The notes beneath the pieces were generated by a model. That model was given only the letters and a program-made list of their open reading frames with translations, ran no database searches and had not been told where the DNA came from. A DNA stretch of 64,000 nt from Achromobacter deleyi. Lineage in GTDB: Bacteria > Pseudomonadota > Gammaproteobacteria > Burkholderiales > Burkholderiaceae_B. The first letter of the stretch is position 1. Each line of letters begins with the position of its first letter. Shown here one piece after another: positions 1-64,000 of this stretch. The stretch covers positions 1 to 64,000 of the forward strand of contig NZ_CADIJO010000015.1 of assembly GCF_902859705.1 (NCBI RefSeq). Reading direction: 5' to 3'. The position numbers and the translations under genes are program-made.

Positions 1-2
1 CG

Positions 3-935
3 GCCGCGCTGGCCAGCCTGTGGCTGGGCTCGCGCGGCCTGTCGGCCGGCGCCGTCTGGCAGGCCCTGGTGCGGCCCGACGACAGCTATGCCGCGCTGGT
101 GGTGGCCTCGCGCATTCCCCGCACCCTGCTGGCCTTGCTGACCGGCTCGGCGCTGGCCGTGGCCGGCGCGCTGATCCAGGCGCTGACCCGCAACCCGCTG
201 GCCGAGCCGGGCCTGCTGGGCGTGAACGCGGGCGCGGCGGCCTCGATCGTGACGGCGGCCTTGATGGCGGGCGGCCTGCCCGCCCACCCCTTCTGGGCCG
301 CCCTGCCCGGCGCGCTGGCCGCCGCCGCGGCGGTCTATCTGATCGGCGCCGGCGGTCGCGGCCTGCAGCCCGTGCGGCTGATCTTGGCTGGCGCCGCCGT
401 GAACGCGGTGCTGTTCGCCTATGTGCAGGCCGTGGCGCTGCTGCGCAGCGATATCTTCGATGCCTATCGTTTCTGGGCAGTGGGGTCGCTGGCCGGCCAA
501 AGCCTGGACGCCGCACTGCGCGCGGCGCCCTATATCGGCGCCGGCCTGCTGCTGGCCGCCGCCTTGGCGCGGCCGCTCAATCTGCTGGCCCTGGGCCAGG
601 CGCTGGCGCAGGCGTTGGGCTTGCGCGCCGGGCTGTATCGCCTGCTGGGACTCTTGTGCGTGGCCATCCTGGCCGCCGCAGCCACGGCGGCGGCCGGCCC
701 GATTGCGTTCGTCGGCCTGGCCGTGCCGCACATTGCACGCCGCTACGCCGGCCCGGACCTGCGCTGGCTGCTGGCCTACTGCGTGGTGCTGGGGCCGCTG
801 CTGATGCTGGTGGCGGATATCCTGGCGCGGCTGCTGCGCGCCCCGGCGGAATTGTTGACGGGCGTGGTGGTGGCCTTCATCGGCGCGCCCTTCCTGCTGG
901 CCGCGCTGCGCAGCCGCGGCCGGAGCCTGGCATGA
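3..935 (+). CDS. Iron-siderophore ABC transporter permease, FecCD family (5' end outside window)
   Basis: Inner-membrane permease half of a ferric-siderophore (or vitamin B12/heme) importer. The reading frame is open from base 3, and the family-typical N-terminal text lies before the first in-window start candidate (GTG at 69), so the true start is upstream of the window. Family marks are the segment with ALTRNPLAEPGLLGVNAG, the later GPIAFVGLAVPHIARR coupling region and many hydrophobic segments. The TGA stop overlaps the ATG of the next permease (ATGA at 932-935), indicating translational coupling with 932-1990 and the ATPase that follows. The substrate cannot be told; the binding protein is not in the window. 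Confidence 0.9.
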   Translation, partial: AALASLWLGSRGLSAGAVWQALVRPDDSYAALVVASRIPRTLLALLTGSALAVAGALIQALTRNPLAEPGLLGVNAGAAASIVTAALMAGGLPAHPFWAALPGALAAAAAVYLIGAGGRGLQPVRLILAGAAVNAVLFAYVQAVALLRSDIFDAYRFWAVGSLAGQSLDAALRAAPYIGAGLLLAAALARPLNLLALGQALAQALGLRAGLYRLLGLLCVAILAAAATAAAGPIAFVGLAVPHIARRYAGPDLRWLLAYCVVLGPLLMLVADILARLLRAPAELLTGVVVAFIGAPFLLAALRSRGRSLA

Positions 936-1990
936 CCCGGCATCCCCTGGCCCCGGTTCATCCGTCTGCGCCCATGCTGCGCGCCGGGTCCTGGCTGGCC
1001 TGGCCGCTGGCACCGCGCGCGCTGGTCTATGGCGCAAGCCTGTTGGTCATGGCAGCTGCCTTGCTCGCCACCACCCTGCGCACGGGCGACCCCGGCCTGC
1101 CTTGGGCCACGCTGTGGCAGGCGCTGCTGGGCGGCGGCAGCGCGGTCGAGCAATGGCTGGTGCATACCGTGCGATTGCCGCGCGCCTTGTCGGCGTTGGG
1201 GGCCGGGGCCGCGCTGGGCCTGTCGGGCGCGCTGTTCCAAAGCCTCACCCGCAATCCGCTGGGCAGCCCCGACGTCATCGGGCTGACCGCGGGCGCCTCT
1301 GCGGGCGCGGTGGCCGTGGCCATGGTGTGGCCCGGCCTGATGCCGGTGGCCTGGGGCGCCGCGACCGGCGCGCTGCTGGCCACCGCCGGCGTCTGGTTCG
1401 GGTCGGGCGCAGGCTTTGCCGCGCCGCAGCGCATGGTCATCGCCGGCATCGCGGTGGGCGCGATCGCCTTTGCGTTCGTGCAATACGGGCTATCGAACCT
1501 GCGGCGCGAACAGGCCTATATGGCGGCCACCTGGTTGAACGGCAACCTGGCGGGCAAGACCTGGCACGACGTGGCGCTGATCAGCGTGGCCTGCGCCGTG
1601 TTGCTGCCGCTGGGCCTGGCCCTGTGCGCCCGGCTGCGCCTGCTGGAAATGGGCGATGACCTGGCGCAGGCGCTGGGCGCATCGCCTGCACGCAGCCGCC
1701 TGGCCGCAACACTGGTGGCGGTGCTGGCCGCCGCGGCCGCCGTGACGGTGGCCGGCCCCATCGCGTTCATCGCCCTGGCCGCGCCGCAGATCGCGCGCCG
1801 CTGTGTACGCGCCAGCGGCCCGCAACCGCTGCTGGCCGCCCTGACCGGCGCGGTGCTGCTGGCCGCAGCCGACCTTCTGACCCGCGCCGCCGGCCCCAAC
1901 GGCCTGCCCGTGGGCGTCCTGACCGCCGGCATCGGCGGCGTTTATCTGGCTTTCCTGCTGGTGCTTGAATGGCGCAAGGCTTCGACGTGA
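932..1990 (+). CDS. Iron-siderophore ABC transporter permease, FecCD family (FepG-like)
   Basis: Second permease of the same importer, 352 residues, normal length for the family. It carries the paired family motifs SLTRNPLGSPDVIGLTAGAS (about residues 105-124) and GPIAFIALAAPQIARR (about 275-290), with about nine to ten hydrophobic segments. The start at ATG 932 is supported by the 4-nt overlap with the upstream permease; reading further upstream in the same frame gives implausible Arg/Gly-rich protein. The stop at 1988-1990 overlaps a GTG start option for the ATPase gene. Heterodimeric FecCD permeases (FepD/FepG, FecC/FecD) are the standard arrangement. Confidence 0.9.
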   Translation: MTRHPLAPVHPSAPMLRAGSWLAWPLAPRALVYGASLLVMAAALLATTLRTGDPGLPWATLWQALLGGGSAVEQWLVHTVRLPRALSALGAGAALGLSGALFQSLTRNPLGSPDVIGLTAGASAGAVAVAMVWPGLMPVAWGAATGALLATAGVWFGSGAGFAAPQRMVIAGIAVGAIAFAFVQYGLSNLRREQAYMAATWLNGNLAGKTWHDVALISVACAVLLPLGLALCARLRLLEMGDDLAQALGASPARSRLAATLVAVLAAAAAVTVAGPIAFIALAAPQIARRCVRASGPQPLLAALTGAVLLAAADLLTRAAGPNGLPVGVLTAGIGGVYLAFLLVLEWRKAST

Positions 1991-2793
1991 ACGACACTTT
2001 CCCCGGCGCATCCGCGCTGCAACTGCAGAATGTGGATCTGGCGTATGGCGAGACCGCGGTGCTGCAAGGCCTGTCGCTGGCCGTCGAACCCGGCGCGTTC
2101 ACGGCGGTGGTGGGGCCCAATGGCTGCGGCAAGTCCACCTTGCTGCGGGTGCTGGGCGGCGCACTGGCGCCCACCCGGGGCCAGGCGTGGCTGGACGGCG
2201 CCAACCTGGCCACGCTGCGCCGCAAGGCGGTGGCCCGGCGCCTGGCCTATCTGCCGCAGAATCCGGTGGCCCCCGAAATGATCAGCGTGCGCGACCTGGT
2301 GGCGCGCGGTCGCTATCCGCACCAGACCTTGCTGCGGCAGTGGTCGCCAGCCGATGCCCAGGCCGTGGACGCCGCGCTGGCCGATACCGACCTGACGGAC
2401 CTGGCCGACCATCCCGTGCACACCCTGTCGGGCGGCCAGCGCCAACGCGCCTGGCTGGCGCTGGTGCTGGCGCAGGATGCGGGCATTATGCTGCTGGACG
2501 AACCCACCACGTTTCTGGACATCCGCCACCAGATCGACCTGCTGGAATTGTGTGCGCGCCTGCACCAGGCCGACCGCACGCTGGTGGTGGTGCTGCACGA
2601 CCTGAACCTGGCGTTCCGCTATGCCGATCGGGTGGTGATGATGCGGTCCGGCCGCATCGCCGCGCAGGGCGAGGTGCGGCAGGTGGTGACCGAAGCCGCG
2701 ATGCAGCAGGTGTTTGACCTGGATTGCAGGGTGCTGCCCGATCCGGAAACGGGCAGCCCGATGATCGTGCCCCGGCGCGGCGGCCGGGACTGA
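1969..2793 (+). CDS. Iron-siderophore ABC transporter ATP-binding protein (FepC/FecE-like)
   Basis: Cytoplasmic ATPase that powers the FecCD-type importer. It shows Walker A GPNGCGKST, signature LSGGQRQR, Walker B IMLLDEPTTFLD and the switch histidine in VVLHDLNLA; TTFLD is usual for the siderophore subfamily. Two starts are possible: ATG 1969 (274 aa), inside the preceding gene, or GTG 1987, whose GTGA overlap with the upstream stop copies the coupling seen between the two permeases. I slightly favour GTG 1987 but give the longer form. It is the last gene of the operon; a 13-nt gap separates it from the convergent ATPase gene on the minus strand. Confidence 0.9.
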   Translation: MAQGFDVNDTFPGASALQLQNVDLAYGETAVLQGLSLAVEPGAFTAVVGPNGCGKSTLLRVLGGALAPTRGQAWLDGANLATLRRKAVARRLAYLPQNPVAPEMISVRDLVARGRYPHQTLLRQWSPADAQAVDAALADTDLTDLADHPVHTLSGGQRQRAWLALVLAQDAGIMLLDEPTTFLDIRHQIDLLELCARLHQADRTLVVVLHDLNLAFRYADRVVMMRSGRIAAQGEVRQVVTEAAMQQVFDLDCRVLPDPETGSPMIVPRRGGRD

Positions 2794-2806
2794 CCACCCC
2801 ATCGCC

Positions 2807-3604
2807 CTACAGCATGTGCGCCAGGAATTCCCGGCTGCGCGGGTGCTGCGGCGCGCGGAAGAATTCCGCCGACGGCGCTTCTTCGACGATGCGGCCTTCG
2901 TCCATGAAGATCACGCGGTGCGCGACTTCGCGGGCGAACCCCATTTCGTGCGTCACGACCAGCATGGTCATGTGTTCGTCGGCCAGCTGGCGCATGGTGC
3001 GCAGCACTTCGCCTGTCAGTTCAGGGTCCAGCGCCGACGTCGGTTCGTCGAACAGCATGATGTCCGGCTCCATCGCCAGCGCGCGGGCAATCGCCACGCG
3101 CTGCTTCTGGCCGCCGGACAGGCGCGTGGGATAGTTGTCGCGCTTGTTCAGAAGGCCGACCTTGCGCAGCAGCTCCTCGGCCTTGGGCACGATGGCCGCG
3201 CGCGGCATGCCCTTGACGATCATGGGCGCTTCGATGATGTTCTGCAGCACGGTCATGTGCGGGAACAGGTTGAACGACTGGAACACCATGCCCATCTTGC
3301 GGCAGATGCGGCGCACGTCGGCGTCGCTGGCGTACTGGCTGCGCCCGCCGGGCACGGCGCTGGCCAGGGCTTCGCCTTCGACGTCGATGGCGCCTTCGTC
3401 GATGGTTTCCAGGTGGTTCAGGCAGCGCAGGAAGGTGCTCTTGCCCGAGCCCGACGGCCCGATCACGGCCACCACTTCGCCCTTGCCCAATTCCAGCGAC
3501 ACCTGGTCCAGCACGCGGTTGGCGCCGAACGACTTGACGATGCCGCGGGCCGAGATCATGGCGCGGCGCTCGCCCGCGGACGGATTACTGGTCGTATTTG
3601 GCAT
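2807..3604 (-). CDS. Polar amino-acid ABC transporter ATP-binding protein
   Basis: ATPase of a GlnQ/HisP-class amino-acid importer, 265 aa. It contains Walker A GPSGSGKST, signature RLSGGQKQRVAIARAL, Walker B IMLFDEPTSALDPEL and the switch VVTHEMGFA. An insertion in the first lobe (about residues 65-80, AVPGGRSQYASDADVRRI) lengthens the protein, as in histidine/arginine-type ATPases. The start at 3604 overlaps the permease gene end by 20 nt and is preceded by GGAAAAG; an internal ATG at 3559 is an alternative. Gene order on the minus strand is binding protein, permease, ATPase. Confidence 0.92.
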   Translation of the reverse strand: MPNTTSNPSAGERRAMISARGIVKSFGANRVLDQVSLELGKGEVVAVIGPSGSGKSTFLRCLNHLETIDEGAIDVEGEALASAVPGGRSQYASDADVRRICRKMGMVFQSFNLFPHMTVLQNIIEAPMIVKGMPRAAIVPKAEELLRKVGLLNKRDNYPTRLSGGQKQRVAIARALAMEPDIMLFDEPTSALDPELTGEVLRTMRQLADEHMTMLVVTHEMGFAREVAHRVIFMDEGRIVEEAPSAEFFRAPQHPRSREFLAHML

Positions 3605-4238
3605 AGCGCTTTTCCATATGCTGGAAGAACCACGTCAACACCAGCGTCATGATGAGATAGAAGGCGGCCGCCACCAGGAACGGCGTGGTCGTGAAGTCGC
3701 GCTGCACGATGCCGCGCGCGGTGCGCAGGATGTCGTTGAGCGCCAGCACGTAGATCAGGGACGTGTCCTTGACCAGGGTGATGGTTTCGTTGCTCATGGG
3801 CGGCAGCACCCGCTGCACCATCTGCGGCAGCACGATGCGGCGCAACGTCTGCAGATAGGTCATGCCCAGCACCTTGCTGCCTTCGTACTGGCCCCGGTCC
3901 ACCGACTGGATGCCGGCGCGGAAGATCTCGGCGAAGTACGCGGCGTAGTTCAGCGCAAACGCCACGACGGCCGCCGGGAAATCGGGCAGGCGCACGCCCA
4001 CCACCGGCACGAACGGCAAGGCGAAATAGATGAACAGCATCTGCAGCATCAGCGGCGTGCCGCGCATGAGCCAGATGTAGCCATTGACCAGCCGGCTGAC
4101 CAGCGTCCATTTCGAGATGCGCAGCAGCGCCAGCACCAGGCCCAGCGGAACCGCCAGCGCCAGGGTGATGAAGAACAGCGTCAAGGTCACCTTGGCGCCT
4201 TGCGCCAGGGGGCCCAGAAGGGAAATTACATAGTCCAT
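3585..4238 (-). CDS. Amino-acid ABC transporter permease, HisM/GlnP family
   Basis: Inner-membrane permease, 217 aa, the usual size. The coupling (EAA) region is visible as VLGMTYLQTLRRIVLPQM near residues 123-140, and the N-terminal family text GAKVTLTLFFITLALAVPLGL is present. About five hydrophobic segments. It lies between the lipoprotein binding protein (4309-5103) and the ATPase, which overlaps its 3' end. With only one permease gene the channel would be a homodimer, or the partner is elsewhere. Confidence 0.92.
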   Translation of the reverse strand: MDYVISLLGPLAQGAKVTLTLFFITLALAVPLGLVLALLRISKWTLVSRLVNGYIWLMRGTPLMLQMLFIYFALPFVPVVGVRLPDFPAAVVAFALNYAAYFAEIFRAGIQSVDRGQYEGSKVLGMTYLQTLRRIVLPQMVQRVLPPMSNETITLVKDTSLIYVLALNDILRTARGIVQRDFTTTPFLVAAAFYLIMTLVLTWFFQHMEKRYAKYDQ

Positions 4239-4266
4239 GCGGGAAGGTTCGCGCCGTAGAACTGCA

Positions 4267-4299
4267 AAACGCCCGGACCGCGGCGCGGCCCGGGCGTTT
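4267..4299 (-). terminator. Hairpin between binding-protein and permease genes
   Basis: Ten-base perfect arms, AAACGCCCGG (4267-4276) and CCGGGCGTTT (4290-4299), sit just after the binding-protein stop and before the permease start. Such intercistronic hairpins commonly make downstream ABC genes less expressed than the binding protein. Only three Ts follow on the minus strand, so it may be a partial terminator or an RNA-stabilising stem. Confidence 0.55.
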
Positions 4300-4308
4300 C
4301 AAGGGGGA

Positions 4309-5103
4309 TTACTTGATGATGTTGGCGCCGAACCACTGGGTGGCGATGCGGCCGGCGGTGCCGTCCTGCTTCATCGAATCCAGCGTCTTGTCCAGCTTGG
4401 CCAGCAGGTCGGTGTCGTCCTTGCGCACGCCGACGCCGTAGTCTTCGGTGCCGAAGTTCTCGTCCAGCACGCGGTATTCGCCTGCGCGCTTGCTGATCAG
4501 GTAGCGGCCCACCACTTCGTCGACCACGATGGCATCCAGGCGGCCGGCGGCCAGGTCCATCAGGGCCGTGACGTTGTCGCCGAACTTCTTGACTTCCTTG
4601 ATGCTGCCGGCGACCGGGTCCTTGGCGATGGCGTCGGTGGCGCTGCTGCCATCCTGCGCGCCGACGACCTTGCCGGCCAGGTCGGCCTTGACCTTCACGG
4701 GCGAGGCATTGCCGACGATGATGATCTGGTGGTTGGCCATGTACGGCGCGGTGAAGCTGATGTTCTTCTTGCGTTCTTCGGTGATGGTCAGGCCGTTCCA
4801 GAGCACGTCGACGCGCTTGCCGTTCAGTTCGGCTTCCTTGGCGCTCCAGTCGATGGGCTTGAATTCGACTTCCATGCCCAGGCGCTTGCTGGCTTCTTTG
4901 GCCATGTCGATGTCAAAGCCGACGATCTGGTTGCTGGCGTCGCGGAAACCCATGGGCGGGAAGTTGTCGTCCAGGCCGACCACGACCTTGCGGGCGGCAG
5001 CCGGGGCCTGCGCGCCAGCGGCGGCGGGCGCGTTGTCGGACGGGCCGCAGGCGGTCAGCATCGTGGTTGCGGACACGAGAAGAACAGCAGTCAGTTTTTT
5101 CAT
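4309..5103 (-). CDS. Amino-acid ABC transporter substrate-binding lipoprotein
   Basis: Solute-binding protein of the SBP_bac_3 family, 264 aa, first gene of the minus-strand importer operon. The N-terminus is a lipoprotein signal with lipobox LTAC (Cys19 would be lipidated). The mature part shows family motifs: VVGLDDNFPPMGF near residue 42, IVGFDIDMAKEASKRLG, and the second-lobe start AGKVVGAQDGSSA. The ligand is probably a polar or basic amino acid, but the sequence alone does not decide it. No strong ribosome-binding site is visible before the ATG. Confidence 0.9.
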   Translation of the reverse strand: MKKLTAVLLVSATTMLTACGPSDNAPAAAGAQAPAAARKVVVGLDDNFPPMGFRDASNQIVGFDIDMAKEASKRLGMEVEFKPIDWSAKEAELNGKRVDVLWNGLTITEERKKNISFTAPYMANHQIIIVGNASPVKVKADLAGKVVGAQDGSSATDAIAKDPVAGSIKEVKKFGDNVTALMDLAAGRLDAIVVDEVVGRYLISKRAGEYRVLDENFGTEDYGVGVRKDDTDLLAKLDKTLDSMKQDGTAGRIATQWFGANIIK

Positions 5104-5230
5104 ATTTATGGGCGCGCGAGGCGCAGGGATGAAGAATGCCGGGAGGCTCGCCGTCCGGATCGACAGAAGCCGCGAGCCGGTATTTTAGCCTTCCCGGCGA
5201 ACGACGCCAGCCAGGGGGCCACGCGCCCCG

Positions 5231-6166
5231 CTACGGCGCGGGATGAAAGCGTTCGAGCAGGCGCAGAAACAGCTCTACGGCCCGCGAGGCCGGCCGCGAT
5301 GCTTCGGTGATGGCGCTGATGGTGTTTTCGTACACCGGCCCGCCTGGCACGCGCGTCAGGGCAAAGCGGCGCGATATCGAATCCGCGTAGTGCTGCGGCA
5401 AGAGGCCCACGTAGTGGCCCGACGACACCAGCATGGCAATGGCTTCCAGGCCCGAGGCCTCTGGCCCGCGGGTAAACCCATATTCGCCCAGCGCATCGTG
5501 CACGAACGGGTGCGAGCGATACACCAGCGGCAGCGTGCGGGCCTGGCGGGCTCTGCGCCGCGCGACGAACATGCGGTGGCGCTCGACATACAAACGTTGG
5601 TAATTGAAGGCGTTCTCGCGCCGGTACATGCCGCGAATGGCGATCTGCACCCGGCGTTCACGCAGCGCCTGGTCCAGATCGTTGAAGGTCATCACGGTGA
5701 TCTCGACCTTGACGTCGGGCGCCTCTTCCAGCATGGCCGCCAGCGCGGTCGGAATATGGCAATCGGCGTCGGTGATGACGTGCTCGACCATGCCGATGGA
5801 CAAGGTGCCGGACAGCACCCCGCGCACCGCGTCGATTTCGGGACGGATGCGTTCCAGCGCCTTGAGCGCCTCGCGCGCCAGGTCCAGCGCCACCTTGCCG
5901 GCCTGGGTCAGTTCAAAGCCGGACGGCCCGCGGTCGCACAGCCGCACGCCCAGGGTTTCCTCGACCTCGCGCACGTGCCGGCTGATGGACGCCTTGGACA
6001 TGTGCAGCTGCTTTTCCGCCGCCGCAAAGCCGTTGGCCTGCGCCACGGCGCAGAACACCCGCAAGGACCGCAGGTCGCGCTCGGTGAACTCGGGACGGGA
6101 CAAAGTCGTTTCTTTTTGAAAGGTATTGATTTTCGAAACCATACCACTAAAAAAATCATTTTTCAT
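5231..6166 (-). CDS. LysR-family transcriptional regulator
   Basis: 311 aa from ATG 6166; ATG 6142 is an alternative. The N-terminal winged HTH reads RDLRSLRVFCAVAQANGFAAAEKQL (in two overlapping parts), followed by MSKASISRHVREVEETLGV. Reading the frame further upstream runs through the divergent gene and is not credible. It is divergent from the binding-protein gene at 6290, so it most likely controls the importer/ureohydrolase operon 6290-10676 from the AT-rich 123-bp gap between them. The inducer is unknown; a guanidino compound or amino acid is an inference from the neighbours. Confidence 0.88.
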   Translation of the reverse strand: MKNDFFSGMVSKINTFQKETTLSRPEFTERDLRSLRVFCAVAQANGFAAAEKQLHMSKASISRHVREVEETLGVRLCDRGPSGFELTQAGKVALDLAREALKALERIRPEIDAVRGVLSGTLSIGMVEHVITDADCHIPTALAAMLEEAPDVKVEITVMTFNDLDQALRERRVQIAIRGMYRRENAFNYQRLYVERHRMFVARRRARQARTLPLVYRSHPFVHDALGEYGFTRGPEASGLEAIAMLVSSGHYVGLLPQHYADSISRRFALTRVPGGPVYENTISAITEASRPASRAVELFLRLLERFHPAP

Positions 6167-6289
6167 GACCGTGCCCGCGCAATACAGTTGGTCCAGCAGT
6201 GGCAGCACGGGGCACAGACCCCGGCGCCCGCTCCCGCGGCGGCTACCGGCCCCGCGCGGCCAACGATCACGACATACAAGGGAAAAATC

Positions 6290-7141
6290 ATGCGCAACCT
6301 GTCCAGAAGGCGCTTTGTCGCCACGACGCTCGCCACCGGGGCGGCGCTGGCGCTGCCGGGCCTGGCCTTCGCCGAAGGCGGCTCGCTGGCCGACATCAAG
6401 AAACGCGGCAAGCTCACCGTGGGCACCGAAGCCGCCTACGAACCGTTTGAATTCGTCGAGAACGGCCAGGTGGTCGGCTACGGCCATGACCTGCTGCAAT
6501 TGATGGCAGCCAAGCTGGGCGTGCAGCTGGAACAGATGAACCTGCCCTTCCAGGGCCTGCTGCCGGGGCTGATGTCGCGCAAATTCGACCTGGTGGCCAC
6601 CAGCGTCGGCATCACGCCCGAGCGCGCCCGGCGCTTTGCCTTCACCCAGCCCGTGGGCGTGGTCAAGTCGGTGCTGATGGTGCGGGTGGACGACGCGACC
6701 ATCAAACAGAGCATGGACCTGGCCGGCAAGATCATCGGCACCCAGATGGGGTCGTCGTCGCAGCCGGTGGCCGAGGAATTCGAGAAGCGCCTGAAGGCCC
6801 AGGCCGGCAAGGGCTATGCCGACACCAAGCTGTTCCAGGCCTACCCGGATGTGTCCAACGCCCTGGCCAACAAGACGGTGGACGTGGCGCTGATGCCGTC
6901 CAACATCGCCGCGGTGCAGATGCGCAAGCAGCCGAACGCCTTCCGTATTGCCGGAGAAATCGGCGACGCCAAGCTGCTGGCGTGGGTGGCCAACCCGAAA
7001 GACCTGGAAATCCGCCAGTTCGTCAACGACACGCTGGACGAACTGCGCGCCAATGGCCAGTTGCTGACCTTGCAGCAAAAGTGGTTCGGCGGCCCGATGG
7101 AGACCCCGCGCGCGGGCTACCTGCCTGACGGCGCAGTCTGA
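6290..7141 (+). CDS. ABC transporter substrate-binding protein with Tat-like signal
   Basis: SBP_bac_3 family, 283 aa, first gene of the plus-strand operon. The N-terminus MRNLSRRRFVATTLATGA has a twin-arginine motif (SRRRFVA) and a cleavage site after LAFA, so export by the Tat route is likely; the other importer here uses a lipoprotein. Family motifs are LTVGTEAAYEPFEF and GKIIGTQMGSSSQP. The ATG at 6290 has GGGAAAAATC just upstream; the frame is open far upstream but that part is antisense to the LysR gene. The ligand may be the compound processed by the ureohydrolase encoded downstream. Confidence 0.9.
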   Translation: MRNLSRRRFVATTLATGAALALPGLAFAEGGSLADIKKRGKLTVGTEAAYEPFEFVENGQVVGYGHDLLQLMAAKLGVQLEQMNLPFQGLLPGLMSRKFDLVATSVGITPERARRFAFTQPVGVVKSVLMVRVDDATIKQSMDLAGKIIGTQMGSSSQPVAEEFEKRLKAQAGKGYADTKLFQAYPDVSNALANKTVDVALMPSNIAAVQMRKQPNAFRIAGEIGDAKLLAWVANPKDLEIRQFVNDTLDELRANGQLLTLQQKWFGGPMETPRAGYLPDGAV

Positions 7142-7154
7142 GCGAGGGACTCCC

Positions 7155-7835
7155 ATGCTGGATTGGTTGAACCAGAACGGCGCGCTGGCGCCGTTCCTGC
7201 ACGGTGTCGTCTCGGGCACGGCGATCACGCTGGCCGCCTCGGTGGCGGCATTTGTGATCGGCATCGGGCTGGGGGTGGCGCTGCTACTGGCGCGCCTGTC
7301 GCCCTACGCCCCGGTGCGCGGCCTGGTCATGCTGTGGGTCAGCGCCATCCGCGGCACGCCCGCGCTGATCCACCTGCTGCTGGCCTACTACGTGGTGCCA
7401 CCGCTGCTGGACATCTCGGTATCGCCCCTGGCAGCCGGCATCGGCGCGCTGGCCTGTAATACCAGCGCCTACATCGTGGAGATCCTGCGCGGGGCGCTGG
7501 GCACGCTGTCGGCCGGCCAGGTGGCCGCGGCGCGGGCGCTGGGCATGCGCCACCGGCAGATCTGGCGCTACGTGCTGCTGCCGCAGGTGTTCTACCGCGC
7601 GATTCCGCCCCTGACCAGCGAACTCACCATCCTGCTCAAGGCCTCGTCGCTGATGTCCATCATTGCCGTGCCGGAGCTGGCCACCGTGGCGCGCAACGCC
7701 ACCCTGCAAAGCGACCTGCCGCTGCAGGTGTTCACGGTGACGGCCTGCGTGTACTTCATCATTCTTTTCTGCCTGTCGGCTGCCTCGCGCCTGTGCGAGC
7801 GGCGCGTCTCGAGGATGCTGCCCCATGCCCATTGA
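7155..7835 (+). CDS. Amino-acid ABC transporter permease 1, HisM/GlnP family
   Basis: 226 aa inner-membrane permease. It carries the coupling region ARALGMRHRQIWRYVLLPQ (about residues 129-147) and the IRGTPALIHLLLAYY segment. It starts 13 nt after the binding-protein stop and overlaps the second permease by 11 nt, which argues for a heterodimeric channel made with 7825-8487. Confidence 0.92.
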   Translation: MLDWLNQNGALAPFLHGVVSGTAITLAASVAAFVIGIGLGVALLLARLSPYAPVRGLVMLWVSAIRGTPALIHLLLAYYVVPPLLDISVSPLAAGIGALACNTSAYIVEILRGALGTLSAGQVAAARALGMRHRQIWRYVLLPQVFYRAIPPLTSELTILLKASSLMSIIAVPELATVARNATLQSDLPLQVFTVTACVYFIILFCLSAASRLCERRVSRMLPHAH

Positions 7836-8487
7836 TCTCTCTCTTGTCGGGCAGGCCATTCCCGTGCTGCTCAAGGGCCTGCGGATCACGGCGCTCGTCA
7901 GCCTGATCGGCATTCCGCTGGGCATGCTGATCGGCACGGCTGCCGCCTATGCCGCACAGTCGCGCACGCCGCTGCGGCCGCTGGCGCTGGCCTACGTGGA
8001 ACTGGTGCGCAACATTCCGTACCTGATCCTCGTCTACCTGGCGTTTTTCGGCCTGCCCAAGCTGGGCGTGCCGGCCTCGGCGATGTCGGTGGCCATCGGC
8101 TGCACCGCCTTCTATACGGGCGGCTACTTCTGCGAAGTGCTGCGCGCCGCGCTGCAAAGCGTGCCGCGCGGGCAGACCGGCGCCGCCCTGTCGCTGGGCA
8201 TGACCTATTGGCAGACGCAGCGCCACATCGTCGTGCCGCAGTTGTTCGGCTATCTCATCCCGCCCACCACCAGCCTGGTCATCATGATGTTCAAGGACTC
8301 GGCGATCTTCTCGGTGATGAGCCTGCCGGAAATGACCTACCAGAGCAACCTGCTCACCGCCAACACCTTTGCCTACCTGGAAGTCCTGGGCACCACCGCC
8401 CTGATCTATTGGCTATGCAGCGTGGCGATGGCCGGCGCCGGCCGCCGCCTGGAGACCCTGGCGCGCCGCCGCGCGGGCCAGGCCTGA
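7825..8487 (+). CDS. Amino-acid ABC transporter permease 2, HisM/GlnP family
   Basis: 220 aa partner permease. The coupling region AALSLGMTYWQTQRHIVVPQ lies at about residues 113-132, and the typical VELVRNIPYLILVYLAF segment precedes it. It overlaps permease 1 at its start and is followed after 26 nt by the ureohydrolase gene, whose RBS-like AAGGAAA lies in that gap. Placing an enzyme gene between permease and ATPase genes is unusual and ties the enzyme to the transported substrate. Confidence 0.92.
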   Translation: MPIDLSLVGQAIPVLLKGLRITALVSLIGIPLGMLIGTAAAYAAQSRTPLRPLALAYVELVRNIPYLILVYLAFFGLPKLGVPASAMSVAIGCTAFYTGGYFCEVLRAALQSVPRGQTGAALSLGMTYWQTQRHIVVPQLFGYLIPPTTSLVIMMFKDSAIFSVMSLPEMTYQSNLLTANTFAYLEVLGTTALIYWLCSVAMAGAGRRLETLARRRAGQA

Positions 8488-8513
8488 CCCACTCATTCCA
8501 CAAGGAAACCCTC

Positions 8514-9473
8514 ATGACCTCGTACACCGTTGCGCCCAAAACCGGCCACCCCACCCTGCTCTATTCGACCCTGGCGCTGGACCTGGACAACCTGCAGGCC
8601 GATATCGCCGTGCTGGGCATGCCCTACGGCTCGCCCTATTCCGCGGCGGATTTCAGCAATGACCAGACCAATGCCCCCACCGCGATCCGCCAGGCCACCG
8701 ACCGCGTGGTGCGCCGCCCGGGCCACTACGACTTCGACATCGACGGCCCCCTGCTGCAAGGCCGCGACGACATCCGCTTCGTGGACTGCGGCGACATCAT
8801 TCCCGACCTGTCCCAGCCGCGCGGCGAACATTACGCGCGGGCCGAAGCCGCCGTGCGGCGCATCGCGGCGGCCGGCGCCGTGCCCATCGTGCTGGGCGGC
8901 GACCACGGCATCACCACGCCCATCCTGCGCGGCCTGGACCAGAAAGGCCCGATCACGCTCGTGCACATCGACGCCCACCTGGACTGGCGCGATGACGTCA
9001 ACGGCGTGCGCGACGGCCTGTCCAGTCCGATCCGCCGGGCCTCTGAAATGGCCCACGTGGACCGCATCATCCAGATCGGCCTGCGCGCCCAGGGCAGCGG
9101 CCGCCCCGAAGAACTGGTGGCCGCCCGCGCCTACGGCGCCGAGCTGGTCACGGCCTACGAGCTGCACGACATCGGCATGGATGCGGTGCTGGCGCGCATT
9201 CCGGACGGCGGCAACTACTACCTGACCATCGACGCCGACGGCATGGACCCCGCCACGATGCCCGCGGTGGCCGGGCCGGCGCCGGGCGGCGTCACCTTCG
9301 TGCAGGCCCGCAAGCTGATCCACGGCCTGGTGGCCAAGGGCCGCGTGGTGGGCATGGACATCGTCGAGATCCAGCCCGAAAAAGACCTGAACCAGATCTC
9401 ATGCATCACTGCCGGCCGCCTGATCCTGAACCTGATCGGCGCGTCGATCCGTGCGGGGCACTACGACAAATGA
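8514..9473 (+). CDS. Agmatinase/arginase-family ureohydrolase
   Basis: 319 aa metal-dependent hydrolase that should release urea from a guanidino compound. All metal-site motifs are intact: LGGDHG (His131), HIDAHLDW (Asp153, His155, Asp157) and TIDADGMDP (Asp240, Asp242). A Glu in DIVEIQPEKD (Glu285) matches the C-terminal family motif. Length fits agmatinase, guanidinobutyrase, guanidinopropionase or guanidine-hydrolase-like enzymes; substrate cannot be assigned by motif. It lies inside an amino-acid-type ABC operon, with the ATPase start overlapping its stop (ATGA at 9470-9473), so a transported guanidino compound is the likely substrate. Confidence 0.9.
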   Translation: MTSYTVAPKTGHPTLLYSTLALDLDNLQADIAVLGMPYGSPYSAADFSNDQTNAPTAIRQATDRVVRRPGHYDFDIDGPLLQGRDDIRFVDCGDIIPDLSQPRGEHYARAEAAVRRIAAAGAVPIVLGGDHGITTPILRGLDQKGPITLVHIDAHLDWRDDVNGVRDGLSSPIRRASEMAHVDRIIQIGLRAQGSGRPEELVAARAYGAELVTAYELHDIGMDAVLARIPDGGNYYLTIDADGMDPATMPAVAGPAPGGVTFVQARKLIHGLVAKGRVVGMDIVEIQPEKDLNQISCITAGRLILNLIGASIRAGHYDK

Positions 9474-10213
9474 ACGCGACCGCACCCATCATCGAGATCC
9501 GCGGGGTGGACAAATACTACGGCAGCCACCACGTGCTCAAGCAATGCTCGACCCGCGTGGACAAGGGCGAGATCGTGGTGGTCTGCGGGCCGTCCGGCTC
9601 CGGCAAGTCCACGCTGATCAAGACGGTCAACGCACTGGAACCGATCCAGGGCGGCGACATCCTGATCGACGGCGCCTCGGTCACCGCCGCCACCGACCTG
9701 CCCAAGCTGCGCACCAAGGTCGGGATGGTGTTCCAGCATTTCGAGCTGTTCCCGCACCTGGACATCCTGCGCAACCTGACCCTGGCGCAGCAGATCGTGC
9801 TGGGGCGCGGCATCGACACGGCCCGCGCCAAGGCCGGCGCGCTGCTCGAACGCGTGGGCCTGTCGGCGCACGCGGGCAAGCATCCGGGCCAGTTGTCCGG
9901 CGGCCAGCAGCAGCGCGTGGCGATCGCCCGCGCACTGTCGATGGACCCGATGGCGATGCTGTTCGACGAACCCACGTCCGCACTGGACCCCGAAATGGTC
10001 AATGAAGTGCTGGATGTGATGGTGGAACTCGCCGAGGAAGGCATGACCATGATGGTCGTGACCCACGAGATGGGCTTTGCCCGCCGGGTGGCCAATCGCG
10101 TGGTCTTCATGGAAGACGGCGCGATTGTCGAAGACTGCGCCACCGACCAGTTCTTTCGCGACGCAGCCAGTCCGCAGGCGCGCCGCTTCCTGTCCAAGAT
10201 CCTGCCCCATTGA
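9470..10213 (+). CDS. Amino-acid ABC transporter ATP-binding protein
   Basis: 247 aa GlnQ/HisP-class ATPase of the same importer: Walker A GPSGSGKST, signature QLSGGQQQRVAIARAL, Walker B AMLFDEPTSALDPEM, switch VVTHEMGFA. The start at ATG 9470 is set by the 4-nt overlap with the ureohydrolase stop; a longer upstream reading would lie inside the enzyme gene. About 40 nt separate it from the RidA gene, so RidA may be co-transcribed. Confidence 0.93.
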   Translation: MNATAPIIEIRGVDKYYGSHHVLKQCSTRVDKGEIVVVCGPSGSGKSTLIKTVNALEPIQGGDILIDGASVTAATDLPKLRTKVGMVFQHFELFPHLDILRNLTLAQQIVLGRGIDTARAKAGALLERVGLSAHAGKHPGQLSGGQQQRVAIARALSMDPMAMLFDEPTSALDPEMVNEVLDVMVELAEEGMTMMVVTHEMGFARRVANRVVFMEDGAIVEDCATDQFFRDAASPQARRFLSKILPH

Positions 10214-10253
10214 CCCGCCGCCCGGCCTGCCGGGCGCATTCCACCACGCTGCC

Positions 10254-10676
10254 ATGACGCAACCTCACGCCCATACCCGCATCCGCAAGTTCAATACCCG
10301 CCAGACCTATCCCGAACAGCAGCTGGACAATGACCTTTGCCAGGCCGTGGTGGCCGGCAAGACGGTCTACCTGCGCGGCCAGATCGGACAGGACCTGGAC
10401 ACCCGGGCCTCCGTCGGCGTGGGCGATGCCGCCGCCCAGGCGGAAAAAGCCATGGCCAACGTGGCGATGCTGCTGCGCGAATGCGGCAGCGACCTGTCGC
10501 ACATCTGCAAGGTCACCGTGTACCTGGTGGACGTGCGCTACCGCGAGGCGGTCTACAACGTGATGGGCCGGTGGCTCAAGGGCGTGTTTCCCGTGTCCAC
10601 CGGCCTGGTGGTGTCGGCGCTGGCGCGGCCGGAATGGCTGGTCGAGATCGACGTGATCGCCGTCATTCCCGACTGA
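10254..10676 (+). CDS. RidA/YjgF/YER057c-family protein
   Basis: 140 aa, close to family length. RidA proteins hydrolyse reactive enamine/imine intermediates made by PLP enzymes or amine oxidases, or act as related deaminases. The C-terminal pattern ALARPEWLVEIDVIA contains the Arg and Glu of the family active-site region. As last gene of the ureohydrolase importer operon it probably deals with a downstream amine or imine product; this is inferred from position. The neighbouring nitronate monooxygenase gene ends 8 nt away on the other strand. Confidence 0.85.
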   Translation: MTQPHAHTRIRKFNTRQTYPEQQLDNDLCQAVVAGKTVYLRGQIGQDLDTRASVGVGDAAAQAEKAMANVAMLLRECGSDLSHICKVTVYLVDVRYREAVYNVMGRWLKGVFPVSTGLVVSALARPEWLVEIDVIAVIPD

Positions 10677-10683
10677 CTGGCCG

Positions 10684-11760
10684 CTAGCGCTGCGCCCGGG
10701 CCGCCATGCCCGCGCGCAGGCCCGCCGCGCAATCCAATGCGTCGTCCCACAGTTGGCGGGTCAACGCTTCGGCGTCGGTTTCCTGCGCCAGCGCAGCAGC
10801 TTCGCCCGACCACAGCAGCGAAAAGTCGCCGCTGCCGGTCTTCTCGACAGCCGCGCGCAGCGGGTCGACCGCGCCGGTTGCCAGCGGAAAGGCCGGCGCT
10901 ACGGCGCTCATCGGCCCTTGTTCGCGCATGAAACGGGTCAGCAGGCCGCGCGCCGGGCGACCGGTATACAGATTGGTCAAGCGCGTCGTATCGTCACGCG
11001 CCTGGCGCACCGCCTGGCGATGAATGGCCGAGCGCCCTGCCTGCGGCGTCAGCAGATAGGCCGTACCCAGTTGCGCGGCGGCGGCGCCCAGGGCGAAGGC
11101 CGCGGCAATGCCGCGTCCGTCAGCGATGCCGCCGGCTGCAATCACGGGTACGCCCACCGCATCCACCACCTGCGGCAGCAAGGCATACAGGCCGGGCTGC
11201 GCGCCGATGTCGTCGGTCAGGAACATGCCGCGATGGCCGCCGGCCTCGACCCCTTGGGCGATGATGGCGTCCACCCCGCGGGCGTCCAGCCAGCGCGCCT
11301 CCTCGACCGTGGTGGCGGACGACAGCACCAGGGCGCCCGTGCGGCGCACACGTTCCAGCAGGGCCTCGTCCGGCAGCCCGAAATGGAAGCTGACCACCGC
11401 GGGGCGCAGGTCTTCGACGACCTGGCACATGGCGTCGTCGAATGGCGCGCGGCCCGGGCCGCTGCCTGCGGCGGACAGGTCCAGCCCGGCTTCGCGGTAG
11501 TACGGCGCCAGCGTGTCGCGCCAGCGCGCCTGGGCGGCCTCGTCCGGCTGCGGCGGCGTGTGGCTGAAGAAATTCAGGTTGAACGGCGCGTCGGTCTCGG
11601 CGCGAATGGCGGCGATCTGCTCGCGCAGCGCATCCGCACTGAGCGCGGCGCAGGCCAACGACCCCAGCGCGCCCGCGCGGCAGGCCGCGACGGTCAAGGG
11701 GCTGAACGAACCGACCATCGGGGCTTGGATGAGAGGCAACAGCGAAGGCAGCGATTTCAT
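10684..11760 (-). CDS. Nitronate monooxygenase family (2-nitropropane dioxygenase-like)
   Basis: FMN-dependent TIM-barrel enzyme, 358 aa from ATG 11760 (ATG 11796 possible). N-terminal LIQAPMVGSFSPLTVAACRAG is close to the family's APM-G pattern, and GVEAGGHRGMF holds the family His of the active site. VIAAGGIADGRGIAAAFALGA is the phosphate-binding segment. It probably oxidises propionate 3-nitronate or related nitronates. It is a single gene, convergent with the RidA gene. Confidence 0.85.
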   Translation of the reverse strand: MKSLPSLLPLIQAPMVGSFSPLTVAACRAGALGSLACAALSADALREQIAAIRAETDAPFNLNFFSHTPPQPDEAAQARWRDTLAPYYREAGLDLSAAGSGPGRAPFDDAMCQVVEDLRPAVVSFHFGLPDEALLERVRRTGALVLSSATTVEEARWLDARGVDAIIAQGVEAGGHRGMFLTDDIGAQPGLYALLPQVVDAVGVPVIAAGGIADGRGIAAAFALGAAAAQLGTAYLLTPQAGRSAIHRQAVRQARDDTTRLTNLYTGRPARGLLTRFMREQGPMSAVAPAFPLATGAVDPLRAAVEKTGSGDFSLLWSGEAAALAQETDAEALTRQLWDDALDCAAGLRAGMAARAQR

Positions 11761-11957
11761 GGGCGTGGCGACCAGAAAAAAGGGACGCTCAAGCATATCG
11801 CAAGGGATGGCGGCCCGAGCGCTACGCCCCACCCGCGTACAAGGGCTTTGCGGCGTGACCCTTGGCCCCCTGCCGGCCATGCTAGGCTTAGTCGCATGAC
11901 ACGACGCTGCTTCCTTCCGCTTTCCTGCCGCCCGGCCGCGCGCCCGGAGTGCGCCGC

Positions 11958-12779
11958 ATGAGCCCCGCCATCCGTCTGGGCCCCCTGGTCTTTCCCACCG
12001 AGCTGGCCGTGCTGATCGTGGCCGGCGCCGTCGGTCTGCTGGCCGCGCGCCTGTTCGGCGGCAAGCGTGCACCGGACATCAGCGCGGTGCTGTGGCGCGC
12101 GCTGCTGATCGGCCTGGTCGCCGCGCGTCTGGGTTTCCTGTGGCAGACCCGCGAACATATTCTGCAAGACCCGATCCAGGCGCTGGATATACGCGACGGC
12201 GGCTGGACGGGCATGGTCGGGCTGGCGGCCGCCTGCGCCTATGTGGCCTACGCCGCACTGCGGGCCATGGCGCCCCGGCCGGCGCTGCTGGGCGCGCTGG
12301 CGCTGGCCGCCGGCACCTGGCTGATCGGCGGGCAACTGCTGGCGCCCACGCCACAGCCCCAGCCCGCGCTGACCGCAGTGGCCTTGCAGGACCTGAACGG
12401 CAAGCCTGCCGCCCTGGCTGCCTTCCAGGGCAAGCCCACCGTGGTCAATCTGTGGGCCAGTTGGTGTCCACCATGCCGCCGCGAGATGCCGGCCTTCGAA
12501 CGCGCCCAGGCCGCCAACCCCGACATCCACTTCGTTTTCCTGAACCAGGGCGAAACGCCCGACGCGGTGCGGCAATACCTGGATCAGCATGCGCCGTCAC
12601 TGACCAACGCTTTGCTGGACCCGGCTGGCGAGGCCTCGCGCACCATGAGCAATCGCGGCCTGCCCGCCACGCTGTTCCTGGATGCCGACGGCCGGTTGAT
12701 GGATGTGCGGGTCGGCGAACTGTCCAGCGCCACGCTGGCACAGCGGCTGGAGGCGATCCGCCCGGTTGCTGCCCCCTGA
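11958..12779 (+). CDS. Membrane-anchored TlpA-like thiol-disulfide reductase with Lgt-like N-terminus
   Basis: 273 aa from ATG 11958 (GTG 11949 gives 276). Residues about 10-130 form four hydrophobic segments whose text (FPTELAVLIVAG, then a region around ALDIRDGGWTGMVGL) resembles the first part of prolipoprotein diacylglyceryl transferase (Lgt). Residues about 135-273 are a TlpA/ResE-type thioredoxin domain with WASWCPPC (Cys170, Cys173) and the cis-Pro motif NRGLPATLFLD. The periplasmic domain should reduce disulfides, for instance in cytochrome c maturation. The Lgt likeness is my reading; catalytic Lgt function is not expected from the short domain. The S41-like gene follows after 30 nt. 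Confidence 0.82.
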   Translation: MSPAIRLGPLVFPTELAVLIVAGAVGLLAARLFGGKRAPDISAVLWRALLIGLVAARLGFLWQTREHILQDPIQALDIRDGGWTGMVGLAAACAYVAYAALRAMAPRPALLGALALAAGTWLIGGQLLAPTPQPQPALTAVALQDLNGKPAALAAFQGKPTVVNLWASWCPPCRREMPAFERAQAANPDIHFVFLNQGETPDAVRQYLDQHAPSLTNALLDPAGEASRTMSNRGLPATLFLDADGRLMDVRVGELSSATLAQRLEAIRPVAAP

Positions 12780-12809
12780 TTCTGGACGCCTGGGTACCTG
12801 GGAGCCACC

Positions 12810-14174
12810 ATGCGACGAACTGCGATTGCCTTCTTTGCCGCCAGCCTGGCCGCGTTTGCGGCGCCCGCCAGCGCCCAGCCGCGCGAGCAGGTCGAAAGCA
12901 CGCTGGAGGCAGCCTTGACCCAGTTGATGAATCAGTACGTGGACCCGGTGGATACGCGCGCGCTGGCGCTGCACGGCCTGCGCGCGCTGCAAGCGTTGCC
13001 GGGCGGAACCGGCGCATCGCGCCAGTCGGCCATCGACCAGGCCGTCGCCGCCGAAGGCCAAGCCACCGACATCCCGGCGCAAAGCCGCATCCTGGCCGAT
13101 GAGATTTTGCGTTTCGCCGATGGCGCGCCGCGCGACGCCGCGTTGAACGCCGCCTTGCGCGGCATGATGGCCAGCCTGGACGCCTACAGCCGGGTCGCGA
13201 CGCCGGCCGAGATGGCGCCGCCGCCCGCGTCCGTCGGCCTGGAACTGTCGATCCAGAACGGCGCCTTGACCGTGGTGCGGCCCCTGCCCGGCGGGCCTGG
13301 CGAACGCGCCGGCCTGCGCAAAGGCGACGTCGTGACCGACATCGACGGCCGCGCCACGGCCGGCCTGCCGCTGCCCGAAGCGGTGGCCTTGCTGCGCGGC
13401 GCGACGGGCACCCGCCCGACATTGCGCATCCAGCGGCCAGGGGCCGCGCAAGCCCTCATCGTGCAGCCCGTGCGTGGCCCGGTGCAGGCCCCGCCCTCGG
13501 TGCGCTGGGACATGAACGGCACGGTGGCCATCGTCACGCTGGCGGCCTTTGACAGCAAGACGGACAGCCAACTGCGGGCCGCGCTGGACGCCGCGACCGC
13601 ACGCGCCGGCTCGCGGCTGGGCGGGCTGGTGCTGGACCTGCGCGGCAATGCCGGCGGGCTGCTTGACGTGGCCGAACAAGTGGCCGGCGTGATGCTGCGC
13701 AAAGGTTCGCGGATCGGCAACCTGTACGGCCGCACGCCCGCCGATTCACGTGCGCTGGTGGCGCGCGACAGTCTGTTGCCGCATGACGTGCCGGTGGTGG
13801 TGATCGTCGACCGCCGCACCGGTGCAGGCGCCGAGATCGTGGCCGCGGCATTGCAGGACCACGGCCGCGCACTCGTGATCGGCGAAAAGACCGCCGGCGC
13901 GGGGACCATACAGACCGTGCTGCCGCTGCCCGCGAACGAGGGTGCGCTGGTGGTGACCAGTGCGCGCGTGCATCGGGCCAACGGCGCGCGGCTGGAGGGC
14001 GCGGGCGTGACGCCGCAATTGTTGATAGACGCCGCCACGGGCAAGATGTCCTTGCGCGCCGACGTCGCGGCCGATTTCAATGCCGACATGGCTGAACGCC
14101 TACGCGCGGCGCTGGCATCGGCGCCCGCGGAAAGCGACCCTGCCCTGCTCGCCGCGTTGACGGCGTTGAAGTAG
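12810..14174 (+). CDS. S41 (CtpA/Prc-like) peptidase family protein, catalytic dyad missing
   Basis: 454 aa secreted protein: signal peptide ending ASA (about residue 22), helical N-terminal region, PDZ domain about 130-220 (the ERAGLRKGDVVTDIDG motif), then the S41 core with LDLRGNAGGLL. In active CtpA/Prc/D1 proteases the serine sits in SASASE and the lysine lies 25 residues later in FGKGTVQ. Here the matching places read TGAGAE and AGAGTIQ, giving Ala339 and Ala364, with the 25-residue spacing kept. The fold looks intact, so this is probably a PDZ-bearing pseudoprotease, a binding or scaffold protein. It follows the TlpA-like gene by 30 nt and may be co-transcribed. Confidence 0.85.
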   Translation: MRRTAIAFFAASLAAFAAPASAQPREQVESTLEAALTQLMNQYVDPVDTRALALHGLRALQALPGGTGASRQSAIDQAVAAEGQATDIPAQSRILADEILRFADGAPRDAALNAALRGMMASLDAYSRVATPAEMAPPPASVGLELSIQNGALTVVRPLPGGPGERAGLRKGDVVTDIDGRATAGLPLPEAVALLRGATGTRPTLRIQRPGAAQALIVQPVRGPVQAPPSVRWDMNGTVAIVTLAAFDSKTDSQLRAALDAATARAGSRLGGLVLDLRGNAGGLLDVAEQVAGVMLRKGSRIGNLYGRTPADSRALVARDSLLPHDVPVVVIVDRRTGAGAEIVAAALQDHGRALVIGEKTAGAGTIQTVLPLPANEGALVVTSARVHRANGARLEGAGVTPQLLIDAATGKMSLRADVAADFNADMAERLRAALASAPAESDPALLAALTALK

Positions 14175-14237
14175 GCGGCCGGGCGCCGGCCCGCGACAGG
14201 CGCGGATTCAGACGCCGCCCCGGGCTGCGCCAGACGG

Positions 14238-14552
14238 CTAGCCGGAAACCGGCTCGGCCCACGGCAGGGCCACGCCCTGCTCGACCTTTGTCATCAGCCG
14301 CAGGCGTTGTCCCATGTGCCCCGCCTGGGCATCCAGCCGCACGACCAGCACCGGCCCCAGCGGCAAAGCCTGAGCGGTGGCGATGAGGCGGTCGCCTTCG
14401 TCCCCAGCCCCCGGCACGCGGGTCCAGGCCAGCAGCTCGGCCTCGTCCACCGCCACCTCGTTGGCCTGGTCGTGCCCGCAGGCCGGGCACCAGAGCCGGG
14501 CCGGATACACCCGGTGCGCGCATTGCGCGCAAGCCATCACTTTGACACTCAT
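14238..14552 (-). CDS. DUF35 / Zn-ribbon OB-fold acyl-CoA-associated protein
   Basis: 104 aa. The N-terminus has a rubredoxin-like Zn ribbon: CAQC near residues 8-11 and CPAC about 14 residues later, followed by an OB-fold (LLAWTRVPGAGD...). These proteins pair with thiolase-like proteins and in steroid side-chain degradation form complexes with Ltp2-type aldolases. Its ATG overlaps the stop of the thiolase-like gene (ATGA), supporting a physical pair. It is last in the minus-strand order ligase, transporter, thiolase-like, DUF35. Confidence 0.85.
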   Translation of the reverse strand: MSVKVMACAQCAHRVYPARLWCPACGHDQANEVAVDEAELLAWTRVPGAGDEGDRLIATAQALPLGPVLVVRLDAQAGHMGQRLRLMTKVEQGVALPWAEPVSG

Positions 14553-15700
14553 GCGTCCTCCCTGGCCAGCACGGCGGCGTTGGCGCACATGCCATAACGC
14601 AGCTGCACCATGCCATAGCCGGTGGCCACGCCATGGCGTGCGCCCGCCACCTGCCGCGCGCCGGCCCGGCCGAGCAGTTGCCGTGTCACTTCCACCAAGC
14701 CGTGCATGCCGCCCGCCGTGCCCGCCTGCCCCGCCGACAACTGCCCGCCCGCCGTGTTGACCGGCAGCGCGCGGGTGGCAATGCGGCGGGCGATGAAGCC
14801 CGGCAAATCGTCGGCTGGCGCCAGGCCCAGGTCACACAACTGCGCCACGGCCATCGCCGGGTAATCGTCGTACACGCCCACCACATCCATGTCGTCTGGC
14901 CCCAAGCCCGCGTCGGCCCACAGCGCGGGCGCGAAGTCGGCGATGCCGGTGACCAGGCCATCGCCTTCCTGCTGGTCGCCGTTGTAGCGCGCCCCGCTGG
15001 CTCGCAGCGTGACATGCACGCCGTTGGGCTGCGCCTGCAACACCAGCGCGCAGGCGCCGCTGACCACCGGCACGCAGTCCATCCGCCCCAGCGGCGCGGC
15101 CACCATCGGCGCGTCCAGGTATTGCGCCAGCGTCAATGGCTGGCGATAGGCGGCGTTGGGGTTGCCGGCCGCCCACTCACGTTGCGCTACGCACAGCGCG
15201 CCGTAGTCTTCGCGCCGCAAACCGGTCTGCGCCATCTGCCGCTGCGTCAGCATGGCGAACAGCGGATTCGGGCCGGCGCTGCCCAAGGGGCTCAGGTAGT
15301 CTTGCGCGCTGCGGTTGTAGCCGCGCACCAGCGCCGCGAAATCGGCACCGGTGAAATGGTCGCCCGCCGCCAGGACGATGGTGCGCGCCTGCCCCGCCTG
15401 CAAGGCCAGCCAGGCGTGGCGCAGCATATTGATGGCGCTGGCGCCGCCCATTTCGTCCTGCATGCACCAGCCCAGCGTCAGCCCCAACCGCCAGGCCAGG
15501 TCGATGGCGCGGTCGGGCCGCAAGGTGAACGAAGCCACGCCCAGGCCATCGACGTCCGCTGGCCGCAGCCCGGCGTCGTCCAGCGCCAGGCGCACGGCCT
15601 GCGCGATCAGCCCGGCCGTGCTGCAATCCGGCCCGGGGTGGCGCAGCGCGGGGGTTTCACCCACGCCGACAATGCCAGGGCTTGCGGGCTTGCCGCTCAT
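14549..15700 (-). CDS. Thiolase-fold protein (Ltp2/SCP-x-like) without standard catalytic residues
   Basis: 383 aa. The thiolase fold is indicated by DGLGVASFTL, the VLAAGDHF strand and the C-terminal NTAGGQLSAGQAGTAGG. In biosynthetic or degradative thiolases the catalytic His lies in GG-x4-GH; here the position is Gln325. The loop that normally carries the nucleophilic Cys reads QDEMGGASAI, with no Cys at the expected place (the nearest is Cys79). VGVYDDYPAM (Tyr278) resembles the tyrosine loop of Ltp2 retro-aldolases. Together with the DUF35 partner, an aldol-cleaving or condensing role on an acyl-CoA is more likely than classical thiolysis. It overlaps the MFS gene by ATGA. Confidence 0.78.
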   Translation of the reverse strand: MSGKPASPGIVGVGETPALRHPGPDCSTAGLIAQAVRLALDDAGLRPADVDGLGVASFTLRPDRAIDLAWRLGLTLGWCMQDEMGGASAINMLRHAWLALQAGQARTIVLAAGDHFTGADFAALVRGYNRSAQDYLSPLGSAGPNPLFAMLTQRQMAQTGLRREDYGALCVAQREWAAGNPNAAYRQPLTLAQYLDAPMVAAPLGRMDCVPVVSGACALVLQAQPNGVHVTLRASGARYNGDQQEGDGLVTGIADFAPALWADAGLGPDDMDVVGVYDDYPAMAVAQLCDLGLAPADDLPGFIARRIATRALPVNTAGGQLSAGQAGTAGGMHGLVEVTRQLLGRAGARQVAGARHGVATGYGMVQLRYGMCANAAVLAREDA

Positions 15701-17010
15701 GCCGAATCCTCGCGCGGCGGTTCACGCGTCAGCAGCAAGGTGATGACGGTGATGACCGCCATGCCGACCAGGAACCACGCCACCGGCGTGGCCGATTCGT
15801 ACTTGCGCAGCAGCGCCATGGCGATCAGGGGCGACAGGCCGCCGGCAAACACCGACGCCAGTTCGTGGCCCAGCGCCAGGCCGGTGTAGCGGACTTCGGG
15901 CGGGAACAGTTCGGCAAAATACGCTGGCTGCGTGCCGATCATGGCCGCGTGGCACACGGTGTTGCCCATGAAGAACGCCAGGAAGATCCAAATAGGCTCT
16001 TTGGTCTGCACCAGCCAGAAGAACGGAAACGCCGCCAGTGCCAGCCCGGCCGAGCCGATCAGGTAGACCGTGCGCCGCCCGATGCGGTCGGACAGGTGGC
16101 CGAACCACACCAGCGTGCCCAGCTCGATGAACATCGACGCCAAGACGCCGCCCAGCATCACATCGTTGGGAATGCCCAGGAACTTGCCGTAGGCCAGCGC
16201 GAACGCCAGGAAGATGTACGAACCGCCGTTTTCCGCCACCCGCAGCCCCATCGCCGTGAACACCTGGCGCGGATAGCGGCGAAACACTTCGACGGCCGGC
16301 ATGCCGCGCTTGGCGGTCTTGGTCGCCTGCACGAATTCCTCGCTTTCCGGAATGTGCTTGCGGATGTAGAGGCCCACGCCGAAGATCAGCACGCTGAGCA
16401 GGAAAGGCAGGCGCCAGCCCCAGCTCATGAAGTCATCCTGCGGCAGCTGCTGGGCCAACATGAAGACGCCCGACGACAGCACGAAGCCGCCCGCCACGCC
16501 CAGCTGGCTGAACGACGAGAAATAGCCGCGGCGCTTGCCGCCCACGGCCTCGCTGATCAGCAGCACGCCGCCGCCCCATTCGCCGCCCGCCGCCGCGCCT
16601 TGCAGGATACGCAGCAGCACCATCGCGGCCGGCGCCCACAGGCCCACCTGCTCATAGGTGGGCAACAGCCCGATCAGGAACGTGGCCGCGCCCATGATGC
16701 CCAGCGTCCATTCCAGCGCCAGCTTGCGGCCATAGCGGTCGCCGATATGGCCGAACACCACGCCACCCAGCGGCCGCGCGAGGAACCCCACCGCGAAGCC
16801 TGCGAAGGCGCCCATGGTGCCCAGCAGCGGATCGGTGCCCTTGGGAAAGAACAGCTCGCCGAACACCAGCGCCGCCGCCGTGCCGTAGATGAAAAAGTCG
16901 TACCACTCCATCGCGTTGCCGGCCACGGACGCCATCACCACCTTGCGCGTGCGTTTTCTGCGGGCCTGCTCTTCGGCGCTGCGCGCCGACCCCTGGTATG
17001 CCAACGTCAT
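15697..17010 (-). CDS. MHS-family MFS transporter (metabolite:H+ symporter)
   Basis: 437 aa, 12-TM proton symporter related to KgtP, ProP and ShiA. The MHS signature is clear: ARPLGGVVFGHIGDRYGRK at about residues 78-96, plus GAAAGGEWGGG in TM4-5. The second half has the matching loop FGHLSDRIGRRTVY. It lies between CoA-ligase and thiolase-like genes, so it likely imports the carboxylic acid that the ligase activates. The start at 17010 leaves 21 nt to the ligase stop. Confidence 0.92.
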   Translation of the reverse strand: MTLAYQGSARSAEEQARRKRTRKVVMASVAGNAMEWYDFFIYGTAAALVFGELFFPKGTDPLLGTMGAFAGFAVGFLARPLGGVVFGHIGDRYGRKLALEWTLGIMGAATFLIGLLPTYEQVGLWAPAAMVLLRILQGAAAGGEWGGGVLLISEAVGGKRRGYFSSFSQLGVAGGFVLSSGVFMLAQQLPQDDFMSWGWRLPFLLSVLIFGVGLYIRKHIPESEEFVQATKTAKRGMPAVEVFRRYPRQVFTAMGLRVAENGGSYIFLAFALAYGKFLGIPNDVMLGGVLASMFIELGTLVWFGHLSDRIGRRTVYLIGSAGLALAAFPFFWLVQTKEPIWIFLAFFMGNTVCHAAMIGTQPAYFAELFPPEVRYTGLALGHELASVFAGGLSPLIAMALLRKYESATPVAWFLVGMAVITVITLLLTREPPREDSA

Positions 17011-17031
17011 GCTGTTTCCCCTTGTTGTGGT

Positions 17032-18669
17032 CTACCTTGTCACGCGATAGCCGGCGGCGTCGCGGTCCCACGTGTCGGCGGTGATGCCGTCGTCGCGCAG
17101 GCGGAATTTGCGGACCTTGCCGTTTTCGGTGCGCGGCAGGTCGTCCAGCACCCGCAGGTAGCGCGGCACCGCGAAGTACGGCATGCGCGGCTGGCAGAAA
17201 TCCAGCAACGCCTCGGGCGCCAGCGCGCAGCCGGGCTTGTAGACCAGCGCCGCCATGACCTCGTCTTCGGCGAGTTCCGAACGCACCGCGTACACGGCCG
17301 CGACGGCCACTGACGGATGCGCCAGCAGCACCTGTTCGACCTCGTACGAAGAAATGTTCTCGCCGCGCCGCCGGATCGCGTCTTTCATGCGGTCCAGGAA
17401 GCGGAAATAGCCGTCTGCGTCGCGCACCACCCGGTCGCCGGTGTGGAACCACAGGTTGCGCCAGGCCTCGACTGTCTTGTCGGCCATGCCGAAATAGCCG
17501 GTGGCGATGGCGAACGGCGGACGCGCGCGCAGCAGCAGTTCGCCGGCCTGGCCGTCGGGCAGCGGCGCATCGTATTCGTCGGCAACGATGGCATCGAACT
17601 CGGGCGCCACGCGGCCCATCGTGCCGGCGCGCTGCTGGGCCAGCGGGCCGCCCAGCGCGAAATTGGTTTCGGTCGAGCCGTAGCCTTCGAGCAGCGCGAT
17701 GCCGGTGCGGCCGGTGAATGCGGCATGAAAACGTTCGGGCACGCCCGGGGCCAAGGCAATACGGGTGCGATGGCCGCTTTCGGCGGCCGACGCCTCGCGC
17801 GCCAGCAGCATGGGCACCATGGCGCCCAGCAGATAGGTCACCGTGGCCTGGGTGGCCGCCAGCCGCTCGAAGTACCGGCTGACCGAGAAGCGCGCATCGC
17901 AGATGATCGACGCACCGGTCACCAGCGCCTGGAAACAGGCGTTGAGCGCATTGGTGTGGAACAGCGGCAGGCTGGTGTGCAGCACGTCGGCGGCCGTGAT
18001 TTCCAGGTTGCGCGCGGCGATGACGCCCCACCAGTGGAACTGCGCGTGCGGGCAGCACACGCCCTTGGACAGGCCCGAGGTGCCCGAGGTGTACAGAATG
18101 GCCAGCATGTCGCCCGGCCCCAGGTCGGCGGCGGGCGCCAGGGCATCGGGCAAAGCGGGCAAGGGTTCGGCAGCCGCGGGCAAGTCGGCCACGGCGACCG
18201 GCGCGGCAGGTGTCTGCACCGCCTCGCCATCGGCAGCCAATGCCGCATCGTCCAGCAGCCAGATGCGGCGCAGCGCCAGGGCGTCGGCGTGCTGCCCTGC
18301 CCCGTCCATGGCTGCCAACCCCGCCAGCGCGGGACATGACGCGGCATCCGCCACCAGCAGCACGCAGCCGCTGTTGGCCAGGATGTGCCGCAGCTGCATG
18401 CCGCGCGACGCGGTATTGATGGGCACCACCACCGCGCCCAGCCAGCCGCAGCCCAGCACCACCGACAGGAATTCGATGCGGTTGCCGGCCATGAGGCCGA
18501 CGCGGTCGCCGCGCGCCACGCCGGCCGATGCCAATAGCGCCGCCCAGCGGGCCGCCACGGCCGGCGCCTCGGCATAACGCAACGCGCCACCCGGCGCCTG
18601 GACCCACAGCCGGTCGCCCTGACGGGCGGCCTGGTCGCGTAGCAGCGACGGCAATGTCAATGCGTGCAT
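17032..18669 (-). CDS. AMP-dependent acyl-CoA synthetase/ligase (CaiC-like)
   Basis: 545 aa ANL-superfamily ligase that activates a carboxylic acid to its CoA ester. Motifs: phosphate loop LYTSGTSGLSKG, adenine motif GYGSTETNF, GDRVVRDADGYFRFLDR, hinge DAIRRRGENIS and the catalytic Lys region RTENGKVRK. The hinge resembles crotonobetaine/carnitine-CoA ligases. It is the first gene of the minus-strand catabolic operon and is divergent from a LysR gene. The acid substrate is unknown. Confidence 0.9.
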   Translation of the reverse strand: MHALTLPSLLRDQAARQGDRLWVQAPGGALRYAEAPAVAARWAALLASAGVARGDRVGLMAGNRIEFLSVVLGCGWLGAVVVPINTASRGMQLRHILANSGCVLLVADAASCPALAGLAAMDGAGQHADALALRRIWLLDDAALAADGEAVQTPAAPVAVADLPAAAEPLPALPDALAPAADLGPGDMLAILYTSGTSGLSKGVCCPHAQFHWWGVIAARNLEITAADVLHTSLPLFHTNALNACFQALVTGASIICDARFSVSRYFERLAATQATVTYLLGAMVPMLLAREASAAESGHRTRIALAPGVPERFHAAFTGRTGIALLEGYGSTETNFALGGPLAQQRAGTMGRVAPEFDAIVADEYDAPLPDGQAGELLLRARPPFAIATGYFGMADKTVEAWRNLWFHTGDRVVRDADGYFRFLDRMKDAIRRRGENISSYEVEQVLLAHPSVAVAAVYAVRSELAEDEVMAALVYKPGCALAPEALLDFCQPRMPYFAVPRYLRVLDDLPRTENGKVRKFRLRDDGITADTWDRDAAGYRVTR

Positions 18670-18745
18670 GAAGCGTGCTTCCCCTTGTCGAAAGCGGCCG
18701 CGGGTCCGTTGCCCCGGCTCGTGAAAATTAGTCTAGGAATCAACT

Positions 18746-18786
18746 ATTTATGTGTCAAATTTATGGGTATTATTTCCTGCATAAAT
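18746..18786. promoter_or_regulatory. Candidate LysR-binding inverted repeat in divergent promoter region
   Basis: The 139-bp gap between the CoA-ligase and LysR genes is AT-rich compared with its surroundings. It contains ATTTATG (18746-18752) and CATAAAT (18780-18786), perfect 7-base arms, with another ATTTAT between. It is placed where a LysR protein would act on both promoters. No footprint-level certainty. Confidence 0.4.
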
Positions 18787-18808
18787 CACACTGATATCAA
18801 GGGCAAGC

Positions 18809-19726
18809 GTGGACTTCGATTTGAATCTCATGCGGGTTTTCCTGACGGTGCTGCACGAACGCAGCGTCACCCGCGCGGCCGAACGGCTGCAGTTGACGCA
18901 GCCCGCAGTCAGCTACGCACTGGGACGCCTGCGCGAGAAATTCGATGACCCCTTGTTCGTGCGCACGCCGGCCGGCATGCAGCCCACGCCGGTGGCGTTT
19001 GCGCTGGCCGGCCCGATCGAGCGCGGCATGAACAGCTTTGCCGAAGCCGTCAGCCTGCGTCAGCACTTTGACCCGGCGCGCAGCACGCGGCGGTTTCGCC
19101 TGTCGATGTCCGACATCGGCGAAATGGTGTTCCTGCCGCTCTTGATGGAACGCGTGCACGCGCGGGCGCCGCGCCTGCAGGTCGAAGTCGTGGAAATTGC
19201 GCTGGAACGCCTGCCCCAGGCCCTGCAAGAGGGCGAAGTCGACCTGGCGATCGGCAACCTGGCCGGACTGGGCCGGCACACGCATCATGCCGACCTGTTC
19301 AGCGAGCGCTATGCCTGCATGGGGCGCCGCGGCCATCCGGTGCTGTCCGCCGGCCTGACGCGCGGCCAGTTCAAGCGGCTGGACCACATTCTGGTGGCCT
19401 CGCGCGCCAGCGCCCACCGCTTGCTGGATGATGTCCTGGGCGAAGCCGGGCTGCATCGCCAGCCCTACCTGACGCTGCCGCATTTTTCGGCCGCCGCCGA
19501 GATCGTGCGCCGTACCGACCTGACGGTGACGCTGCCCTACCGCGCCGCCGTCTGGTTCAACCGCGACAGCGCCTTCGAGATCCGGCCGTTGCCGCTGGCG
19601 CTGCCGCCCTTGAGCGTGACGGTGCACTGGCACCCGCGCTTTGAAAGCGATCCGGGCACGCGCTGGCTGCGCCTGCTGGTGGTGGACACGCTGGCGGATC
19701 GGCCCGCCGCGCCGGCCGACGCCTAG
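18809..19726 (+). CDS. LysR-family transcriptional regulator (NodD/LinR-like type)
   Basis: 305 aa from GTG 18809. The N-terminal text DFDLNLMRVFLTVLHERSVT and RAAERLQLTQPAVSYALGRL is the LysR HTH; the 'DLNLL/LMRVF' opening with LREKFDDPLFVRT is typical of the NodD/PcaQ-like subgroup. ATG 18830 is possible but would remove part of the first helix. Divergent from the CoA-ligase operon, which it probably activates in response to the acid or its CoA ester. Confidence 0.88.
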   Translation: MDFDLNLMRVFLTVLHERSVTRAAERLQLTQPAVSYALGRLREKFDDPLFVRTPAGMQPTPVAFALAGPIERGMNSFAEAVSLRQHFDPARSTRRFRLSMSDIGEMVFLPLLMERVHARAPRLQVEVVEIALERLPQALQEGEVDLAIGNLAGLGRHTHHADLFSERYACMGRRGHPVLSAGLTRGQFKRLDHILVASRASAHRLLDDVLGEAGLHRQPYLTLPHFSAAAEIVRRTDLTVTLPYRAAVWFNRDSAFEIRPLPLALPPLSVTVHWHPRFESDPGTRWLRLLVVDTLADRPAAPADA

Positions 19727-19762
19727 CGCTGGCCCGCCGCGTCCGTTGCCTGATCGACCGCC

Positions 19763-20320
19763 CTAGCGCCGGTCATCAGGCCCGGGGGCATCGACGATCA
19801 CAGGGGCCACCGGCATCCCCAACGCCAGATGCCGCAGGTGCCACACCTGCGACAGCGTGCCGCCCCAGAACATGCCGTCGACCAGCCCCGACACACCGCC
19901 GAATGCCGCCGAGAACGCAGCGTTCGCAGCCAGCCCGTGGTCTTGCGCCAGCATCGCCATCAGGGCGAACTTGGACAGGAAAGCCAGTATCAGCAGCACC
20001 AGGGTCAAGGGCGACCCGGGGCGTTCGATCATCTGCGTGTCCGGGTAATAGGTGGCGCGGCCGGCGCGCGCCCACAGCACCCAACCGATCACGCCGCCCG
20101 CGGCAGCGCCCGCCACGAAGGCCTCGTAGGCCGATTGCAGATCGGTGACTTCGCTGTGAATGGATACCAGCACCCAGACCAGGAACAGGATGGGCAAGAG
20201 AAAGGTCCGCGCCACCGACATGCGGCGCGGACGCAGCGCGCGTATGCCGCGGTACACCAGCACGGCGAACAGCGCCCATACCCAGGGCGGGGTGCGATGC
20301 AGCAGGATGTCGAGGCTCAT
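19763..20320 (-). CDS. Conserved membrane protein of unknown function
   Basis: 185 aa with about five hydrophobic segments; starts MSLDILLHRTPPWVWALFAVL. The opening 'ILLHTPPWVW' and the R-LRPRRMS loop recur in small proteobacterial inner-membrane proteins annotated only as DUF; I cannot assign a function. A reading from 20353 adds eleven residues but has no better start signal. Flanked by a convergent LysR gene and by argC on the same strand, 85 nt upstream, with no clear functional tie. Confidence 0.7.
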   Translation of the reverse strand: MSLDILLHRTPPWVWALFAVLVYRGIRALRPRRMSVARTFLLPILFLVWVLVSIHSEVTDLQSAYEAFVAGAAAGGVIGWVLWARAGRATYYPDTQMIERPGSPLTLVLLILAFLSKFALMAMLAQDHGLAANAAFSAAFGGVSGLVDGMFWGGTLSQVWHLRHLALGMPVAPVIVDAPGPDDRR

Positions 20321-20405
20321 GTGCGCTCCGAAGGTCGGGGCCGGTGGCGTCATTGATCCCGCCAGTTGAGCAGGAATTTCCTGACAAACTGCTGTGGGGG
20401 TTCGA

Positions 20406-21350
20406 TCAGGCTTCGGCCAGCGCCATCGCCTGGATCATCAGGTCCAGGTTCTGTACCGCGGCGCCCGACGCGCCCTTGCCCAGGTTGTCGAACACCGCCG
20501 TCAGCAGCACCTGCCCGTGCGCATCGTTGCCGTACACCGCCAGGCGCAGATTATTGGTGCCATTGAGCACCTGCGGATCCAGGTGCGTGTGCGCGGCGGC
20601 CTCTTGCTGCGCCACCACCTGCACGTACTGCTGGCCGTCGTAATGGCGCGCCAGGCAGTCGTGCAACTGCTGCGCCGTGACCCCGGCGGGCAACAGGCGC
20701 AGTTGCAACGGCACGGTCAGCACGATGCCCTGGCGGAACGAACCGTACGACGGCACGAACACCGGCCGTTGGCTCAAGCCCGCATGGCGCTCGATTTCCG
20801 GGGTGTGCTTGTGCGCCAGGCCCAGGCCATAGACCTGGAAGGCCGGGCCGCCCGCCGCGCCCGGCGCCTCGTAGGCGTCGACAGTGGCACGGCCGCCGCC
20901 CGAATAGCCCGACACCGCCTGCACGGCCAAGGGGTAGTCCGCGGGCACCAAACCTGCCTGCACCAGCGGACGCAGCAAGGCGATCGCGCCGGTGGGGTAG
21001 CAGCCGGGGTTGCTGACCCGCTTGGCCTGGGCGATGCGCTCGGCCTGGCCCTCAGCCATTTCCGGAAAGCCGTAGACCCAGCCCGCCGTGGTGCGATGGG
21101 CCGAACTGGCGTCGATGACGCGCACATCGGGGTTGACGATGGACGCCACGGCCTGGCGCGCCGGCTCGTCCGGCAGGCACAGAATGGCGATGTCCGCCGC
21201 ATTGATGGCGTCGGCGCGCCGCTGCGGGTCCTTGCGGTCGGCGGCAGGCAGCGTCACCAGGCGCAGGTCGGTGCGGCCTTGCAGCCGTTCATGAATCTGC
21301 AGACCGGTGGTGCCCTGGTCGCCGTCGATGAATACAAGGGGGTGGGTCAT
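20406..21350 (-). CDS. argC: N-acetyl-gamma-glutamyl-phosphate reductase (type 2, short form)
   Basis: 314 aa, arginine biosynthesis step 3: NADPH reduction of N-acetylglutamyl phosphate to the semialdehyde. N-terminal [18 protein letters not shown] is the nucleotide-binding opening of the short ArgC type. The catalytic Cys117 lies in SNPGCYPTG, and [13 protein letters not shown] supplies the active-site His. ATG 21350 is chosen because the earlier in-frame codons (ATG 21362 and beyond) add text unlike the family. Divergent from a LysR gene at 21521. Confidence 0.92.
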
Positions 21351-21520
21351 GAGCGTGGCCATCCTGAAATGCCGGCGCGGCCGGCGGGTCGTCGATAGAA
21401 TCCGGAGCCGGGCCTGTTGACCGCAGCCTTCCGGGTACGTGCTCATCATTGCCCAATGCGCTGCATAGTAAAAGTCGAATATCATGACGATTCAATTCAG
21501 CTTTACTGAACGTCGACACC

Positions 21521-22414
21521 ATGCGTGAAATCAACCTGGACCGCCTGCGCACCCTGGTCGCCATTGCCGACCTGGGCTCATTCGCCGACGCCGCCCGCGC
21601 GCTGCACCTGGCCCCGCCCACGGTCAGCCTGCACGTGGCCGACCTGGAAGCGCGCATCGGCGCCCCGCTGCTCACGCGCAAGCGCGGCCAGGTGCGCCCC
21701 ACGCCCATCGGCGACACCCTGCTGGAACGCGCGCGCCGTCTGCTGGCCGAAGCCGACCAGGCGCTGGACGACGTGCAGCGGCAGGTACAGGGGCTGGGCG
21801 GCCGGGTGCGGCTGGGTGCGTCCACCGGCGCCATCGCGCACCTGCTGCCGCAGGCGCTGGAGGCCTTGGGGCGCGACCATCCCGGCATCGACGTGCAGGT
21901 GGCCGTGCTGACCTCGCAGGAAACCTTGCAGCAGTTGAACGAAGGCGCGCTGGACGTCGGCCTGGTGGCGCTGCCGCAGCCGCCCATGCCGGGGCTGGTG
22001 CTGCGGCCGTGGCGGCGCGATCCCATCATGGCGTTTCTGCCGGCGGGCTGGAAAGCGCCCGCGCGCATCACGCCGGCCTGGCTGGGCGAACGGCCGCTGA
22101 TTCTCAACGATGCCAGCACGCGGCTGTCGCGCCAGACCGGCGAGTGGTTTGCCGGCGCGGGCCTGAACCCGCGGCCGCGCATCCAGCTGAACTACAACGA
22201 CGCCATCAAGAGCCTGGTGGCGGCAGGCTACGGCGCCACGCTGCTGCCGCACGAAGCCACCGCGCCGCAGCCGGATCCGCGCATCGCCATGCGGCCGTTG
22301 CGTCCGGCGCTGTGGCGCCCGCTGGGCATCGCGCACCGGGCCGGCCAGGTCGAACGCGCCACGCAGCATGTGCTGGATGCCTTGTGGGCGCTGCGTGAAG
22401 CGGACGCGGCCTGA
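21521..22414 (+). CDS. LysR-family transcriptional regulator
   Basis: 297 aa. HTH: NLDRLRTLVAIADLGSFADA then ARALHLAPPTVSLHVADLEA, followed by RKRGQVRPTPIGDTLLERAR. The effector domain starts near residue 95. It is divergent from argC, with 170 bp between, so control of argC is possible but not shown. Its stop faces the ClC gene, with a hairpin between. Confidence 0.88.
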   Translation: MREINLDRLRTLVAIADLGSFADAARALHLAPPTVSLHVADLEARIGAPLLTRKRGQVRPTPIGDTLLERARRLLAEADQALDDVQRQVQGLGGRVRLGASTGAIAHLLPQALEALGRDHPGIDVQVAVLTSQETLQQLNEGALDVGLVALPQPPMPGLVLRPWRRDPIMAFLPAGWKAPARITPAWLGERPLILNDASTRLSRQTGEWFAGAGLNPRPRIQLNYNDAIKSLVAAGYGATLLPHEATAPQPDPRIAMRPLRPALWRPLGIAHRAGQVERATQHVLDALWALREADAA

Positions 22415-22430
22415 TGAGCCTGGCCTGCCG

Positions 22431-22464
22431 GGCTTGAGCGACAGCCTGAGTCGCCGCTCAAGCC
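22431..22464. terminator. Hairpin between convergent LysR and ClC genes
   Basis: Perfect 10-base arms GGCTTGAGCG (22431-22440) and CGCTCAAGCC (22455-22464). It lies between two convergent stop codons (22414 and 22505), so it can serve both directions. No long T-run follows on either strand. Confidence 0.5.
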
Positions 22465-22504
22465 TATTACGTTTACGCCACGATCTCGAACAGAGACGTC
22501 ACGC

Positions 22505-24304
22505 TCACCCTTCGCCCTTCCCCGCCACCGCAGGCGCACGCCGGAAGAACGCCGCCCGTTCGCTTTCTTCGCGCAGCCGCCGGGCACGGCTGCGGAACAG
22601 GTCCTTGCGGCCCACGATGCCCAGCACCCGTCCGCTGGCGCGATCCAGGATGGGCACGCGGCCCGCGCCCGACAGCGCCATGCGGTCGGCGATCTGGCTG
22701 GCCAGTTCTTCCGGATAGCCGTAGACCAACTCGCGGCCTTGCAGCGCCTGCGCCAAGGTCTGCGCCTGCGAGGCCGGGTCCAGCGCCCAGGCCAGGCTGT
22801 CGGCGCGCGTCACTTCGCCCACCGCCGCGCCGTCGGCATCCACCACCGGATAGCTGGTGTGCACGGGCTGCGTGTGTGTGAAATGCGCGATGGCCTGCGC
22901 CACCGTGAGCGTGTCGGGCAGCGTTTGCGCCGGGCTTGTCATGACCTGGCTTGCGCGCAGCAGATCGAACGGATCGACCCGATATTCGCGGTTGATGTGA
23001 TGGCCGCGGCGCGCGATCTTTTCGGTCAGGATCGACCGGCGCAGCAGCAGCACCGTCACGCCGTAGGCAAACACGCAGGCCGCCAGCACCGGCAGCAAGG
23101 CGCCCAGGTTGCCAGTCAGTTCCACCGCGAATAGCGTGGCCGTGAGCGGCGCGCGCATCGTGCCGCCCATCATCGCGGCCATGCCCACCAGCGCCCAGAA
23201 GCCCGGATCGGCCTGCGGCAGCAGCGGCGCGGCCAGGGCACCCAGCGCGCCGCCAAAGATCAGCAGCGGCGCCAGTACCCCGCCGGACGTACCCGAGCCC
23301 AGCGCGATCGCCCAGATCGCCACCTTGACCGCCAACAGCAGCAGCACCGCCTGCATGGCCAGGTCGCCCGCCAGCAGGTGGCGGATGTTGTCGTAGCCCA
23401 CGCCCAGCGCGGCCGGGTCGATCAGCCCGCCGATGCCGATGGCCAGGCCGCCCAGGGCCGGCCACCACATCCAGTGGATGGGCAACTTTTCGAACAGGTC
23501 TTCGGCGGCATACACCAGCGACGTCAGCACGCCCGACCCCAGGCCGGCCAGCACCCCCACGGCGGCGCAGGCCACCAGGTGCCATGGCGTGAATGGCAAG
23601 GCGCCGGTGTAGGCGAAGATGGGGCCGCCATCCAGCACGAAGGCGCGCGCCACCGCCGCCACCAAGGCGGCCGTGGCCACCGGCAGGAAGCTGCGCGGCT
23701 TCCATTCGAACAGCAGCAGTTCCACCGCCAGCAGCACGGCCGCCAGCGGCGTGGCGAAGATGGCCGTCATGCCCGCCGCCGCGCCCGCCACCAGCAGCGT
23801 CTTGCGCTCGCCGTCATTCAGGTGGATGGTCTGCGCCAGCAGCGAGCCGATGGCGCCGCCCGTCATGATGATGGGCCCTTCGGCGCCGAACGGGCCGCCG
23901 GTGCCGATGGATATTGCCGACGACACGGGCTTGAGCACGGCAACCTTGGGCGCGATGCGGCTCTTGCCGATCAGGATGGCTTCCATGGCTTCGGGGATGC
24001 CGTGGCCGCGAATCTTTTCGGACCCGTAGCGCGCCATCAGGCCGATGATGAGGCAGCCGATGACGGGGATGGCGACCGACGCCAAGCCCAGGCGCCCGGT
24101 CGTGATGGGCAGGTCGGCAAACGAGAACAGGCCGTGATAGGCCAGGTTGGTACAAAACGCGATCAGGCGCAGCAGCGCCCAGGCGGCGGCCACGCTGGCC
24201 AGGCCCACCGGCACGGCCAGCGCCATCAGCAGCACGACGCGCCGGTCGGTGGTGAAGTCGCCCAGCCGCAAGGCGGCGCGGGCGGAAGTGGAAACGGGAG
24301 GCAT
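22505..24304 (-). CDS. ClC-family chloride channel/antiporter with C-terminal CBS pair
   Basis: 599 aa. Membrane part about residues 25-430 with the ClC filter motifs: RGHGIPEAMEA (His101 where EcClC has Ser107 of GSGIP), GPFGAEGP with gating Glu142, and the GTSGGVLAP segment. A CBS pair fills about residues 445-580. The Glu suggests Cl-/H+ exchange or gated transport; the His in the first filter motif departs from classic chloride filters. Divergent from a marR gene, whose promoter region holds a candidate operator, so MarR control is likely. Confidence 0.9.
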   Translation of the reverse strand: MPPVSTSARAALRLGDFTTDRRVVLLMALAVPVGLASVAAAWALLRLIAFCTNLAYHGLFSFADLPITTGRLGLASVAIPVIGCLIIGLMARYGSEKIRGHGIPEAMEAILIGKSRIAPKVAVLKPVSSAISIGTGGPFGAEGPIIMTGGAIGSLLAQTIHLNDGERKTLLVAGAAAGMTAIFATPLAAVLLAVELLLFEWKPRSFLPVATAALVAAVARAFVLDGGPIFAYTGALPFTPWHLVACAAVGVLAGLGSGVLTSLVYAAEDLFEKLPIHWMWWPALGGLAIGIGGLIDPAALGVGYDNIRHLLAGDLAMQAVLLLLAVKVAIWAIALGSGTSGGVLAPLLIFGGALGALAAPLLPQADPGFWALVGMAAMMGGTMRAPLTATLFAVELTGNLGALLPVLAACVFAYGVTVLLLRRSILTEKIARRGHHINREYRVDPFDLLRASQVMTSPAQTLPDTLTVAQAIAHFTHTQPVHTSYPVVDADGAAVGEVTRADSLAWALDPASQAQTLAQALQGRELVYGYPEELASQIADRMALSGAGRVPILDRASGRVLGIVGRKDLFRSRARRLREESERAAFFRRAPAVAGKGEG

Positions 24305-24381
24305 GGTTCTTGGGACAGGAGACGGGGCGCAAGGCCCGGAAACCGGCGCAGGTGTTTTCTGCGCGGCGTTTGCGAAAGATC

Positions 24382-24408
24382 AAATATATCGTATCACGAC
24401 ATATATTA
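24382..24408. promoter_or_regulatory. Candidate MarR operator between ClC and marR
   Basis: An AT-rich imperfect palindrome lies in the divergent gap just before the marR start. It contains AAATATATCG (24382-24391) and on the other arm ACATATATTA (24399-24408). The same decamer AAATATATCG recurs on the minus strand before the HPP-CBS gene (24930-24939). This is the usual place for autoregulation by a MarR protein. Confidence 0.55.
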
Positions 24409-24418
24409 GAATCGGCCG

Positions 24419-24871
24419 GTGAAACGATCCCCGCCCCCCGCCCTGCCGTCCGCGTCCGACTACGAATTGCTGGCCGAATTCCGTTACGCGCTGCGCAAGT
24501 TCGCCGCCTTCAGCGAAAACGCCGCCGCCGGCCTGGACCTGATGCCGCAACAACACCAGGCGTTGCTCGCCATCAAGGGCAGCCGCGCCGGCGCCCCGGC
24601 CCGCCGCGGCCTGTACGTGGGCGAAATTGCCGAGCGCCTGCTGATCCGGCCGCACACGGCGGCCGAACTGGTCAACCGCCTGGAACGGCTGGACCTGGTG
24701 CGCCGCGAGCCCGACCCCGAAGACGGCCGCCGCGTGGAAGTGGTGCTGACGGCCAAGGCCGAACGCATCCTGGAAAGCCTGTCGGCCTCGCACCTGGAAG
24801 AACTGCGCGCCATGCGGCCGCTGCTGACCCGTTTGTTGACCCGCATCGACGACGACGCACCCGCGCGCTGA
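24419..24871 (+). CDS. MarR-family transcriptional regulator
   Basis: 150 aa from GTG 24419. The winged-helix core shows VGEIAERLLIRPHTAAELVNR, the recognition-helix region, then RREPDPEDGRRVEVVLTAKAE, the wing with the conserved DxR. It lies between the divergent ClC gene and the co-directional HPP-CBS gene and has matching AT-rich motifs on both sides, so it probably represses itself and both transporters. The ligand is unknown; anions or phenolic acids are only guesses. Confidence 0.88.
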   Translation: MKRSPPPALPSASDYELLAEFRYALRKFAAFSENAAAGLDLMPQQHQALLAIKGSRAGAPARRGLYVGEIAERLLIRPHTAAELVNRLERLDLVRREPDPEDGRRVEVVLTAKAERILESLSASHLEELRAMRPLLTRLLTRIDDDAPAR

Positions 24872-24915
24872 TTTCCTGACCATTACCTGACTCGGCCCAA
24901 CCCCCGCCGCGTGAT

Positions 24916-24939
24916 AAATTATCGTCCCCCGATATATTT
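24916..24939. promoter_or_regulatory. Second candidate MarR operator, before HPP-CBS gene
   Basis: Inverted repeat AAATTATCG (24916-24924) / CGATATATTT (24930-24939) around TCCCC. Its right arm is the reverse complement of the AAATATATCG decamer at the ClC/marR operator. It lies 21 nt before the TTG start of the HPP gene. Confidence 0.55.
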
Positions 24940-24960
24940 CACGGGGGCAAGGAGAGGGTT

Positions 24961-26127
24961 TTGGCTGTGGGTATCAAGCGCTGGCTTGGCGCGTTCGCAC
25001 CAGCGCCGGTCGGCGTCAACGGGCGCGAAAAGCTCTATGGCGCCGTGGGCGCGCTGGTGGGGCTGTTCTGCACCGAATGGGTCGGCCGCCATGCGTTGGG
25101 CGTGGCCAGCCCCTGGTTCATCGCGCCGATGGGCGCGTCCGCCGTGCTGCTGTTCGCCGCGCCTGCCAGCCCGCTGGCCCAGCCCTGGTCCATTCTGGCG
25201 GGCAATCTGGTGTCGGCGCTGATCGGCGTATTCTGCGCCCAGTTCATCGGCGACCCCGGCCTTGCCGCCGCCACGGCCGTGGCGCTGGCCATCGGCGCCA
25301 TGTTCTGGCTGCGCTGCCTGCATCCGCCCAGCGGCGCGGTGGCCCTGACCGCCGTGCTGGGCGGTCCGCCCGTGGCCGCGTTGGGCTATGGCTTCGTGCT
25401 GTGGCCGGTGGGGCTCAATACCGTCATCCTGCTGTGCATCGCCGTGGTCTTCAACGGCCTGCTCAAACGCAATTACCCGCGCCGCCACGCCGAGCCGGCC
25501 GCCGGCCACCGCACCCGCGACCCCGTTCCCAGCGCGCGGCTGGGCTTTTCGCGCGCCGACCTGGACCAGGCGCTGGCCCAGCGCGGCGAGTTGCTGGACA
25601 TCAGCAAGGAAGACCTTGAAGACATCGTGCTGGCCGCCGAACTGCGCGCCAGCACCCGCCGCTTTGGCGACGTGCGTTGCGCCGACATCATGTCGCGCGA
25701 CGTGGTCACCGTGCAGCGGCAAGACCCGCTGGATTACGCCGTGCGCCTGTTCGACAAGCATCGGCTGCAGTGGCTGCCGGTGCTGGATTCGTCCGGCCAC
25801 TACGCCGGCATGCTGGCTCAGGGCGACGTGCTGGCCCGCAAGAGCCGGCCGGCGCCCGTTGCAGCGGCTGGCGGCGCGCCGGCCGACCTGCTGGTGGCCG
25901 ACTGCATGCGGTCCGAAGTGCCGTTCGCCACGCCGGGCCTGCCCGCCATCGAACTCGCGCGGCCGATGTCGGACCATCTGCATTGCGTGCCGGTGCTGGG
26001 CGAAGACCGCACGCTGGTCGGCCTGGTGACCCAGTCCGATCTGGTGGCCGCGCTGTACCAGATGACGGTGTCGGCCGCGGCGCAGACCGCACCGGACCAG
26101 GACATCGGCTCACGGCTGGCGGCCTGA
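24961..26127 (+). CDS. HPP-family membrane protein with CBS pair
   Basis: 388 aa from TTG 24961, chosen because AAGGAG ends 6 nt before it; GTG 24967 is the alternative. Residues about 20-170 are the HPP domain (four membrane spans; the family HPP motif is seen in CLHPPSGAVALTAVLGG). Residues about 235-375 hold two CBS motifs (MSRDVVTVQRQDPL and MRSEVPFATPGLPAIEL). HPP proteins are poorly known; a plant member was linked to nitrite transport. Pairing with a ClC gene that also has CBS domains suggests a shared anion or nucleotide-sensing theme. Confidence 0.85.
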   Translation: MAVGIKRWLGAFAPAPVGVNGREKLYGAVGALVGLFCTEWVGRHALGVASPWFIAPMGASAVLLFAAPASPLAQPWSILAGNLVSALIGVFCAQFIGDPGLAAATAVALAIGAMFWLRCLHPPSGAVALTAVLGGPPVAALGYGFVLWPVGLNTVILLCIAVVFNGLLKRNYPRRHAEPAAGHRTRDPVPSARLGFSRADLDQALAQRGELLDISKEDLEDIVLAAELRASTRRFGDVRCADIMSRDVVTVQRQDPLDYAVRLFDKHRLQWLPVLDSSGHYAGMLAQGDVLARKSRPAPVAAAGGAPADLLVADCMRSEVPFATPGLPAIELARPMSDHLHCVPVLGEDRTLVGLVTQSDLVAALYQMTVSAAAQTAPDQDIGSRLAA

Positions 26128-26183
26128 GCGCCCCGCGCGACCCTGCGCGCATTGACGGGCCGCGCGGGGGTGCGTCGTGTACC

Positions 26184-26218
26184 GCCCTCCGTAGCCCTAC
26201 GGATTCCGGTCCGGAATC
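26184..26218. promoter_or_regulatory. Double palindrome before the histidine kinase gene
   Basis: TCCGTAG-CC-CTACGGA (26188-26203) is a 7-base inverted repeat within a 20-mer starting at 26184. The 20-mer recurs with one change at 28409-28428 before the GlcG-like gene. A second perfect palindrome, GATTCCGG-T-CCGGAATC (26202-26218), overlaps its end. Both lie 23-57 bases before the GTG start at 26241. The first is a likely site for the FixJ-type regulator encoded downstream. Confidence 0.65.
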
Positions 26219-26240
26219 TCCGCAGGGCATAATTCCAGGC

Positions 26241-27749
26241 GTGAATCCCCCCTTGCGCCATCGCGCCCTCTTCTACTGGCTGGTGCTGTTCCTGCTTGGC
26301 GCCCTTTGGCTCGGCCGCCAGGATTACGTCGGCCAATACGACCGCTTTTTCCAGGACACCAGCATCGCCCAGCGCATGCTCAGCCAGAAAACCGGGCAGC
26401 ACGAAGCCGTGCTGGCCACGCTGTCCGCCCTGTCGCATCCGCCGGCCCCCGAACGCCTGTTTCCCAGCCTGCAGCCGGCCATGCCGCAATTGCAGGGGCT
26501 GGGTTACCTGCCTGACGGCGCCTGGGCCGGCAGCACCGACGAACCGCCCGGCCTGCGCGCCGCCGTCGAGCAGGCCCGCACGCTGGGCCGCCCGGTCGTG
26601 CTGCCGCTGGACACGGCCCGTTATTGGTTGGTGGCGCCGTCCAGCTGGAGCCTGCTGGTCGATGCGCGCCACCTGGTCGCCCCGGCCGACCTGCCCGCGG
26701 GCCTGGCCAACCTGACCCTGGCGATCGGCCAGGCGCCGCTCACGCTGCTGGCGCGCCAGCCGGACCCCGCCGGCCCGGGCTGGCCGCTGGCACTCGCCAA
26801 GTCGCTCGGCGCGGCCAGCCAGCCCTTCATGCTGCACAGCGCGCGCACGCTCACGCCCGCATCGTGGCCCTGGCTGCCGTGGCTGCTGTGGGGCCTGACC
26901 AGCGCGCTGCTGGTGGCCGGCGTGACCGCCATGCGCCGTTCGCGCGCCGAAGCGCGGCGCCAGCAGGAACAGGCTCGCCTGGCCGCGATGGCGCGCCTGA
27001 GCACGCTGGGCGAAATGGCCGCCGGCATCGCCCACGAACTGAACCAGCCCCTGACCGCCATCCTGGCGCAGACCCGCGCCGCGCAACGCCTGCTGGACGA
27101 CGAAGACGAACGCCCGTCGGTACGCCGCGCCCTGCTTGCCAGCGCTGAGCAGGCCAAGCGCGCCGCCGACATCATCAGCCGCATGCGCGCGCTGGTGCAG
27201 CCCACCGCGCCCAGCCGGCGCGAAGCGCTGGACCCGGACGCGCTGGCGGCCTCGTTGCGCTTTCTGCGCGAACCCGAACTGGCCCGCCACGGCATCCGCC
27301 TGACCTGGCGCAACGCCAGCCCGGGCGCGCGTCCTTTGGGCGACCGCGTGGCGCTGGAACAGATCCTGCACAACCTGGTGCAGAACGCGGCCGATGCCCT
27401 GGTGCACACCGCGTCCGACGGCACCGACACCGCCATGGCAACCGCCCATCCCGCCAGCCGCGGGCCCCGCCCGACCGCCGACGCCGCGCCCGAAATCACG
27501 CTGGAAGGCCGCCTTGAAGGCGACGCCTATGTCTTCACGGTCAGCGACAACGGCCCGGGCATTGCCCCCGACGCGCTGGCCCGCCTGTTCACGCCGTTCT
27601 ACACCACCCGCGCCCAGGGCATGGGCCTGGGCCTGGCGCTGTGCGAAACGCTGGCCGGCGCCATGGACGGCCGCCTGGCCGCGCACAACCTGCAGCCGTC
27701 GGGCGCCTGCTTCACCCTGACCCTGCCATTGGCCAAGGGCCCGACATGA
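26241..27749 (+). CDS. Sensor histidine kinase (HisKA, FixL/DctB-like)
   Basis: 502 aa from GTG 26241. Two membrane spans (about residues 10-27 and 208-230) enclose a periplasmic sensor region of about 180 residues with no motif I recognise. The HisKA box is GEMAAGIAHELNQPLTAIL with phospho-acceptor His265; the ATPase domain shows the N box QNAADAL, NGPGIAPD and GLGLAL. The kinase subfamily with H-E-L-N-Q-P is typical of FixL/DctB. It overlaps the response regulator gene (ATGA at 27746), so both are coupled. Upstream in-frame text lies beyond the palindromes and is not convincing. Confidence 0.88.
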   Translation: MNPPLRHRALFYWLVLFLLGALWLGRQDYVGQYDRFFQDTSIAQRMLSQKTGQHEAVLATLSALSHPPAPERLFPSLQPAMPQLQGLGYLPDGAWAGSTDEPPGLRAAVEQARTLGRPVVLPLDTARYWLVAPSSWSLLVDARHLVAPADLPAGLANLTLAIGQAPLTLLARQPDPAGPGWPLALAKSLGAASQPFMLHSARTLTPASWPWLPWLLWGLTSALLVAGVTAMRRSRAEARRQQEQARLAAMARLSTLGEMAAGIAHELNQPLTAILAQTRAAQRLLDDEDERPSVRRALLASAEQAKRAADIISRMRALVQPTAPSRREALDPDALAASLRFLREPELARHGIRLTWRNASPGARPLGDRVALEQILHNLVQNAADALVHTASDGTDTAMATAHPASRGPRPTADAAPEITLEGRLEGDAYVFTVSDNGPGIAPDALARLFTPFYTTRAQGMGLGLALCETLAGAMDGRLAAHNLQPSGACFTLTLPLAKGPT

Positions 27750-28360
27750 ACGCCCCCGATCATTCCCCGCTGGTCTACCTGGTCGATGATGACGACGCGG
27801 TGCGCGACGCGCTGGCGCTGCTGCTGCGCAGCGTAGGCCTGCGCAGCGAAGGCCACGCCGATCCGCAGGCGTTCCTGGCCGGCCTGTCGCCGCACACCAT
27901 CGGCTGCGTGGTGCTGGACATCCGCATGCCCGGCATCAGCGGGCTGGACGTGCTGGCGCGCCTGGCCGACACATCCGACCTGCCCGTGGTGATGCTGACC
28001 GGCCACGCCAACGTCGACCTGTGCCGCCGCGCGTTCAAGGGCGGCGCCATGGAATTCCTGCAAAAACCGGTAGACGACGACGTCTTTCTGGATGCCGTGC
28101 AGGCCGCCGTGCGCACCCACATCGCCAGCCGTGAACGCCTGGCCGTCACCCAGGCCGCGGCCGACCGGCTGGCGCGGCTGTCCGCGCGCGAACGCGAGGT
28201 GCTCGAACGCGTGGTGCAAGGCCTGAGCAACAAGGAAATCGCGCGCGAGTTCGACCTGTCGCCGCGCACCGTCGAAACCTACCGCGCCAATGTCTTCGCC
28301 AAGCTCGAAGCCGACTCGCTGGCGCAACTGATCCGCCAGTACGCCACGCTGCTCGACTAG
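27746..28360 (+). CDS. FixJ-type response regulator (receiver plus LuxR HTH)
   Basis: 204 aa. Receiver domain with acidic pocket VDDDDAV, phospho-acceptor Asp58 in VVLDIRMPG, Thr in VVMLTGHAN and Lys in LQKPVDDD. The LuxR-type HTH lies at about residues 140-200 (LSAREREVLERVVQGLSNKE, then IAREFDLSPRTVETYRANV). Start set by the ATGA overlap with the kinase. LuxR/FixJ proteins bind short palindromes as dimers; the 16-bp palindrome found before the kinase and before the GlcG-like gene is the natural candidate. Confidence 0.92.
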   Translation: MNAPDHSPLVYLVDDDDAVRDALALLLRSVGLRSEGHADPQAFLAGLSPHTIGCVVLDIRMPGISGLDVLARLADTSDLPVVMLTGHANVDLCRRAFKGGAMEFLQKPVDDDVFLDAVQAAVRTHIASRERLAVTQAAADRLARLSAREREVLERVVQGLSNKEIAREFDLSPRTVETYRANVFAKLEADSLAQLIRQYATLLD

Positions 28361-28408
28361 CCGCGTCGCGGCACAGACTACGCCGCTTGCCCGGCCGTCA
28401 TCAGCCCT

Positions 28409-28428
28409 GCCCTCCGTAGCGCTACGGA
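28409..28428. promoter_or_regulatory. Palindrome before the GlcG-like gene, repeat of 26184-26203
   Basis: TCCGTAGCGCTACGGA (28413-28428) is a perfect 16-bp palindrome. With the four bases before it, the 20-mer differs from 26184-26203 at one central base only. It lies 89 nt before the ATG at 28518, a normal distance for an activator site. Confidence 0.65.
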
Positions 28429-28517
28429 GACGCCAGCGTATTCGGGCGTATACCGCCGATTCGCCCTTTTGGCCACACTGACTGCTCCTGACTTTCACTC
28501 GATAAAAGGACGCAGAC

Positions 28518-29006
28518 ATGACCCGCCACACGCTCGCCGCACTGGTTTCCACGCTGGCTTTCACGGGCGCCGCCCACGCCGCCGTGCTCAGCGAAAGCAA
28601 CATCTCGACCGCCGACGCGCAGAAGCTGGCCACCGCCGCTGTGGCGGCATGCCAGGCCAAGGGCTACAACGTCAGCGCCTCGGTGGTCGACCGCGCCGGC
28701 CTGCTCAAGGCCTTCGTGCGCGGCGACAACGCCGGCCCGCACACCATTGAAGCCAGCCGCGCCAAGGCCTTCACGTCCGCGTCGGCCAAGGCGCCCACGC
28801 TGGCCATGATGGAAAACGCCCAGAAGAACCCCGGCGCCGCCAACCTGACCGACATCCCCGGCTTCCTGCTGCTGGGCGGCGGCGTGCCCATCAAGGCCGG
28901 CGCCAACGTCATCGGCGCCATCGGCGTGGCCGGCGCCCCGGGCGGCAACCTGGACGCCCAGTGCGCCGACGCCGTGCTGGAAGAGAACGCCGCGCTGTTC
29001 AAGTAA
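28518..29006 (+). CDS. Secreted GlcG/HbpS-family heme-binding-like protein (DUF336)
   Basis: 162 aa: signal peptide MTRHTLAALVSTLAFTGAAHA, then one GlcG/HbpS domain (ATAAVAACQAKGYNVSASVV, SRAKAFTSASAKAPT, the glycine-rich IPGFLLLGGGVPI and VIGAIGVAGAPGG). Family members bind heme or cobalamin; HbpS of Streptomyces is secreted and modulates the SenS-SenR two-component system. Here it sits next to a two-component system and shares its palindrome, and precedes an iron-uptake locus. An accessory sensor or heme-scavenging role is inferred. Confidence 0.85.
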   Translation: MTRHTLAALVSTLAFTGAAHAAVLSESNISTADAQKLATAAVAACQAKGYNVSASVVDRAGLLKAFVRGDNAGPHTIEASRAKAFTSASAKAPTLAMMENAQKNPGAANLTDIPGFLLLGGGVPIKAGANVIGAIGVAGAPGGNLDAQCADAVLEENAALFK

Positions 29007-29050
29007 GCCGCCGTCTGTTTGCAACGATGGCGCTCCCGGCCTGAATAGAT

Positions 29051-29073
29051 ATAATAGGAACCATTCCCATTAT
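29051..29073. promoter_or_regulatory. Fur-box-like palindrome before the ECF sigma gene
   Basis: ATAATAGGAA-CCA-TTCCCATTAT; the arms match at 9 of 10 positions. Read on the minus strand it contains AATGGGAATGGTTCCTATT, close to the AATGAGAATNATTCTCATT form of Fur boxes in related bacteria. It lies 21 nt before the GTG start at 29095, as expected for iron repression of a fecI-type gene. Confidence 0.65.
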
Positions 29074-29094
29074 TCTTTCAGGTCTGGAGTTACC

Positions 29095-29610
29095 GTGCCG
29101 CCCGGCGATCTATCGGCTCCGCATGCCGTCGACACGCTCTACCGCTCCCATCACGCCTGGCTGACTTCATGGCTGCGGCGCCGCCTGCGCGACGACCACG
29201 ACGCCGCCGACCTGGCCCAGGACACCTTCGTGCGCCTGATGGCGGCCCGCGACACGCCGGGCCTGCGCGAGCCCCGCGCCTTCCTGACCCGCATCGCCCA
29301 CGGCCTGGTGGTCAATCTATGGCGGCGCCGCGAGCTGGAACAGGCCTATCTGCAAGCGCTGGCCCAGCGCCCCGAAGCCACCACCCCATCACCTGAACGG
29401 CGCGCCCTGGTGCTTGAAGCCCTGCTCCAGATCGACGCCATGCTGCATCGCCTGCCGGCGCGCGCCCGCGAGGCCTTCCTGCTGTCGCAACTGGGCGGCC
29501 ACACCTATGCCGATATCGCCCTGCGCCTGGAGGTGTCCGAGCGCATGGTCAAGAAATACATGTCGCAGGTGATGCTGCAATGCCTGCTGATCGCGGACGG
29601 CGTCTGGTGA
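29095..29610 (+). CDS. ECF sigma factor, FecI type
   Basis: 171 aa from GTG 29095, with GGAG 5 nt upstream. Region 2 shows LRDDHDAADLAQDTFVRLM; region 4 shows LLSQLGGHTYADIALRLEVS followed by ERMVKKYMSQVMLQ, typical of FecI. It is the first gene of a FecI-FecR-receptor cassette and should direct transcription of the TonB receptor when the siderophore binds outside. The GTGA overlap couples it to fecR. Confidence 0.92.
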   Translation: MPPGDLSAPHAVDTLYRSHHAWLTSWLRRRLRDDHDAADLAQDTFVRLMAARDTPGLREPRAFLTRIAHGLVVNLWRRRELEQAYLQALAQRPEATTPSPERRALVLEALLQIDAMLHRLPARAREAFLLSQLGGHTYADIALRLEVSERMVKKYMSQVMLQCLLIADGVW

Positions 29611-30569
29611 GGGCCACGCCGCTGTCTGCCGCCCCCGACCGCCGTGTGCTGCAAGCCGCGGCCGACTGGTTCGCGCGCCTGGGCGACGAACGCGCCAGCG
29701 CCGACGACACCCGCCAGTGGCAGGCCTGGCTGGCCGCCACGCCCGAACACCGCCGCGCCTGGGATGCCGTCACGGCCATCAGCGCCCGTTTCGAAGCGGT
29801 GGCAGGCCAACCCGCGCTGGACGCCCTGACCCACGCCGGACAAGGCCGCCGCCGCGCCCTGCGCACGCTGATGCTGCTGGCCGGCGCAGGCGGCCTGGGC
29901 GCCGCCGCCTGGACCCAGCCTGCCACCCGGCGCCAATGGGCCGACCTGCGCACCGACGTCGGCCAGACGCGCCAGGCCACCCTGGAAGACGGTTCGCGGC
30001 TGTGGCTGAATACCGCCAGCGCCGTCAACCTGCGCTTTGACGACACGGCGCGGCGCGTGGTGCTGGTGGACGGCGAAACGCTGATCGACACGCATCCGGA
30101 TGCCCGCACGCCCGCGCGCCCTTTCCTCGTGGACGTGGGCTATGCCCAATTGCAGGCGCTGGGCACACGCTTCGCGGTGCTGCGCGATGGCGGCCGCGCC
30201 TGGCTGGACGTGTATGCCGGCGCCGTGCAGATCCAGCCCGCCGACGCCGCCAGCCGCATCGTGCCCGCCGGCACCCGCACCGCATTTTCCGGCCGCGCCA
30301 TTGATGCCCCCCAGCCGCTGGACTCGGCGCGCGACGCCTGGACCCGTGGCGAATTGGTCGCCGACGGCATGCCGCTGGGCCGCTTTGCCGCCGAATTGGC
30401 GCGCTACCGCCGCGGCTTCGTCACCTGTACGCCCGACATCGCGCAGTTGCCGCTGGTGGGCGTGTTCCCCCTGGCCGACACCGATCGCATCCTGCGCGCC
30501 CTGGAATCCACCCTGCCGGTGCGCGCGCACCGCGTCCTGCCGGGATGGATACGGCTGGAGGCGGCGTAG
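29607..30569 (+). CDS. FecR-family anti-sigma/sensor protein
   Basis: 320 aa from GTG 29607, overlapping the sigma gene stop by GTGA. The N-terminal cytoplasmic domain has the family pattern AAADWFARLGDERASADDTR and WQAWLAATPEHRRAWD; a single membrane span lies near residues 85-103. The periplasmic FecR domain contains TLEDGSRLWLNTASAVNLRF. It transmits the receptor's ligand state through the inner membrane to the ECF sigma factor. Confidence 0.92.
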   Translation: MRATPLSAAPDRRVLQAAADWFARLGDERASADDTRQWQAWLAATPEHRRAWDAVTAISARFEAVAGQPALDALTHAGQGRRRALRTLMLLAGAGGLGAAAWTQPATRRQWADLRTDVGQTRQATLEDGSRLWLNTASAVNLRFDDTARRVVLVDGETLIDTHPDARTPARPFLVDVGYAQLQALGTRFAVLRDGGRAWLDVYAGAVQIQPADAASRIVPAGTRTAFSGRAIDAPQPLDSARDAWTRGELVADGMPLGRFAAELARYRRGFVTCTPDIAQLPLVGVFPLADTDRILRALESTLPVRAHRVLPGWIRLEAA

Positions 30570-30741
30570 CACCGGGGCTTGCATCGCGGGGCGAATCCTC
30601 GATGGACCCGGCGGCCCCTGAAGCGCAACCCGCCGCGGCTCTTTTTTGTAACAGCCGCCTTATCGCGGTTCCCCTTTTGCCATCTCGCTTGGCATGCCAG
30701 ATGTACGCCGCGTTTTGCGCGTCCTGTCGCCAAGGAAACCC

Positions 30742-33147
30742 ATGCACGTCCCCACCCTTCGCTCTCCGCTCCTGGTCCGCGCCCTGGCCGCCGCGTTGGC
30801 CGCCCCGGCTTTCGCCCTGGCTACCACGCCGGTCCAGGCCCAGGTCTCTGCCGGCTTCCAGGTGCCCGCCGGCCCCTTGTCGCAGGCGCTCAGCCAATTC
30901 GCCAGCCAGGCGGGCGTGACACTGTCGCTGGATGGCCGCCTGGTGGCCGGCAAGCAGAGCGCGGGCCTGTCCGGCCCCTACAGCATCGACCAGGGCTTCG
31001 GCCGCCTGCTGGATGGCACCGGCCTGCGCGCCGAGCGGCGCTCGGACAACGTCTACACCGTGCGGCCGCTGTCGTCGGCGGATGACACGGCGCAACTGGA
31101 CGCGGTGACCGTGGTCGGCGCCTCGGTCATCAACCCCAGCTACCAGCCGGAACCGGTCGCGGGCGTCAGCCGCTCGCCCCTGGCGGTGCTGGACCAGCCA
31201 CAGGCCGTGAACGTGGTGCCTGCCCAGGTGCTGCGCGACCAGCGCCCGCGCAACCTGGACGACGCGCTGGCCAACGTCAGCGGCATCACCCAGGGCAACA
31301 CGCTGGCCGGCACGCAGGACACGCTGATGAAGCGCGGTTTCGGCGCCAACCGCGACGGCTCGATCATGCACAACGGCATGCCGCTGGTGCAGGGCCGCGG
31401 CCTGAACGCGGCCGCCGATTCGGTCGAAGTGCTCAAAGGCCCGGCCTCGCTGCTGTACGGCATCATGGACCCGGGCGGCGTCATCAACATCGTCAGCAAG
31501 CGGCCGCTGCTGACACCGTACAACGCCATCACCGTCACCGGTTCCAGCTACGCCCACAGCCGCACCGGCGCGGGCGCCACGCTGGATTCCACCGGCCCCA
31601 TCGGCGACTCGCGCCTGGCCTACCGCCTGGTGGTGGACACGATGAACGAAGACTACTGGCGCGACTTCGGCCGGCGCCGCGACACGCTGGTGGCGCCGTC
31701 GCTGGCCTGGTATGGCGAAGACACGCAGATCGTGGCCTCGTACGAACACCGCGACTACCGATACCCGTTCGATCGCGGCACCGCGCTGGACCCCACCACC
31801 GGCAAGCCGCTGGACATTCCTTCGCGCCGCCGCCTGGACGAGCCCTACAACAATATGTGGGGCAGCACCGAACTGGCGCAGGTCACCATCGACCAGCGCG
31901 TCACCGAGAACTGGAAGGCCCACCTGGGCTACAGCTGGAACCAGGAACGCTACGACGCCAACCAGGTCCGCGTGACCAGCATCGATCCGGCCACGGGCAC
32001 GCTCAAGCGCAGCAACGACGGCACCCGCGGGGCGCTGTCCACCGACCACTACGTGATCGGCTATCTCGACGGCCGGGTCGACCTGGGCGGGCTGCGCAAC
32101 GACGTGCAGATCGGCGCCGACTACGAACGCCGCAAGATCTTCCGTTCGGACCTGATCCGCCAGAACCTGTCCAAGCCGTTCAGCTACGTCAACCCCGTGT
32201 ACGACCTGCAGGACCCCGGCAACACCGTGGTCGCCAGCGACAGCGACCAGACCGACAAGCTGCGCGCCACCTCGTTCTTCCTGCAAGACTCGCTGCACCT
32301 GACCGATCGCTGGATTCTGGTGGGCGGCCTGCGTTACCAGCACTACGAACAACTGGCCGGCCGCGGCCGCCCGTTCAACACCAACACCGACATCCAGGGC
32401 GGCAAGTGGCTGCCGCGCGCCGGCCTGGTCTACAAGTGGACGCCCGAAGTCTCGCTGTACGGCAGCTACACCGAATCGCTCAAGCCTACCTCCACGATCG
32501 CCCCGCTCACCAGCGGCACTGTGATCGATTCGGGCGTGGCACCCGAACAGTCCAAGTCGTGGGAACTGGGCCTGAAATGGGACATGCCGGGGCAGACGAC
32601 CGGCACACTGGCGCTGTTCGACATCCGCAAGCGCAATGTGCTGGTGTCGCAATACAACGACGTCACCAAGCTGACCGACTGGCGCACCAGCGGCGCGGCG
32701 CGTTCGCGCGGCGTGGAACTGGACGTCAGCGGTTCGCTGTCGGCCCGCTGGGACTTCATGGCCAGCTATGCCTACCTGGATGCCCGCACCACCGACGACC
32801 CGCTGTACCAGGGCAACCGCCTGTGGAACGTGGCCCAGCACACCGGGTCGCTGGCGCTGGTCTACAACGCCGGCCAGATCGGCGAAGGCCGCCTGCGCCT
32901 GGGCGCCGCCGCGCGCTACGTGGGCACGCGGCCGGGCGATTCGGCCAATTCGTTCGAGCTGCCGGCCTACACGGTGATGAACGCGTTCGCCACCTACGAC
33001 ACGCGCGTAGCCGGGCGCAATGTGCAGTTCCAGCTGAACGTGAACAATCTGTTCGACCGCACCTACTACACGTCCAGCGCCAACCAGTACTTCATTTCCA
33101 TGGGCGATGCGCGTCAGTTCGTGCTGTCGACCCGGGTGGAGTTCTAA
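30742..33147 (+). CDS. TonB-dependent siderophore receptor with N-terminal signalling (STN) domain
   Basis: 801 aa from ATG 30742 (AAGGAAA 5-11 nt upstream). Signal peptide ends near VQA (about residue 33). The STN signalling domain (about 35-110: FQVPAGPLSQALSQFASQAG...) marks a transducer that talks to FecR. The plug follows with the PLAVLDQPQAVNVVP TonB-box region and SVEVLKGPASLLYGI; the barrel ends with the aromatic residue in STRVEF. Resembles FpvA/FhuE-type hydroxamate or mixed siderophore receptors; the exact ligand is unknown. It is transcribed after fecIR. Confidence 0.93.
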   Translation: MHVPTLRSPLLVRALAAALAAPAFALATTPVQAQVSAGFQVPAGPLSQALSQFASQAGVTLSLDGRLVAGKQSAGLSGPYSIDQGFGRLLDGTGLRAERRSDNVYTVRPLSSADDTAQLDAVTVVGASVINPSYQPEPVAGVSRSPLAVLDQPQAVNVVPAQVLRDQRPRNLDDALANVSGITQGNTLAGTQDTLMKRGFGANRDGSIMHNGMPLVQGRGLNAAADSVEVLKGPASLLYGIMDPGGVINIVSKRPLLTPYNAITVTGSSYAHSRTGAGATLDSTGPIGDSRLAYRLVVDTMNEDYWRDFGRRRDTLVAPSLAWYGEDTQIVASYEHRDYRYPFDRGTALDPTTGKPLDIPSRRRLDEPYNNMWGSTELAQVTIDQRVTENWKAHLGYSWNQERYDANQVRVTSIDPATGTLKRSNDGTRGALSTDHYVIGYLDGRVDLGGLRNDVQIGADYERRKIFRSDLIRQNLSKPFSYVNPVYDLQDPGNTVVASDSDQTDKLRATSFFLQDSLHLTDRWILVGGLRYQHYEQLAGRGRPFNTNTDIQGGKWLPRAGLVYKWTPEVSLYGSYTESLKPTSTIAPLTSGTVIDSGVAPEQSKSWELGLKWDMPGQTTGTLALFDIRKRNVLVSQYNDVTKLTDWRTSGAARSRGVELDVSGSLSARWDFMASYAYLDARTTDDPLYQGNRLWNVAQHTGSLALVYNAGQIGEGRLRLGAAARYVGTRPGDSANSFELPAYTVMNAFATYDTRVAGRNVQFQLNVNNLFDRTYYTSSANQYFISMGDARQFVLSTRVEF

Positions 33148-33149
33148 GC

Positions 33150-34328
33150 ATGGCGCCGCAACGATATACCGGCGTTTCGCGGGCCTCGCGACTCGTGGGA
33201 CTCGGGCGACGGGCGGCGTCCGGCCTGATGGCCGCGACCTTGGCCGCTCTGGCCGCGACGGCGCACGCCGACGCCGATCCCATCGTCGCCGAGCGCAGCG
33301 CCACGGTGCTGCCCGGCAGCGGCCACAGCTGGGGGTTTGCCGCGCTGGCGCAAGACGGCCGGCACGTGCTGCTGGCCCGCCGCGAAAACGGCCTGACGAT
33401 CTGGGACGCGGCCCGCCGCGAAGCGCTGCCGGACATCCCCGGCACCGAAGGCGCCAATGCCGCGGTCGCCGTCCCGGCTGCCGACCGGCTGTACGTGGCG
33501 GCCATGGATGGCAGCGTCATCGTGATACGCGCGTCCGACCGGCAGGTGCTGAAACGCGTGCCGGTGGACAGCGGCAATCTGAACAATGCGCTGTTCGATC
33601 CCGCCAGCGGCCAGGTGCTGTTGACCAGCGGCCGCCGCGGGGCCGTGTCACGGGTGTATCGGCTGGACCCGGCCTGCGACTGCGTGCGCGCCAGCCTGGA
33701 CCTGCCGGCCGCCAAGCTGGATGCGCCGGTGTTGCTGGGGCCGGGGCGGATCGCGCTGCCGATGCGGGATGAAGGCCGCATCGCCGTCATTGACCTGCGC
33801 CGCATGGCCTTGCTTCAGGTCTGGCAACCGCCGCAATGCGCGCGCCCCAGCGCCCTGGCGGCCGACGCCGCCGGCAAGCGCCTGTTCGTGGCCTGCCGCG
33901 GCGCGACGCCGCGCCTCTTGAGCCTGGATGCGCAAAGCGGTGCCGTGCTGGCCAGCGCGCCGGCCGGCCGCGACATCAATGCGCTGGCCTACGACGACCG
34001 CCGCGGCTGGCTGCTGGCGCCCAGCGGCGCCGACGCGCGGCTGTCGATCTACGACGTCAGCGCGCCGGCCGGACTGCGCCGGGTGGCGTCGATCGGCACC
34101 CGCCCCTGGGCCCACAACATGGCCTATGACGCCGACCGCGGCATCGCGTACCTGCCCAGTATGGACGACACCGAGGTGTATCCGGCGGGCGGCGGCGAGG
34201 CGCAGCGGCACTTCGCGGCGGACAGCTTCACGCTGACGACGTTGCGGCTGCAAGCGCCGCAACGTCATGGCGTGGAGCGGCAAGCGGATCAACGGCAAAG
34301 GGATCAAGGGCAAGAGGTGCGCCCGTGA
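33150..34328 (+). CDS. Secreted YncE/WD40-like beta-propeller protein in iron locus
   Basis: 392 aa from ATG 33150, two bases after the receptor stop. Signal peptide ends near AHA (about residue 40). The body is a series of propeller-like repeats (ARRENGLTIWDAARRE, AADRLYVAAMDGSVIVI, GKRLFVACRGATPRL, YDADRGIAYLPS). A Cys pair is seen in DPACDC. The tail after about residue 365 is Gln/Arg-rich and low in complexity. Such propellers occur in some siderophore and metal loci, but the role is not known to me; a periplasmic binding or scaffold role is an inference. Confidence 0.75.
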   Translation: MAPQRYTGVSRASRLVGLGRRAASGLMAATLAALAATAHADADPIVAERSATVLPGSGHSWGFAALAQDGRHVLLARRENGLTIWDAARREALPDIPGTEGANAAVAVPAADRLYVAAMDGSVIVIRASDRQVLKRVPVDSGNLNNALFDPASGQVLLTSGRRGAVSRVYRLDPACDCVRASLDLPAAKLDAPVLLGPGRIALPMRDEGRIAVIDLRRMALLQVWQPPQCARPSALAADAAGKRLFVACRGATPRLLSLDAQSGAVLASAPAGRDINALAYDDRRGWLLAPSGADARLSIYDVSAPAGLRRVASIGTRPWAHNMAYDADRGIAYLPSMDDTEVYPAGGGEAQRHFAADSFTLTTLRLQAPQRHGVERQADQRQRDQGQEVRP

Positions 34329-35005
34329 GCCGGCCGATGACGGCCGCGCCAACGCCTGCGGGGGCTGCCCGGCCGCGGCCGCCGAACCGGCGCGGGGTGT
34401 ACCTGAAGGCGTTGCGCAAGGCGCATGGCTGGCTGGGGCTGTGGGGGGCGTTGCTGGGGCTGCTGTTCGGGGCCAGCGGGATTCTGCAGAACCACCGGGC
34501 AGTGCTGAAGATCGATATGCCGGGGCCGGTGGTGGAGACGCTGCAGTTGCAGGCGCCGCCGGATCTGCCGCGAACGGATGCGGCGGTGGGGCGATGGCTG
34601 CAAGAGGCGTTGCAGTTGAACAAGCCGGTGGAACGGATCCGCAAGGAGCCGGCACACGAGGTGCATTGGGGGGATGTGACGGCGCGCCAGCCGGAGAAGT
34701 GGCAGGCGTTGTTTCGGGCGCCGGGGTATCAGGTGCAGGTGGAGTTCTGGCCTTCAAGCGGGGGGGCTAGTGCTCGGCGGAGTGTGGCCGGGTGGTGGGG
34801 GGTTGTGCAGAATTTTCATCGGGCTAATGGGGTGGGGGTTGGGTGGGTGTTGTTGTCGGATTCTGTGGGGGGGGCGTTGATTGTGTTGTGTTTGACGGGG
34901 GTGTTGCTTTGGACGGAATTGGAGCGGCGGAAGGTTGTGGGGATGTTGGTGGCTTTGGGGGGTGTTTTGGCGTTTTTTGTTGCTGTGGTGGGGTCTTGGG
35001 GTTGA
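34325..35005 (+). CDS. PepSY-associated membrane protein
   Basis: 226 aa from GTG 34325 (GTGA overlap with the propeller gene). Starts YLKALRKAHGWLGLWGALLG, the first membrane span of PepSY-TM proteins, then a periplasmic PepSY-like part (residues about 60-140), the QNFHRANGVGVGWVLLSDSVGG span and a final span. PepSY-TM proteins are common in siderophore loci, where some act in ferric-siderophore reduction. The last 230 bases are strikingly G/T-rich and almost free of C on the coding strand, unlike its neighbours. The G-run at 34829-34847 fits a quadruplex pattern. Confidence 0.82.
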   Translation: MSRPMTAAPTPAGAARPRPPNRRGVYLKALRKAHGWLGLWGALLGLLFGASGILQNHRAVLKIDMPGPVVETLQLQAPPDLPRTDAAVGRWLQEALQLNKPVERIRKEPAHEVHWGDVTARQPEKWQALFRAPGYQVQVEFWPSSGGASARRSVAGWWGVVQNFHRANGVGVGWVLLSDSVGGALIVLCLTGVLLWTELERRKVVGMLVALGGVLAFFVAVVGSWG

Positions 35006-35035
35006 GTTTTTTGCCTTGAGGGGGGTTCTTTAGCC

Positions 35036-35199
35036 GCGCTTGGCGGCGTGGGCGGGTGAGGACGGGGCTACGATTGCGGTCCGGAGCCTTCGCTCCGGAC
35101 TTCCCCGTCCTCATCGTCGTCCAGGCCTCCGGCCTTCCCTTCCGATTCCGTCGGGCGCATCTACACGCCCCGCCCTCACCCGCCCACGCCGCCAAGCGC
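35036..35199. repeat. Nested long inverted repeat (REP/BIME-like or mobile remnant)
   Basis: Outer arms of 33 bases (35036-35068 and 35167-35199) are complementary with one mismatch. Inside, GAGGACGGGG (35059-35068) can pair instead with CCCCGTCCTC (35103-35112), around a perfect 9-base hairpin GTCCGGAGC-CTTC-GCTCCGGAC (35079-35100). So two alternative folds exist. The element sits between convergent transcription units and resembles a repetitive extragenic palindrome cluster. No transposase is near. Confidence 0.75.
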
Positions 35200-35425
35200 T
35201 CATGATGAGGATTTGCCTCGGGTGCTGGGGCGGGCGGTTTGCTTGGCGTGGTGGCCGCGGTCAGTGGGGGTGTGGAGCGGTTTGCGGGGCCCGCCTCGTG
35301 CCGGCCGCGCGGGCGGCCTTACGAGGCTTACGCGGTGTCTTGCGTCAGCGGATGGCGCTTGCGCGTGTGGGTGGCGTTGGCGTTTGCCGTTTGGCGTTTG
35401 CCGCTTGCTTGCTGATTGGCTTTGT

Positions 35426-35449
35426 GCGCCCTGCTGTGGCGCTTTTTTT
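35426..35449 (+). terminator. Rho-independent terminator, plus strand
   Basis: GCGCC (35426-35430), loop CTGCTGT, GGCGC (35438-35442), then seven Ts (35443-35449). It is correctly placed to stop transcripts from the iron-uptake operon before they run into ntrC, though 420 bases past the PepSY stop. Confidence 0.65.
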
Positions 35450-35500
35450 CGCCGGCATTTGCGTGCGAGTGGGTCCGCGCGCGTTGCGCGCGGGCCTGGG

Positions 35501-36999
<1,499 letters not shown>

Positions 37000-37000
<1 letters not shown>

Positions 37001-38064
37001 CAGTGTGCGGGCTCCATCGGTAGGACCAGGCGAAACTCGGTACGCCCGGGTCGGGATTCAAATTCGATGATGCCGCCGTGCTGCTGCACGAAGTCCTGGG
37101 CCAGGCTCAGGCCCAGTCCGGTGCCGCCGGCACGCGCCGTGACCAGCGGATGGAAAATGCGGTCGCGGATGTGGTCGGGCACGCCCGGGCCGTTGTCGAT
37201 GATCGACAGCTCAAGGGCCAGGCGGTGTTGGCGGTGCGCCAGCATGACTTGGCGCGCCACGCGGGTGCGCAGCGTAACGACGCCGGGTTCGACGCCGGGG
37301 CCTTGCGGCCGCGCGACCAGTTCCTGGGCGGCGTTGCGGGCCACGTTGAGCACGGCCTGCATCAGGCGGGCGGCGTCGCCTTTCAGGTCGGGCATCGACG
37401 CGTCGTAGTCACGCACCAGCGTGACGTCGTGGCGGAACTCGGCCTGGATCAGGGCGCAGACGCGCTCGCAGATTTCATGGATGTTGACCGGCCGCGCGTT
37501 CAGCGGCACACGTTGCGGGCCGCTCAGGCGGTCCACCAGCGCCTGCAGGCGGTCGGCTTCGGAAATGATGACCTGGGTGTATTCGGCCAGGGCCGCGCTG
37601 GGCAGCTCGGCTTCCAGCAGTTGCGCGGCGCCGCGCAATCCGCCCAGGGGATTCTTGACTTCATGCGCCAGGTTGCGCAGCAATTCGCGGTGCGCTTCGA
37701 TCTCGTCGACCAGGCGATGGTTGCGGTCGGCCAGCACGCGCTGTTCGATCTCGCGGGTTTCGATCAGGGCGGGCCAGCGTTGGCCGCTCAGGCCCACCGT
37801 GGTCACGGCCACTTCCACGGACTCCGTGGCGCGGCGCAGCGACGCCAGTTGGCGTACGTCGGCATATCGGCCGGCCGCGGCGCGGTCGATGGATGACTGG
37901 ATATTCTCAGGGTTGTCGAACAGGGTGGCGGCGGAATGGCCGCACAGTTGCTTGCGCGAGCGGCCGAACAGGTCTTCGGCGGCCGCGTTGGCGTATTCGA
38001 TGTGCCCGCGTTCGTTGACCAGGAAAACGGACGTGGCAAGCAGATCGAGAGCTTCTACATTCAT
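37000..38064 (-). CDS. ntrB: Nitrogen regulation sensor kinase/phosphatase NtrB
   Basis: 354 aa soluble kinase. N-terminal PAS domain (residues about 5-110: LATSVFLVNERGHIEYANAA), HisKA box NLAHEVKNPLGGLRGAAQL with His134, and ATPase motifs NGPGVPDHIRD and GTGLGLSLAQ. With PII protein it sets the phosphorylation of NtrC. Lies directly before ntrC and 192 bases after glnA, the common glnA-ntrB-ntrC order. Confidence 0.97.
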
Positions 38065-38139
38065 TTTTCAACGTACCCGAATGACTACAGGGGGGAAATC
38101 GGAACGCGGACCCGGACGGCGCCCGGGGGCGGCGCCCTG

Positions 38140-38164
38140 CCCGTCCGGCACGAAGCCGGACGGG
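38140..38164 (-). terminator. Hairpin in the glnA-ntrB gap
   Basis: Perfect 10-base arms CCCGTCCGGC (38140-38149) and GCCGGACGGG (38155-38164) around ACGAA. In glnA-ntrBC operons a leaky terminator between glnA and ntrB keeps NtrBC low. There is no T-run, so it may act through RNA structure or Rho. Confidence 0.55.
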
Positions 38165-38256
38165 GCAAGCCATCGGTCAGCGACCTGGCGGTGCGCGTGG
38201 TGTGGGCCCTGGTTGGTTGCCTACATCATCGCGCTCCCCCAGCTACTGCCTCGAAA

Positions 38257-39669
38257 TCAGAGGCTGTAGTACATGTCGAATTCGACCGGGTGCGTGGTCA
38301 TGCGCAGACGGTTCACATCGCCCATCTTCAGGTCGATGTAGGCGTTGAGCATGTCGTTGCTGAAGACGCCGCCGCGGGTCAGGAACTCGCGATCGCTGTC
38401 CAGGGCTTCCAGCGCTTGTTCCAGCGAGGAGCACACGGTCGGGATCTTGGCGTCTTCTTCCGGCGGCAGGTCGTACAGATTCTTGTCGGCGGGATCGCCG
38501 GGGTGAATCTTGTTCTGCACGCCGTCCAGGCCGGCCATCATCAGGGCCGAGAAGGCCAGGTACGGGTTGGCCAGGGGGTCCGGGAAGCGCGCTTCGACGC
38601 GGCGGCCCTTCGGGTTGCCGACGTACGGAATGCGGATCGAGGCCGAACGGTTGCGGGCCGAGTAAGCCAGCTTGACCGGGGCTTCGTAGTGCGGAACCAG
38701 ACGCTTGTACGAGTTGGTGCCCGGGTTGGTGATGGCGTTCAGGGCGCGGGCGTGCTTGATGATGCCGCCGATGTAGTACAGCGCGAATTCCGACAGGCCG
38801 GCGTAGCCGTTGCCCGCGAACAGGTTCTGGCCATCCTTCCAGATGGATTGGTGCACGTGCATGCCGGAACCGTTGTCGCCAACGATGGGCTTGGGCATGA
38901 AGGTGGCGGTCTTGCCGTAGGCATGGGCCACGTTGTGCACGACGTACTTGACGATCTGGGTCCAGTCGGCGCGTTGCACCAGGGTGCTGAACTTGGTGCC
39001 GATTTCCAGCTGGCCGGCGCCGGCGACTTCATGGTGGTGCACTTCGACCGGCACGCCCATCTGTTCCATCAGCAGGCACATTTCCGAACGCATGTCCTGG
39101 AACGAGTCGACCGGGGGCACGGGAAAGTAGCCGCCCTTCACAGCGGGACGGTGGCCGGTGTTGCCGCCTTCGAATTCCAGGCCGGTCGACCACGAGGCTT
39201 CTTCGGACTTGATCTTGACGAAGGTGCCCGACATGTCGGTGTTCCAGGTCACGCCGTCGAACACGAAGAATTCGGGTTCCGGACCGAAGTAGGCGGTGTC
39301 GCCCAGGCCCGAGGCCTTCAGGTAGGCTTCGGCGCGCTTGGCCAGCGAACGCGGGTCGCGGTCATAGCCCTTCAGGTCGGACGGTTCGACCACGTCGCAC
39401 GACAGGATCAGCGTCGGCTCTTCGCGGAACGGGTCCAGGTTGGCGGTCGACAGATCGGGGATGAGCAGCATGTCGGAGGCTTCGATGCCCTTCCAGCCCG
39501 GAATCGACGAACCGTCGAAGGCCTGCCCGCTTTCCAGCTTGTCTTCGTCGATCGCGGTGGTGGGCACGGACACGTGGTGCTCACGGCCAACCGTATCGGT
39601 AAAGCGGAAATCCACGAATTTGACTTCGTTATCGGCGATCTGTTTCAGGACGTCTTTCGGGCTTGCCAT
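38257..39669 (-). CDS. glnA: Glutamine synthetase type I
   Basis: 470 aa, the usual length for GSI-beta; makes glutamine from glutamate, ammonia and ATP. Motifs: [16 protein letters not shown] near residue 50, the [12 protein letters not shown] region, and the adenylylation site NLYDLPPEE near the C-terminus. It is preceded by a sigma-54 promoter and NtrC sites, so it is expressed under nitrogen limitation, and is followed by ntrBC. GGAG lies 5 nt before the ATG. Confidence 0.98.
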
Positions 39670-39731
39670 GTCATCTCCATTAGATAAAAGGGTCGAGGGC
39701 TGTGCCGCTCTCGACTGGCATAAAAGAGGGA

Positions 39732-39747
39732 AGCAATAAGCGTGCCA
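39732..39747 (-). promoter_or_regulatory. Sigma-54 promoter of glnA
   Basis: On the minus strand the site reads TGGCACGCTTATTGCT, matching the sigma-54 consensus TGGCAC-N5-TTGCW, with the GG and GC elements 10 bases apart. It lies about 63 bases before the glnA ATG, leaving a 5' leader of about 50 nt. Confidence 0.85.
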
Positions 39748-39797
39748 GGTTCTACCCCCGGGATTGCCCGAGGATTGGCCAGGTCAGGGAAAAATGT

Positions 39798-39847
39798 AGC
39801 ACCATTATGGTGCAAAGCATGGGGCACGAATGCCCCATTTTGGTGCC
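39798..39847 (-). promoter_or_regulatory. NtrC binding sites upstream of glnA
   Basis: Two dyads match the NtrC pattern TGCACC-N5-GGTGCA. The proximal site, 39798-39814, reads AGCACCATTATGGTGCA. The distal site, 39831-39847, reads TGCCCCATTTTGGTGCC. They are centred about 60 and 92 bases above the sigma-54 -12 element, a usual enhancer position. The distal site overlaps a hairpin that also serves as the end of hemW. Confidence 0.75.
39819..39838 (-). terminator. Hairpin after hemW
   Basis: ATGGGGCA and TGCCCCAT flank a CGAA loop (UUCG in the hemW RNA). It lies just past the hemW stop (39854) and inside the glnA enhancer region. There is only a weak T-run (GCTTTGC), so this is a probable, not certain, terminator. 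Confidence 0.5.
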
Positions 39848-39853
39848 AGACTG

Positions 39854-41074
39854 CTACAGGAACATTTCCTGCAGGTCATTGAGGAAACGCCAGCCCAGGG
39901 GCGTGGCCCGCAGGCGGGTCGGATCGGCGTCCAGCAGGCCCCGTTTCGAGGCTGCCTCCAATTGGTGCGCAATGGCGGCCAGCGACAGGCCGGTGCGTTC
40001 GCTGAACATCGTGGTGGCCACGCCGTCCTTCAGGCGCAGCGCGTTCAGCATGAATTCGAACGGCAGTTCGTCCGGGCCCACCTGGCGGTTTTCCGACAGG
40101 TGACTGCCGTCGCGGGCCGCGGCGGCCTGCATCCAGGATTCGGGGCTGCGCAGCCGCGCCTCGCGCACGATGCGGTCGTGGAACGACAGTTTGCCGTGCG
40201 CGCCCGGGCCCAGGCCCAGGTAGTCGCCGAATTCCCAGTAATTCATATTGTGGCGGCAGCGCGCGCCGGCCCGGGCGTAGGCGGACACCTCGTAGCGGGC
40301 CAGGCCGGCCGCGGCCAGTTCGGCCTCGACCGCGTCCTGCATCGCCGCGCTGGTGTCATCGTCCGGCAGGTCTTCGGGCGGAAACTTGGCGAACACCGTA
40401 TTGGGCTCCATCGTCAGGTGATAGAGCGACAGGTGTTCCGTGCCAAAGCCGATGGCCTGGCGCAGATCGGCCACACAGGCCTCCAGCGTCTGGCCCGGCA
40501 AGGCGAACATCATGTCCAGGTTCACGCGCGGCGCGGCGCGCTGGGCCATCTCGATGGCGGCACGGGCCTGGGCCGAATCATGGATGCGGCCCAGCTTCTT
40601 CAACTGGGCGTCGTCAAAACTCTGGATACCCAGCGAAAACCGGGTCACGCCGCTGGCCGCGTAATCGCGAAAGCGATCGGCCTCGGCGGTGCCGGGGTTG
40701 GCTTCCATGGTGATTTCGGCGTCGGGCCACATATTCAAACAGGCGCGCAGCATCGCCAGCAGCTCGTCCAGCCCGGCGGCCGACAAGAGGCTGGGCGTGC
40801 CCCCGCCGATGAATACCGACACCACCTGGCGGCCCCAGATGGACGGCAACGCCTGCTCCAGGTCGCTGCGCAGTGCATCAAGATAGGCGCGCTCGGGAAT
40901 CTCGCCCGGCGCCGCGTGCGAATTGAAGTCGCAATACGGGCATTTGCGCACGCACCAGGGCACGTGCACATAGACCGACAGGGGCGGCAGGCTGGTCAGC
41001 GTGGCGCCGGCCGGCGTGACCAGGCGCGTACGCGCGGCGCCCGTGTCGGGGCGGATGGGGATGGTGATGGACAT
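39854..41074 (-). CDS. hemW: Heme chaperone HemW (radical SAM, formerly HemN-like)
   Basis: 406 aa radical-SAM protein that transfers heme. The cluster motif is CVRKCPYC (Cys41, Cys45, Cys48) followed by DFNSH. SVYVHVPW at the start and FIGGGTPSLL are family marks. The length and the missing fourth N-terminal motif point to HemW rather than the true coproporphyrinogen dehydrogenase HemN. It follows rdgB by 34 nt. Confidence 0.93.
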   Translation of the reverse strand: MSITIPIRPDTGAARTRLVTPAGATLTSLPPLSVYVHVPWCVRKCPYCDFNSHAAPGEIPERAYLDALRSDLEQALPSIWGRQVVSVFIGGGTPSLLSAAGLDELLAMLRACLNMWPDAEITMEANPGTAEADRFRDYAASGVTRFSLGIQSFDDAQLKKLGRIHDSAQARAAIEMAQRAAPRVNLDMMFALPGQTLEACVADLRQAIGFGTEHLSLYHLTMEPNTVFAKFPPEDLPDDDTSAAMQDAVEAELAAAGLARYEVSAYARAGARCRHNMNYWEFGDYLGLGPGAHGKLSFHDRIVREARLRSPESWMQAAAARDGSHLSENRQVGPDELPFEFMLNALRLKDGVATTMFSERTGLSLAAIAHQLEAASKRGLLDADPTRLRATPLGWRFLNDLQEMFL

Positions 41075-41108
41075 GCGGTGTTCCTGGGCGGGACGCGCCC
41101 GCCTTGCA

Positions 41109-41732
41109 TCAAGCCTGGCTGATCTTGCCCAGCAGTTCGCGCAGGGCGCGGGCGCGGTGGCTGATGGCGTTCTTTTCCTCGGGGTCGAGCGAAGCGGCCG
41201 TCAGCCCCTGGTCGGGCAGGTAGAAGTGCGGGTCGTAGCCGAAGCCGTTGGCGCCTTCGGGCTGGTCGATGATTTCCCCATGCCACAGGCCTTCACCGAT
41301 CAGGGGGCACGGGTCGTTCTCGCTGCGCACCAGGGCCAGCACCGCCACGTACCAGGCGCGGCGGTCGGTCACCGAGGCCAGCTTGGACACCAGCAGCGCG
41401 TTGTTGGCCTGGTCGGATTTTTCACCGCCATGCATCTTGGCGTAGCGGGCGGAATACACGCCCGGGCCGCCGTCCAGCGCGGCCACGCACAGGCCGGAAT
41501 CGTCGGCCAGCGCGGGCAGGCCCGTCAGGCGGCTGGCGTGGCGGGCCTTGGTCAGGGCGTTTTCGACAAAGGTGACGTGCGGCTCTTCGGCCTCGGGCAC
41601 GCCCAGTTCGCCCTGCGGCACCAGTTCGATGCCCAGGGGCGCGAACAGGGCGGAAAACTCACGCAGCTTGCCGGCATTGTTGGAGGCCAGCACGACGCGG
41701 CGCAGGGAATCGGGAATATGGGGGGATGTCAT
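41109..41732 (-). CDS. rdgB: XTP/dITP diphosphatase (RdgB/HAM1)
   Basis: 207 aa from ATG 41732. N-terminal RVVLASNNAGKLREFSALF is the family's SNN-GK motif; LADDSGLCVAALDGGPGVYS and GFGYDPHFYLP complete the active site. Removes deaminated purine nucleotides (XTP, ITP). It forms a pair with hemW; in related genomes rph normally precedes it, but here rph is 6.4 kb away. Confidence 0.95.
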   Translation of the reverse strand: MTSPHIPDSLRRVVLASNNAGKLREFSALFAPLGIELVPQGELGVPEAEEPHVTFVENALTKARHASRLTGLPALADDSGLCVAALDGGPGVYSARYAKMHGGEKSDQANNALLVSKLASVTDRRAWYVAVLALVRSENDPCPLIGEGLWHGEIIDQPEGANGFGYDPHFYLPDQGLTAASLDPEEKNAISHRARALRELLGKISQA

Positions 41733-41859
41733 AGGGCCAAATTGTATAGGGCGCGGTCGCGATTGCAGACCGCCTGTTACGTGTAACCGCAACAACACAG
41801 AAATATTCGATGGTCAATATCACTAATCTTGTCACTGATCGTATCCAAACGCTCCGGCG

Positions 41860-43713
41860 ATGAACCCACCTCAAGCTTTGCCCCGGCCGTATGCGGCCGG
41901 TGTGCCCCCCATTCCTGGCGGCGCGGCGTCCGCGTCCGTCAGCCTGGCGGGCATTCTGCGCGAACGGCTGCTGCGCCCGCGCTTCCAACCCGTCATCGAC
42001 CTGTCCCACAGCCGCATCTACGGCCATGAAAGCCTGATCCGCGGCCCGGTCGACACCGCCCTGCACTTTCCCGACGCCCTGTTCGCCGAAGCCCGCCGCC
42101 AGGGCCTGCATCCGCAGCTGGAACTGGCCAGCTTCCGGGCGGGCGCCCAGGGCTTCAACCAGAACGAGGCGCCGGGCAAGCTGTTCCTGAACCTGTCGGG
42201 CTCGGCGCTGATCCACTACTGGACGCTGTGGGGCGACGAAATGCCGCTGCGCCTGCTCAAGGATTGCACGCTGGCGCCGTCCAACATCATCGTCGAACTG
42301 ACCGAGCAGGACCCCCTGTCCGAACACATGGCCACGCTGGGCAGCGCCTTCGCCTGCCTGCGTGAATACGGCATGCGCATCGCGCTGGACGACTACGGCG
42401 TGGGCAATTCGAACCTGCAGCTGTGGTCCGAGATGCAGCCCGACCTGGTCAAGATCGACCGCTACTTCTTCAATGGCATCGGCCACGACGACCGCAAGCA
42501 GAACATGGTGCGCGCCATCCTGAAGGTGGCGCAGTACCTGGGCACCGCCATCGTGGCCGAAGGCATCGAGACCGCCGAAGACCTGGCGGTGGTGCGCGAC
42601 CTGGAAATCCGCTACGCCCAGGGCTGGCTGCTGGGCCGCCCCGACGAGGCCCTGCTCACCGAGCTGACCCCGCCCCTGCGCGATTCGCTGCGGGTGCGCG
42701 CGCCGGCTCCGCTGTCGCAGCGCTCGGCCGGCGGCACCGCGGCCAGCCTGCGGGTGGAAGCCCCCGCCGCCCTCCTGACCAAGCACACCAACGACGACGT
42801 GCATCGGCTCTTCATCGAACACAAGAGCCTGCACGCCGTGGCCGTGGTGGACGGCGACAACCGCCCGGTCGGCATCATCAACCGGCGCGACTTTTCCGAG
42901 CATTACGCCCAGCGCTATACCCGCGAACTGTTCGGCCGCGACGCCTGCTCGACCTTCATGAACGCCGAGCCGGTGCTGGTGGACCTGGACGTGTCCATCG
43001 ACCAATTGAGCCACGTGCTGATCTCGGAAGACCAGCGCTACCTGATGGACGGCCTGATCATCACCCGCGACGGCCGCTACGACGGCCTGGCCACCGGCGA
43101 AACGCTGGTCCGCTCGGTGACCGAAATGCGCATCGAGGCCGCACGCTATGCCAACCCGCTGACCTCGCTGCCCGGCAACATCCCCATCAGCCGGCACATC
43201 GCCACGCTGCTGGAAGACGCCGCCGACTTCACCATCTGCTATGGCGACCTGAACAACTTCAAGCCGTTCAACGACGTCTATGGCTACTGGCGCGGCGACG
43301 ACATGATCATGCTGACCGCCGACGTCATCAAGCGCCACTGCGATCCGCTGCGCGATTTCGTGGGCCACGTCGGCGGTGACGACTTCGTGGTGCTGCTGCG
43401 CAGCCCCGACTGGACCGAACGCATCCAGCGCATCATCGCCGAGTTCAATGAACGCGCCGTCGACCTGTACGACGACCAGGGCCGCCGCAACGGCGGCATC
43501 GAAGCCGAAGACCGTTACGGCGTGCCGCGCTTCTTCCCGTTCGTCACGCTGGGGGTCGGCGCGCTGACCGTCACGCCTTCCCTATGCGAGCGCATCCGCC
43601 CGGAGGACATCGCGTCGGCCGCTGCCCATGTCAAGCACAAGGTCAAGCATGGGAACCTGTCGCTGGTGTCCGAGCGCTACAGCGGCGGCGCCCTGCCGCA
43701 GCTCACTCCCTGA
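41860..43713 (+). CDS. Cyclic-di-GMP protein with EAL, CBS pair and GGDEF-like domains
   Basis: 617 aa cytoplasmic protein. The EAL domain (about residues 30-270) keeps the catalytic set: Glu57 (ESL instead of EAL), Asn111, Glu146, Asp177-Asp178 (DDYG), Lys198, Glu234 and Gln254. A CBS pair follows (about 290-420), then a GGDEF domain (about 430-600) whose motif is GGDDF at 505-509. So the phosphodiesterase half looks active and the cyclase motif is altered. The EAL-CBS-GGDEF order is the reverse of the usual GGDEF-EAL. Its 3' end overlaps the convergent chemoreceptor gene by 132 bases. Confidence 0.88.
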   Translation: MNPPQALPRPYAAGVPPIPGGAASASVSLAGILRERLLRPRFQPVIDLSHSRIYGHESLIRGPVDTALHFPDALFAEARRQGLHPQLELASFRAGAQGFNQNEAPGKLFLNLSGSALIHYWTLWGDEMPLRLLKDCTLAPSNIIVELTEQDPLSEHMATLGSAFACLREYGMRIALDDYGVGNSNLQLWSEMQPDLVKIDRYFFNGIGHDDRKQNMVRAILKVAQYLGTAIVAEGIETAEDLAVVRDLEIRYAQGWLLGRPDEALLTELTPPLRDSLRVRAPAPLSQRSAGGTAASLRVEAPAALLTKHTNDDVHRLFIEHKSLHAVAVVDGDNRPVGIINRRDFSEHYAQRYTRELFGRDACSTFMNAEPVLVDLDVSIDQLSHVLISEDQRYLMDGLIITRDGRYDGLATGETLVRSVTEMRIEAARYANPLTSLPGNIPISRHIATLLEDAADFTICYGDLNNFKPFNDVYGYWRGDDMIMLTADVIKRHCDPLRDFVGHVGGDDFVVLLRSPDWTERIQRIIAEFNERAVDLYDDQGRRNGGIEAEDRYGVPRFFPFVTLGVGALTVTPSLCERIRPEDIASAAAHVKHKVKHGNLSLVSERYSGGALPQLTP

Positions 43714-45297
43714 CGCCTGCCCGGCGGCGTGCTGCGCCGCCTGGGCGATCTGGAACACCGAGACCGCGCGCTGCAGGCCTTGTGCCTGCAATTCCAGCGC
43801 GGCGGCCGCGGCGGCGGTCTGTTCCACCATGGCGGCGTTTTCCTGGGTCGAGCGTTCGATGTCCGCCACCGCATCATTGACCGACGCGATGCCGGCGGCC
43901 TGCTCGGCCGTGGCGCTGGAGATCTCCGCCACGATCTGGGTCACCTTATCGACCGAGGCCAGCATGTCGCGCATGGTGTCGCCGGCCAGGTTCACCTGGC
44001 GCACGCCCACTTGCACGCGCGAAGCGGAATCCTCGATCAGGCCCTTGATTTCCTTGGCGGCCTGCGCGCTGCGCTGGGCCAGCGAGCGCACCTCGCCCGC
44101 CACCACCGCAAAGCCTTTGCCCTGCTCGCCCGCGCGCGCGGCTTCCACCGCCGCATTCAGCGCCAGGATGTTGGTCTGGAAGGCAATGCTGTCGACCACG
44201 CCCACGATCTCGCCGATGCGGCGCGCGCTGTCGGCGATGCCCTGCATGCTGGTCACGACTTCTTCCACCGCCTGGCCGCCGCGCTGGGCCAGCTGGGTGG
44301 CGCTGAGCGCCTGGCGGCTGGCCAGGTCGGCATTGCCCGCCGTCATCTGCACCGTATGCGCCAATTGCGTCATGTTGGCCGCCGCTTCCTGCAGCGAGCC
44401 GGCCTGGCGCGCCGTGCGGTCCGACATGTCGGCCCCGCCCGCGGCGATCTCGCCCGACCCGGTATGGATTTCCTCGACGCCGTGGCGCACCGAGGCCACC
44501 GCCGCCGACAGCCCCGTCTGCATCCGGCGCATGGCCGAATACAGCACGCCGATCTCGTTATCGCCATGCACCGCGATGTTGCCGGTCAGGTCGCCGTCGG
44601 CAATGCGGTCGAAATGCGCGCCCGCCTCGTTCAGCGGCCGCAGGATGCGGCGCCGGAATCCCAGGCGGATCAGCACCGCCAGCACCAGCACGAAGGCCAG
44701 CACGGCCGCGGCCACCACCGTCACCCGCTGCATCGTCTGGCTGGCGCCGGCCACCGCCGCCTGGCCCTGTTCGCGGGCATAGGCCTGGTAGGCATCCGCC
44801 TGCTTCACATAGGCGGCGCCCGTCACCGGCAGCACCTTGTCCACCAGCCTGTTCACCTCGATGCCGTTCCAGCCCTTGATGGCCTTGAACATCGGCGCCA
44901 GCGTCTGGTCGGCAAACGCCGCGTTGGCCGCCAGCGCCTGGTCGAACAAGGGCGCGCCCTGCTCGCTGGTGTCCGCATTGGCGCGCAGCCGCGCCAGGCT
45001 GGCCGCGGCCTGCTTGAGCAGCGCGTCGGCGTGGGTCAGCGACTGGTCGCGGGCTTCTTCCAGCCCGCCTTCCATGGCCGTCTTGGCGTCGGTCAGCGCG
45101 GCGCGCGCCTGGAACAGGCGGCTGGTCATGTCCGACAGGTCGCTGGCGCGCTCGATGCTGCCGCGGCCCAGCGCCTCGATATCGGCCCGGTTCTCGCGCA
45201 GCACGGCGATCCCGGCCGCCGCCGCCAGCGCAAACAGCGCCACAAACACCGCGAGAATCGCCGAAACCGCTGTCGTCACCCTGAGATTTTTCCGCAT
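43582..45297 (-). CDS. Methyl-accepting chemotaxis protein
   Basis: 571 aa from ATG 45297 (ATG 45303 adds two residues). Membrane spans at about residues 10-30 and 190-212 enclose a four-helix-bundle sensor of about 160 residues; a HAMP domain follows. The signalling tip is intact, from IVGVVDSIAFQTNILALNAA through EAARAGEQGKGFAVVAGEVR. After VSVFQI, where related receptors usually end, about 50 more residues are encoded antisense to the 3' end of the EAL-CBS-GGDEF gene. No C-terminal pentapeptide for methyltransferase docking. Confidence 0.9.
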   Translation of the reverse strand: MRKNLRVTTAVSAILAVFVALFALAAAAGIAVLRENRADIEALGRGSIERASDLSDMTSRLFQARAALTDAKTAMEGGLEEARDQSLTHADALLKQAAASLARLRANADTSEQGAPLFDQALAANAAFADQTLAPMFKAIKGWNGIEVNRLVDKVLPVTGAAYVKQADAYQAYAREQGQAAVAGASQTMQRVTVVAAAVLAFVLVLAVLIRLGFRRRILRPLNEAGAHFDRIADGDLTGNIAVHGDNEIGVLYSAMRRMQTGLSAAVASVRHGVEEIHTGSGEIAAGGADMSDRTARQAGSLQEAAANMTQLAHTVQMTAGNADLASRQALSATQLAQRGGQAVEEVVTSMQGIADSARRIGEIVGVVDSIAFQTNILALNAAVEAARAGEQGKGFAVVAGEVRSLAQRSAQAAKEIKGLIEDSASRVQVGVRQVNLAGDTMRDMLASVDKVTQIVAEISSATAEQAAGIASVNDAVADIERSTQENAAMVEQTAAAAAALELQAQGLQRAVSVFQIAQAAQHAAGQASGSELRQGAAAVALGHQRQVPMLDLVLDMGSGRRDVLRADALA

Positions 45298-45520
45298 ATC
45301 CATCCGTCTGTTGCATCGCCACATAGGCGTAACGGGCCGATTATGGGGATGCAGTTTGGCAATTTCTTGACACATCCCCGGCCCAGCATGACAAACGGCG
45401 GTCACACAAATGCGCTTTTGCGAACAGGAACCCCGTATTAATGAATTGTGAATTGGCAGGCGCGGCCCCTTGCGGCACATTCGATGCTGTACCGATTCAT
45501 TCATAGACACCGACGACTCC

Positions 45521-46681
45521 ATGCCCGACGCCTCCCACGCCTACCAGGACATCCGCGAAGCCGTGCGCGACCTCTGCGCGCAATTTCCCGCCGAATATTT
45601 CCGCAAAGTCGACGAAGAACGCGGCTACCCCGACGCCTTCGTCCGCGCGCTCACCGAAGCCGGCTGGCTGGCCGCCCTGATCCCCCAGGAATACGGCGGT
45701 TCCGGCCTGGGCCTGACCGAAGCCTCGGTCATCATGGAAGAAATCAACCGCAGCGGGGGCAACTCGGGCGCCTGCCACGGCCAGATGTACAACATGGGCA
45801 CTTTGCTGCGCCACGGTTCCGATGCGCAAAAGCGCGAATACCTGCCGCGCATCGCCGCGGGCGAACTACGCCTGCAATCCATGGGCGTCACCGAGCCCAC
45901 CACCGGCACCGACACCACCAAGATCAAGACCACCGCCGTGCGCCGCGGCGACCGCTACGTCATCAACGGCCAGAAAGTCTGGATCTCGCGGGTGCAGCAT
46001 TCCGACCTGATGATCCTGTTGGCGCGCACCACCCCGCTGGACCAGGTGACGCGCAAGTCCGAAGGCATGTCCATCTTCCTGGTCGACCTGCACGAGGCCG
46101 TCAAGCACGGCATGTCGATCCGCCCCATTCCCAACATGGTCAACCACGAGACCAACGAGCTGTTCTTCGACAACCTCGAAATCCCGGCGGACAACCTCAT
46201 CGGCGAAGAAGGCAAGGGCTTCAAGTACATCCTGGACGGCCTGAACGCCGAACGCACCCTGATCGCCGCCGAATGCATCGGCGACGGCTACTGGTTCGTC
46301 GACAAGGTCACCGCCTACGCCAAGGAACGCATGGTGTTCGGCCGCCCCATCGGCCAGAACCAGGGCGTGCAGTTCCCCATCGCCCGGGCCCACATCAACG
46401 TCGAAGCGGCCAGCCTGATGCGTTACGAGGCCTGCCGCCTGTTCGACGCCCACGAGCCCTGCGGCGCCCAGGCCAACATGGCCAAGCTGCTGGCCGCCGA
46501 CGCGTCCTGGGAAGCCGCCAACGCCTGCCTGCAATTCCATGGCGGCTTCGGCTTTGCCACCGAATACGACGTCGAACGCAAATTCCGCGAAACCCGCCTG
46601 TATCAGGTTGCGCCGATCTCGACCAACCTGATCCTGTCCTACGTCGCCGAACACATCCTGGGCCTGCCCCGCTCCTTCTGA
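45521..46681 (+). CDS. Acyl-CoA dehydrogenase family protein
   Basis: 386 aa FAD enzyme, usual length. Motifs: LIPQEYGGSGLGL, SMGVTEPTTGTDTTKIKTTA, GQKVWISRVQHSD, and the C-terminal LQFHGGFGFATEYDVERKFR. Catalyses alpha,beta-dehydrogenation of an acyl-CoA, probably short or branched. Start ATG 45521 preferred over the Cys-rich 17-residue extension upstream. The MmgE/PrpD gene begins one base after its stop, so the pair is co-expressed. Confidence 0.9.
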   Translation: MPDASHAYQDIREAVRDLCAQFPAEYFRKVDEERGYPDAFVRALTEAGWLAALIPQEYGGSGLGLTEASVIMEEINRSGGNSGACHGQMYNMGTLLRHGSDAQKREYLPRIAAGELRLQSMGVTEPTTGTDTTKIKTTAVRRGDRYVINGQKVWISRVQHSDLMILLARTTPLDQVTRKSEGMSIFLVDLHEAVKHGMSIRPIPNMVNHETNELFFDNLEIPADNLIGEEGKGFKYILDGLNAERTLIAAECIGDGYWFVDKVTAYAKERMVFGRPIGQNQGVQFPIARAHINVEAASLMRYEACRLFDAHEPCGAQANMAKLLAADASWEAANACLQFHGGFGFATEYDVERKFRETRLYQVAPISTNLILSYVAEHILGLPRSF

Positions 46682-46682
46682 C

Positions 46683-48053
46683 ATGACCGCCGCCAAAGAC
46701 ACCCCCCACCTCAGCGCCGAACTCGCCGCTTTTGCGGCCAACCTGCGCTTCGAAGACATCCCCGCCCCGGTGCTGCGCCGCGCCGAAGACCTGCTGCTGG
46801 ACTGCCTGGCCTCGATCCTGGCCGGCGCGTCTGCCCGTCCGGTGCTGGCCATGGACCGCTACGCCGCCGCCATGGGGCCGGCTGACGGCCCCAGCGAAAT
46901 CCTGATCAACCGGCGCCGCACCTCGCCCGTGTTCGCCGCCATGGTCAACGCCGCGGCCGCTCACGTGGTCGAGCAGGACGACGTGCATAACGGCTCGGTG
47001 TTCCACCCGGCCGCCGTGGTGTTTCCGCCCGCGCTGGCCGTGGCCCAGGCGCTGGGCAGCTCGGGCCGCGACCTGCTGGTGGCCGCCGTCGCCGGCTACG
47101 AAGTCGGCATCCGGGTCGGTGAATTCCTGGGCCGTTCCCATTACAAGATCTTCCACACCACCGGCACCGCCGGCACCCTGGCCGCCGCGGCCACCACCGG
47201 CCGCCTGCTGGGCCTGTCGCCCGAGGCCATGCTGCATGCGCTGGGCTCGGCCGGCACCCAGGCCGCCGGCCTGTGGGAATTCCTGCGCGACGCGGCCGAT
47301 TCCAAGCAACTGCACACCGCCCGCGCCGCCGCCAACGGCATTGCCGCCGCCTACCTGGCCCGCGAAGGCTTCACCGGCGCGCGCCACATCCTGGAAGGCC
47401 CGCAGGGCATGGCCGCCGGCATGTCCCGCGACGCCGACCCCACGCGCCTGACCGACGGCCTGGGCACGCGCTGGGCCCTGGCCGAAACCTCGTTCAAGTT
47501 CCACGCCTCGTGCCGCCACACGCATCCGGCAGCCGACGCCCTGCAACAGGTGCTGCGCGACAACCATCTGACCGAAGACGCCATCGACCGCGTGGTCGCG
47601 CACGTCCACCAGGGCGCCATCGACGTGCTGGGGCCCGTGGTCGACCCACGCACGGTGCATCAATCCAAGTTTTCAATGGGAACGGTGCTGGGCCTGATCG
47701 CCCGCAAGGGCCGCGCCGGCCTGCCGGAATTCGACGCCGCGCTGGACGACCCCGCGGTCGCCGCCTTCCGCGCCCGCGTCACGATGGAACTGGACCCCGA
47801 GGTCGACGCCGCCTACCCGCAGCGCTGGATCGGCAAGGTCACCGTCCACACCCGCGACGGCCGCACCCTGCACGGCCGCGTCGACGAACCGAAAGGCGAT
47901 CCGGGCAATACCCTGTCGCGCGATGAAATCGAGGCCAAGACGCTCAGCCTGGGCCGTTACGCCGATGCCGCGACCGACGCGGAACTGCGCGGCCTGATCG
48001 GCGCGATCTGGAATCTGGAAAAAGCGGAACGGATCGGCGCGCTGCTGCCGTAA
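46683..48053 (+). CDS. MmgE/PrpD family protein
   Basis: 456 aa. Family marks: LLLDCLASILAGASARPV near the start, ASHVVEQDD-like AAAHVVEQDDVHNGS, and the FKFHASCRHTHPAADAL segment. The family includes 2-methylcitrate dehydratase, itaconate decarboxylase and less known dehydratases or decarboxylases. Following an acyl-CoA dehydrogenase by one base suggests a small catabolic pair for a branched or dicarboxylic acid; exact reaction unknown. Confidence 0.88.
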   Translation: MTAAKDTPHLSAELAAFAANLRFEDIPAPVLRRAEDLLLDCLASILAGASARPVLAMDRYAAAMGPADGPSEILINRRRTSPVFAAMVNAAAAHVVEQDDVHNGSVFHPAAVVFPPALAVAQALGSSGRDLLVAAVAGYEVGIRVGEFLGRSHYKIFHTTGTAGTLAAAATTGRLLGLSPEAMLHALGSAGTQAAGLWEFLRDAADSKQLHTARAAANGIAAAYLAREGFTGARHILEGPQGMAAGMSRDADPTRLTDGLGTRWALAETSFKFHASCRHTHPAADALQQVLRDNHLTEDAIDRVVAHVHQGAIDVLGPVVDPRTVHQSKFSMGTVLGLIARKGRAGLPEFDAALDDPAVAAFRARVTMELDPEVDAAYPQRWIGKVTVHTRDGRTLHGRVDEPKGDPGNTLSRDEIEAKTLSLGRYADAATDAELRGLIGAIWNLEKAERIGALLP

Positions 48054-48115
48054 CCGCAAATCTGGCCCCAGCTGTGATGGCAGCGTGCCAGGCCGGCACC
48101 CGCCGGATATTTCAA

Positions 48116-48146
48116 CGGGATGGCCGCCCACCCGGGCGCCATCCCG
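48116..48146. terminator. Hairpin between convergent MmgE/PrpD and rph genes
   Basis: Perfect 9-base arms CGGGATGGC (48116-48124) and GCCATCCCG (48138-48146) in the 102-base gap between two convergent stop codons. No strong T-run. Confidence 0.5.
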
Positions 48147-48155
48147 CTTCGTGCT

Positions 48156-48893
48156 TCAGCCGCCCAGCGCCGCGCGCTGTTCGCGCACCAGCCCGGCGAT
48201 GCCGCCTTCGGCCAGCGCCAGCATGGCGTCCAGCTCGGCGCGCGTGAACGTGGCGCCTTCGCCCGTGCCCTGCACTTCGACGAACGCGCCGCTGCCCGTC
48301 ATGATGACGTTCACGTCCGCGTCGCAGGCCGAGTCTTCCTGGTAGTCCAGGTCCAGCACCGCGCGGCCATCCACCAGGCCCACCGACACGGCGGCTACCG
48401 CGTCACGGATCGGGTTCACCGCCACGTCGCCGCGCTGCATCAGCAGCGCCACGGCATCGGCCGCCGCCACCCAGGCGCCCGTGATGCTGGCGCAGCGCGT
48501 GCCGCCGTCGGCCTGCAAGACGTCGCAATCCAGGTGCAGCGTGCGCTCGCCCAGCGCGCGCATGTCGAACACCGCGCGCAGGCTGCGCCCGATCAGGCGC
48601 TGGATTTCCTGGGTGCGGCCGCTTTGCTTGCCGCGTGCGGCTTCACGATCGCCGCGCGTGTGCGTGGCGCGCGGCAGCATGCCGTATTCGGCCGTCACCC
48701 AGCCTTCGCCCTTGCCCTTCAGGAAGGGCGGCACCTTTTCCAGCACGCTGGCCGTGCACAGCACGTGGGTGTTGCCGGCCTTGACCAGAACCGAGCCCTC
48801 GGCGTAGCGCGTGAAGCCGCGCTCCAGGCTGAACGGCCGCAGTTCGTCGACGGCGCGGCCCGACGGGCGGGCGATGGCAGGGGCAGTGGTCAT
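48156..48893 (-). CDS. rph: Ribonuclease PH
   Basis: 245 aa phosphorolytic 3'-5' exoribonuclease that trims tRNA 3' ends. Family text: [18 protein letters not shown], the [17 protein letters not shown] block, [15 protein letters not shown], and [18 protein letters not shown]. Length is normal. It is divergent from yicC. Confidence 0.96.
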
Positions 48894-49088
48894 GGGGCAA
48901 GACTCCAGTCAGATTCGATTGGCGGCATTGTACGGGCAGCGTGTCACCGCAGGCCCTGCCGGCCCCAGCGGCGTGCGCGTTTGGAGTATCCTGCCGCGAT
49001 ATACGGGCTGCATATACCCGCCCCCGCCCCGGCGGGCCGGCGGAACCGGCGCGGCCCGGCCCCAAAACAGCAAAAGGAAACCCACACC

Positions 49089-50018
49089 ATGATCCGCAGC
49101 ATGACCGCCTTCGGCAACGCCCGGGCAGACCTGGAACAAGGCACGCTGGCGCTGGAACTGCGCAGCGTCAACAGCCGCTTCCTGGACCTTTATTTCCGCC
49201 TGCCCGACGAGCTGCGCCACGTCGAGACGCCGCTGCGCGAACTGCTGACCGCCCAACTGGCGCGCGGCAAGGTCGAGATCCGGGTGTCTTATACGCGTAA
49301 CGTCAGCACCGACCTGTCCAAGCTCGAACCCGCCTGGCTCGAAACCCTGGCCGAACAGCTGCAAGCCGCACGCCGCGTGCTGCCCGACATCGCCGCGCCG
49401 CGCCTGGTCGAGCTGTTCAACTGGCCCGGCCAGCGCACCAACGACGCGCTCGACCCGCAAGTCTGGGGCGCCGCCTGCCTGCAGGCCGCCCAGGAAGCCC
49501 TGACCCAGTTGCAGGACGGCCGCGCCCGCGAAGGCGAACGCCTGGCCGGCATGATGCGCGAATGCGCCGACGGCGTCGCGGGCATCGTCGAATTGGTCCA
49601 GAACCACCTGCCCCAATTGCTGGCCGACCACCGCGACAAACTCGCGTCCAAGCTGCGCGAAAGCGTCGAATCCGCCTTCCCCGGCGGCTTCACCCACATC
49701 ACGGGCGCCGAGCTGTCCGAGCGCCTGTCCCAGGAAGCCAACCTGTTCGCCCTGCGCATCGACGTCGCCGAAGAACTGTCGCGCCTGCGTTCGCACCTGG
49801 AAGAACTGCGCCACCTGCTCACCGACGGCGGCAGCAAGGCCACGGGCAAGAAAAACGCCGGCAGCGCCGGCAAGCGCCTGGACTTCCTGTTCCAGGAAAT
49901 GAACCGCGAAGCCAACACCCTGGGTTCGAAGGCCGGCAGCATGGAAGTCACTCGCGCCGCCATGGACCTGAAGCTGCTGATCGAACAGATGCGCGAGCAG
50001 GCGCAAAACATCGAATAG
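49089..50018 (+). CDS. yicC: YicC-family endoribonuclease
   Basis: 309 aa. N-terminal MIRSMTAFGNARADLEQG and LRSVNSRFLDLYFRLPDELR are the YicC_N signature; the C-terminus QEMNREANTLGSKA is the DUF1732 core. E. coli YicC has endoribonuclease activity linked to RyhB turnover. AAAGGAAA is 10-15 nt before the ATG. A terminator follows at 50112-50134, so it is not co-transcribed with what comes next. Confidence 0.94.
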   Translation: MIRSMTAFGNARADLEQGTLALELRSVNSRFLDLYFRLPDELRHVETPLRELLTAQLARGKVEIRVSYTRNVSTDLSKLEPAWLETLAEQLQAARRVLPDIAAPRLVELFNWPGQRTNDALDPQVWGAACLQAAQEALTQLQDGRAREGERLAGMMRECADGVAGIVELVQNHLPQLLADHRDKLASKLRESVESAFPGGFTHITGAELSERLSQEANLFALRIDVAEELSRLRSHLEELRHLLTDGGSKATGKKNAGSAGKRLDFLFQEMNREANTLGSKAGSMEVTRAAMDLKLLIEQMREQAQNIE

Positions 50019-50111
50019 CGCGACAGGATTCCCGATGTGATAAGGTGACGCCGCGGCTATGGGAGTCCTTCCTTCTATCCTTGATACCTAGGGTTCCCGC
50101 TTTCCGCATTG

Positions 50112-50134
50112 CGCCTGCCTTCGGCAGGCGTTTT
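50112..50134 (+). terminator. Rho-independent terminator after yicC
   Basis: CGCCTGCC (50112-50119), TTC loop, GGCAGGCG (50123-50130), TTTT (50131-50134). It ends yicC transcription just before the gene at 50151. Confidence 0.75.
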
Positions 50135-50150
50135 CACGTGGACTTGCATC

Positions 50151-52247
50151 ATGAATCCGATCTATCTGCGTCGCCGCTGCCGGCTCCTGCTGGGCAAGAC
50201 ACCTCCTGCCGGCAACGGGTCCGACACGCCCTCAGGCCCCGTGACCGCCGTCGAGCTGGCCGCCATCCAGGCGCAAGCCGAAGCGCTGGGCTACCTGTTG
50301 TCGGATGCGGTGTTGACCCGCCTGGCGGCGTGGCCGCGGCCGTCCGTGACGCTGGTCGGACGCCAACTGTTGAAGGTCCTGCGCGAAATGACGGGCGCGC
50401 ACCGCCAGTACCGGCCGCTGTACCCGGATTTTCCGAAACAGGTGCAGGACTTGAGCGATGCGCAGCGCTATCTGGATGCCATCACGCACTACGTGACCCT
50501 GCGCCGGATGCCCGGCGACGGCTCCGACCGCCCGCCGCTGTTCCATGGGCGCGAGCCGCAGATCATTGAATTGGGCGAGGCCGCCGAATGCGAAGCCATC
50601 TTCACCCAGTTGGCCGCGTCGGCCACCTCGCTGTCCGAGACGGATCGCATTGACCTGGCCTGGTACGTGAAGCAATATCGTGCCGACATCTTCCGTTTGA
50701 TGCCGGCGAAGATTCCGTTCAAAGAAACGCTTGCACTGGTCTGCTCCCACCTCATCCGGCACGTGCCGGGCTCCGCCACGGACGCCTTTCTGCATGACCG
50801 GCTGGACACCGCCACCGACGTGCTCCGCGTCGCGGTGGCCCTGGCGGACGGCGATGTGTCGCTTGCGCTGCCCACGCGCTTTGCCTCCCTTGCCCGCGCC
50901 CGGCGCAAGCAGTTGCTGGCGCTTGTAGAGCGGCACCCCAATGCCGCACAGGACATGCCGCGCTGGAAAGAGCGCTGGAAGCGGCTGGGCGAAGTGCTGC
51001 ACCCCGGCGAATACGCCGACCGCTTCCCGGCGACGGCCGCCGCCTTTGCCCAGCTGCGCAGCGGCCGCCCCCCGGCCACCTTCAACAGCGCCATCGAAGC
51101 CTTGCTGGCCGCCGGCCAGGCGGAGGACGCCGCCCAGCGCCTGGCCAGCCGCCCAGGCGAATTCGCGCGCCGGCTGGACCATCTGCTGCGTACCGCGGCA
51201 AACCCGCAGTCGGTCCTGCAGGGCTTTGCCCGCGTCATCGAGCAGGTGCCGACTCCCCTGCTGCTGCAACTGCATACCCACGCGACGCACCGCGACGCGC
51301 CCACTGCGCTGCGCTCGTTCTACCCCAAGGGCGACGTGGCCAAGGTATTTGCGATGGCGGACGCCCGCGCACCGCTGCCCGATGGATCGGCCGCGGCCCT
51401 TGGCGACCTGTGCCAGGCCACGCTACTCAAGCGGTTTGCCACGCTGGCGCCGTTGGGCGACTGCTATCTGGACCCGGCGCTGCGCGATCACGTGGTGCCT
51501 TTGGCTCAACGCGCCGCGTCGCGCAGCCTGCGCACGCTGGCACGCGGCAGCAGCCTGCCCTTGCCCGACGCTGACTTCGTCAGAATGTTCCTCTGGTGGA
51601 AGAACGGCAGGGGCCGCGCCGACGTCGACCTGTCTGCCGCCATGTTCGGCGCGGACTTCGAATTCATCGACGCGCTGACCTACTACCGCCTGCAAAGCTA
51701 CGGCGGCTATCACAGCGGCGATATCGTCGACGCGCCGCAGGGTGCGGCTGAATTCATCGACCTGGACCTGGAACGCCTGCGCGGCCGCGGCGTACGCTTC
51801 GTCGTCATGGTGCTCAATAGCTTCACAGGCCAGCCGTATTGCGACCTGCCCGAGTGCTTCGCCGGATGGATGGCCCGCCATGACGCGAATTCGGGCGAAC
51901 CCTTCGAACCGCGCACGGTCATGGATCGGGTCGACTTGGCGTCCAATATGATGATCAGCCTGCCGCTGGCGCTGGACCTGCACGCCGGGCGCATCCGTTG
52001 GATGGATGTGGCGCTGCGCGAACAGCCCCGGCTGAACAATGTGGCCAACAACCTGTCCGGCGTGTCGCTGATGCTGCGCTCGTTGATGACGCGCCCCCAA
52101 CCCGACCTGCATACGCTGTTCACGCTGCATGCCCAGGCGCGCGGCCGGATCGTGGACGACGCGCAGGCAGCGCGGACTGTCTTTGGCGTACACGGGGGCA
52201 TCACCCCTTTCGACACCGACCGTATCCGCGCGGAATTCCTGGTTTAG
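50151..52247 (+). CDS. Large uncharacterised protein with TerD-like C-terminal region
   Basis: 698 aa from ATG 50151. The first 470 residues are rich in helices and Arg/Ala, without a motif I recognise. From about residue 475 the text resembles a TerD/calcium-binding stress fold: FLWWKNGRGRADVDLSAAMF, then YHSGDIVDAPQGAAEFIDLD, then VRFVVMVLNSFTGQPY and FAGWMA. The order 'DxDLSA ... HSGD ... E-ID-DL ... V-FVV' fits TerD-type proteins, and large proteins with such ends (MXAN_6230/SCO0854-like) are known only as families. I do not see a membrane span or signal. It is alone between a terminator and lysP, which is convergent with 15 nt between. Confidence 0.6.
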   Translation: MNPIYLRRRCRLLLGKTPPAGNGSDTPSGPVTAVELAAIQAQAEALGYLLSDAVLTRLAAWPRPSVTLVGRQLLKVLREMTGAHRQYRPLYPDFPKQVQDLSDAQRYLDAITHYVTLRRMPGDGSDRPPLFHGREPQIIELGEAAECEAIFTQLAASATSLSETDRIDLAWYVKQYRADIFRLMPAKIPFKETLALVCSHLIRHVPGSATDAFLHDRLDTATDVLRVAVALADGDVSLALPTRFASLARARRKQLLALVERHPNAAQDMPRWKERWKRLGEVLHPGEYADRFPATAAAFAQLRSGRPPATFNSAIEALLAAGQAEDAAQRLASRPGEFARRLDHLLRTAANPQSVLQGFARVIEQVPTPLLLQLHTHATHRDAPTALRSFYPKGDVAKVFAMADARAPLPDGSAAALGDLCQATLLKRFATLAPLGDCYLDPALRDHVVPLAQRAASRSLRTLARGSSLPLPDADFVRMFLWWKNGRGRADVDLSAAMFGADFEFIDALTYYRLQSYGGYHSGDIVDAPQGAAEFIDLDLERLRGRGVRFVVMVLNSFTGQPYCDLPECFAGWMARHDANSGEPFEPRTVMDRVDLASNMMISLPLALDLHAGRIRWMDVALREQPRLNNVANNLSGVSLMLRSLMTRPQPDLHTLFTLHAQARGRIVDDAQAARTVFGVHGGITPFDTDRIRAEFLV

Positions 52248-52262
52248 CGCGCCCGCGCTTGG

Positions 52263-53807
52263 TCAGCGCGGCGCTGGCTCTCCCCGCAAGGCCGAATCCA
52301 GGTACGCGCTGCGCGCCCGGGCGTCCGGGAAGGTCATGTCCTTGTAGCTCACGAAGCGCGATCCCTTGGCCAGCCGGTAGCCCAGCCAGATCAGCAGGAA
52401 CAGCGGAATGCCGATGTACGTGGCGGCAACGCCGCCCCAATCGATGCGCTGCTCCAGGAAAGCCTGGTAGTTCTGCCCCAGCGTGATGATCAGGCACAGC
52501 GCGAACGCGAAGATCGGACCGAACGGAAAGAATGGCGACACATAAGGCAGATCGGCCAGGTTGCGGCCCTGCTTGACGTAGCCGCGGCGGAATCGGTAGT
52601 GGCTGATGGCAATGCCCAGCCAGGCAATGAAGCCGGTCATGCCCGACGTATTGAGCAGCCAGATGTAGACGGCCTTGGGGCTGAACACAAACGTGAAGAA
52701 ACACAGCGCCGCAACCACCGTGGTGGCCACCAGCGACCACAACGGCACGCCCGAGCGCGACACACGGCCGAACACCGCCGGCGCCTTGCCGTCGCGCGCC
52801 AGGCTGTAGAGCATGCGGGTCGCCGCGTACATGCCGGAATTGCCGGCCGACAGCACCGAGGTCAGCACCACGGCGTTCATGATCGAGGCCGCGGCCAAGA
52901 GGCCGGCGCGCTCGAAGATCAGGGCAAACGGGCTGACGCTGATGTCGGTGACTTCGTTGCGCAGCAGATGCGGATCGGTATAAGGAATCAGCAGGCCGAT
53001 CACCAGGATCGCCGCCACATAGAACAGCAGAATGCGCCAGAACACCTGGCGCACGGCGCGCGGCAGGTTCTTGGCGGGGTCCTTCGATTCACCGGCGGCA
53101 ATGCCGATGAGTTCGGTGCCCTGGAACGAGAAGCCCACCACCATGGCCACGCCGATCAGCGCCGCGAAACCGCCCGCGAAAGGCGCGTCGCCCACCGTCC
53201 AGTTGGCCACGCCGCCGCTTTCACCGCCACGGATGATGCCCAGCAGCATCATCACGCCCATTGCCACGAAGGCCAGTACCGCCACCACCTTGATCAGGGC
53301 GAACCAGAATTCCGCTTCACCGAAGCCGCGCGCCGACAAGGCATTCAGGCCGAAGGTGATCGCCAGGAATAGCGCGCTCCAGTAGACCCCGGGCACGTCC
53401 GGAAACCAGTACGCCATCACCAGCTGGGCGGCCACCAGGTCCACCGCCACCGTGACGGCCCAGTTGTACCAATAGTTCCAACCCAGCGCGAAGCCGAAGC
53501 CCTCTTCCACATAGCGCGCGCCATAGGTCGAGAACGACCCGGACACCGGCATGCTGGCGGCCAGTTCGCCCAGGCTGGTCATCAGGAAATAGACCATCAC
53601 GCCGATCAGCACGTAGCCCAGCAGCGCGCCGCCGGGGCCGGCTTGCGCGATGGTGGCGCCCGAGGCCACGAACAGGCCCGTGCCGATGGAGCCGCCCACC
53701 GCGATCATCGTCAGGTGGCGCGACGACAAGGTGCGGCGCAGTTCGGACGGCGCGGGTGTCGCCGCCTTGCCGCCGCTTGGGCGCGAGTCGTGTTCCGATA
53801 ATGCCAA
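52263..53807 (-). CDS. lysP: Lysine-specific permease (amino-acid/H+ symporter)
   Basis: 514 aa, 12-TM APC transporter. Close to E. coli LysP over the whole length: HLTMIAVGGSIGTGLFVASG, the MPVSGSFSTYGARYVEEGFG segment, GFSFQGTELIGIAAGESKDP, and LNTSGMTGFIAWLGIAISHY. Imports lysine with protons. A hairpin followed by four Ts sits about 20 nt before its start and may attenuate it. Confidence 0.93.
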   Translation of the reverse strand: MALSEHDSRPSGGKAATPAPSELRRTLSSRHLTMIAVGGSIGTGLFVASGATIAQAGPGGALLGYVLIGVMVYFLMTSLGELAASMPVSGSFSTYGARYVEEGFGFALGWNYWYNWAVTVAVDLVAAQLVMAYWFPDVPGVYWSALFLAITFGLNALSARGFGEAEFWFALIKVVAVLAFVAMGVMMLLGIIRGGESGGVANWTVGDAPFAGGFAALIGVAMVVGFSFQGTELIGIAAGESKDPAKNLPRAVRQVFWRILLFYVAAILVIGLLIPYTDPHLLRNEVTDISVSPFALIFERAGLLAAASIMNAVVLTSVLSAGNSGMYAATRMLYSLARDGKAPAVFGRVSRSGVPLWSLVATTVVAALCFFTFVFSPKAVYIWLLNTSGMTGFIAWLGIAISHYRFRRGYVKQGRNLADLPYVSPFFPFGPIFAFALCLIITLGQNYQAFLEQRIDWGGVAATYIGIPLFLLIWLGYRLAKGSRFVSYKDMTFPDARARSAYLDSALRGEPAPR

Positions 53808-53826
53808 AGTCGTGTTCCTTCAGAGC

Positions 53827-53858
53827 GAAAAGCCCCCGCCGGCCGGGTGGCGAGGGCT
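53827..53858 (-). terminator. Terminator-like hairpin in the lysP leader
   Basis: In the minus-strand RNA the arms AGCCCUCGCC (53858-53849) and GGCGGGGGCU (53840-53831) make a 10-bp stem with one wobble pair, followed by UUUU. It ends about 20 nt before the lysP ATG, so it lies inside the leader and is a candidate attenuator. A read-through stop for amn is the alternative. Confidence 0.5.
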
Positions 53859-53948
53859 GCGGGTTTTCCCGGCAACGGCGGAGCATAGCGCAACTGCCCC
53901 CGGTCGGCGAAATCCCCAGGGAAATGCCGCCGCGGCCGCCCACAAAAG

Positions 53949-53993
53949 AAAAGCGCCTTCCGAAGGCCTTTGGGCCGCTCGGAAAGCGCTTTT
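53949..53993 (-). terminator. Terminator after amn
   Basis: Arms AAAAGCGCCTTCCGA (53949-53963) and TCGGAAAGCGCTTTT (53979-53993) match at 14 of 15 positions and carry A4/T4 ends. Lies 23 nt after the amn stop on the minus strand. Confidence 0.75.
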
Positions 53994-54015
53994 CCCCTGG
54001 TAAAGGCAACGCGCC

Positions 54016-55515
54016 TTATTGGAACGCCGTCTCCATGAAGGTACGCAGTTTGCGCGAATGCAGCCGTTCGGGCGGCATGTCGCGCAGGCGCTCCAGCGCC
54101 CGGATGCCGATTTCCAGATGCTGGTTGACCTGCCGGCGGTAGAAGGCGCTGGCCATGCCCGGCAGCTTCAGCTCGCCATGCAGCGGCTTGTCGGACACGC
54201 ACAGCAACGTGCCGTAAGGCACGCGGAAGCGGAAACCGTTGGCCGCGATGGTGGCCGATTCCATGTCCAGCGCAATGGCGCGTGACTGCGCGAAGCGCTC
54301 GACCAGTTCGACGTGATCGCGCAGTTCCCAGTTGCGGTTGTCGATGGTGGCCACCGTGCCGGTGCGCATGATGCGCTTGAGGTCCCAGCCGGACAGGCCG
54401 GCCACTTCCTCCACAGCCTGCTCCAGCGCCACCTGGACTTCGGCCAGGGCCGGCACCGGCACCCAGGTCGGCAGATCGGCATCCAGCACGTGGTCTTCGC
54501 GCACATAGCCGTGGGCCAGCACGTAATCACCCAGCCGTTGCGAATCGCGCAGGCCGGCGCAGTGGCCCAGCATCAGCCAGGCATGCGGACGCAGCACGGC
54601 GATGTGGTCGGTGATGGTCTTGGCGTTGGATGGCCCCACGCCGATGTTGACCAGCGTGATGCCGGAATGGTCGCCGCGCACCAGGTGGTAAGCCGGCATC
54701 TGCGGCAGCCGCTGGCCCTGGCCTTCGTCGGCCGGAGACGATTCGCCGCGCCGGGTGATGCGGTTGCCGGGTTCGACCAGCATCTCGTAGTCTTCGTTGC
54801 CGCTGGCCATCAGGGCGCGGGCCCGGGCGCAGAACTCGTCGACATAGAACTGGTAGTTGGTGAACAGCACGAAATTCTGGAAGTGGCCCGGCGCCGTGGC
54901 GGTGTAGTGCTGCAGGCGGTGCAGCGAATAGTCCACCCGCTGCGCCGTGAAGGGCGCCAGCGGCTTGGGTTCGCCTTCCTTGCCGCGCCACGAACCGTTG
55001 ACGATCGCGTCATCGGTGACGGCCAGGTCGGGCACGTCGAACAGGTCGCGCAAGGGGCGCTTGAGCGCTTCCAGGTGCTCGCCTTCGACATAGGCGCCTT
55101 CCGGAAAGGCGAAATGCAGCGGGATCGGGGAATCGGACTCGCCCACCTCGACCGCCACGCGGTGGTTCTGCAGCAACTGGCCCACCTGTTCGATCAGGTA
55201 GTCGCGAAACAGGGCCGGCTGGGTGACGGTGGTCTGGTAGATGCCGGGTTCGGCCACGTGGCCGTACGACAGGCGGGTATCGATGGGGTCGTAGGTTTCG
55301 ACGAGGATGCGGATGGCCGGGTAATACGCGCGGGCCCGTTCGCGGCCGTTGCCGGAGCCCTTCAGGACTTCGCGGAACGCCGACCGCAGGAAGGCCGTGT
55401 TGCGCGCGTAGATTTCCACCAGCCGGTCGACCGCCGCCACCGCGTCATGGTAGGGCTCGAAAGGAATCGCCTCGGGCCGGTTCATGGAGGACAGGGGGTG
55501 TACTGCGTTCATCAT
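54016..55515 (-). CDS. amn: AMP nucleosidase
   Basis: 499 aa, close to E. coli Amn. Hydrolyses AMP to adenine and ribose 5-phosphate. N-terminal regulatory domain (SYGHVAEPGIYQTTVTQP); catalytic nucleoside-phosphorylase-like domain with LVNIGVGPSNAKTITDH, LMLGHCAGLR and the ALDMESATIAANGFRF motif. Several Met codons near the start (55515, 55512, 55482) leave the exact start open by up to eleven residues. Confidence 0.94.
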   Translation of the reverse strand: MMNAVHPLSSMNRPEAIPFEPYHDAVAAVDRLVEIYARNTAFLRSAFREVLKGSGNGRERARAYYPAIRILVETYDPIDTRLSYGHVAEPGIYQTTVTQPALFRDYLIEQVGQLLQNHRVAVEVGESDSPIPLHFAFPEGAYVEGEHLEALKRPLRDLFDVPDLAVTDDAIVNGSWRGKEGEPKPLAPFTAQRVDYSLHRLQHYTATAPGHFQNFVLFTNYQFYVDEFCARARALMASGNEDYEMLVEPGNRITRRGESSPADEGQGQRLPQMPAYHLVRGDHSGITLVNIGVGPSNAKTITDHIAVLRPHAWLMLGHCAGLRDSQRLGDYVLAHGYVREDHVLDADLPTWVPVPALAEVQVALEQAVEEVAGLSGWDLKRIMRTGTVATIDNRNWELRDHVELVERFAQSRAIALDMESATIAANGFRFRVPYGTLLCVSDKPLHGELKLPGMASAFYRRQVNQHLEIGIRALERLRDMPPERLHSRKLRTFMETAFQ

Positions 55516-55684
55516 TGAGCATTACTCCGCTTTCTTTTCTATCTTGTTTTAAGCGGCCGCTCTCGGCAATCAAGCCGGAAGAGGCCGATGCCGACGATTA
55601 TGCACGACCCCGGGGCCGTATGAAGTGTCATATTCGCGCGCTTCTCGGCGCGTGGTCGCCGCAGCCGGCATCGCCAGCGCAATA

Positions 55685-55702
55685 GAAACAATATATCATT
55701 CC
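55685..55702. promoter_or_regulatory. Possible Zur-like site before the HCxxC/TonB receptor pair
   Basis: GAAACAAT-AT-ATCATTCC is an imperfect, AT-rich palindrome (5 of 8 arm positions match). It lies 32 nt before the ATG at 55734 in the divergent gap with amn. It loosely fits zinc-regulator sites of related bacteria. Weak evidence. Confidence 0.3.
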
Positions 55703-55733
55703 GTTTTTTCCGTTTCCGTTGCCCCCTTCCCCG

Positions 55734-56147
55734 ATGCCGCCGGCCTATCGCCCCCGCCCAGGCAGTCCTCAGCACCTGACCCGATGGGCCGTGCTGGCGT
55801 GGCTGTGCGCCTGCCTGCTGCTGGCCCCGCTGGGCGGCTTGCGCCACGTGCTCACGCACCTGGACAACGGCGCGCCGCCGGCGCACGGCAACCTGGCGGC
55901 ATCCCTCGCCGGAGCGGCCTCCAACCCGTCGTCCGCCCCGGTGCCAGACGACGTGCACACTGCCGACAAGCTCGGCCACTGCGACCTCTGCCACATCTGG
56001 GACTTGCTGGACGCCACCTTGCCGGCGTCCTTTCCGCTCATCGCCGGCACGGCGCCCCGCATCGCACCGACGCCGTCGGCGCCGGGCGGCGCCACCGTGG
56101 CCGCCGGCAGCTGGTTCCAATCCCGCGCCCCGCCCGCCGCGGCTTGA
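55734..56147 (+). CDS. Small exported protein with HCxxC motif (DUF2946-like)
   Basis: 137 aa from ATG 55734 (a TTG at 55719 is less likely). N-terminal hydrophobic segment LTRWAVLAWLCACLLLAPLGG, then a Pro/Ala-rich stretch and the motif GHCDLCHIWD near residue 85. Small proteins of this type often lie next to TonB receptors for copper or zinc. It precedes the receptor gene by 58 nt on the same strand. A metal-handling role is inferred from the Cys/His motif and position. Confidence 0.7.
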   Translation: MPPAYRPRPGSPQHLTRWAVLAWLCACLLLAPLGGLRHVLTHLDNGAPPAHGNLAASLAGAASNPSSAPVPDDVHTADKLGHCDLCHIWDLLDATLPASFPLIAGTAPRIAPTPSAPGGATVAAGSWFQSRAPPAAA

Positions 56148-56205
56148 AATCCCCTAGCCCCGATTTCAACCGCCGCCCTCTTGGCCGGCACCCAGGATTG
56201 CCACC

Positions 56206-58338
56206 ATGCCTTTTGCTGCTTCCGCCGCGGGAACGCGCCTGTCCCTGCGCGCCTTCACCGCTTCATCGTCGGCCCGCTCGTCATCCGCCCGCACCTCGCT
56301 GACCCTGACCCCGCTCGCCCTTGCCTGCCTGCTCGCCCTGCCCCAGGCCGCCCTCGCCCAGGCCGCCCCGGACACCACCACGCTGTCCCCCGTCGTCATC
56401 ACCGCCAACCCCCTGGGCAGCGAAGCGCTGGCTTCGCCGTCCACCATCGTGCAGGGCCTGGACCTGGACCTGCGGCGCGGCTCGAACCTGGGTGAAACGC
56501 TGAATGGCCTGCCCGGCGTATCGACCACCACCTACGGCCCGATGGTCGGCCGCCCCATCATCCGCGGCCTGGATGGCGACCGCATCCGCCTCCTGAACAA
56601 CGGCGTCGGATCGCTGGACGCCTCGTCGCTGTCGTTCGACCACGCCGTGCCGCAAGACCCGCTGTCCACCAATCGCGTCGAGATCCTGCGCGGCCCGGCC
56701 GCCCTGCTCTACGGCGGCAACGCCATCGGCGGCGTGGTCAACACCATCGACAACCGCATTCCCACCGAACCCATCGACGGCATCCACGGCGACGTGGCCG
56801 GCAGCTACGGCGGCGCCAACAACGACCGCAATGGCGCCGTGCAAGTCGAAGGCGGCGATGGCACCTTCGCCATCCATGCCGACGCCTTCAGCCGCAAGAC
56901 GGGCGACCTGCGCATTCCCGGCTACGCCCGCTCGTCGCAGCAACGCGCCATCGACGGCCCTGACCAGGACCAACCGCGGGGCCGCCTGCCCAACAGCGAC
57001 GGCCAGGCCAGCGGTGGCGCGCTGGGCATGTCCTGGACCGGCGAGCATGGCTATGCCGGCCTGTCCTACAGCGGCTACGACTCGGACTACGGTTCGGTCG
57101 CCGAGCCGGACGTGCGCATCAAGATGCGCCAGGAACGCTTCGGCTTCGCCAGCGAACTGCGCGACCTGGACGGCCTGTTCACCAGCGTCAAGCTCAACTT
57201 CGCCTACACCGACTACCAGCACAAGGAAATCGAAGACGGCGAAACGGGCACCATCTTCAAGAACCGCGGCTACGAGGCCCGCCTCGAGGCTCGCCATGCC
57301 GACATCGGCCCGCTGCACGGCGTCGTGGGCCTGCAACTGGGCCAGACGCGCTTCTCGGCGCTGGGCGACGAAGCCCTGGTGCCCACCACCGACACCGATT
57401 CGGCCGCCCTGTTCCTGCTGGAAGAATGGGCCGTGAACGACCGCCTGACCCTGAGCGCGGGCGCCCGCGCCGACTACTCTCGCCTGACGCCGGCCGGCGG
57501 CGGCTATGAACGCTTCGACGGCGCCAGCCGCCGCAGCTTCACGGCCGGCAGCTTCTCGCTGGGCAGCATCTACAAGCTGGACAGCGCCTGGTCGGTGGCG
57601 GCCAATGCCGCCTACACCGAACGCGCCCCGACGTTCTACGAGCTGTACGCCAACGGCCCGCACGCCGCCACCGGCCAGTACCTGGTGGGCGACCAGAACC
57701 TGGCCAAGGAACGCGCCTGGTCCGGCGACCTGTCGCTGCGCTACAAGAAGGATGCCGACAAGGCCAGCATCGGCGTGTTCTACAGCCGCTTCTCGAACTA
57801 CCTCGCTGAAACCAATACCGGCCGCTATCGCAATGACGATGGCGACGTAGTGGCGGCCGGCGACGACGGCGCGCTGCCCGAGGCCCGCTACCAGGGCGTG
57901 TCCGCCCGCCTGTACGGCCTGGAAGCCGAAAGCAGCACCCGCGTCCTGCAGCGCAATGGCCACAAGCTGGACCTGGGCCTGTCGGGCGACTACACGGTGG
58001 CGCGCAACAACGACACCGGCCGCTCGCTGCCGCGCATTCCGCCGCTGCGCCTGCGCGTGGCGCTGGACTATGGCTACGGCCCGTACAACGCCGGCGTCAG
58101 CGTTTCCAAGGCCTTCGCCCAGCACAGCCATCCGGACAACGACACCTCCACGCCCGGCTACTACAGCCTGGACGCCAACGCCGGCTATCGCTTCAAGGTG
58201 GCGGCCGTGCAGTGGCAGGCGTATGTGCGCGGCATCAACCTGACCAACCAGACCATCCGCTACGCCACGTCTGTCCTGCGCGACGTCGCCCCCGAGGGCG
58301 GCCGCGCGGTGATGGTCGGGCTGCGCGGCAGTTTCTGA
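56206..58338 (+). CDS. TonB-dependent receptor, ZnuD-like (zinc or other metal)
   Basis: 710 aa outer-membrane receptor. Signal peptide ends near LAQA (about residue 51); it is preceded by a long Ser/Ala-rich N-terminus. Plug motifs GRPIIRGLDGDRIRLLNNGV and VEILRGPAALLYGGNAIGGV are close to ZnuD-type receptors. A His-rich loop QHSHPDND lies in the last third, and the barrel ends in LRGSF with terminal Phe. Zinc is the best guess; copper or heme are alternatives. Follows the HCxxC small protein and has no FecI/FecR and no signalling domain. Confidence 0.85.
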   Translation: MPFAASAAGTRLSLRAFTASSSARSSSARTSLTLTPLALACLLALPQAALAQAAPDTTTLSPVVITANPLGSEALASPSTIVQGLDLDLRRGSNLGETLNGLPGVSTTTYGPMVGRPIIRGLDGDRIRLLNNGVGSLDASSLSFDHAVPQDPLSTNRVEILRGPAALLYGGNAIGGVVNTIDNRIPTEPIDGIHGDVAGSYGGANNDRNGAVQVEGGDGTFAIHADAFSRKTGDLRIPGYARSSQQRAIDGPDQDQPRGRLPNSDGQASGGALGMSWTGEHGYAGLSYSGYDSDYGSVAEPDVRIKMRQERFGFASELRDLDGLFTSVKLNFAYTDYQHKEIEDGETGTIFKNRGYEARLEARHADIGPLHGVVGLQLGQTRFSALGDEALVPTTDTDSAALFLLEEWAVNDRLTLSAGARADYSRLTPAGGGYERFDGASRRSFTAGSFSLGSIYKLDSAWSVAANAAYTERAPTFYELYANGPHAATGQYLVGDQNLAKERAWSGDLSLRYKKDADKASIGVFYSRFSNYLAETNTGRYRNDDGDVVAAGDDGALPEARYQGVSARLYGLEAESSTRVLQRNGHKLDLGLSGDYTVARNNDTGRSLPRIPPLRLRVALDYGYGPYNAGVSVSKAFAQHSHPDNDTSTPGYYSLDANAGYRFKVAAVQWQAYVRGINLTNQTIRYATSVLRDVAPEGGRAVMVGLRGSF

Positions 58339-58670
58339 CGAGCCAGGCCAGGCACGGATCGGGCGCGGCGATGGCTGCGTCCGCCCGATTCGGCCACCAC
58401 TATCCGTCACCGATATTTTCGACGGCTGGCCGTTACCTTTTTCCGACCGGGCAAAGTAACGGCCGCCCCACCAGAATGCTGCATTGCACTACAAATGTAA
58501 TGAAACTTTATTCCATTACAATACCGTGGCAGTCAGTGGGGCCTAAGGCCTGCCAACACCGCAAAAGCACCGCGCTCGCGTTGGCAGACCCTAGGCTCAC
58601 CTGCCTCCTTTCCGCCGGCTTGCCCCCTGGGCAAAGCCATGCCGCCTACTCCGATTTTTGAAGTGACGTA
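58339..58670. other. Intergenic region before NlpC/P60 gene
   Basis: 332 bases without a gene. A perfect 9-base inverted repeat GGCCGTTAC (58428-58436) / GTAACGGCC (58456-58464) with a T-rich loop follows the receptor gene and may end its transcript. An AT-rich part (about 58490-58525, including TGTAATGAAACTTTATTCCA) likely holds the promoter for the gene at 58671. Confidence 0.5.
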
Positions 58671-59267
58671 ATGACGCCGCCCACGCGAAAAGCACGATTT
58701 GCCTCGTTCCGCATCCCCGCCTTCCTGTCCGCCCCCCTGCTGGCCCTGACGTTCTCCTGGTTACCTGGCGCTGCCCAGGCATCCCTTCCTTCCGCCGATG
58801 CCGCCCGCGGCTCGTTGTCCGGCCTGAGCCTGGCACACGAACCCACCGTGCCCACCCTGCGCGAACGCGTGGTGCAGGCCGGCCTCTCCGCCATCGGCAC
58901 ACCGTATAGCTGGGGCGGCGACGACGCCGCCGAAGGCTTCGACTGCAGCGGCCTGGTGCTGTTCGTGTACCGCGAAATCGCGGGCCTGGAACTGCCGCGC
59001 ACCGCCCGCCAGCAGCGCACCCACGGCGACATGGTGTCCAACAAGCAGCAGCTCAAGCCCGGCGACCTGGTGTTCTTCGCCACCCGCGGCCGCGGCACCA
59101 CCTCGCACGTGGGCATCTACATCGGCCAGAACAAGTTCGTGCACGCCCCGCGCCGCGGCGCCAAGGTCCGCGTGGACGAAATGAAGAACCCGTACTGGTC
59201 CAAGCGCTACGTCGGCGCGCGCAGCTACATCGACCAGGCCCAAGGCCAGATGGTCGCCGGCCGATAA
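58671..59267 (+). CDS. NlpC/P60 (C40) peptidoglycan endopeptidase
   Basis: 198 aa exported cysteine peptidase. Signal peptide ends near AQA (about residue 37). Catalytic Cys92 in FDCSGLVLFVY, His146 in SHVGIYIG and polar His158 in FVHAPRRG. TPYSWGGDDAAEG is the usual lead-in. Cleaves stem peptides during wall remodelling. A single gene followed by a repeat-rich gap and a strong terminator. Confidence 0.92.
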   Translation: MTPPTRKARFASFRIPAFLSAPLLALTFSWLPGAAQASLPSADAARGSLSGLSLAHEPTVPTLRERVVQAGLSAIGTPYSWGGDDAAEGFDCSGLVLFVYREIAGLELPRTARQQRTHGDMVSNKQQLKPGDLVFFATRGRGTTSHVGIYIGQNKFVHAPRRGAKVRVDEMKNPYWSKRYVGARSYIDQAQGQMVAGR

Positions 59268-59324
59268 ATGTAGGCCCCAGAGAAAGGGCCCCCACGCCAC
59301 ACACGCCTTGCGTGCTTGCTGCCC

Positions 59325-59445
59325 CCCTAGGGGGCTGCCCGCCCTTGGGGCGGCCCGGCGCACGGGCAGCTGTTCTAGCATGAGATTGGTGCGCCACCCC
59401 AGGCTGCCCCGCCTTGGGGCGGCCCGGCGGCGGGGCGGGCTTTCT
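59325..59445. repeat. Intergenic GC-rich repeat pair
   Basis: Two copies of a CTGCCC-GCC-TTGGGGCGGCCCGGCG unit occur near 59336-59361 and 59404-59430, within text CCCCCTAGGGGGCTGCC. The same kind of element (self-complementary GGGGC/GCCCC cores) is, as I recall, dispersed in Achromobacter and Bordetella intergenic regions. Only the local repetition is seen here. Confidence 0.55.
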
Positions 59446-59455
59446 TGCGGCCGAT

Positions 59456-59484
59456 AAAAAAAGCGCCCAGTGGGCGCTTTTTTT
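59456..59484. terminator. Bidirectional Rho-independent terminator
   Basis: Seven As, GCGCCC-AGT-GGGCGC, then seven Ts (59456-59484). It works on both strands, between the convergent NlpC/P60 gene (ends 59267) and the short-chain dehydrogenase gene (ends 59506). Confidence 0.9.
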
Positions 59485-59505
59485 GCTGCCTTGCCAGGCG
59501 GCTGC

Positions 59506-60276
59506 CTAGCCACGCCCCACGAACGGCATGTTGGTGGCCATGATGGTCATGAACTGCACGTTGGCTTCCAGCGGCAGGCGGGCCATGGCGGCGACGGCCT
59601 GGGCGACGTGGGCGACGTCCATGCGCGGCTCGACCTTGGTGCTGCCGTCGGCCTGCAGGATGCCCGCCGCCATGCGCTCGGTCATCTCGGTGGCGGCATT
59701 GCCGATGTCGATCTGGCCGCAAGCGATGTGGTATTGGCGGCAATCGAGCGAAATCGATTTGGTCAGGCCCGTCACGGCGTGCTTGGTGGCCGTATAGGCG
59801 ATCGAGAACGGACGCGGCGCATGCGCCGAGATCGACCCATTGTTGATGATGCGGCCGCCCTGCGGCGTCTGGGCCTTCATGACGCGGATCGCGGCCTGGG
59901 CGCACAGGAACATGCCGGTCAGGTTGGTATCGACCACTTCGCGCCAGAGCGCCACCGGCAGCTCTTCGATCGGCATCGCGGGCGCGCCGCGCCCGGCATT
60001 GTTGAACAGCACGTCCAGACGGCCATATTCGCGTTGCGTGGCATCGAACAGCTCGCGCACCGCCTGCTCGTCGGACACATCGGTAGGCACCACCAACGCC
60101 CTGACGCCGTCTTCGCCCGCTGCCGTGCGGGTAGCCTCGAGCGGTTCGCGCCGGCGGCCCGCCAACACCACGCGATAACCCTGCGCCAGAAACTCCAGCG
60201 CCACCGCGCGGCCTATGCCGGTGCCAGCGCCCGTGACCAGGGCTACGCGCGGGGGGTCGATCTCGTTCGTGTGCAT
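59506..60276 (-). CDS. Short-chain dehydrogenase/reductase
   Basis: 256 aa, Rossmann-fold SDR. NAD(P) motif TGAGTGIG near residue 16, NNAG, catalytic Ser in NGSIS, and YTATK (Tyr, Lys). Start ATG 60276 has a perfect AAGGAG 8 nt upstream. GRR after the second strand suggests NADP. Substrate unknown. Divergent from the cytochrome pair at 60503. Confidence 0.92.
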
Positions 60277-60446
60277 GGAATTCTCCTTGTTATCGATCGG
60301 CGAAATGCTACCCGAATCAATCTGGCCATGCTGCAAGCGAACGTTCCATCATTGCCCGTCGGCCACCTCGGCGACGCAAGCAAATGAAACGGCGCGCGCC
60401 ACATCAATCACGATGCGATGCCCTGATCTGTCACAACCTTTTATAT

Positions 60447-60460
60447 AATTTCTGGAAATT
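60447..60460. promoter_or_regulatory. AT-rich palindrome upstream of tsdBA-like genes
   Basis: AATTTC-TG-GAAATT, perfect 6-base arms, in the AT-rich part of the gap between the SDR gene and the cytochrome genes. It is 42 nt before the ATG at 60503. May be an operator or part of the promoter. Confidence 0.35.
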
Positions 60461-60502
60461 AGCTTATTACTCAAAATCAATAACCGGACGGAGACCTCCT
60501 CC

Positions 60503-61282
60503 ATGCCTTCACGGCCCCTGTCTTCACGGCCCCAGTCATTGCGGCCCCTGCCCATCCGTTTGCAGCCCTTCTTCCTGCGGTCCTGTACCGTCGCCCGCTG
60601 GGCGGGCGCGCTGGCCCTGGGCGCCAGCGCCCTGGCCAACGCCCAAAGCGCACCTGACGGCCAACAGATCAGCACCCAGGGCGCCAACGGCGCGCCCGCC
60701 TGTGTCACCTGCCACGGCGCGAAGGGCGAAGGCAATGCCGTCGCCGGGTTTCCGCATCTGGCGGGCATGGGCGCCGCCTACCTGGCCGAGCAGCTCGAAG
60801 CCATGGCCAATGGCTCGCGCGTCAGCCCGGTAATGGCCGCCACCGCCAAGGCACTGAACCCTGCCCAGCGCCAGGCCGTGGCGCAGTACTACGCGCAGCT
60901 GCCTTCGCCGCTGAACATCGACCGCCTGGCCGCCACCGCACAGCCGCCCGCCAAGGCGGACGACACCGGCGCCTGGCTCGCTAACCGCGGCGCGTGGGAC
61001 AAGAACGTGCCCGCATGCAATCAGTGCCACGGCCCCGGCGGCATCGGCGTCGGCGCCAACTTTCCCAGCCTGGCCGGCCAGCCTGCCGCCTACATCGCCG
61101 GCCAGTTGCGCGCCTGGCGCCAGGGCCAGCGTCCGCCCGGCCCGCTGGGCCTGATGCCCGCCGTCGCCACCCGCCTGACCGACGCCGAGATCGACGCCGT
61201 GTCCGCCTATTACGCCGGCCTGCCCAAGGCGGCCGACCTGCTTGCCGCGCAAGCCACCCCCGCCGCGGGAGCCAAGCCATGA
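60503..61282 (+). CDS. tsdB: Diheme cytochrome c4-type protein, TsdB-like
   Basis: 259 aa periplasmic diheme cytochrome. Heme sites CVTCH (67-71) and CNQCH (172-176) in two similar halves (HLAGMGAAYLAEQLEAM and SLAGQPAAYIAGQLRAW), the c4 layout. TsdB is the electron acceptor of the thiosulfate dehydrogenase TsdA and is encoded before tsdA in several bacteria. The first 15 residues come from three 15-base tandem repeats (60507-60551), giving an Arg/Pro/Ser-rich start before the signal peptide. Its stop overlaps the next ATG. Confidence 0.8.
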   Translation: MPSRPLSSRPQSLRPLPIRLQPFFLRSCTVARWAGALALGASALANAQSAPDGQQISTQGANGAPACVTCHGAKGEGNAVAGFPHLAGMGAAYLAEQLEAMANGSRVSPVMAATAKALNPAQRQAVAQYYAQLPSPLNIDRLAATAQPPAKADDTGAWLANRGAWDKNVPACNQCHGPGGIGVGANFPSLAGQPAAYIAGQLRAWRQGQRPPGPLGLMPAVATRLTDAEIDAVSAYYAGLPKAADLLAAQATPAAGAKP

Positions 61283-62226
61283 ATCCGATGTCCCGCCGAC
61301 TCAGCCGCGCCACCGCCCGGCTCGCCGCGCTGACCCTGACCGCCGGCCTCGCCGCCACCGCTGCCCACGCCGCCGGTCCCGTCACCGACGCCCGCCCCGC
61401 CTTCACGCCGCCCACCGCCGCCTCGCTGCCCGACAGCGAGTTCGGCAAGATCGTGCGCCAGGGCGAACAGATCTTCCTGCACACCCCGCAGAACGCCGCC
61501 AAGTTCGTCGGCAACGACCTGAACTGCGCCAGCTGCCACCTGGACGCCGGCCGCCGCGCGGATTCCGCGCCAATGTGGGCCGCCTACGTGCTGTATCCCG
61601 CCTACCGCGCCAAAAATGGGCACGTCAACACGCTGGCCGAACGCCTGCAAGGGTGCTTTCGCTTCAGCATGAACGGCAAGGCGCCAGCCGCCGACGACCC
61701 CGTGCTGACGGCCTTGCAGACCTACATGTTCTGGCTGGCCAGCAAGGCGCCGACCGGCGTTGCGCTCAAGGGCCAGGGCTACCTGAAACTGCCTGCGCCG
61801 GCCCAGAAGGCCGATTACGTGCGCGGCAGCGAGGTCTACGGGCAGTACTGCGCCGTCTGCCATGGCGACAAGGGCCAGGGCCAGAAGAACGGTACGCACT
61901 GGGTCTTCCCTGCGCTGTGGGGCCCGGACTCGTTCAACTGGGGCGCAGGCATGCACCAGATCGGCAACGCCGCCGGCTTCATCAAGGCCAACATGCCGCT
62001 GGGCCAGGCCGGCATGCTGAACGATCAGGAAGCCTGGGACGTGGCGTATTTCATGAACGCGCACGAACGCCCGCAGGACCCGCGCTATACCGAATCGGTT
62101 GCCAAGACCCGCGCCAAGTATCACGACTCGGACGACTCGCTGTATGGCCTGGAAATCAACGGCCACCTGCTCGGCAGCGACTCGCCCGCGCCGGGCGGCA
62201 AACTGGTGCAGGCGGCTGCCAAATAA
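61279..62226 (+). CDS. tsdA: Thiosulfate dehydrogenase TsdA-like diheme cytochrome c
   Basis: 315 aa periplasmic protein with signal peptide ending near AHA (residue 31). Heme motifs CASCH (83-87) and CAVCH (191-195). Cys126 in ERLQGCFRFSMNG lies 39 residues after the first heme His, the same spacing as the heme-ligating Cys96 to His57 in Allochromatium TsdA. So it should couple two thiosulfates to tetrathionate, or run the reverse reaction. ATGA overlap with the TsdB-like gene. Confidence 0.82.
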   Translation: MNPMSRRLSRATARLAALTLTAGLAATAAHAAGPVTDARPAFTPPTAASLPDSEFGKIVRQGEQIFLHTPQNAAKFVGNDLNCASCHLDAGRRADSAPMWAAYVLYPAYRAKNGHVNTLAERLQGCFRFSMNGKAPAADDPVLTALQTYMFWLASKAPTGVALKGQGYLKLPAPAQKADYVRGSEVYGQYCAVCHGDKGQGQKNGTHWVFPALWGPDSFNWGAGMHQIGNAAGFIKANMPLGQAGMLNDQEAWDVAYFMNAHERPQDPRYTESVAKTRAKYHDSDDSLYGLEINGHLLGSDSPAPGGKLVQAAAK

Positions 62227-62258
62227 TCATCGACAGATAATCGGCAGCGCTCAACGCA

Positions 62259-62305
62259 AAATCGCGCGGCGCGGCGGGTTTTCCCCCTGCCGCGCCGCGC
62301 GATTT
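62259..62305. terminator. Long hairpin between tsdA-like gene and gmk
   Basis: Perfect 17-base arms: 62259-62275 (AAATCGCGCGGCGCGGC) and 62289-62305 (GCCGCGCCGCGCGATTT). It lies 32 nt after the cytochrome gene and 40 nt before gmk. Ends the upstream operon; only three Ts close the stem. Confidence 0.65.
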
Positions 62306-62345
62306 GCTATCCTTCGGGTCTCAGCATCACACGCACGTCATATTC

Positions 62346-62978
62346 ATGCACGCCAACCCCGGAAATGTCTTCATGGTCGTCGCACCCAGCGGCGCCGGCA
62401 AGTCCAGCCTGGTCAAGGCCTTGCTCTCGCAAGATCCCGCCATTCTCCTGTCTGTCTCCTGCACGACCCGCGCCCCGCGCCCCGGCGAAGAAGACGGCCG
62501 CGAATACCGCTTCATCGGCGCCGAAGAATTCAAGCAGTTGCGCGAAGAACAGCGCCTGCTGGAATGGGCCGAAGTGCACGGCAATTTCTACGGCACCCCG
62601 CGTGATCCCATCGACGCCGCCACCCGCGAAGGCCGCGACGTCCTGCTCGAAATCGATTGGCAAGGCGCGCGCCAGGTGCGCCAGCGTTTTCCGGCCGCGA
62701 TCGGCATTTTCGTGCTGCCGCCGTCCATCGAAGAACTCGAAAGCCGGCTCAAGGCGCGCGGCCAGGATGCCCCGCAAGTCATTGCGCGCCGCCTGATGGC
62801 CGCGGGGGGCGAAATCGCCCACGCGCCTGAATGCGAATATGTTATTATTAATCAAGAATTTAGCGTAGCCTTGTCGGAACTGACTCAAATCGTCAGCGCC
62901 GCGCGGCTACGTTTTTCGTCTCAGGCCGCCCGCCATGCTGAATTGTTTGCGCAACTCGGCATCCCGGCCGCGCACTGA
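62346..62978 (+). CDS. gmk: Guanylate kinase
   Basis: 210 aa; phosphorylates GMP to GDP. P-loop [10 protein letters not shown] near residue 16, [19 protein letters not shown], the [14 protein letters not shown] segment and [11 protein letters not shown]. Start ATG 62346 begins close to the P-loop as in other Gmk; a longer reading adds fourteen residues that cross the hairpin region. Followed by rpoZ and spoT as is common. Confidence 0.96.
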
Positions 62979-63024
62979 AACGAATCCGCATTCTCCCTAT
63001 CCTCCATCAGCACCAGGTGTCCTA

Positions 63025-63228
63025 ATGGCTCGCATTACCGTCGAAGACTGTCTGAATCAGATCCCCAACCGTTTCAAGCTCACGCTGGCCGCCACGTACC
63101 GCGCCCGCGAGCTGGCGCAAGGCCATGCCCCGCGCCTGGACAGCAAAGACAAGCCCACGGTCACTGCACTGCGCGAAATCGCAGGCGGCCTAACCGGCGT
63201 GGAAATGCTGCGTAAAGTTCCCACCTGA
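63025..63228 (+). CDS. rpoZ: DNA-directed RNA polymerase omega subunit
   Basis: 67 aa, the short betaproteobacterial form: [20 protein letters not shown] with the conserved [12 protein letters not shown] and [13 protein letters not shown]. Promotes RNA polymerase assembly and takes part in ppGpp binding. 46 nt after gmk and 22 nt before spoT. Confidence 0.97.
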
Positions 63229-63250
63229 TACTCTCCGGGGGGCGGCAAGC

Positions 63251-64000
63251 ATGGCTTTTCCCGGGCTGAAGTACGCTTCATCTGGTCTGCTTGCCGCGCT
63301 ACGTGCCGGCTCCCGTCTTGGGCGCCGCACGGGCAAGAAAGACAAGAATCCCTCCACGCCAGCATCCGTCGCCGCGCAAGAAGCGGCTGACGCGACCGCC
63401 TCGCCGGTCGCTTCGCTGGCGCCGCTGACCGAAATCATCGGCAGCTATCTCGACAAGAAAGATGTAGAACGCGTTCGCGAAGCCTATCGCTTCGCCGACC
63501 AGGCACACCTGGGCCAGTTCCGCGCCAGCGGTTCGCCCTACATCTCGCACCCCATCGCCGTCACCGAAATCTGCGCAGGCTGGAAGCTCGACGTCAACGC
63601 GTTGTCCGCTGCCCTGCTGCACGACGTGATGGAAGACCAGGGCATCGCCAAGCACGAGCTGGCCGAGAAATTCGGCCCTGAAGTCGCCGAACTGGTCGAT
63701 GGCCTGTCCAAGCTGGACCGCCTGGACTTCGCCACCAAGGCCGAACAACAGGCCGAAAGTTTCCGCAAGATGCTGCTGGCGATGGCGCGCGACGTGCGCG
63801 TCATTCTCATCAAGCTGGCCGACCGCCTGCACAACATGCGCACGCTGGATGCGGTCAACCCTGAAAAGCGGCGCCGCATCGCCCGCGAAACGCTGGACAT
63901 CTACGCGCCCATCGCCCATCGGCTGGGCCTTAACCTGCTGTTCCGCGAACTGCAGGACCTGTGCTTTGCGGCCATGTACCCCAACCGCTACCAGGTGCTG
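63251..64000 (+). CDS. spoT: Bifunctional (p)ppGpp synthetase/hydrolase SpoT (3' end outside window)
   Basis: The first 250 residues are in the window. After an N-terminal extension of about 55 residues (Ala/Lys-rich), the HD hydrolase domain shows SGSPYISHP (His100), LLHDVMED (His124-Asp125, Glu128-Asp129) and KLADRLHNMRTL. All hydrolase residues are intact, so the hydrolase half should be active; the synthetase domain is beyond the window. Start ATG 63251 comes 22 nt after rpoZ. Confidence 0.95.
   Translation, partial: MAFPGLKYASSGLLAALRAGSRLGRRTGKKDKNPSTPASVAAQEAADATASPVASLAPLTEIIGSYLDKKDVERVREAYRFADQAHLGQFRASGSPYISHPIAVTEICAGWKLDVNALSAALLHDVMEDQGIAKHELAEKFGPEVAELVDGLSKLDRLDFATKAEQQAESFRKMLLAMARDVRVILIKLADRLHNMRTLDAVNPEKRRRIARETLDIYAPIAHRLGLNLLFRELQDLCFAAMYPNRYQVL

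Follow-up and report, generated by a model that had tools for sequence, protein, structure and literature searches.

The HbpS/GlcG/DUF336 family is widespread, and a role is known for few of its proteins. In Streptomyces reticuli, HbpS interacts with the sensor kinase SenS, as described in passages of PMC4923194 and PMC4991794; the excerpted text of the latter gives the gene order as hbpS-senS-senR and the SenRc consensus as CGGGCCGCGTCCCG, and places clusters of hbpS-like genes with senS and senR only in a number of actinobacteria. An exported protein is likewise encoded beside a two-component system in Mycobacterium smegmatis (MSMEG_0243/0244/0246; compared here by description alone), where passages of PMC7516205 propose the exported heme-binding protein as an accessory sensor. 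For the rhizobial FixL-FixJ system, excerpts of PMC4999443 describe an S. meliloti FixJ site as 16 bp with a GTA core and report that FixJ protects two stretches of the fixK promoter, -69 to -44 and -57 to -31.

The DNA analyzed here (the window; a stretch of 64,000 nucleotides from Achromobacter deleyi) contains genes for a kinase, a regulator, and an HbpS-like protein in that order, which is shared by the 25 further loci listed, together with the following predicted promoter elements.

26188 to 26203, unstranded: palindrome TCCGTAGCCCTACGGA upstream of the kinase, a predicted site for the regulator with its centre near -44.5
26228 to 26233, plus strand: predicted -10 box CATAAT, 7 nt ahead of the kinase GTG start
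26241 to 27749, plus strand: sensor histidine kinase with GTG start; dCache-like extracytoplasmic domain, HisKA, and HATPase_c
27746 to 28360, plus strand: FixJ-type response regulator; receiver and GerE domains (Pfam Response_reg and GerE)
28413 to 28428, unstranded: site 1, palindrome TCCGTAGCGCTACGGA before the HbpS-like gene; predicted centre near -65.5; GTA and TAC half-cores in 84/84 loci
28435 to 28450, unstranded: site 2, degenerate AGCGTATTCGGGCGTA with a predicted centre near -43.5, offset by 22 bp in the downstream direction from site 1
28474 to 28479, plus strand: HbpS-like promoter, predicted -10 box CACACT; the loci have the consensus TAcACT at +61 to +66
28518 to 29006, plus strand: exported HbpS-like PF03928 protein; invariant Cys45, His75, and Cys149; signal peptide judged by eye

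Pfam profiles bore out the gene identities given in the first-pass annotation, namely a HisKA kinase, a FixJ-type regulator, and an HbpS-like protein. As in HbpS-SenS-SenR, a secreted HbpS-family protein is encoded beside a sensor kinase and a helix-turn-helix regulator. However, the order kinase-regulator-HbpS-like differs from hbpS-senS-senR, the palindrome TCCGTAN4TACGGA differs from the SenRc consensus of a SenR-type operator, and the regulator, unlike SenR, is FixJ-type. These differences support the earlier view of a pairing distinct from SenS-SenR, and the locus represents a proteobacterial pairing of an HbpS-like gene with a different two-component system, besides the actinobacterial senS/senR clusters. 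No published account of this module was recognized among the matches listed, subscription literature lying largely outside the search. The CrbR ACTU motif was rejected as the identity of the palindrome, as its listed sequences do not agree with the palindrome and CTACGGA was matched in the text within primers; a preprint on DUF3365 matched DUF336 by prefix only and is unrelated.

The HbpS-like protein matched PF03928 over residues 30 to 154 with 114.7 bits (gathering cut-off 25). Its AlphaFold model (pLDDT 89.3) has the HbpS fold, and the nearest solved structure is HbpS itself (3fpw; Z 21.4, 133 aligned residues, rmsd 2.7). Lys83 of HbpS is kept; the HbpS iron motif E78XXE81 (PMC3754957) is lost: the window protein has E and R at the aligned positions, and some relatives have N, Q, or D in place of the first E. 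GlcG, PduO-C, EfgA, and NahX (DUF336) share the fold and Pfam family, but the protein encoded here is exported and carries a Cys45-Cys149 pair. In alignments with HbpS, an HbpS mutant, 4nkp, OrfY, and NahX, no counterpart of Cys45 is seen, whereas OrfY and NahX share Cys149. In the model, Cys45 lies in helix 31–47 and Cys149 in helix 143–156, helices that match two antiparallel ones of the family fold as described in passages of PMC4923194. This geometry is suggestive of a Cys45-Cys149 disulfide, and a periplasmic redox or ligand-binding protein would be expected.

Pfam detected HisKA and HATPase_c in the kinase and no PAS domain. The sensor-domain model (pLDDT 90.9) resembles KinD most closely (4jgp; Z 13.2, 177 aligned residues, rmsd 3.0), and most of the next matches are further dCache domains, including DctB (3e4p; Z 10.9, 160 aligned residues, rmsd 3.1); Foldseek likewise returned KinD (4jgo, E 4.8e-05). 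The modeled periplasmic domain thus has a predicted double-Cache fold, an assignment by fold alone since none of 45 members matched a Pfam Cache profile. KinD, DctB, and other double-Cache sensor kinases have this sensor fold in common but only 9 to 12% identity. The kinase does not qualify as a FixL-type oxygen sensor, with no PAS/heme domain found by Pfam and an NCBIfam FixL score of 124.8 of 850 bits.

The regulator, whose start overlaps the kinase stop (ATGA), combines a receiver and GerE with a recognition helix nearly identical to that of FixJ (SPRTIEVYRANV). FixJ is its nearest relative (PDB 5xso, E 2.8e-50), and its score against the NCBIfam FixJ equivalog NF006900 (218.7 bits) lies under the 255-bit cut-off. 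The 16-bp site with a GTA core and the distal and proximal regions of the target promoter are also reminiscent of FixL-FixJ. In contrast to that system, the kinase has a dCache-like periplasmic fold in place of a Pfam PAS match, and an exported HbpS-like protein takes the place of fixK as target.

A single base separates the 20-mers at 26184-26203 and 28409-28428, each of which contains TCCGTAG-NN-CTACGGA, confirming the shared palindrome noted previously. Its two copies, at 26188-26203 and 28413-28428, are the only exact ones in the whole genome (6,809,508 bases, 71 contigs), as compared to no match for the reversed-pattern control and a chance expectation of ∼0.03 per genome by arithmetic under uniform bases. 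Within the genus, the exact palindrome is present in 39/43 genomes (control 0/43). The pattern TCCGTANNNNTACGGA is present in 42/43 (reversed control 2/43), with two copies in 41 genomes and one in G027, which is 78% complete; a whole-genome search of G033, which is 57% complete, returned none. All of these copies lie inside 42 module loci, 41 with two and one with one. The shorter pattern CCGTAGNNCTACGG yielded one additional off-locus copy, in G038, but its reversed control matched 29/43 genomes. Whole-genome counts were used in place of a three-mismatch scan of the window, which was uninformative (at least two matches in 33/100 shuffles). At the family level, the exact 16-mer occurs in 57/268 genomes, 48 of which have a copy at the module; on re-examination of the other nine, eight carry it at the regulator 3′ end ahead of an HbpS-like gene. 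In the remaining genome, G153, the palindrome lies elsewhere, at a locus without the kinase-regulator-HbpS-like module (L259).

Conservation is strongest before the HbpS-like gene. A GTA-N4-TAC core precedes it in all 84 loci (82 distinct; two duplicate pairs are among these non-independent loci, and their effective number is ∼42). The best site scored at least 10/12 in 82/84 loci as compared to 1/840 shuffles, with a consensus derived from the same loci that were then scored; in L118 and L119 the site lacks full dyad symmetry. The regulator and HbpS-like gene are a median of 120 bp apart over all loci, and where they lie ∼2.6 to 7.5 kb apart (G007, G039, and G025), the site remains with the HbpS-like gene. 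Among 164 non-zero offsets compared across the 84 loci, the 22 bp that defines site 2 ranks first (z 5.8). At the expected place, site 2 has the GTA half-core in 73/84 loci and TAC in 8/84; scored with the site-1 matrix, it has negative log-odds (mean -6.8 bits) that nevertheless far exceed those of other offsets, and site 2 is a weak site. Its spacing to the -10 box is fixed across loci, -10 positions A62 and T66 are kept in 78/84, and a TTGACA-like -35 is not conserved in the promoter logo.

Exact TCCGTANNNNTACGGA lies upstream of the kinase in 59/86 loci, which form one clade on the kinase tree, and a good site is missing there in the other 27. At the level of sequence, the earlier proposal that the palindrome serves both autoregulation and control of the HbpS-like gene is supported, universally for the HbpS-like gene and only within this clade for the kinase. 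All 59 loci having the kinase site carry a NATAAT box 31.5 to 33.5 bp from its centre. A NANAAT box 4 to 9 nt ahead of a start codon was found in 57 of these 59 as compared to only 15 of the 27 loci without the site, and the chance rate of 31/4300 single positions is not strictly comparable because any in-frame start codon could be selected, some chosen starts being far from the expected one (L118 and L251). A leaderless, or nearly leaderless, kinase mRNA is predicted.

The site also covaries with the regulator. The recognition helix SPRTV accompanies C at site position 3 in 82/84 loci, with the matching G at position 14 in 80, and in two loci with the helix SVRTVD both arms are altered (TCGGTA...TACCGA). 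This pattern is consistent with the regulator reading TCCGTA-N4-TACGGA, and another FixJ/NarL-type regulator could alternatively be the reader.

The module probably constitutes, judging from these comparisons, a small dedicated two-component circuit with a FixJ-type activator, one or two target promoters, and the exported HbpS-like protein as output. The membrane kinase would sense a small molecule through its periplasmic double-Cache-like domain and phosphorylate the regulator, a dimer of which would occupy the 16-bp palindrome, as conservation and covariation suggest. At the HbpS-like promoter, the regulator may bind the strong upstream site together with the weaker site 22 bp (two helical turns) farther on, adjoining the -35 region, and thereby activate a weak promoter. 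In one clade, including the window genome, a single kinase site at a similar -10 distance would render the kinase-regulator operon self-activating. Within the genus, strong chromosomal sites were found at the kinase and HbpS-like promoters only, and the output would be one exported HbpS-like protein acting in the periplasm. Points against this reading are the L259 palindrome that lacks the module; L121 (G117), which has a kinase core and regulator with the HbpS-like gene absent from the stretch examined, and an 11/12 site ∼1.5 kb upstream of the kinase match; the weakness of site 2; the 27 loci lacking a good kinase site; the incomplete symmetry in L118 and L119; and the limited independence of the loci. 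The conserved two-component system apparently has no target besides itself and this protein, whose function would thereby be directly accessible to genetics, and the regulon, with two strong sites in the genus, is small enough for complete testing.

A possible though unlikely alternative is three-component sensing as in HbpS-SenS-SenR, with the HbpS-like protein binding the kinase periplasmic domain as both target and co-sensor. The HbpS-SenS interaction in S. reticuli (passages of PMC4923194 and PMC4991794) and HbpS being the nearest solved structure favor this, as does co-occurrence of the kinase sensor domain with the HbpS-like gene. The module extends over eight Burkholderiales families, the HbpS-like gene following the kinase and regulator in 19/20 order-level loci with a full-length kinase and lying within the examined DNA of 6/80 named loci, which are the six near full-length ones. 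However, a target traveling with its regulator explains co-occurrence equally well, and the kinase has a dCache-like domain of its own. In addition, G339 retains the kinase and regulator while the same promoter precedes an OMP_b-brl outer-membrane barrel protein, and a genome search, which had no positive control in G339, did not find the HbpS-like gene. The HbpS-like protein therefore need not be an obligate co-sensor, and this target-gene swap provides a ready-made natural comparison. More speculatively, and rather doubtfully, the module could be a Gram-negative three-component system across Burkholderiales, in which an HbpS-like protein with redox-sensitive cysteines is the sole two-component output and also tunes the dCache kinase in answer to a periplasmic redox or small-molecule signal, the ankyrin-repeat protein described below being an extra output in one branch.

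Repression, in which occupied sites block RNA polymerase until the phosphorylation state changes, is improbable. The position of site 2 and the kinase site next to the -35 region favors it, but the logo lacks a conserved TTGACA-like -35, as expected for activator-dependent promoters, and the distal and proximal regions resemble the two FixJ-protected fixK regions in the excerpts of PMC4999443. That the neighboring regulator is not the reader, and that the palindrome instead serves an unrelated regulator or forms an RNA hairpin, is very improbable. The lone exact copy in G153 and the predicted nature of regulator binding are compatible with such a reader, but there are just two sites per genome in the genus, palindrome presence is tied to the module, and the site covaries with the recognition helix. 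The hairpin reading was rejected, as each palindrome precedes the inferred -10 box of its promoter and would therefore be absent from the RNA made there.

A role for the module in iron acquisition together with the neighboring cassette of ECF sigma, FecR, and TonB receptor genes, directly before which the first-pass annotation placed it, is scarcely credible: the cassette begins at 29095, next after the HbpS-like gene, but is near the module in only 6/42 genus loci, two of these ∼3 kb away (∼7 kb downstream read; 2/42 contigs end too early to tell), and no palindrome preceded it in window and whole-genome scans. The cassette was accordingly rejected as a module part. Outside the genus, only scattered weak matches were seen (TonB 27% in L103 and L104; FecR 23% in L112).

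Site 2, the fixed -10 distance, helix-site covariation, and the dCache-like sensor fold extend the earlier description, as does a gene for an exported ankyrin-repeat protein that follows in 15 loci. Among 86 loci, 59 have the kinase site only, 15 the ankyrin gene only, 12 neither, and none both, with contig ends hiding the ankyrin position in L111 and partly in L246; as the kinase site marks one clade, this anticorrelation amounts to a single event. An ankyrin relative in the window's own genome is unlinked to the module. In the largest cluster of neighbor genes, the example resembles, by eye, a tripartite-transporter binding protein.

The kinase, the regulator and the exported HbpS-like gene appear, from sequence comparison, to form a dedicated FixJ-type circuit for the HbpS-like protein, found in eight Burkholderiales families including the window's own (f1, f3, f5, f9, f13, f27, f46 and f49). 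The comparison establishes the sites, which are unique in the genus and conserved in sequence and spacing, as well as the module and its spread. The two 20-mers described in the first-pass annotation, which differ at a single base and both hold TCCGTAG-NN-CTACGGA, were confirmed in the window sequence, as were the identities of the three genes, and the exact palindrome has two copies in the whole window genome, both in the module.

Features of the module and its downstream neighbourhood in the window.
26188-26203: TCCGTAG-NN-CTACGGA palindrome, kinase side
26241-27749, + strand: sensor kinase (HisKA + HATPase_c)
27746-28360, + strand: FixJ-type regulator, overlapping the kinase gene by ATGA
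28413-28428: TCCGTAG-NN-CTACGGA palindrome, HbpS-like gene side
28518-29006, + strand: exported HbpS-like protein gene
29095-35005: iron-uptake-like cassette, variably present beside the module (ECF sigma, FecR, TonB-dependent siderophore receptor, weak beta-propeller match, short membrane protein)

Of the 43 genomes in the genus, 39 hold the exact palindrome (0/43 for the reversed control) and 42 hold TCCGTANNNNTACGGA (2/43 for the reversed control). TCCGTANNNNTACGGA is present twice in 41 of them; G027, a 78% complete genome, has one copy, and G033, 57% complete, has none. Summed over the 42 genus loci, of which 41 hold two copies and the other holds one, the copies equal all those counted genome-wide, and the shorter core CCGTAGNNCTACGG occurred at one further place off-locus, in G038, its reversed control matching in 29/43 genomes. 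Because these counts place the copies at the locus, the strong-site regulon in the window's genus is two promoters. A three-mismatch scan of the window was not informative, as 33 of 100 shuffles reached two matches. At the family level, 57/268 genomes carried the exact palindrome. All 48 such genomes in groups g1, g7 and g8 had it at the kinase-regulator-HbpS locus, and those of g7 and g8 (7 and 2) were the same genomes that held a kinase match at E <= 1e-30. Nine others held the palindrome without a kinase match at that threshold. They seemed at first to contradict the module link, but on re-examination eight of the nine hold a more divergent kinase-regulator-HbpS module, in which the palindrome lies at the regulator gene's 3' end, ahead of the HbpS-like gene. 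G153 was the sole re-examined genome of the nine without the module; its lone exact palindrome had no kinase, regulator or HbpS-like match within the 3 kb read.

When 84 HbpS-like promoters (82 distinct; effective number ∼42) were aligned on the palindrome, the GTA and TAC half-cores were present in 84/84, bearing out the expected conservation before this gene in relatives, and the palindrome centre varied. The best 12-position site score was at least 10 in 82/84 promoters versus 1/840 shuffled. A degenerate second copy, site 2, lies at +22 from the first (site 1), the top of 164 non-zero offsets (z 5.8). If it is a site at all, site 2 would be a weak one, because TAC was kept in only 8/84 promoters (GTA in 73/84) and its mean log-odds was negative (-6.8 bits). 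A predicted -10 box of consensus TAcACT lies at +61 to +66, with A62 and T66 in 78/84. The gap between regulator and HbpS-like gene, of median 120 bp over all loci, widens to ∼2.6 to 7.5 kb in three genomes, where the palindrome remains beside the HbpS-like gene; two of these (G007 and G039) show ∼7.5 kb.

The kinase promoter site was found in 59/86 loci, which form a single clade (SH-aLRT 97 by a quick method, on a 44-row kinase tree). Palindrome control as first proposed appears general for the HbpS-like gene, but autoregulation through the palindrome would be confined to one branch. The kinase promoter has a single site followed by a predicted ATAAT-type -10 box 31.5-33.5 bp on (centre to first -10 base; 31.5 bp in 15/59 loci, 32.5 in 42/59 and 33.5 in 2/59), and site 2 of the HbpS-like promoter, at 31.5 bp, is near this spacing. 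Such spacing is the expected position of an activator beside a weak -35 region, the position that the kinase site and site 2 probably occupy. A NANAAT box ending 6-9 nt before a kinase start codon was detected in 57/59 loci with the site and 15/27 without, any start codon of the frame being eligible and some chosen starts lying far from expected (L118, L251). Because this box is so near the start codon, the kinase mRNA is predicted to have little or no leader.

FixJ is the regulator's nearest match (E 2.8e-50), and the recognition helices of the two are almost the same. For Sinorhizobium meliloti FixJ, PMC4999443 describes a 16-bp site, TAAGTAATTTCCCTTA, SELEX products GTAGTTTCCC and GTAMGTAG, and protection of distal and proximal regions at fixK. 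Helix SPRTV was present in 82/84 loci, all with C at site position 3 and all but two (L118 and L119), hence 80, with a matching G at position 14. The remaining two, L120 and L250, have helix SVRTVD, G at position 3 and a matching change on the other arm; this may be one event, because they group together on the kinase tree where long branches meet. The pattern is consistent with the neighbouring regulator binding the palindrome; the regulator probably activates its target promoters.

A search of 399 order-level genomes for kinase relatives, using alignment A1, gave 57 with a match at E <= 1e-60. Among the 20 full-length loci taken outside the genus (matches spanning nearly the whole model), the regulator and then the HbpS-like gene followed the kinase in 19. 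Among the best 80 kinase relatives of a named collection, the six near full-length ones (Bordetella ansorpii, Leeia oryzae, a Hydrogenophaga MAG, two Variovorax and Xenophilus aerolatus) all had the HbpS-like gene; the other 74, mostly kinase-core matches with three somewhat longer (L139, L141 and L199), had no HbpS-like match in flanking DNA of at most 6 kb per side. Sampling 274 genomes across the class yielded three matches, all of the same gene order, one being the window's own genome. Two pairs of loci count as duplicates because their contigs are equal in length (L122 and L110; L123 and L237). L121 (G117) has a kinase core and regulator with no HbpS-like gene within the stretch; an 11-of-12 palindrome lies ∼1.5 kb upstream of its kinase match.

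In G339, kinase and regulator are present and a genome search, run without a positive control there, found no HbpS-like gene. The module promoter instead precedes an OMP_b-brl outer-membrane protein (L236:5419-6480), with ACCGTAGTGCTACGGT at site 1 and with the site-2 GTA and the -10 position retained; CCGTANNNNTACGG occurs once in this genome, at that promoter (reversed control, 8 times), and a 10-of-12 site lies just upstream of the kinase. This single case favours the HbpS-like protein being an output over its being an obligate co-sensor. The HbpS-like protein may still feed back on the kinase, as suggested in the first-pass annotation.

Pfam profiles did not match the sensor region of the window kinase, and a Cache profile matched none of 45 members. 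The model of this region (pLDDT 90.9) resembles double-Cache domains (KinD, Z 13.2, 177 aligned, rmsd 3.0), from which the class of ligand sensed may be inferred. The window kinase carries an insert of ∼23 residues (27417-27494) after the N box, in none of ten other aligned rows; the kinases of two close relatives (L062 and L063) have the same length. The HbpS-like model (pLDDT 89.3) had HbpS as best structural match (Z 21.4). Cys45, His75, Lys83, Asp146 and Cys149 are invariant in 44/44 aligned members; Cys149 has a counterpart in OrfY and NahX, whereas Cys45 has none in aligned HbpS, 4nkp, OrfY or NahX. Because the HbpS iron motif, given as E78XXE81 in PMC3754957, is not kept, the label "heme-binding" should not be transferred to this protein on sequence alone.

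The iron cassette is not part of the module: the functional link proposed from adjacency is not supported, as an ECF/FecR/TonB cassette was near the module in just 6/42 genus loci, two of them ∼3 kb away (2 of the 42 lie on contigs that stop before a cassette could be seen). Upstream, window positions 22505-26127 hold a CLC-type channel with CBS, a MarR regulator and an HPP-CBS membrane protein, kept in most genus loci and, as a set, seen only within the genus. An exported ankyrin-repeat protein (Ank_2) is the next gene after the HbpS-like gene in 15 loci, including L240 and L125. According to work cited in PMC2830190, AnkB of Pseudomonas aeruginosa supports the activity of the catalase KatB and resistance to peroxide, and PMC4991794 connects HbpS-SenS-SenR with oxidative stress; by analogy, these roles suggest a periplasmic redox theme, and the HbpS-like output would have a redox role. 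A lone relative of the ankyrin protein elsewhere in the window's genome (L255:4174-4848, G000:C2) lies near a gene resembling an AraC-type regulator.
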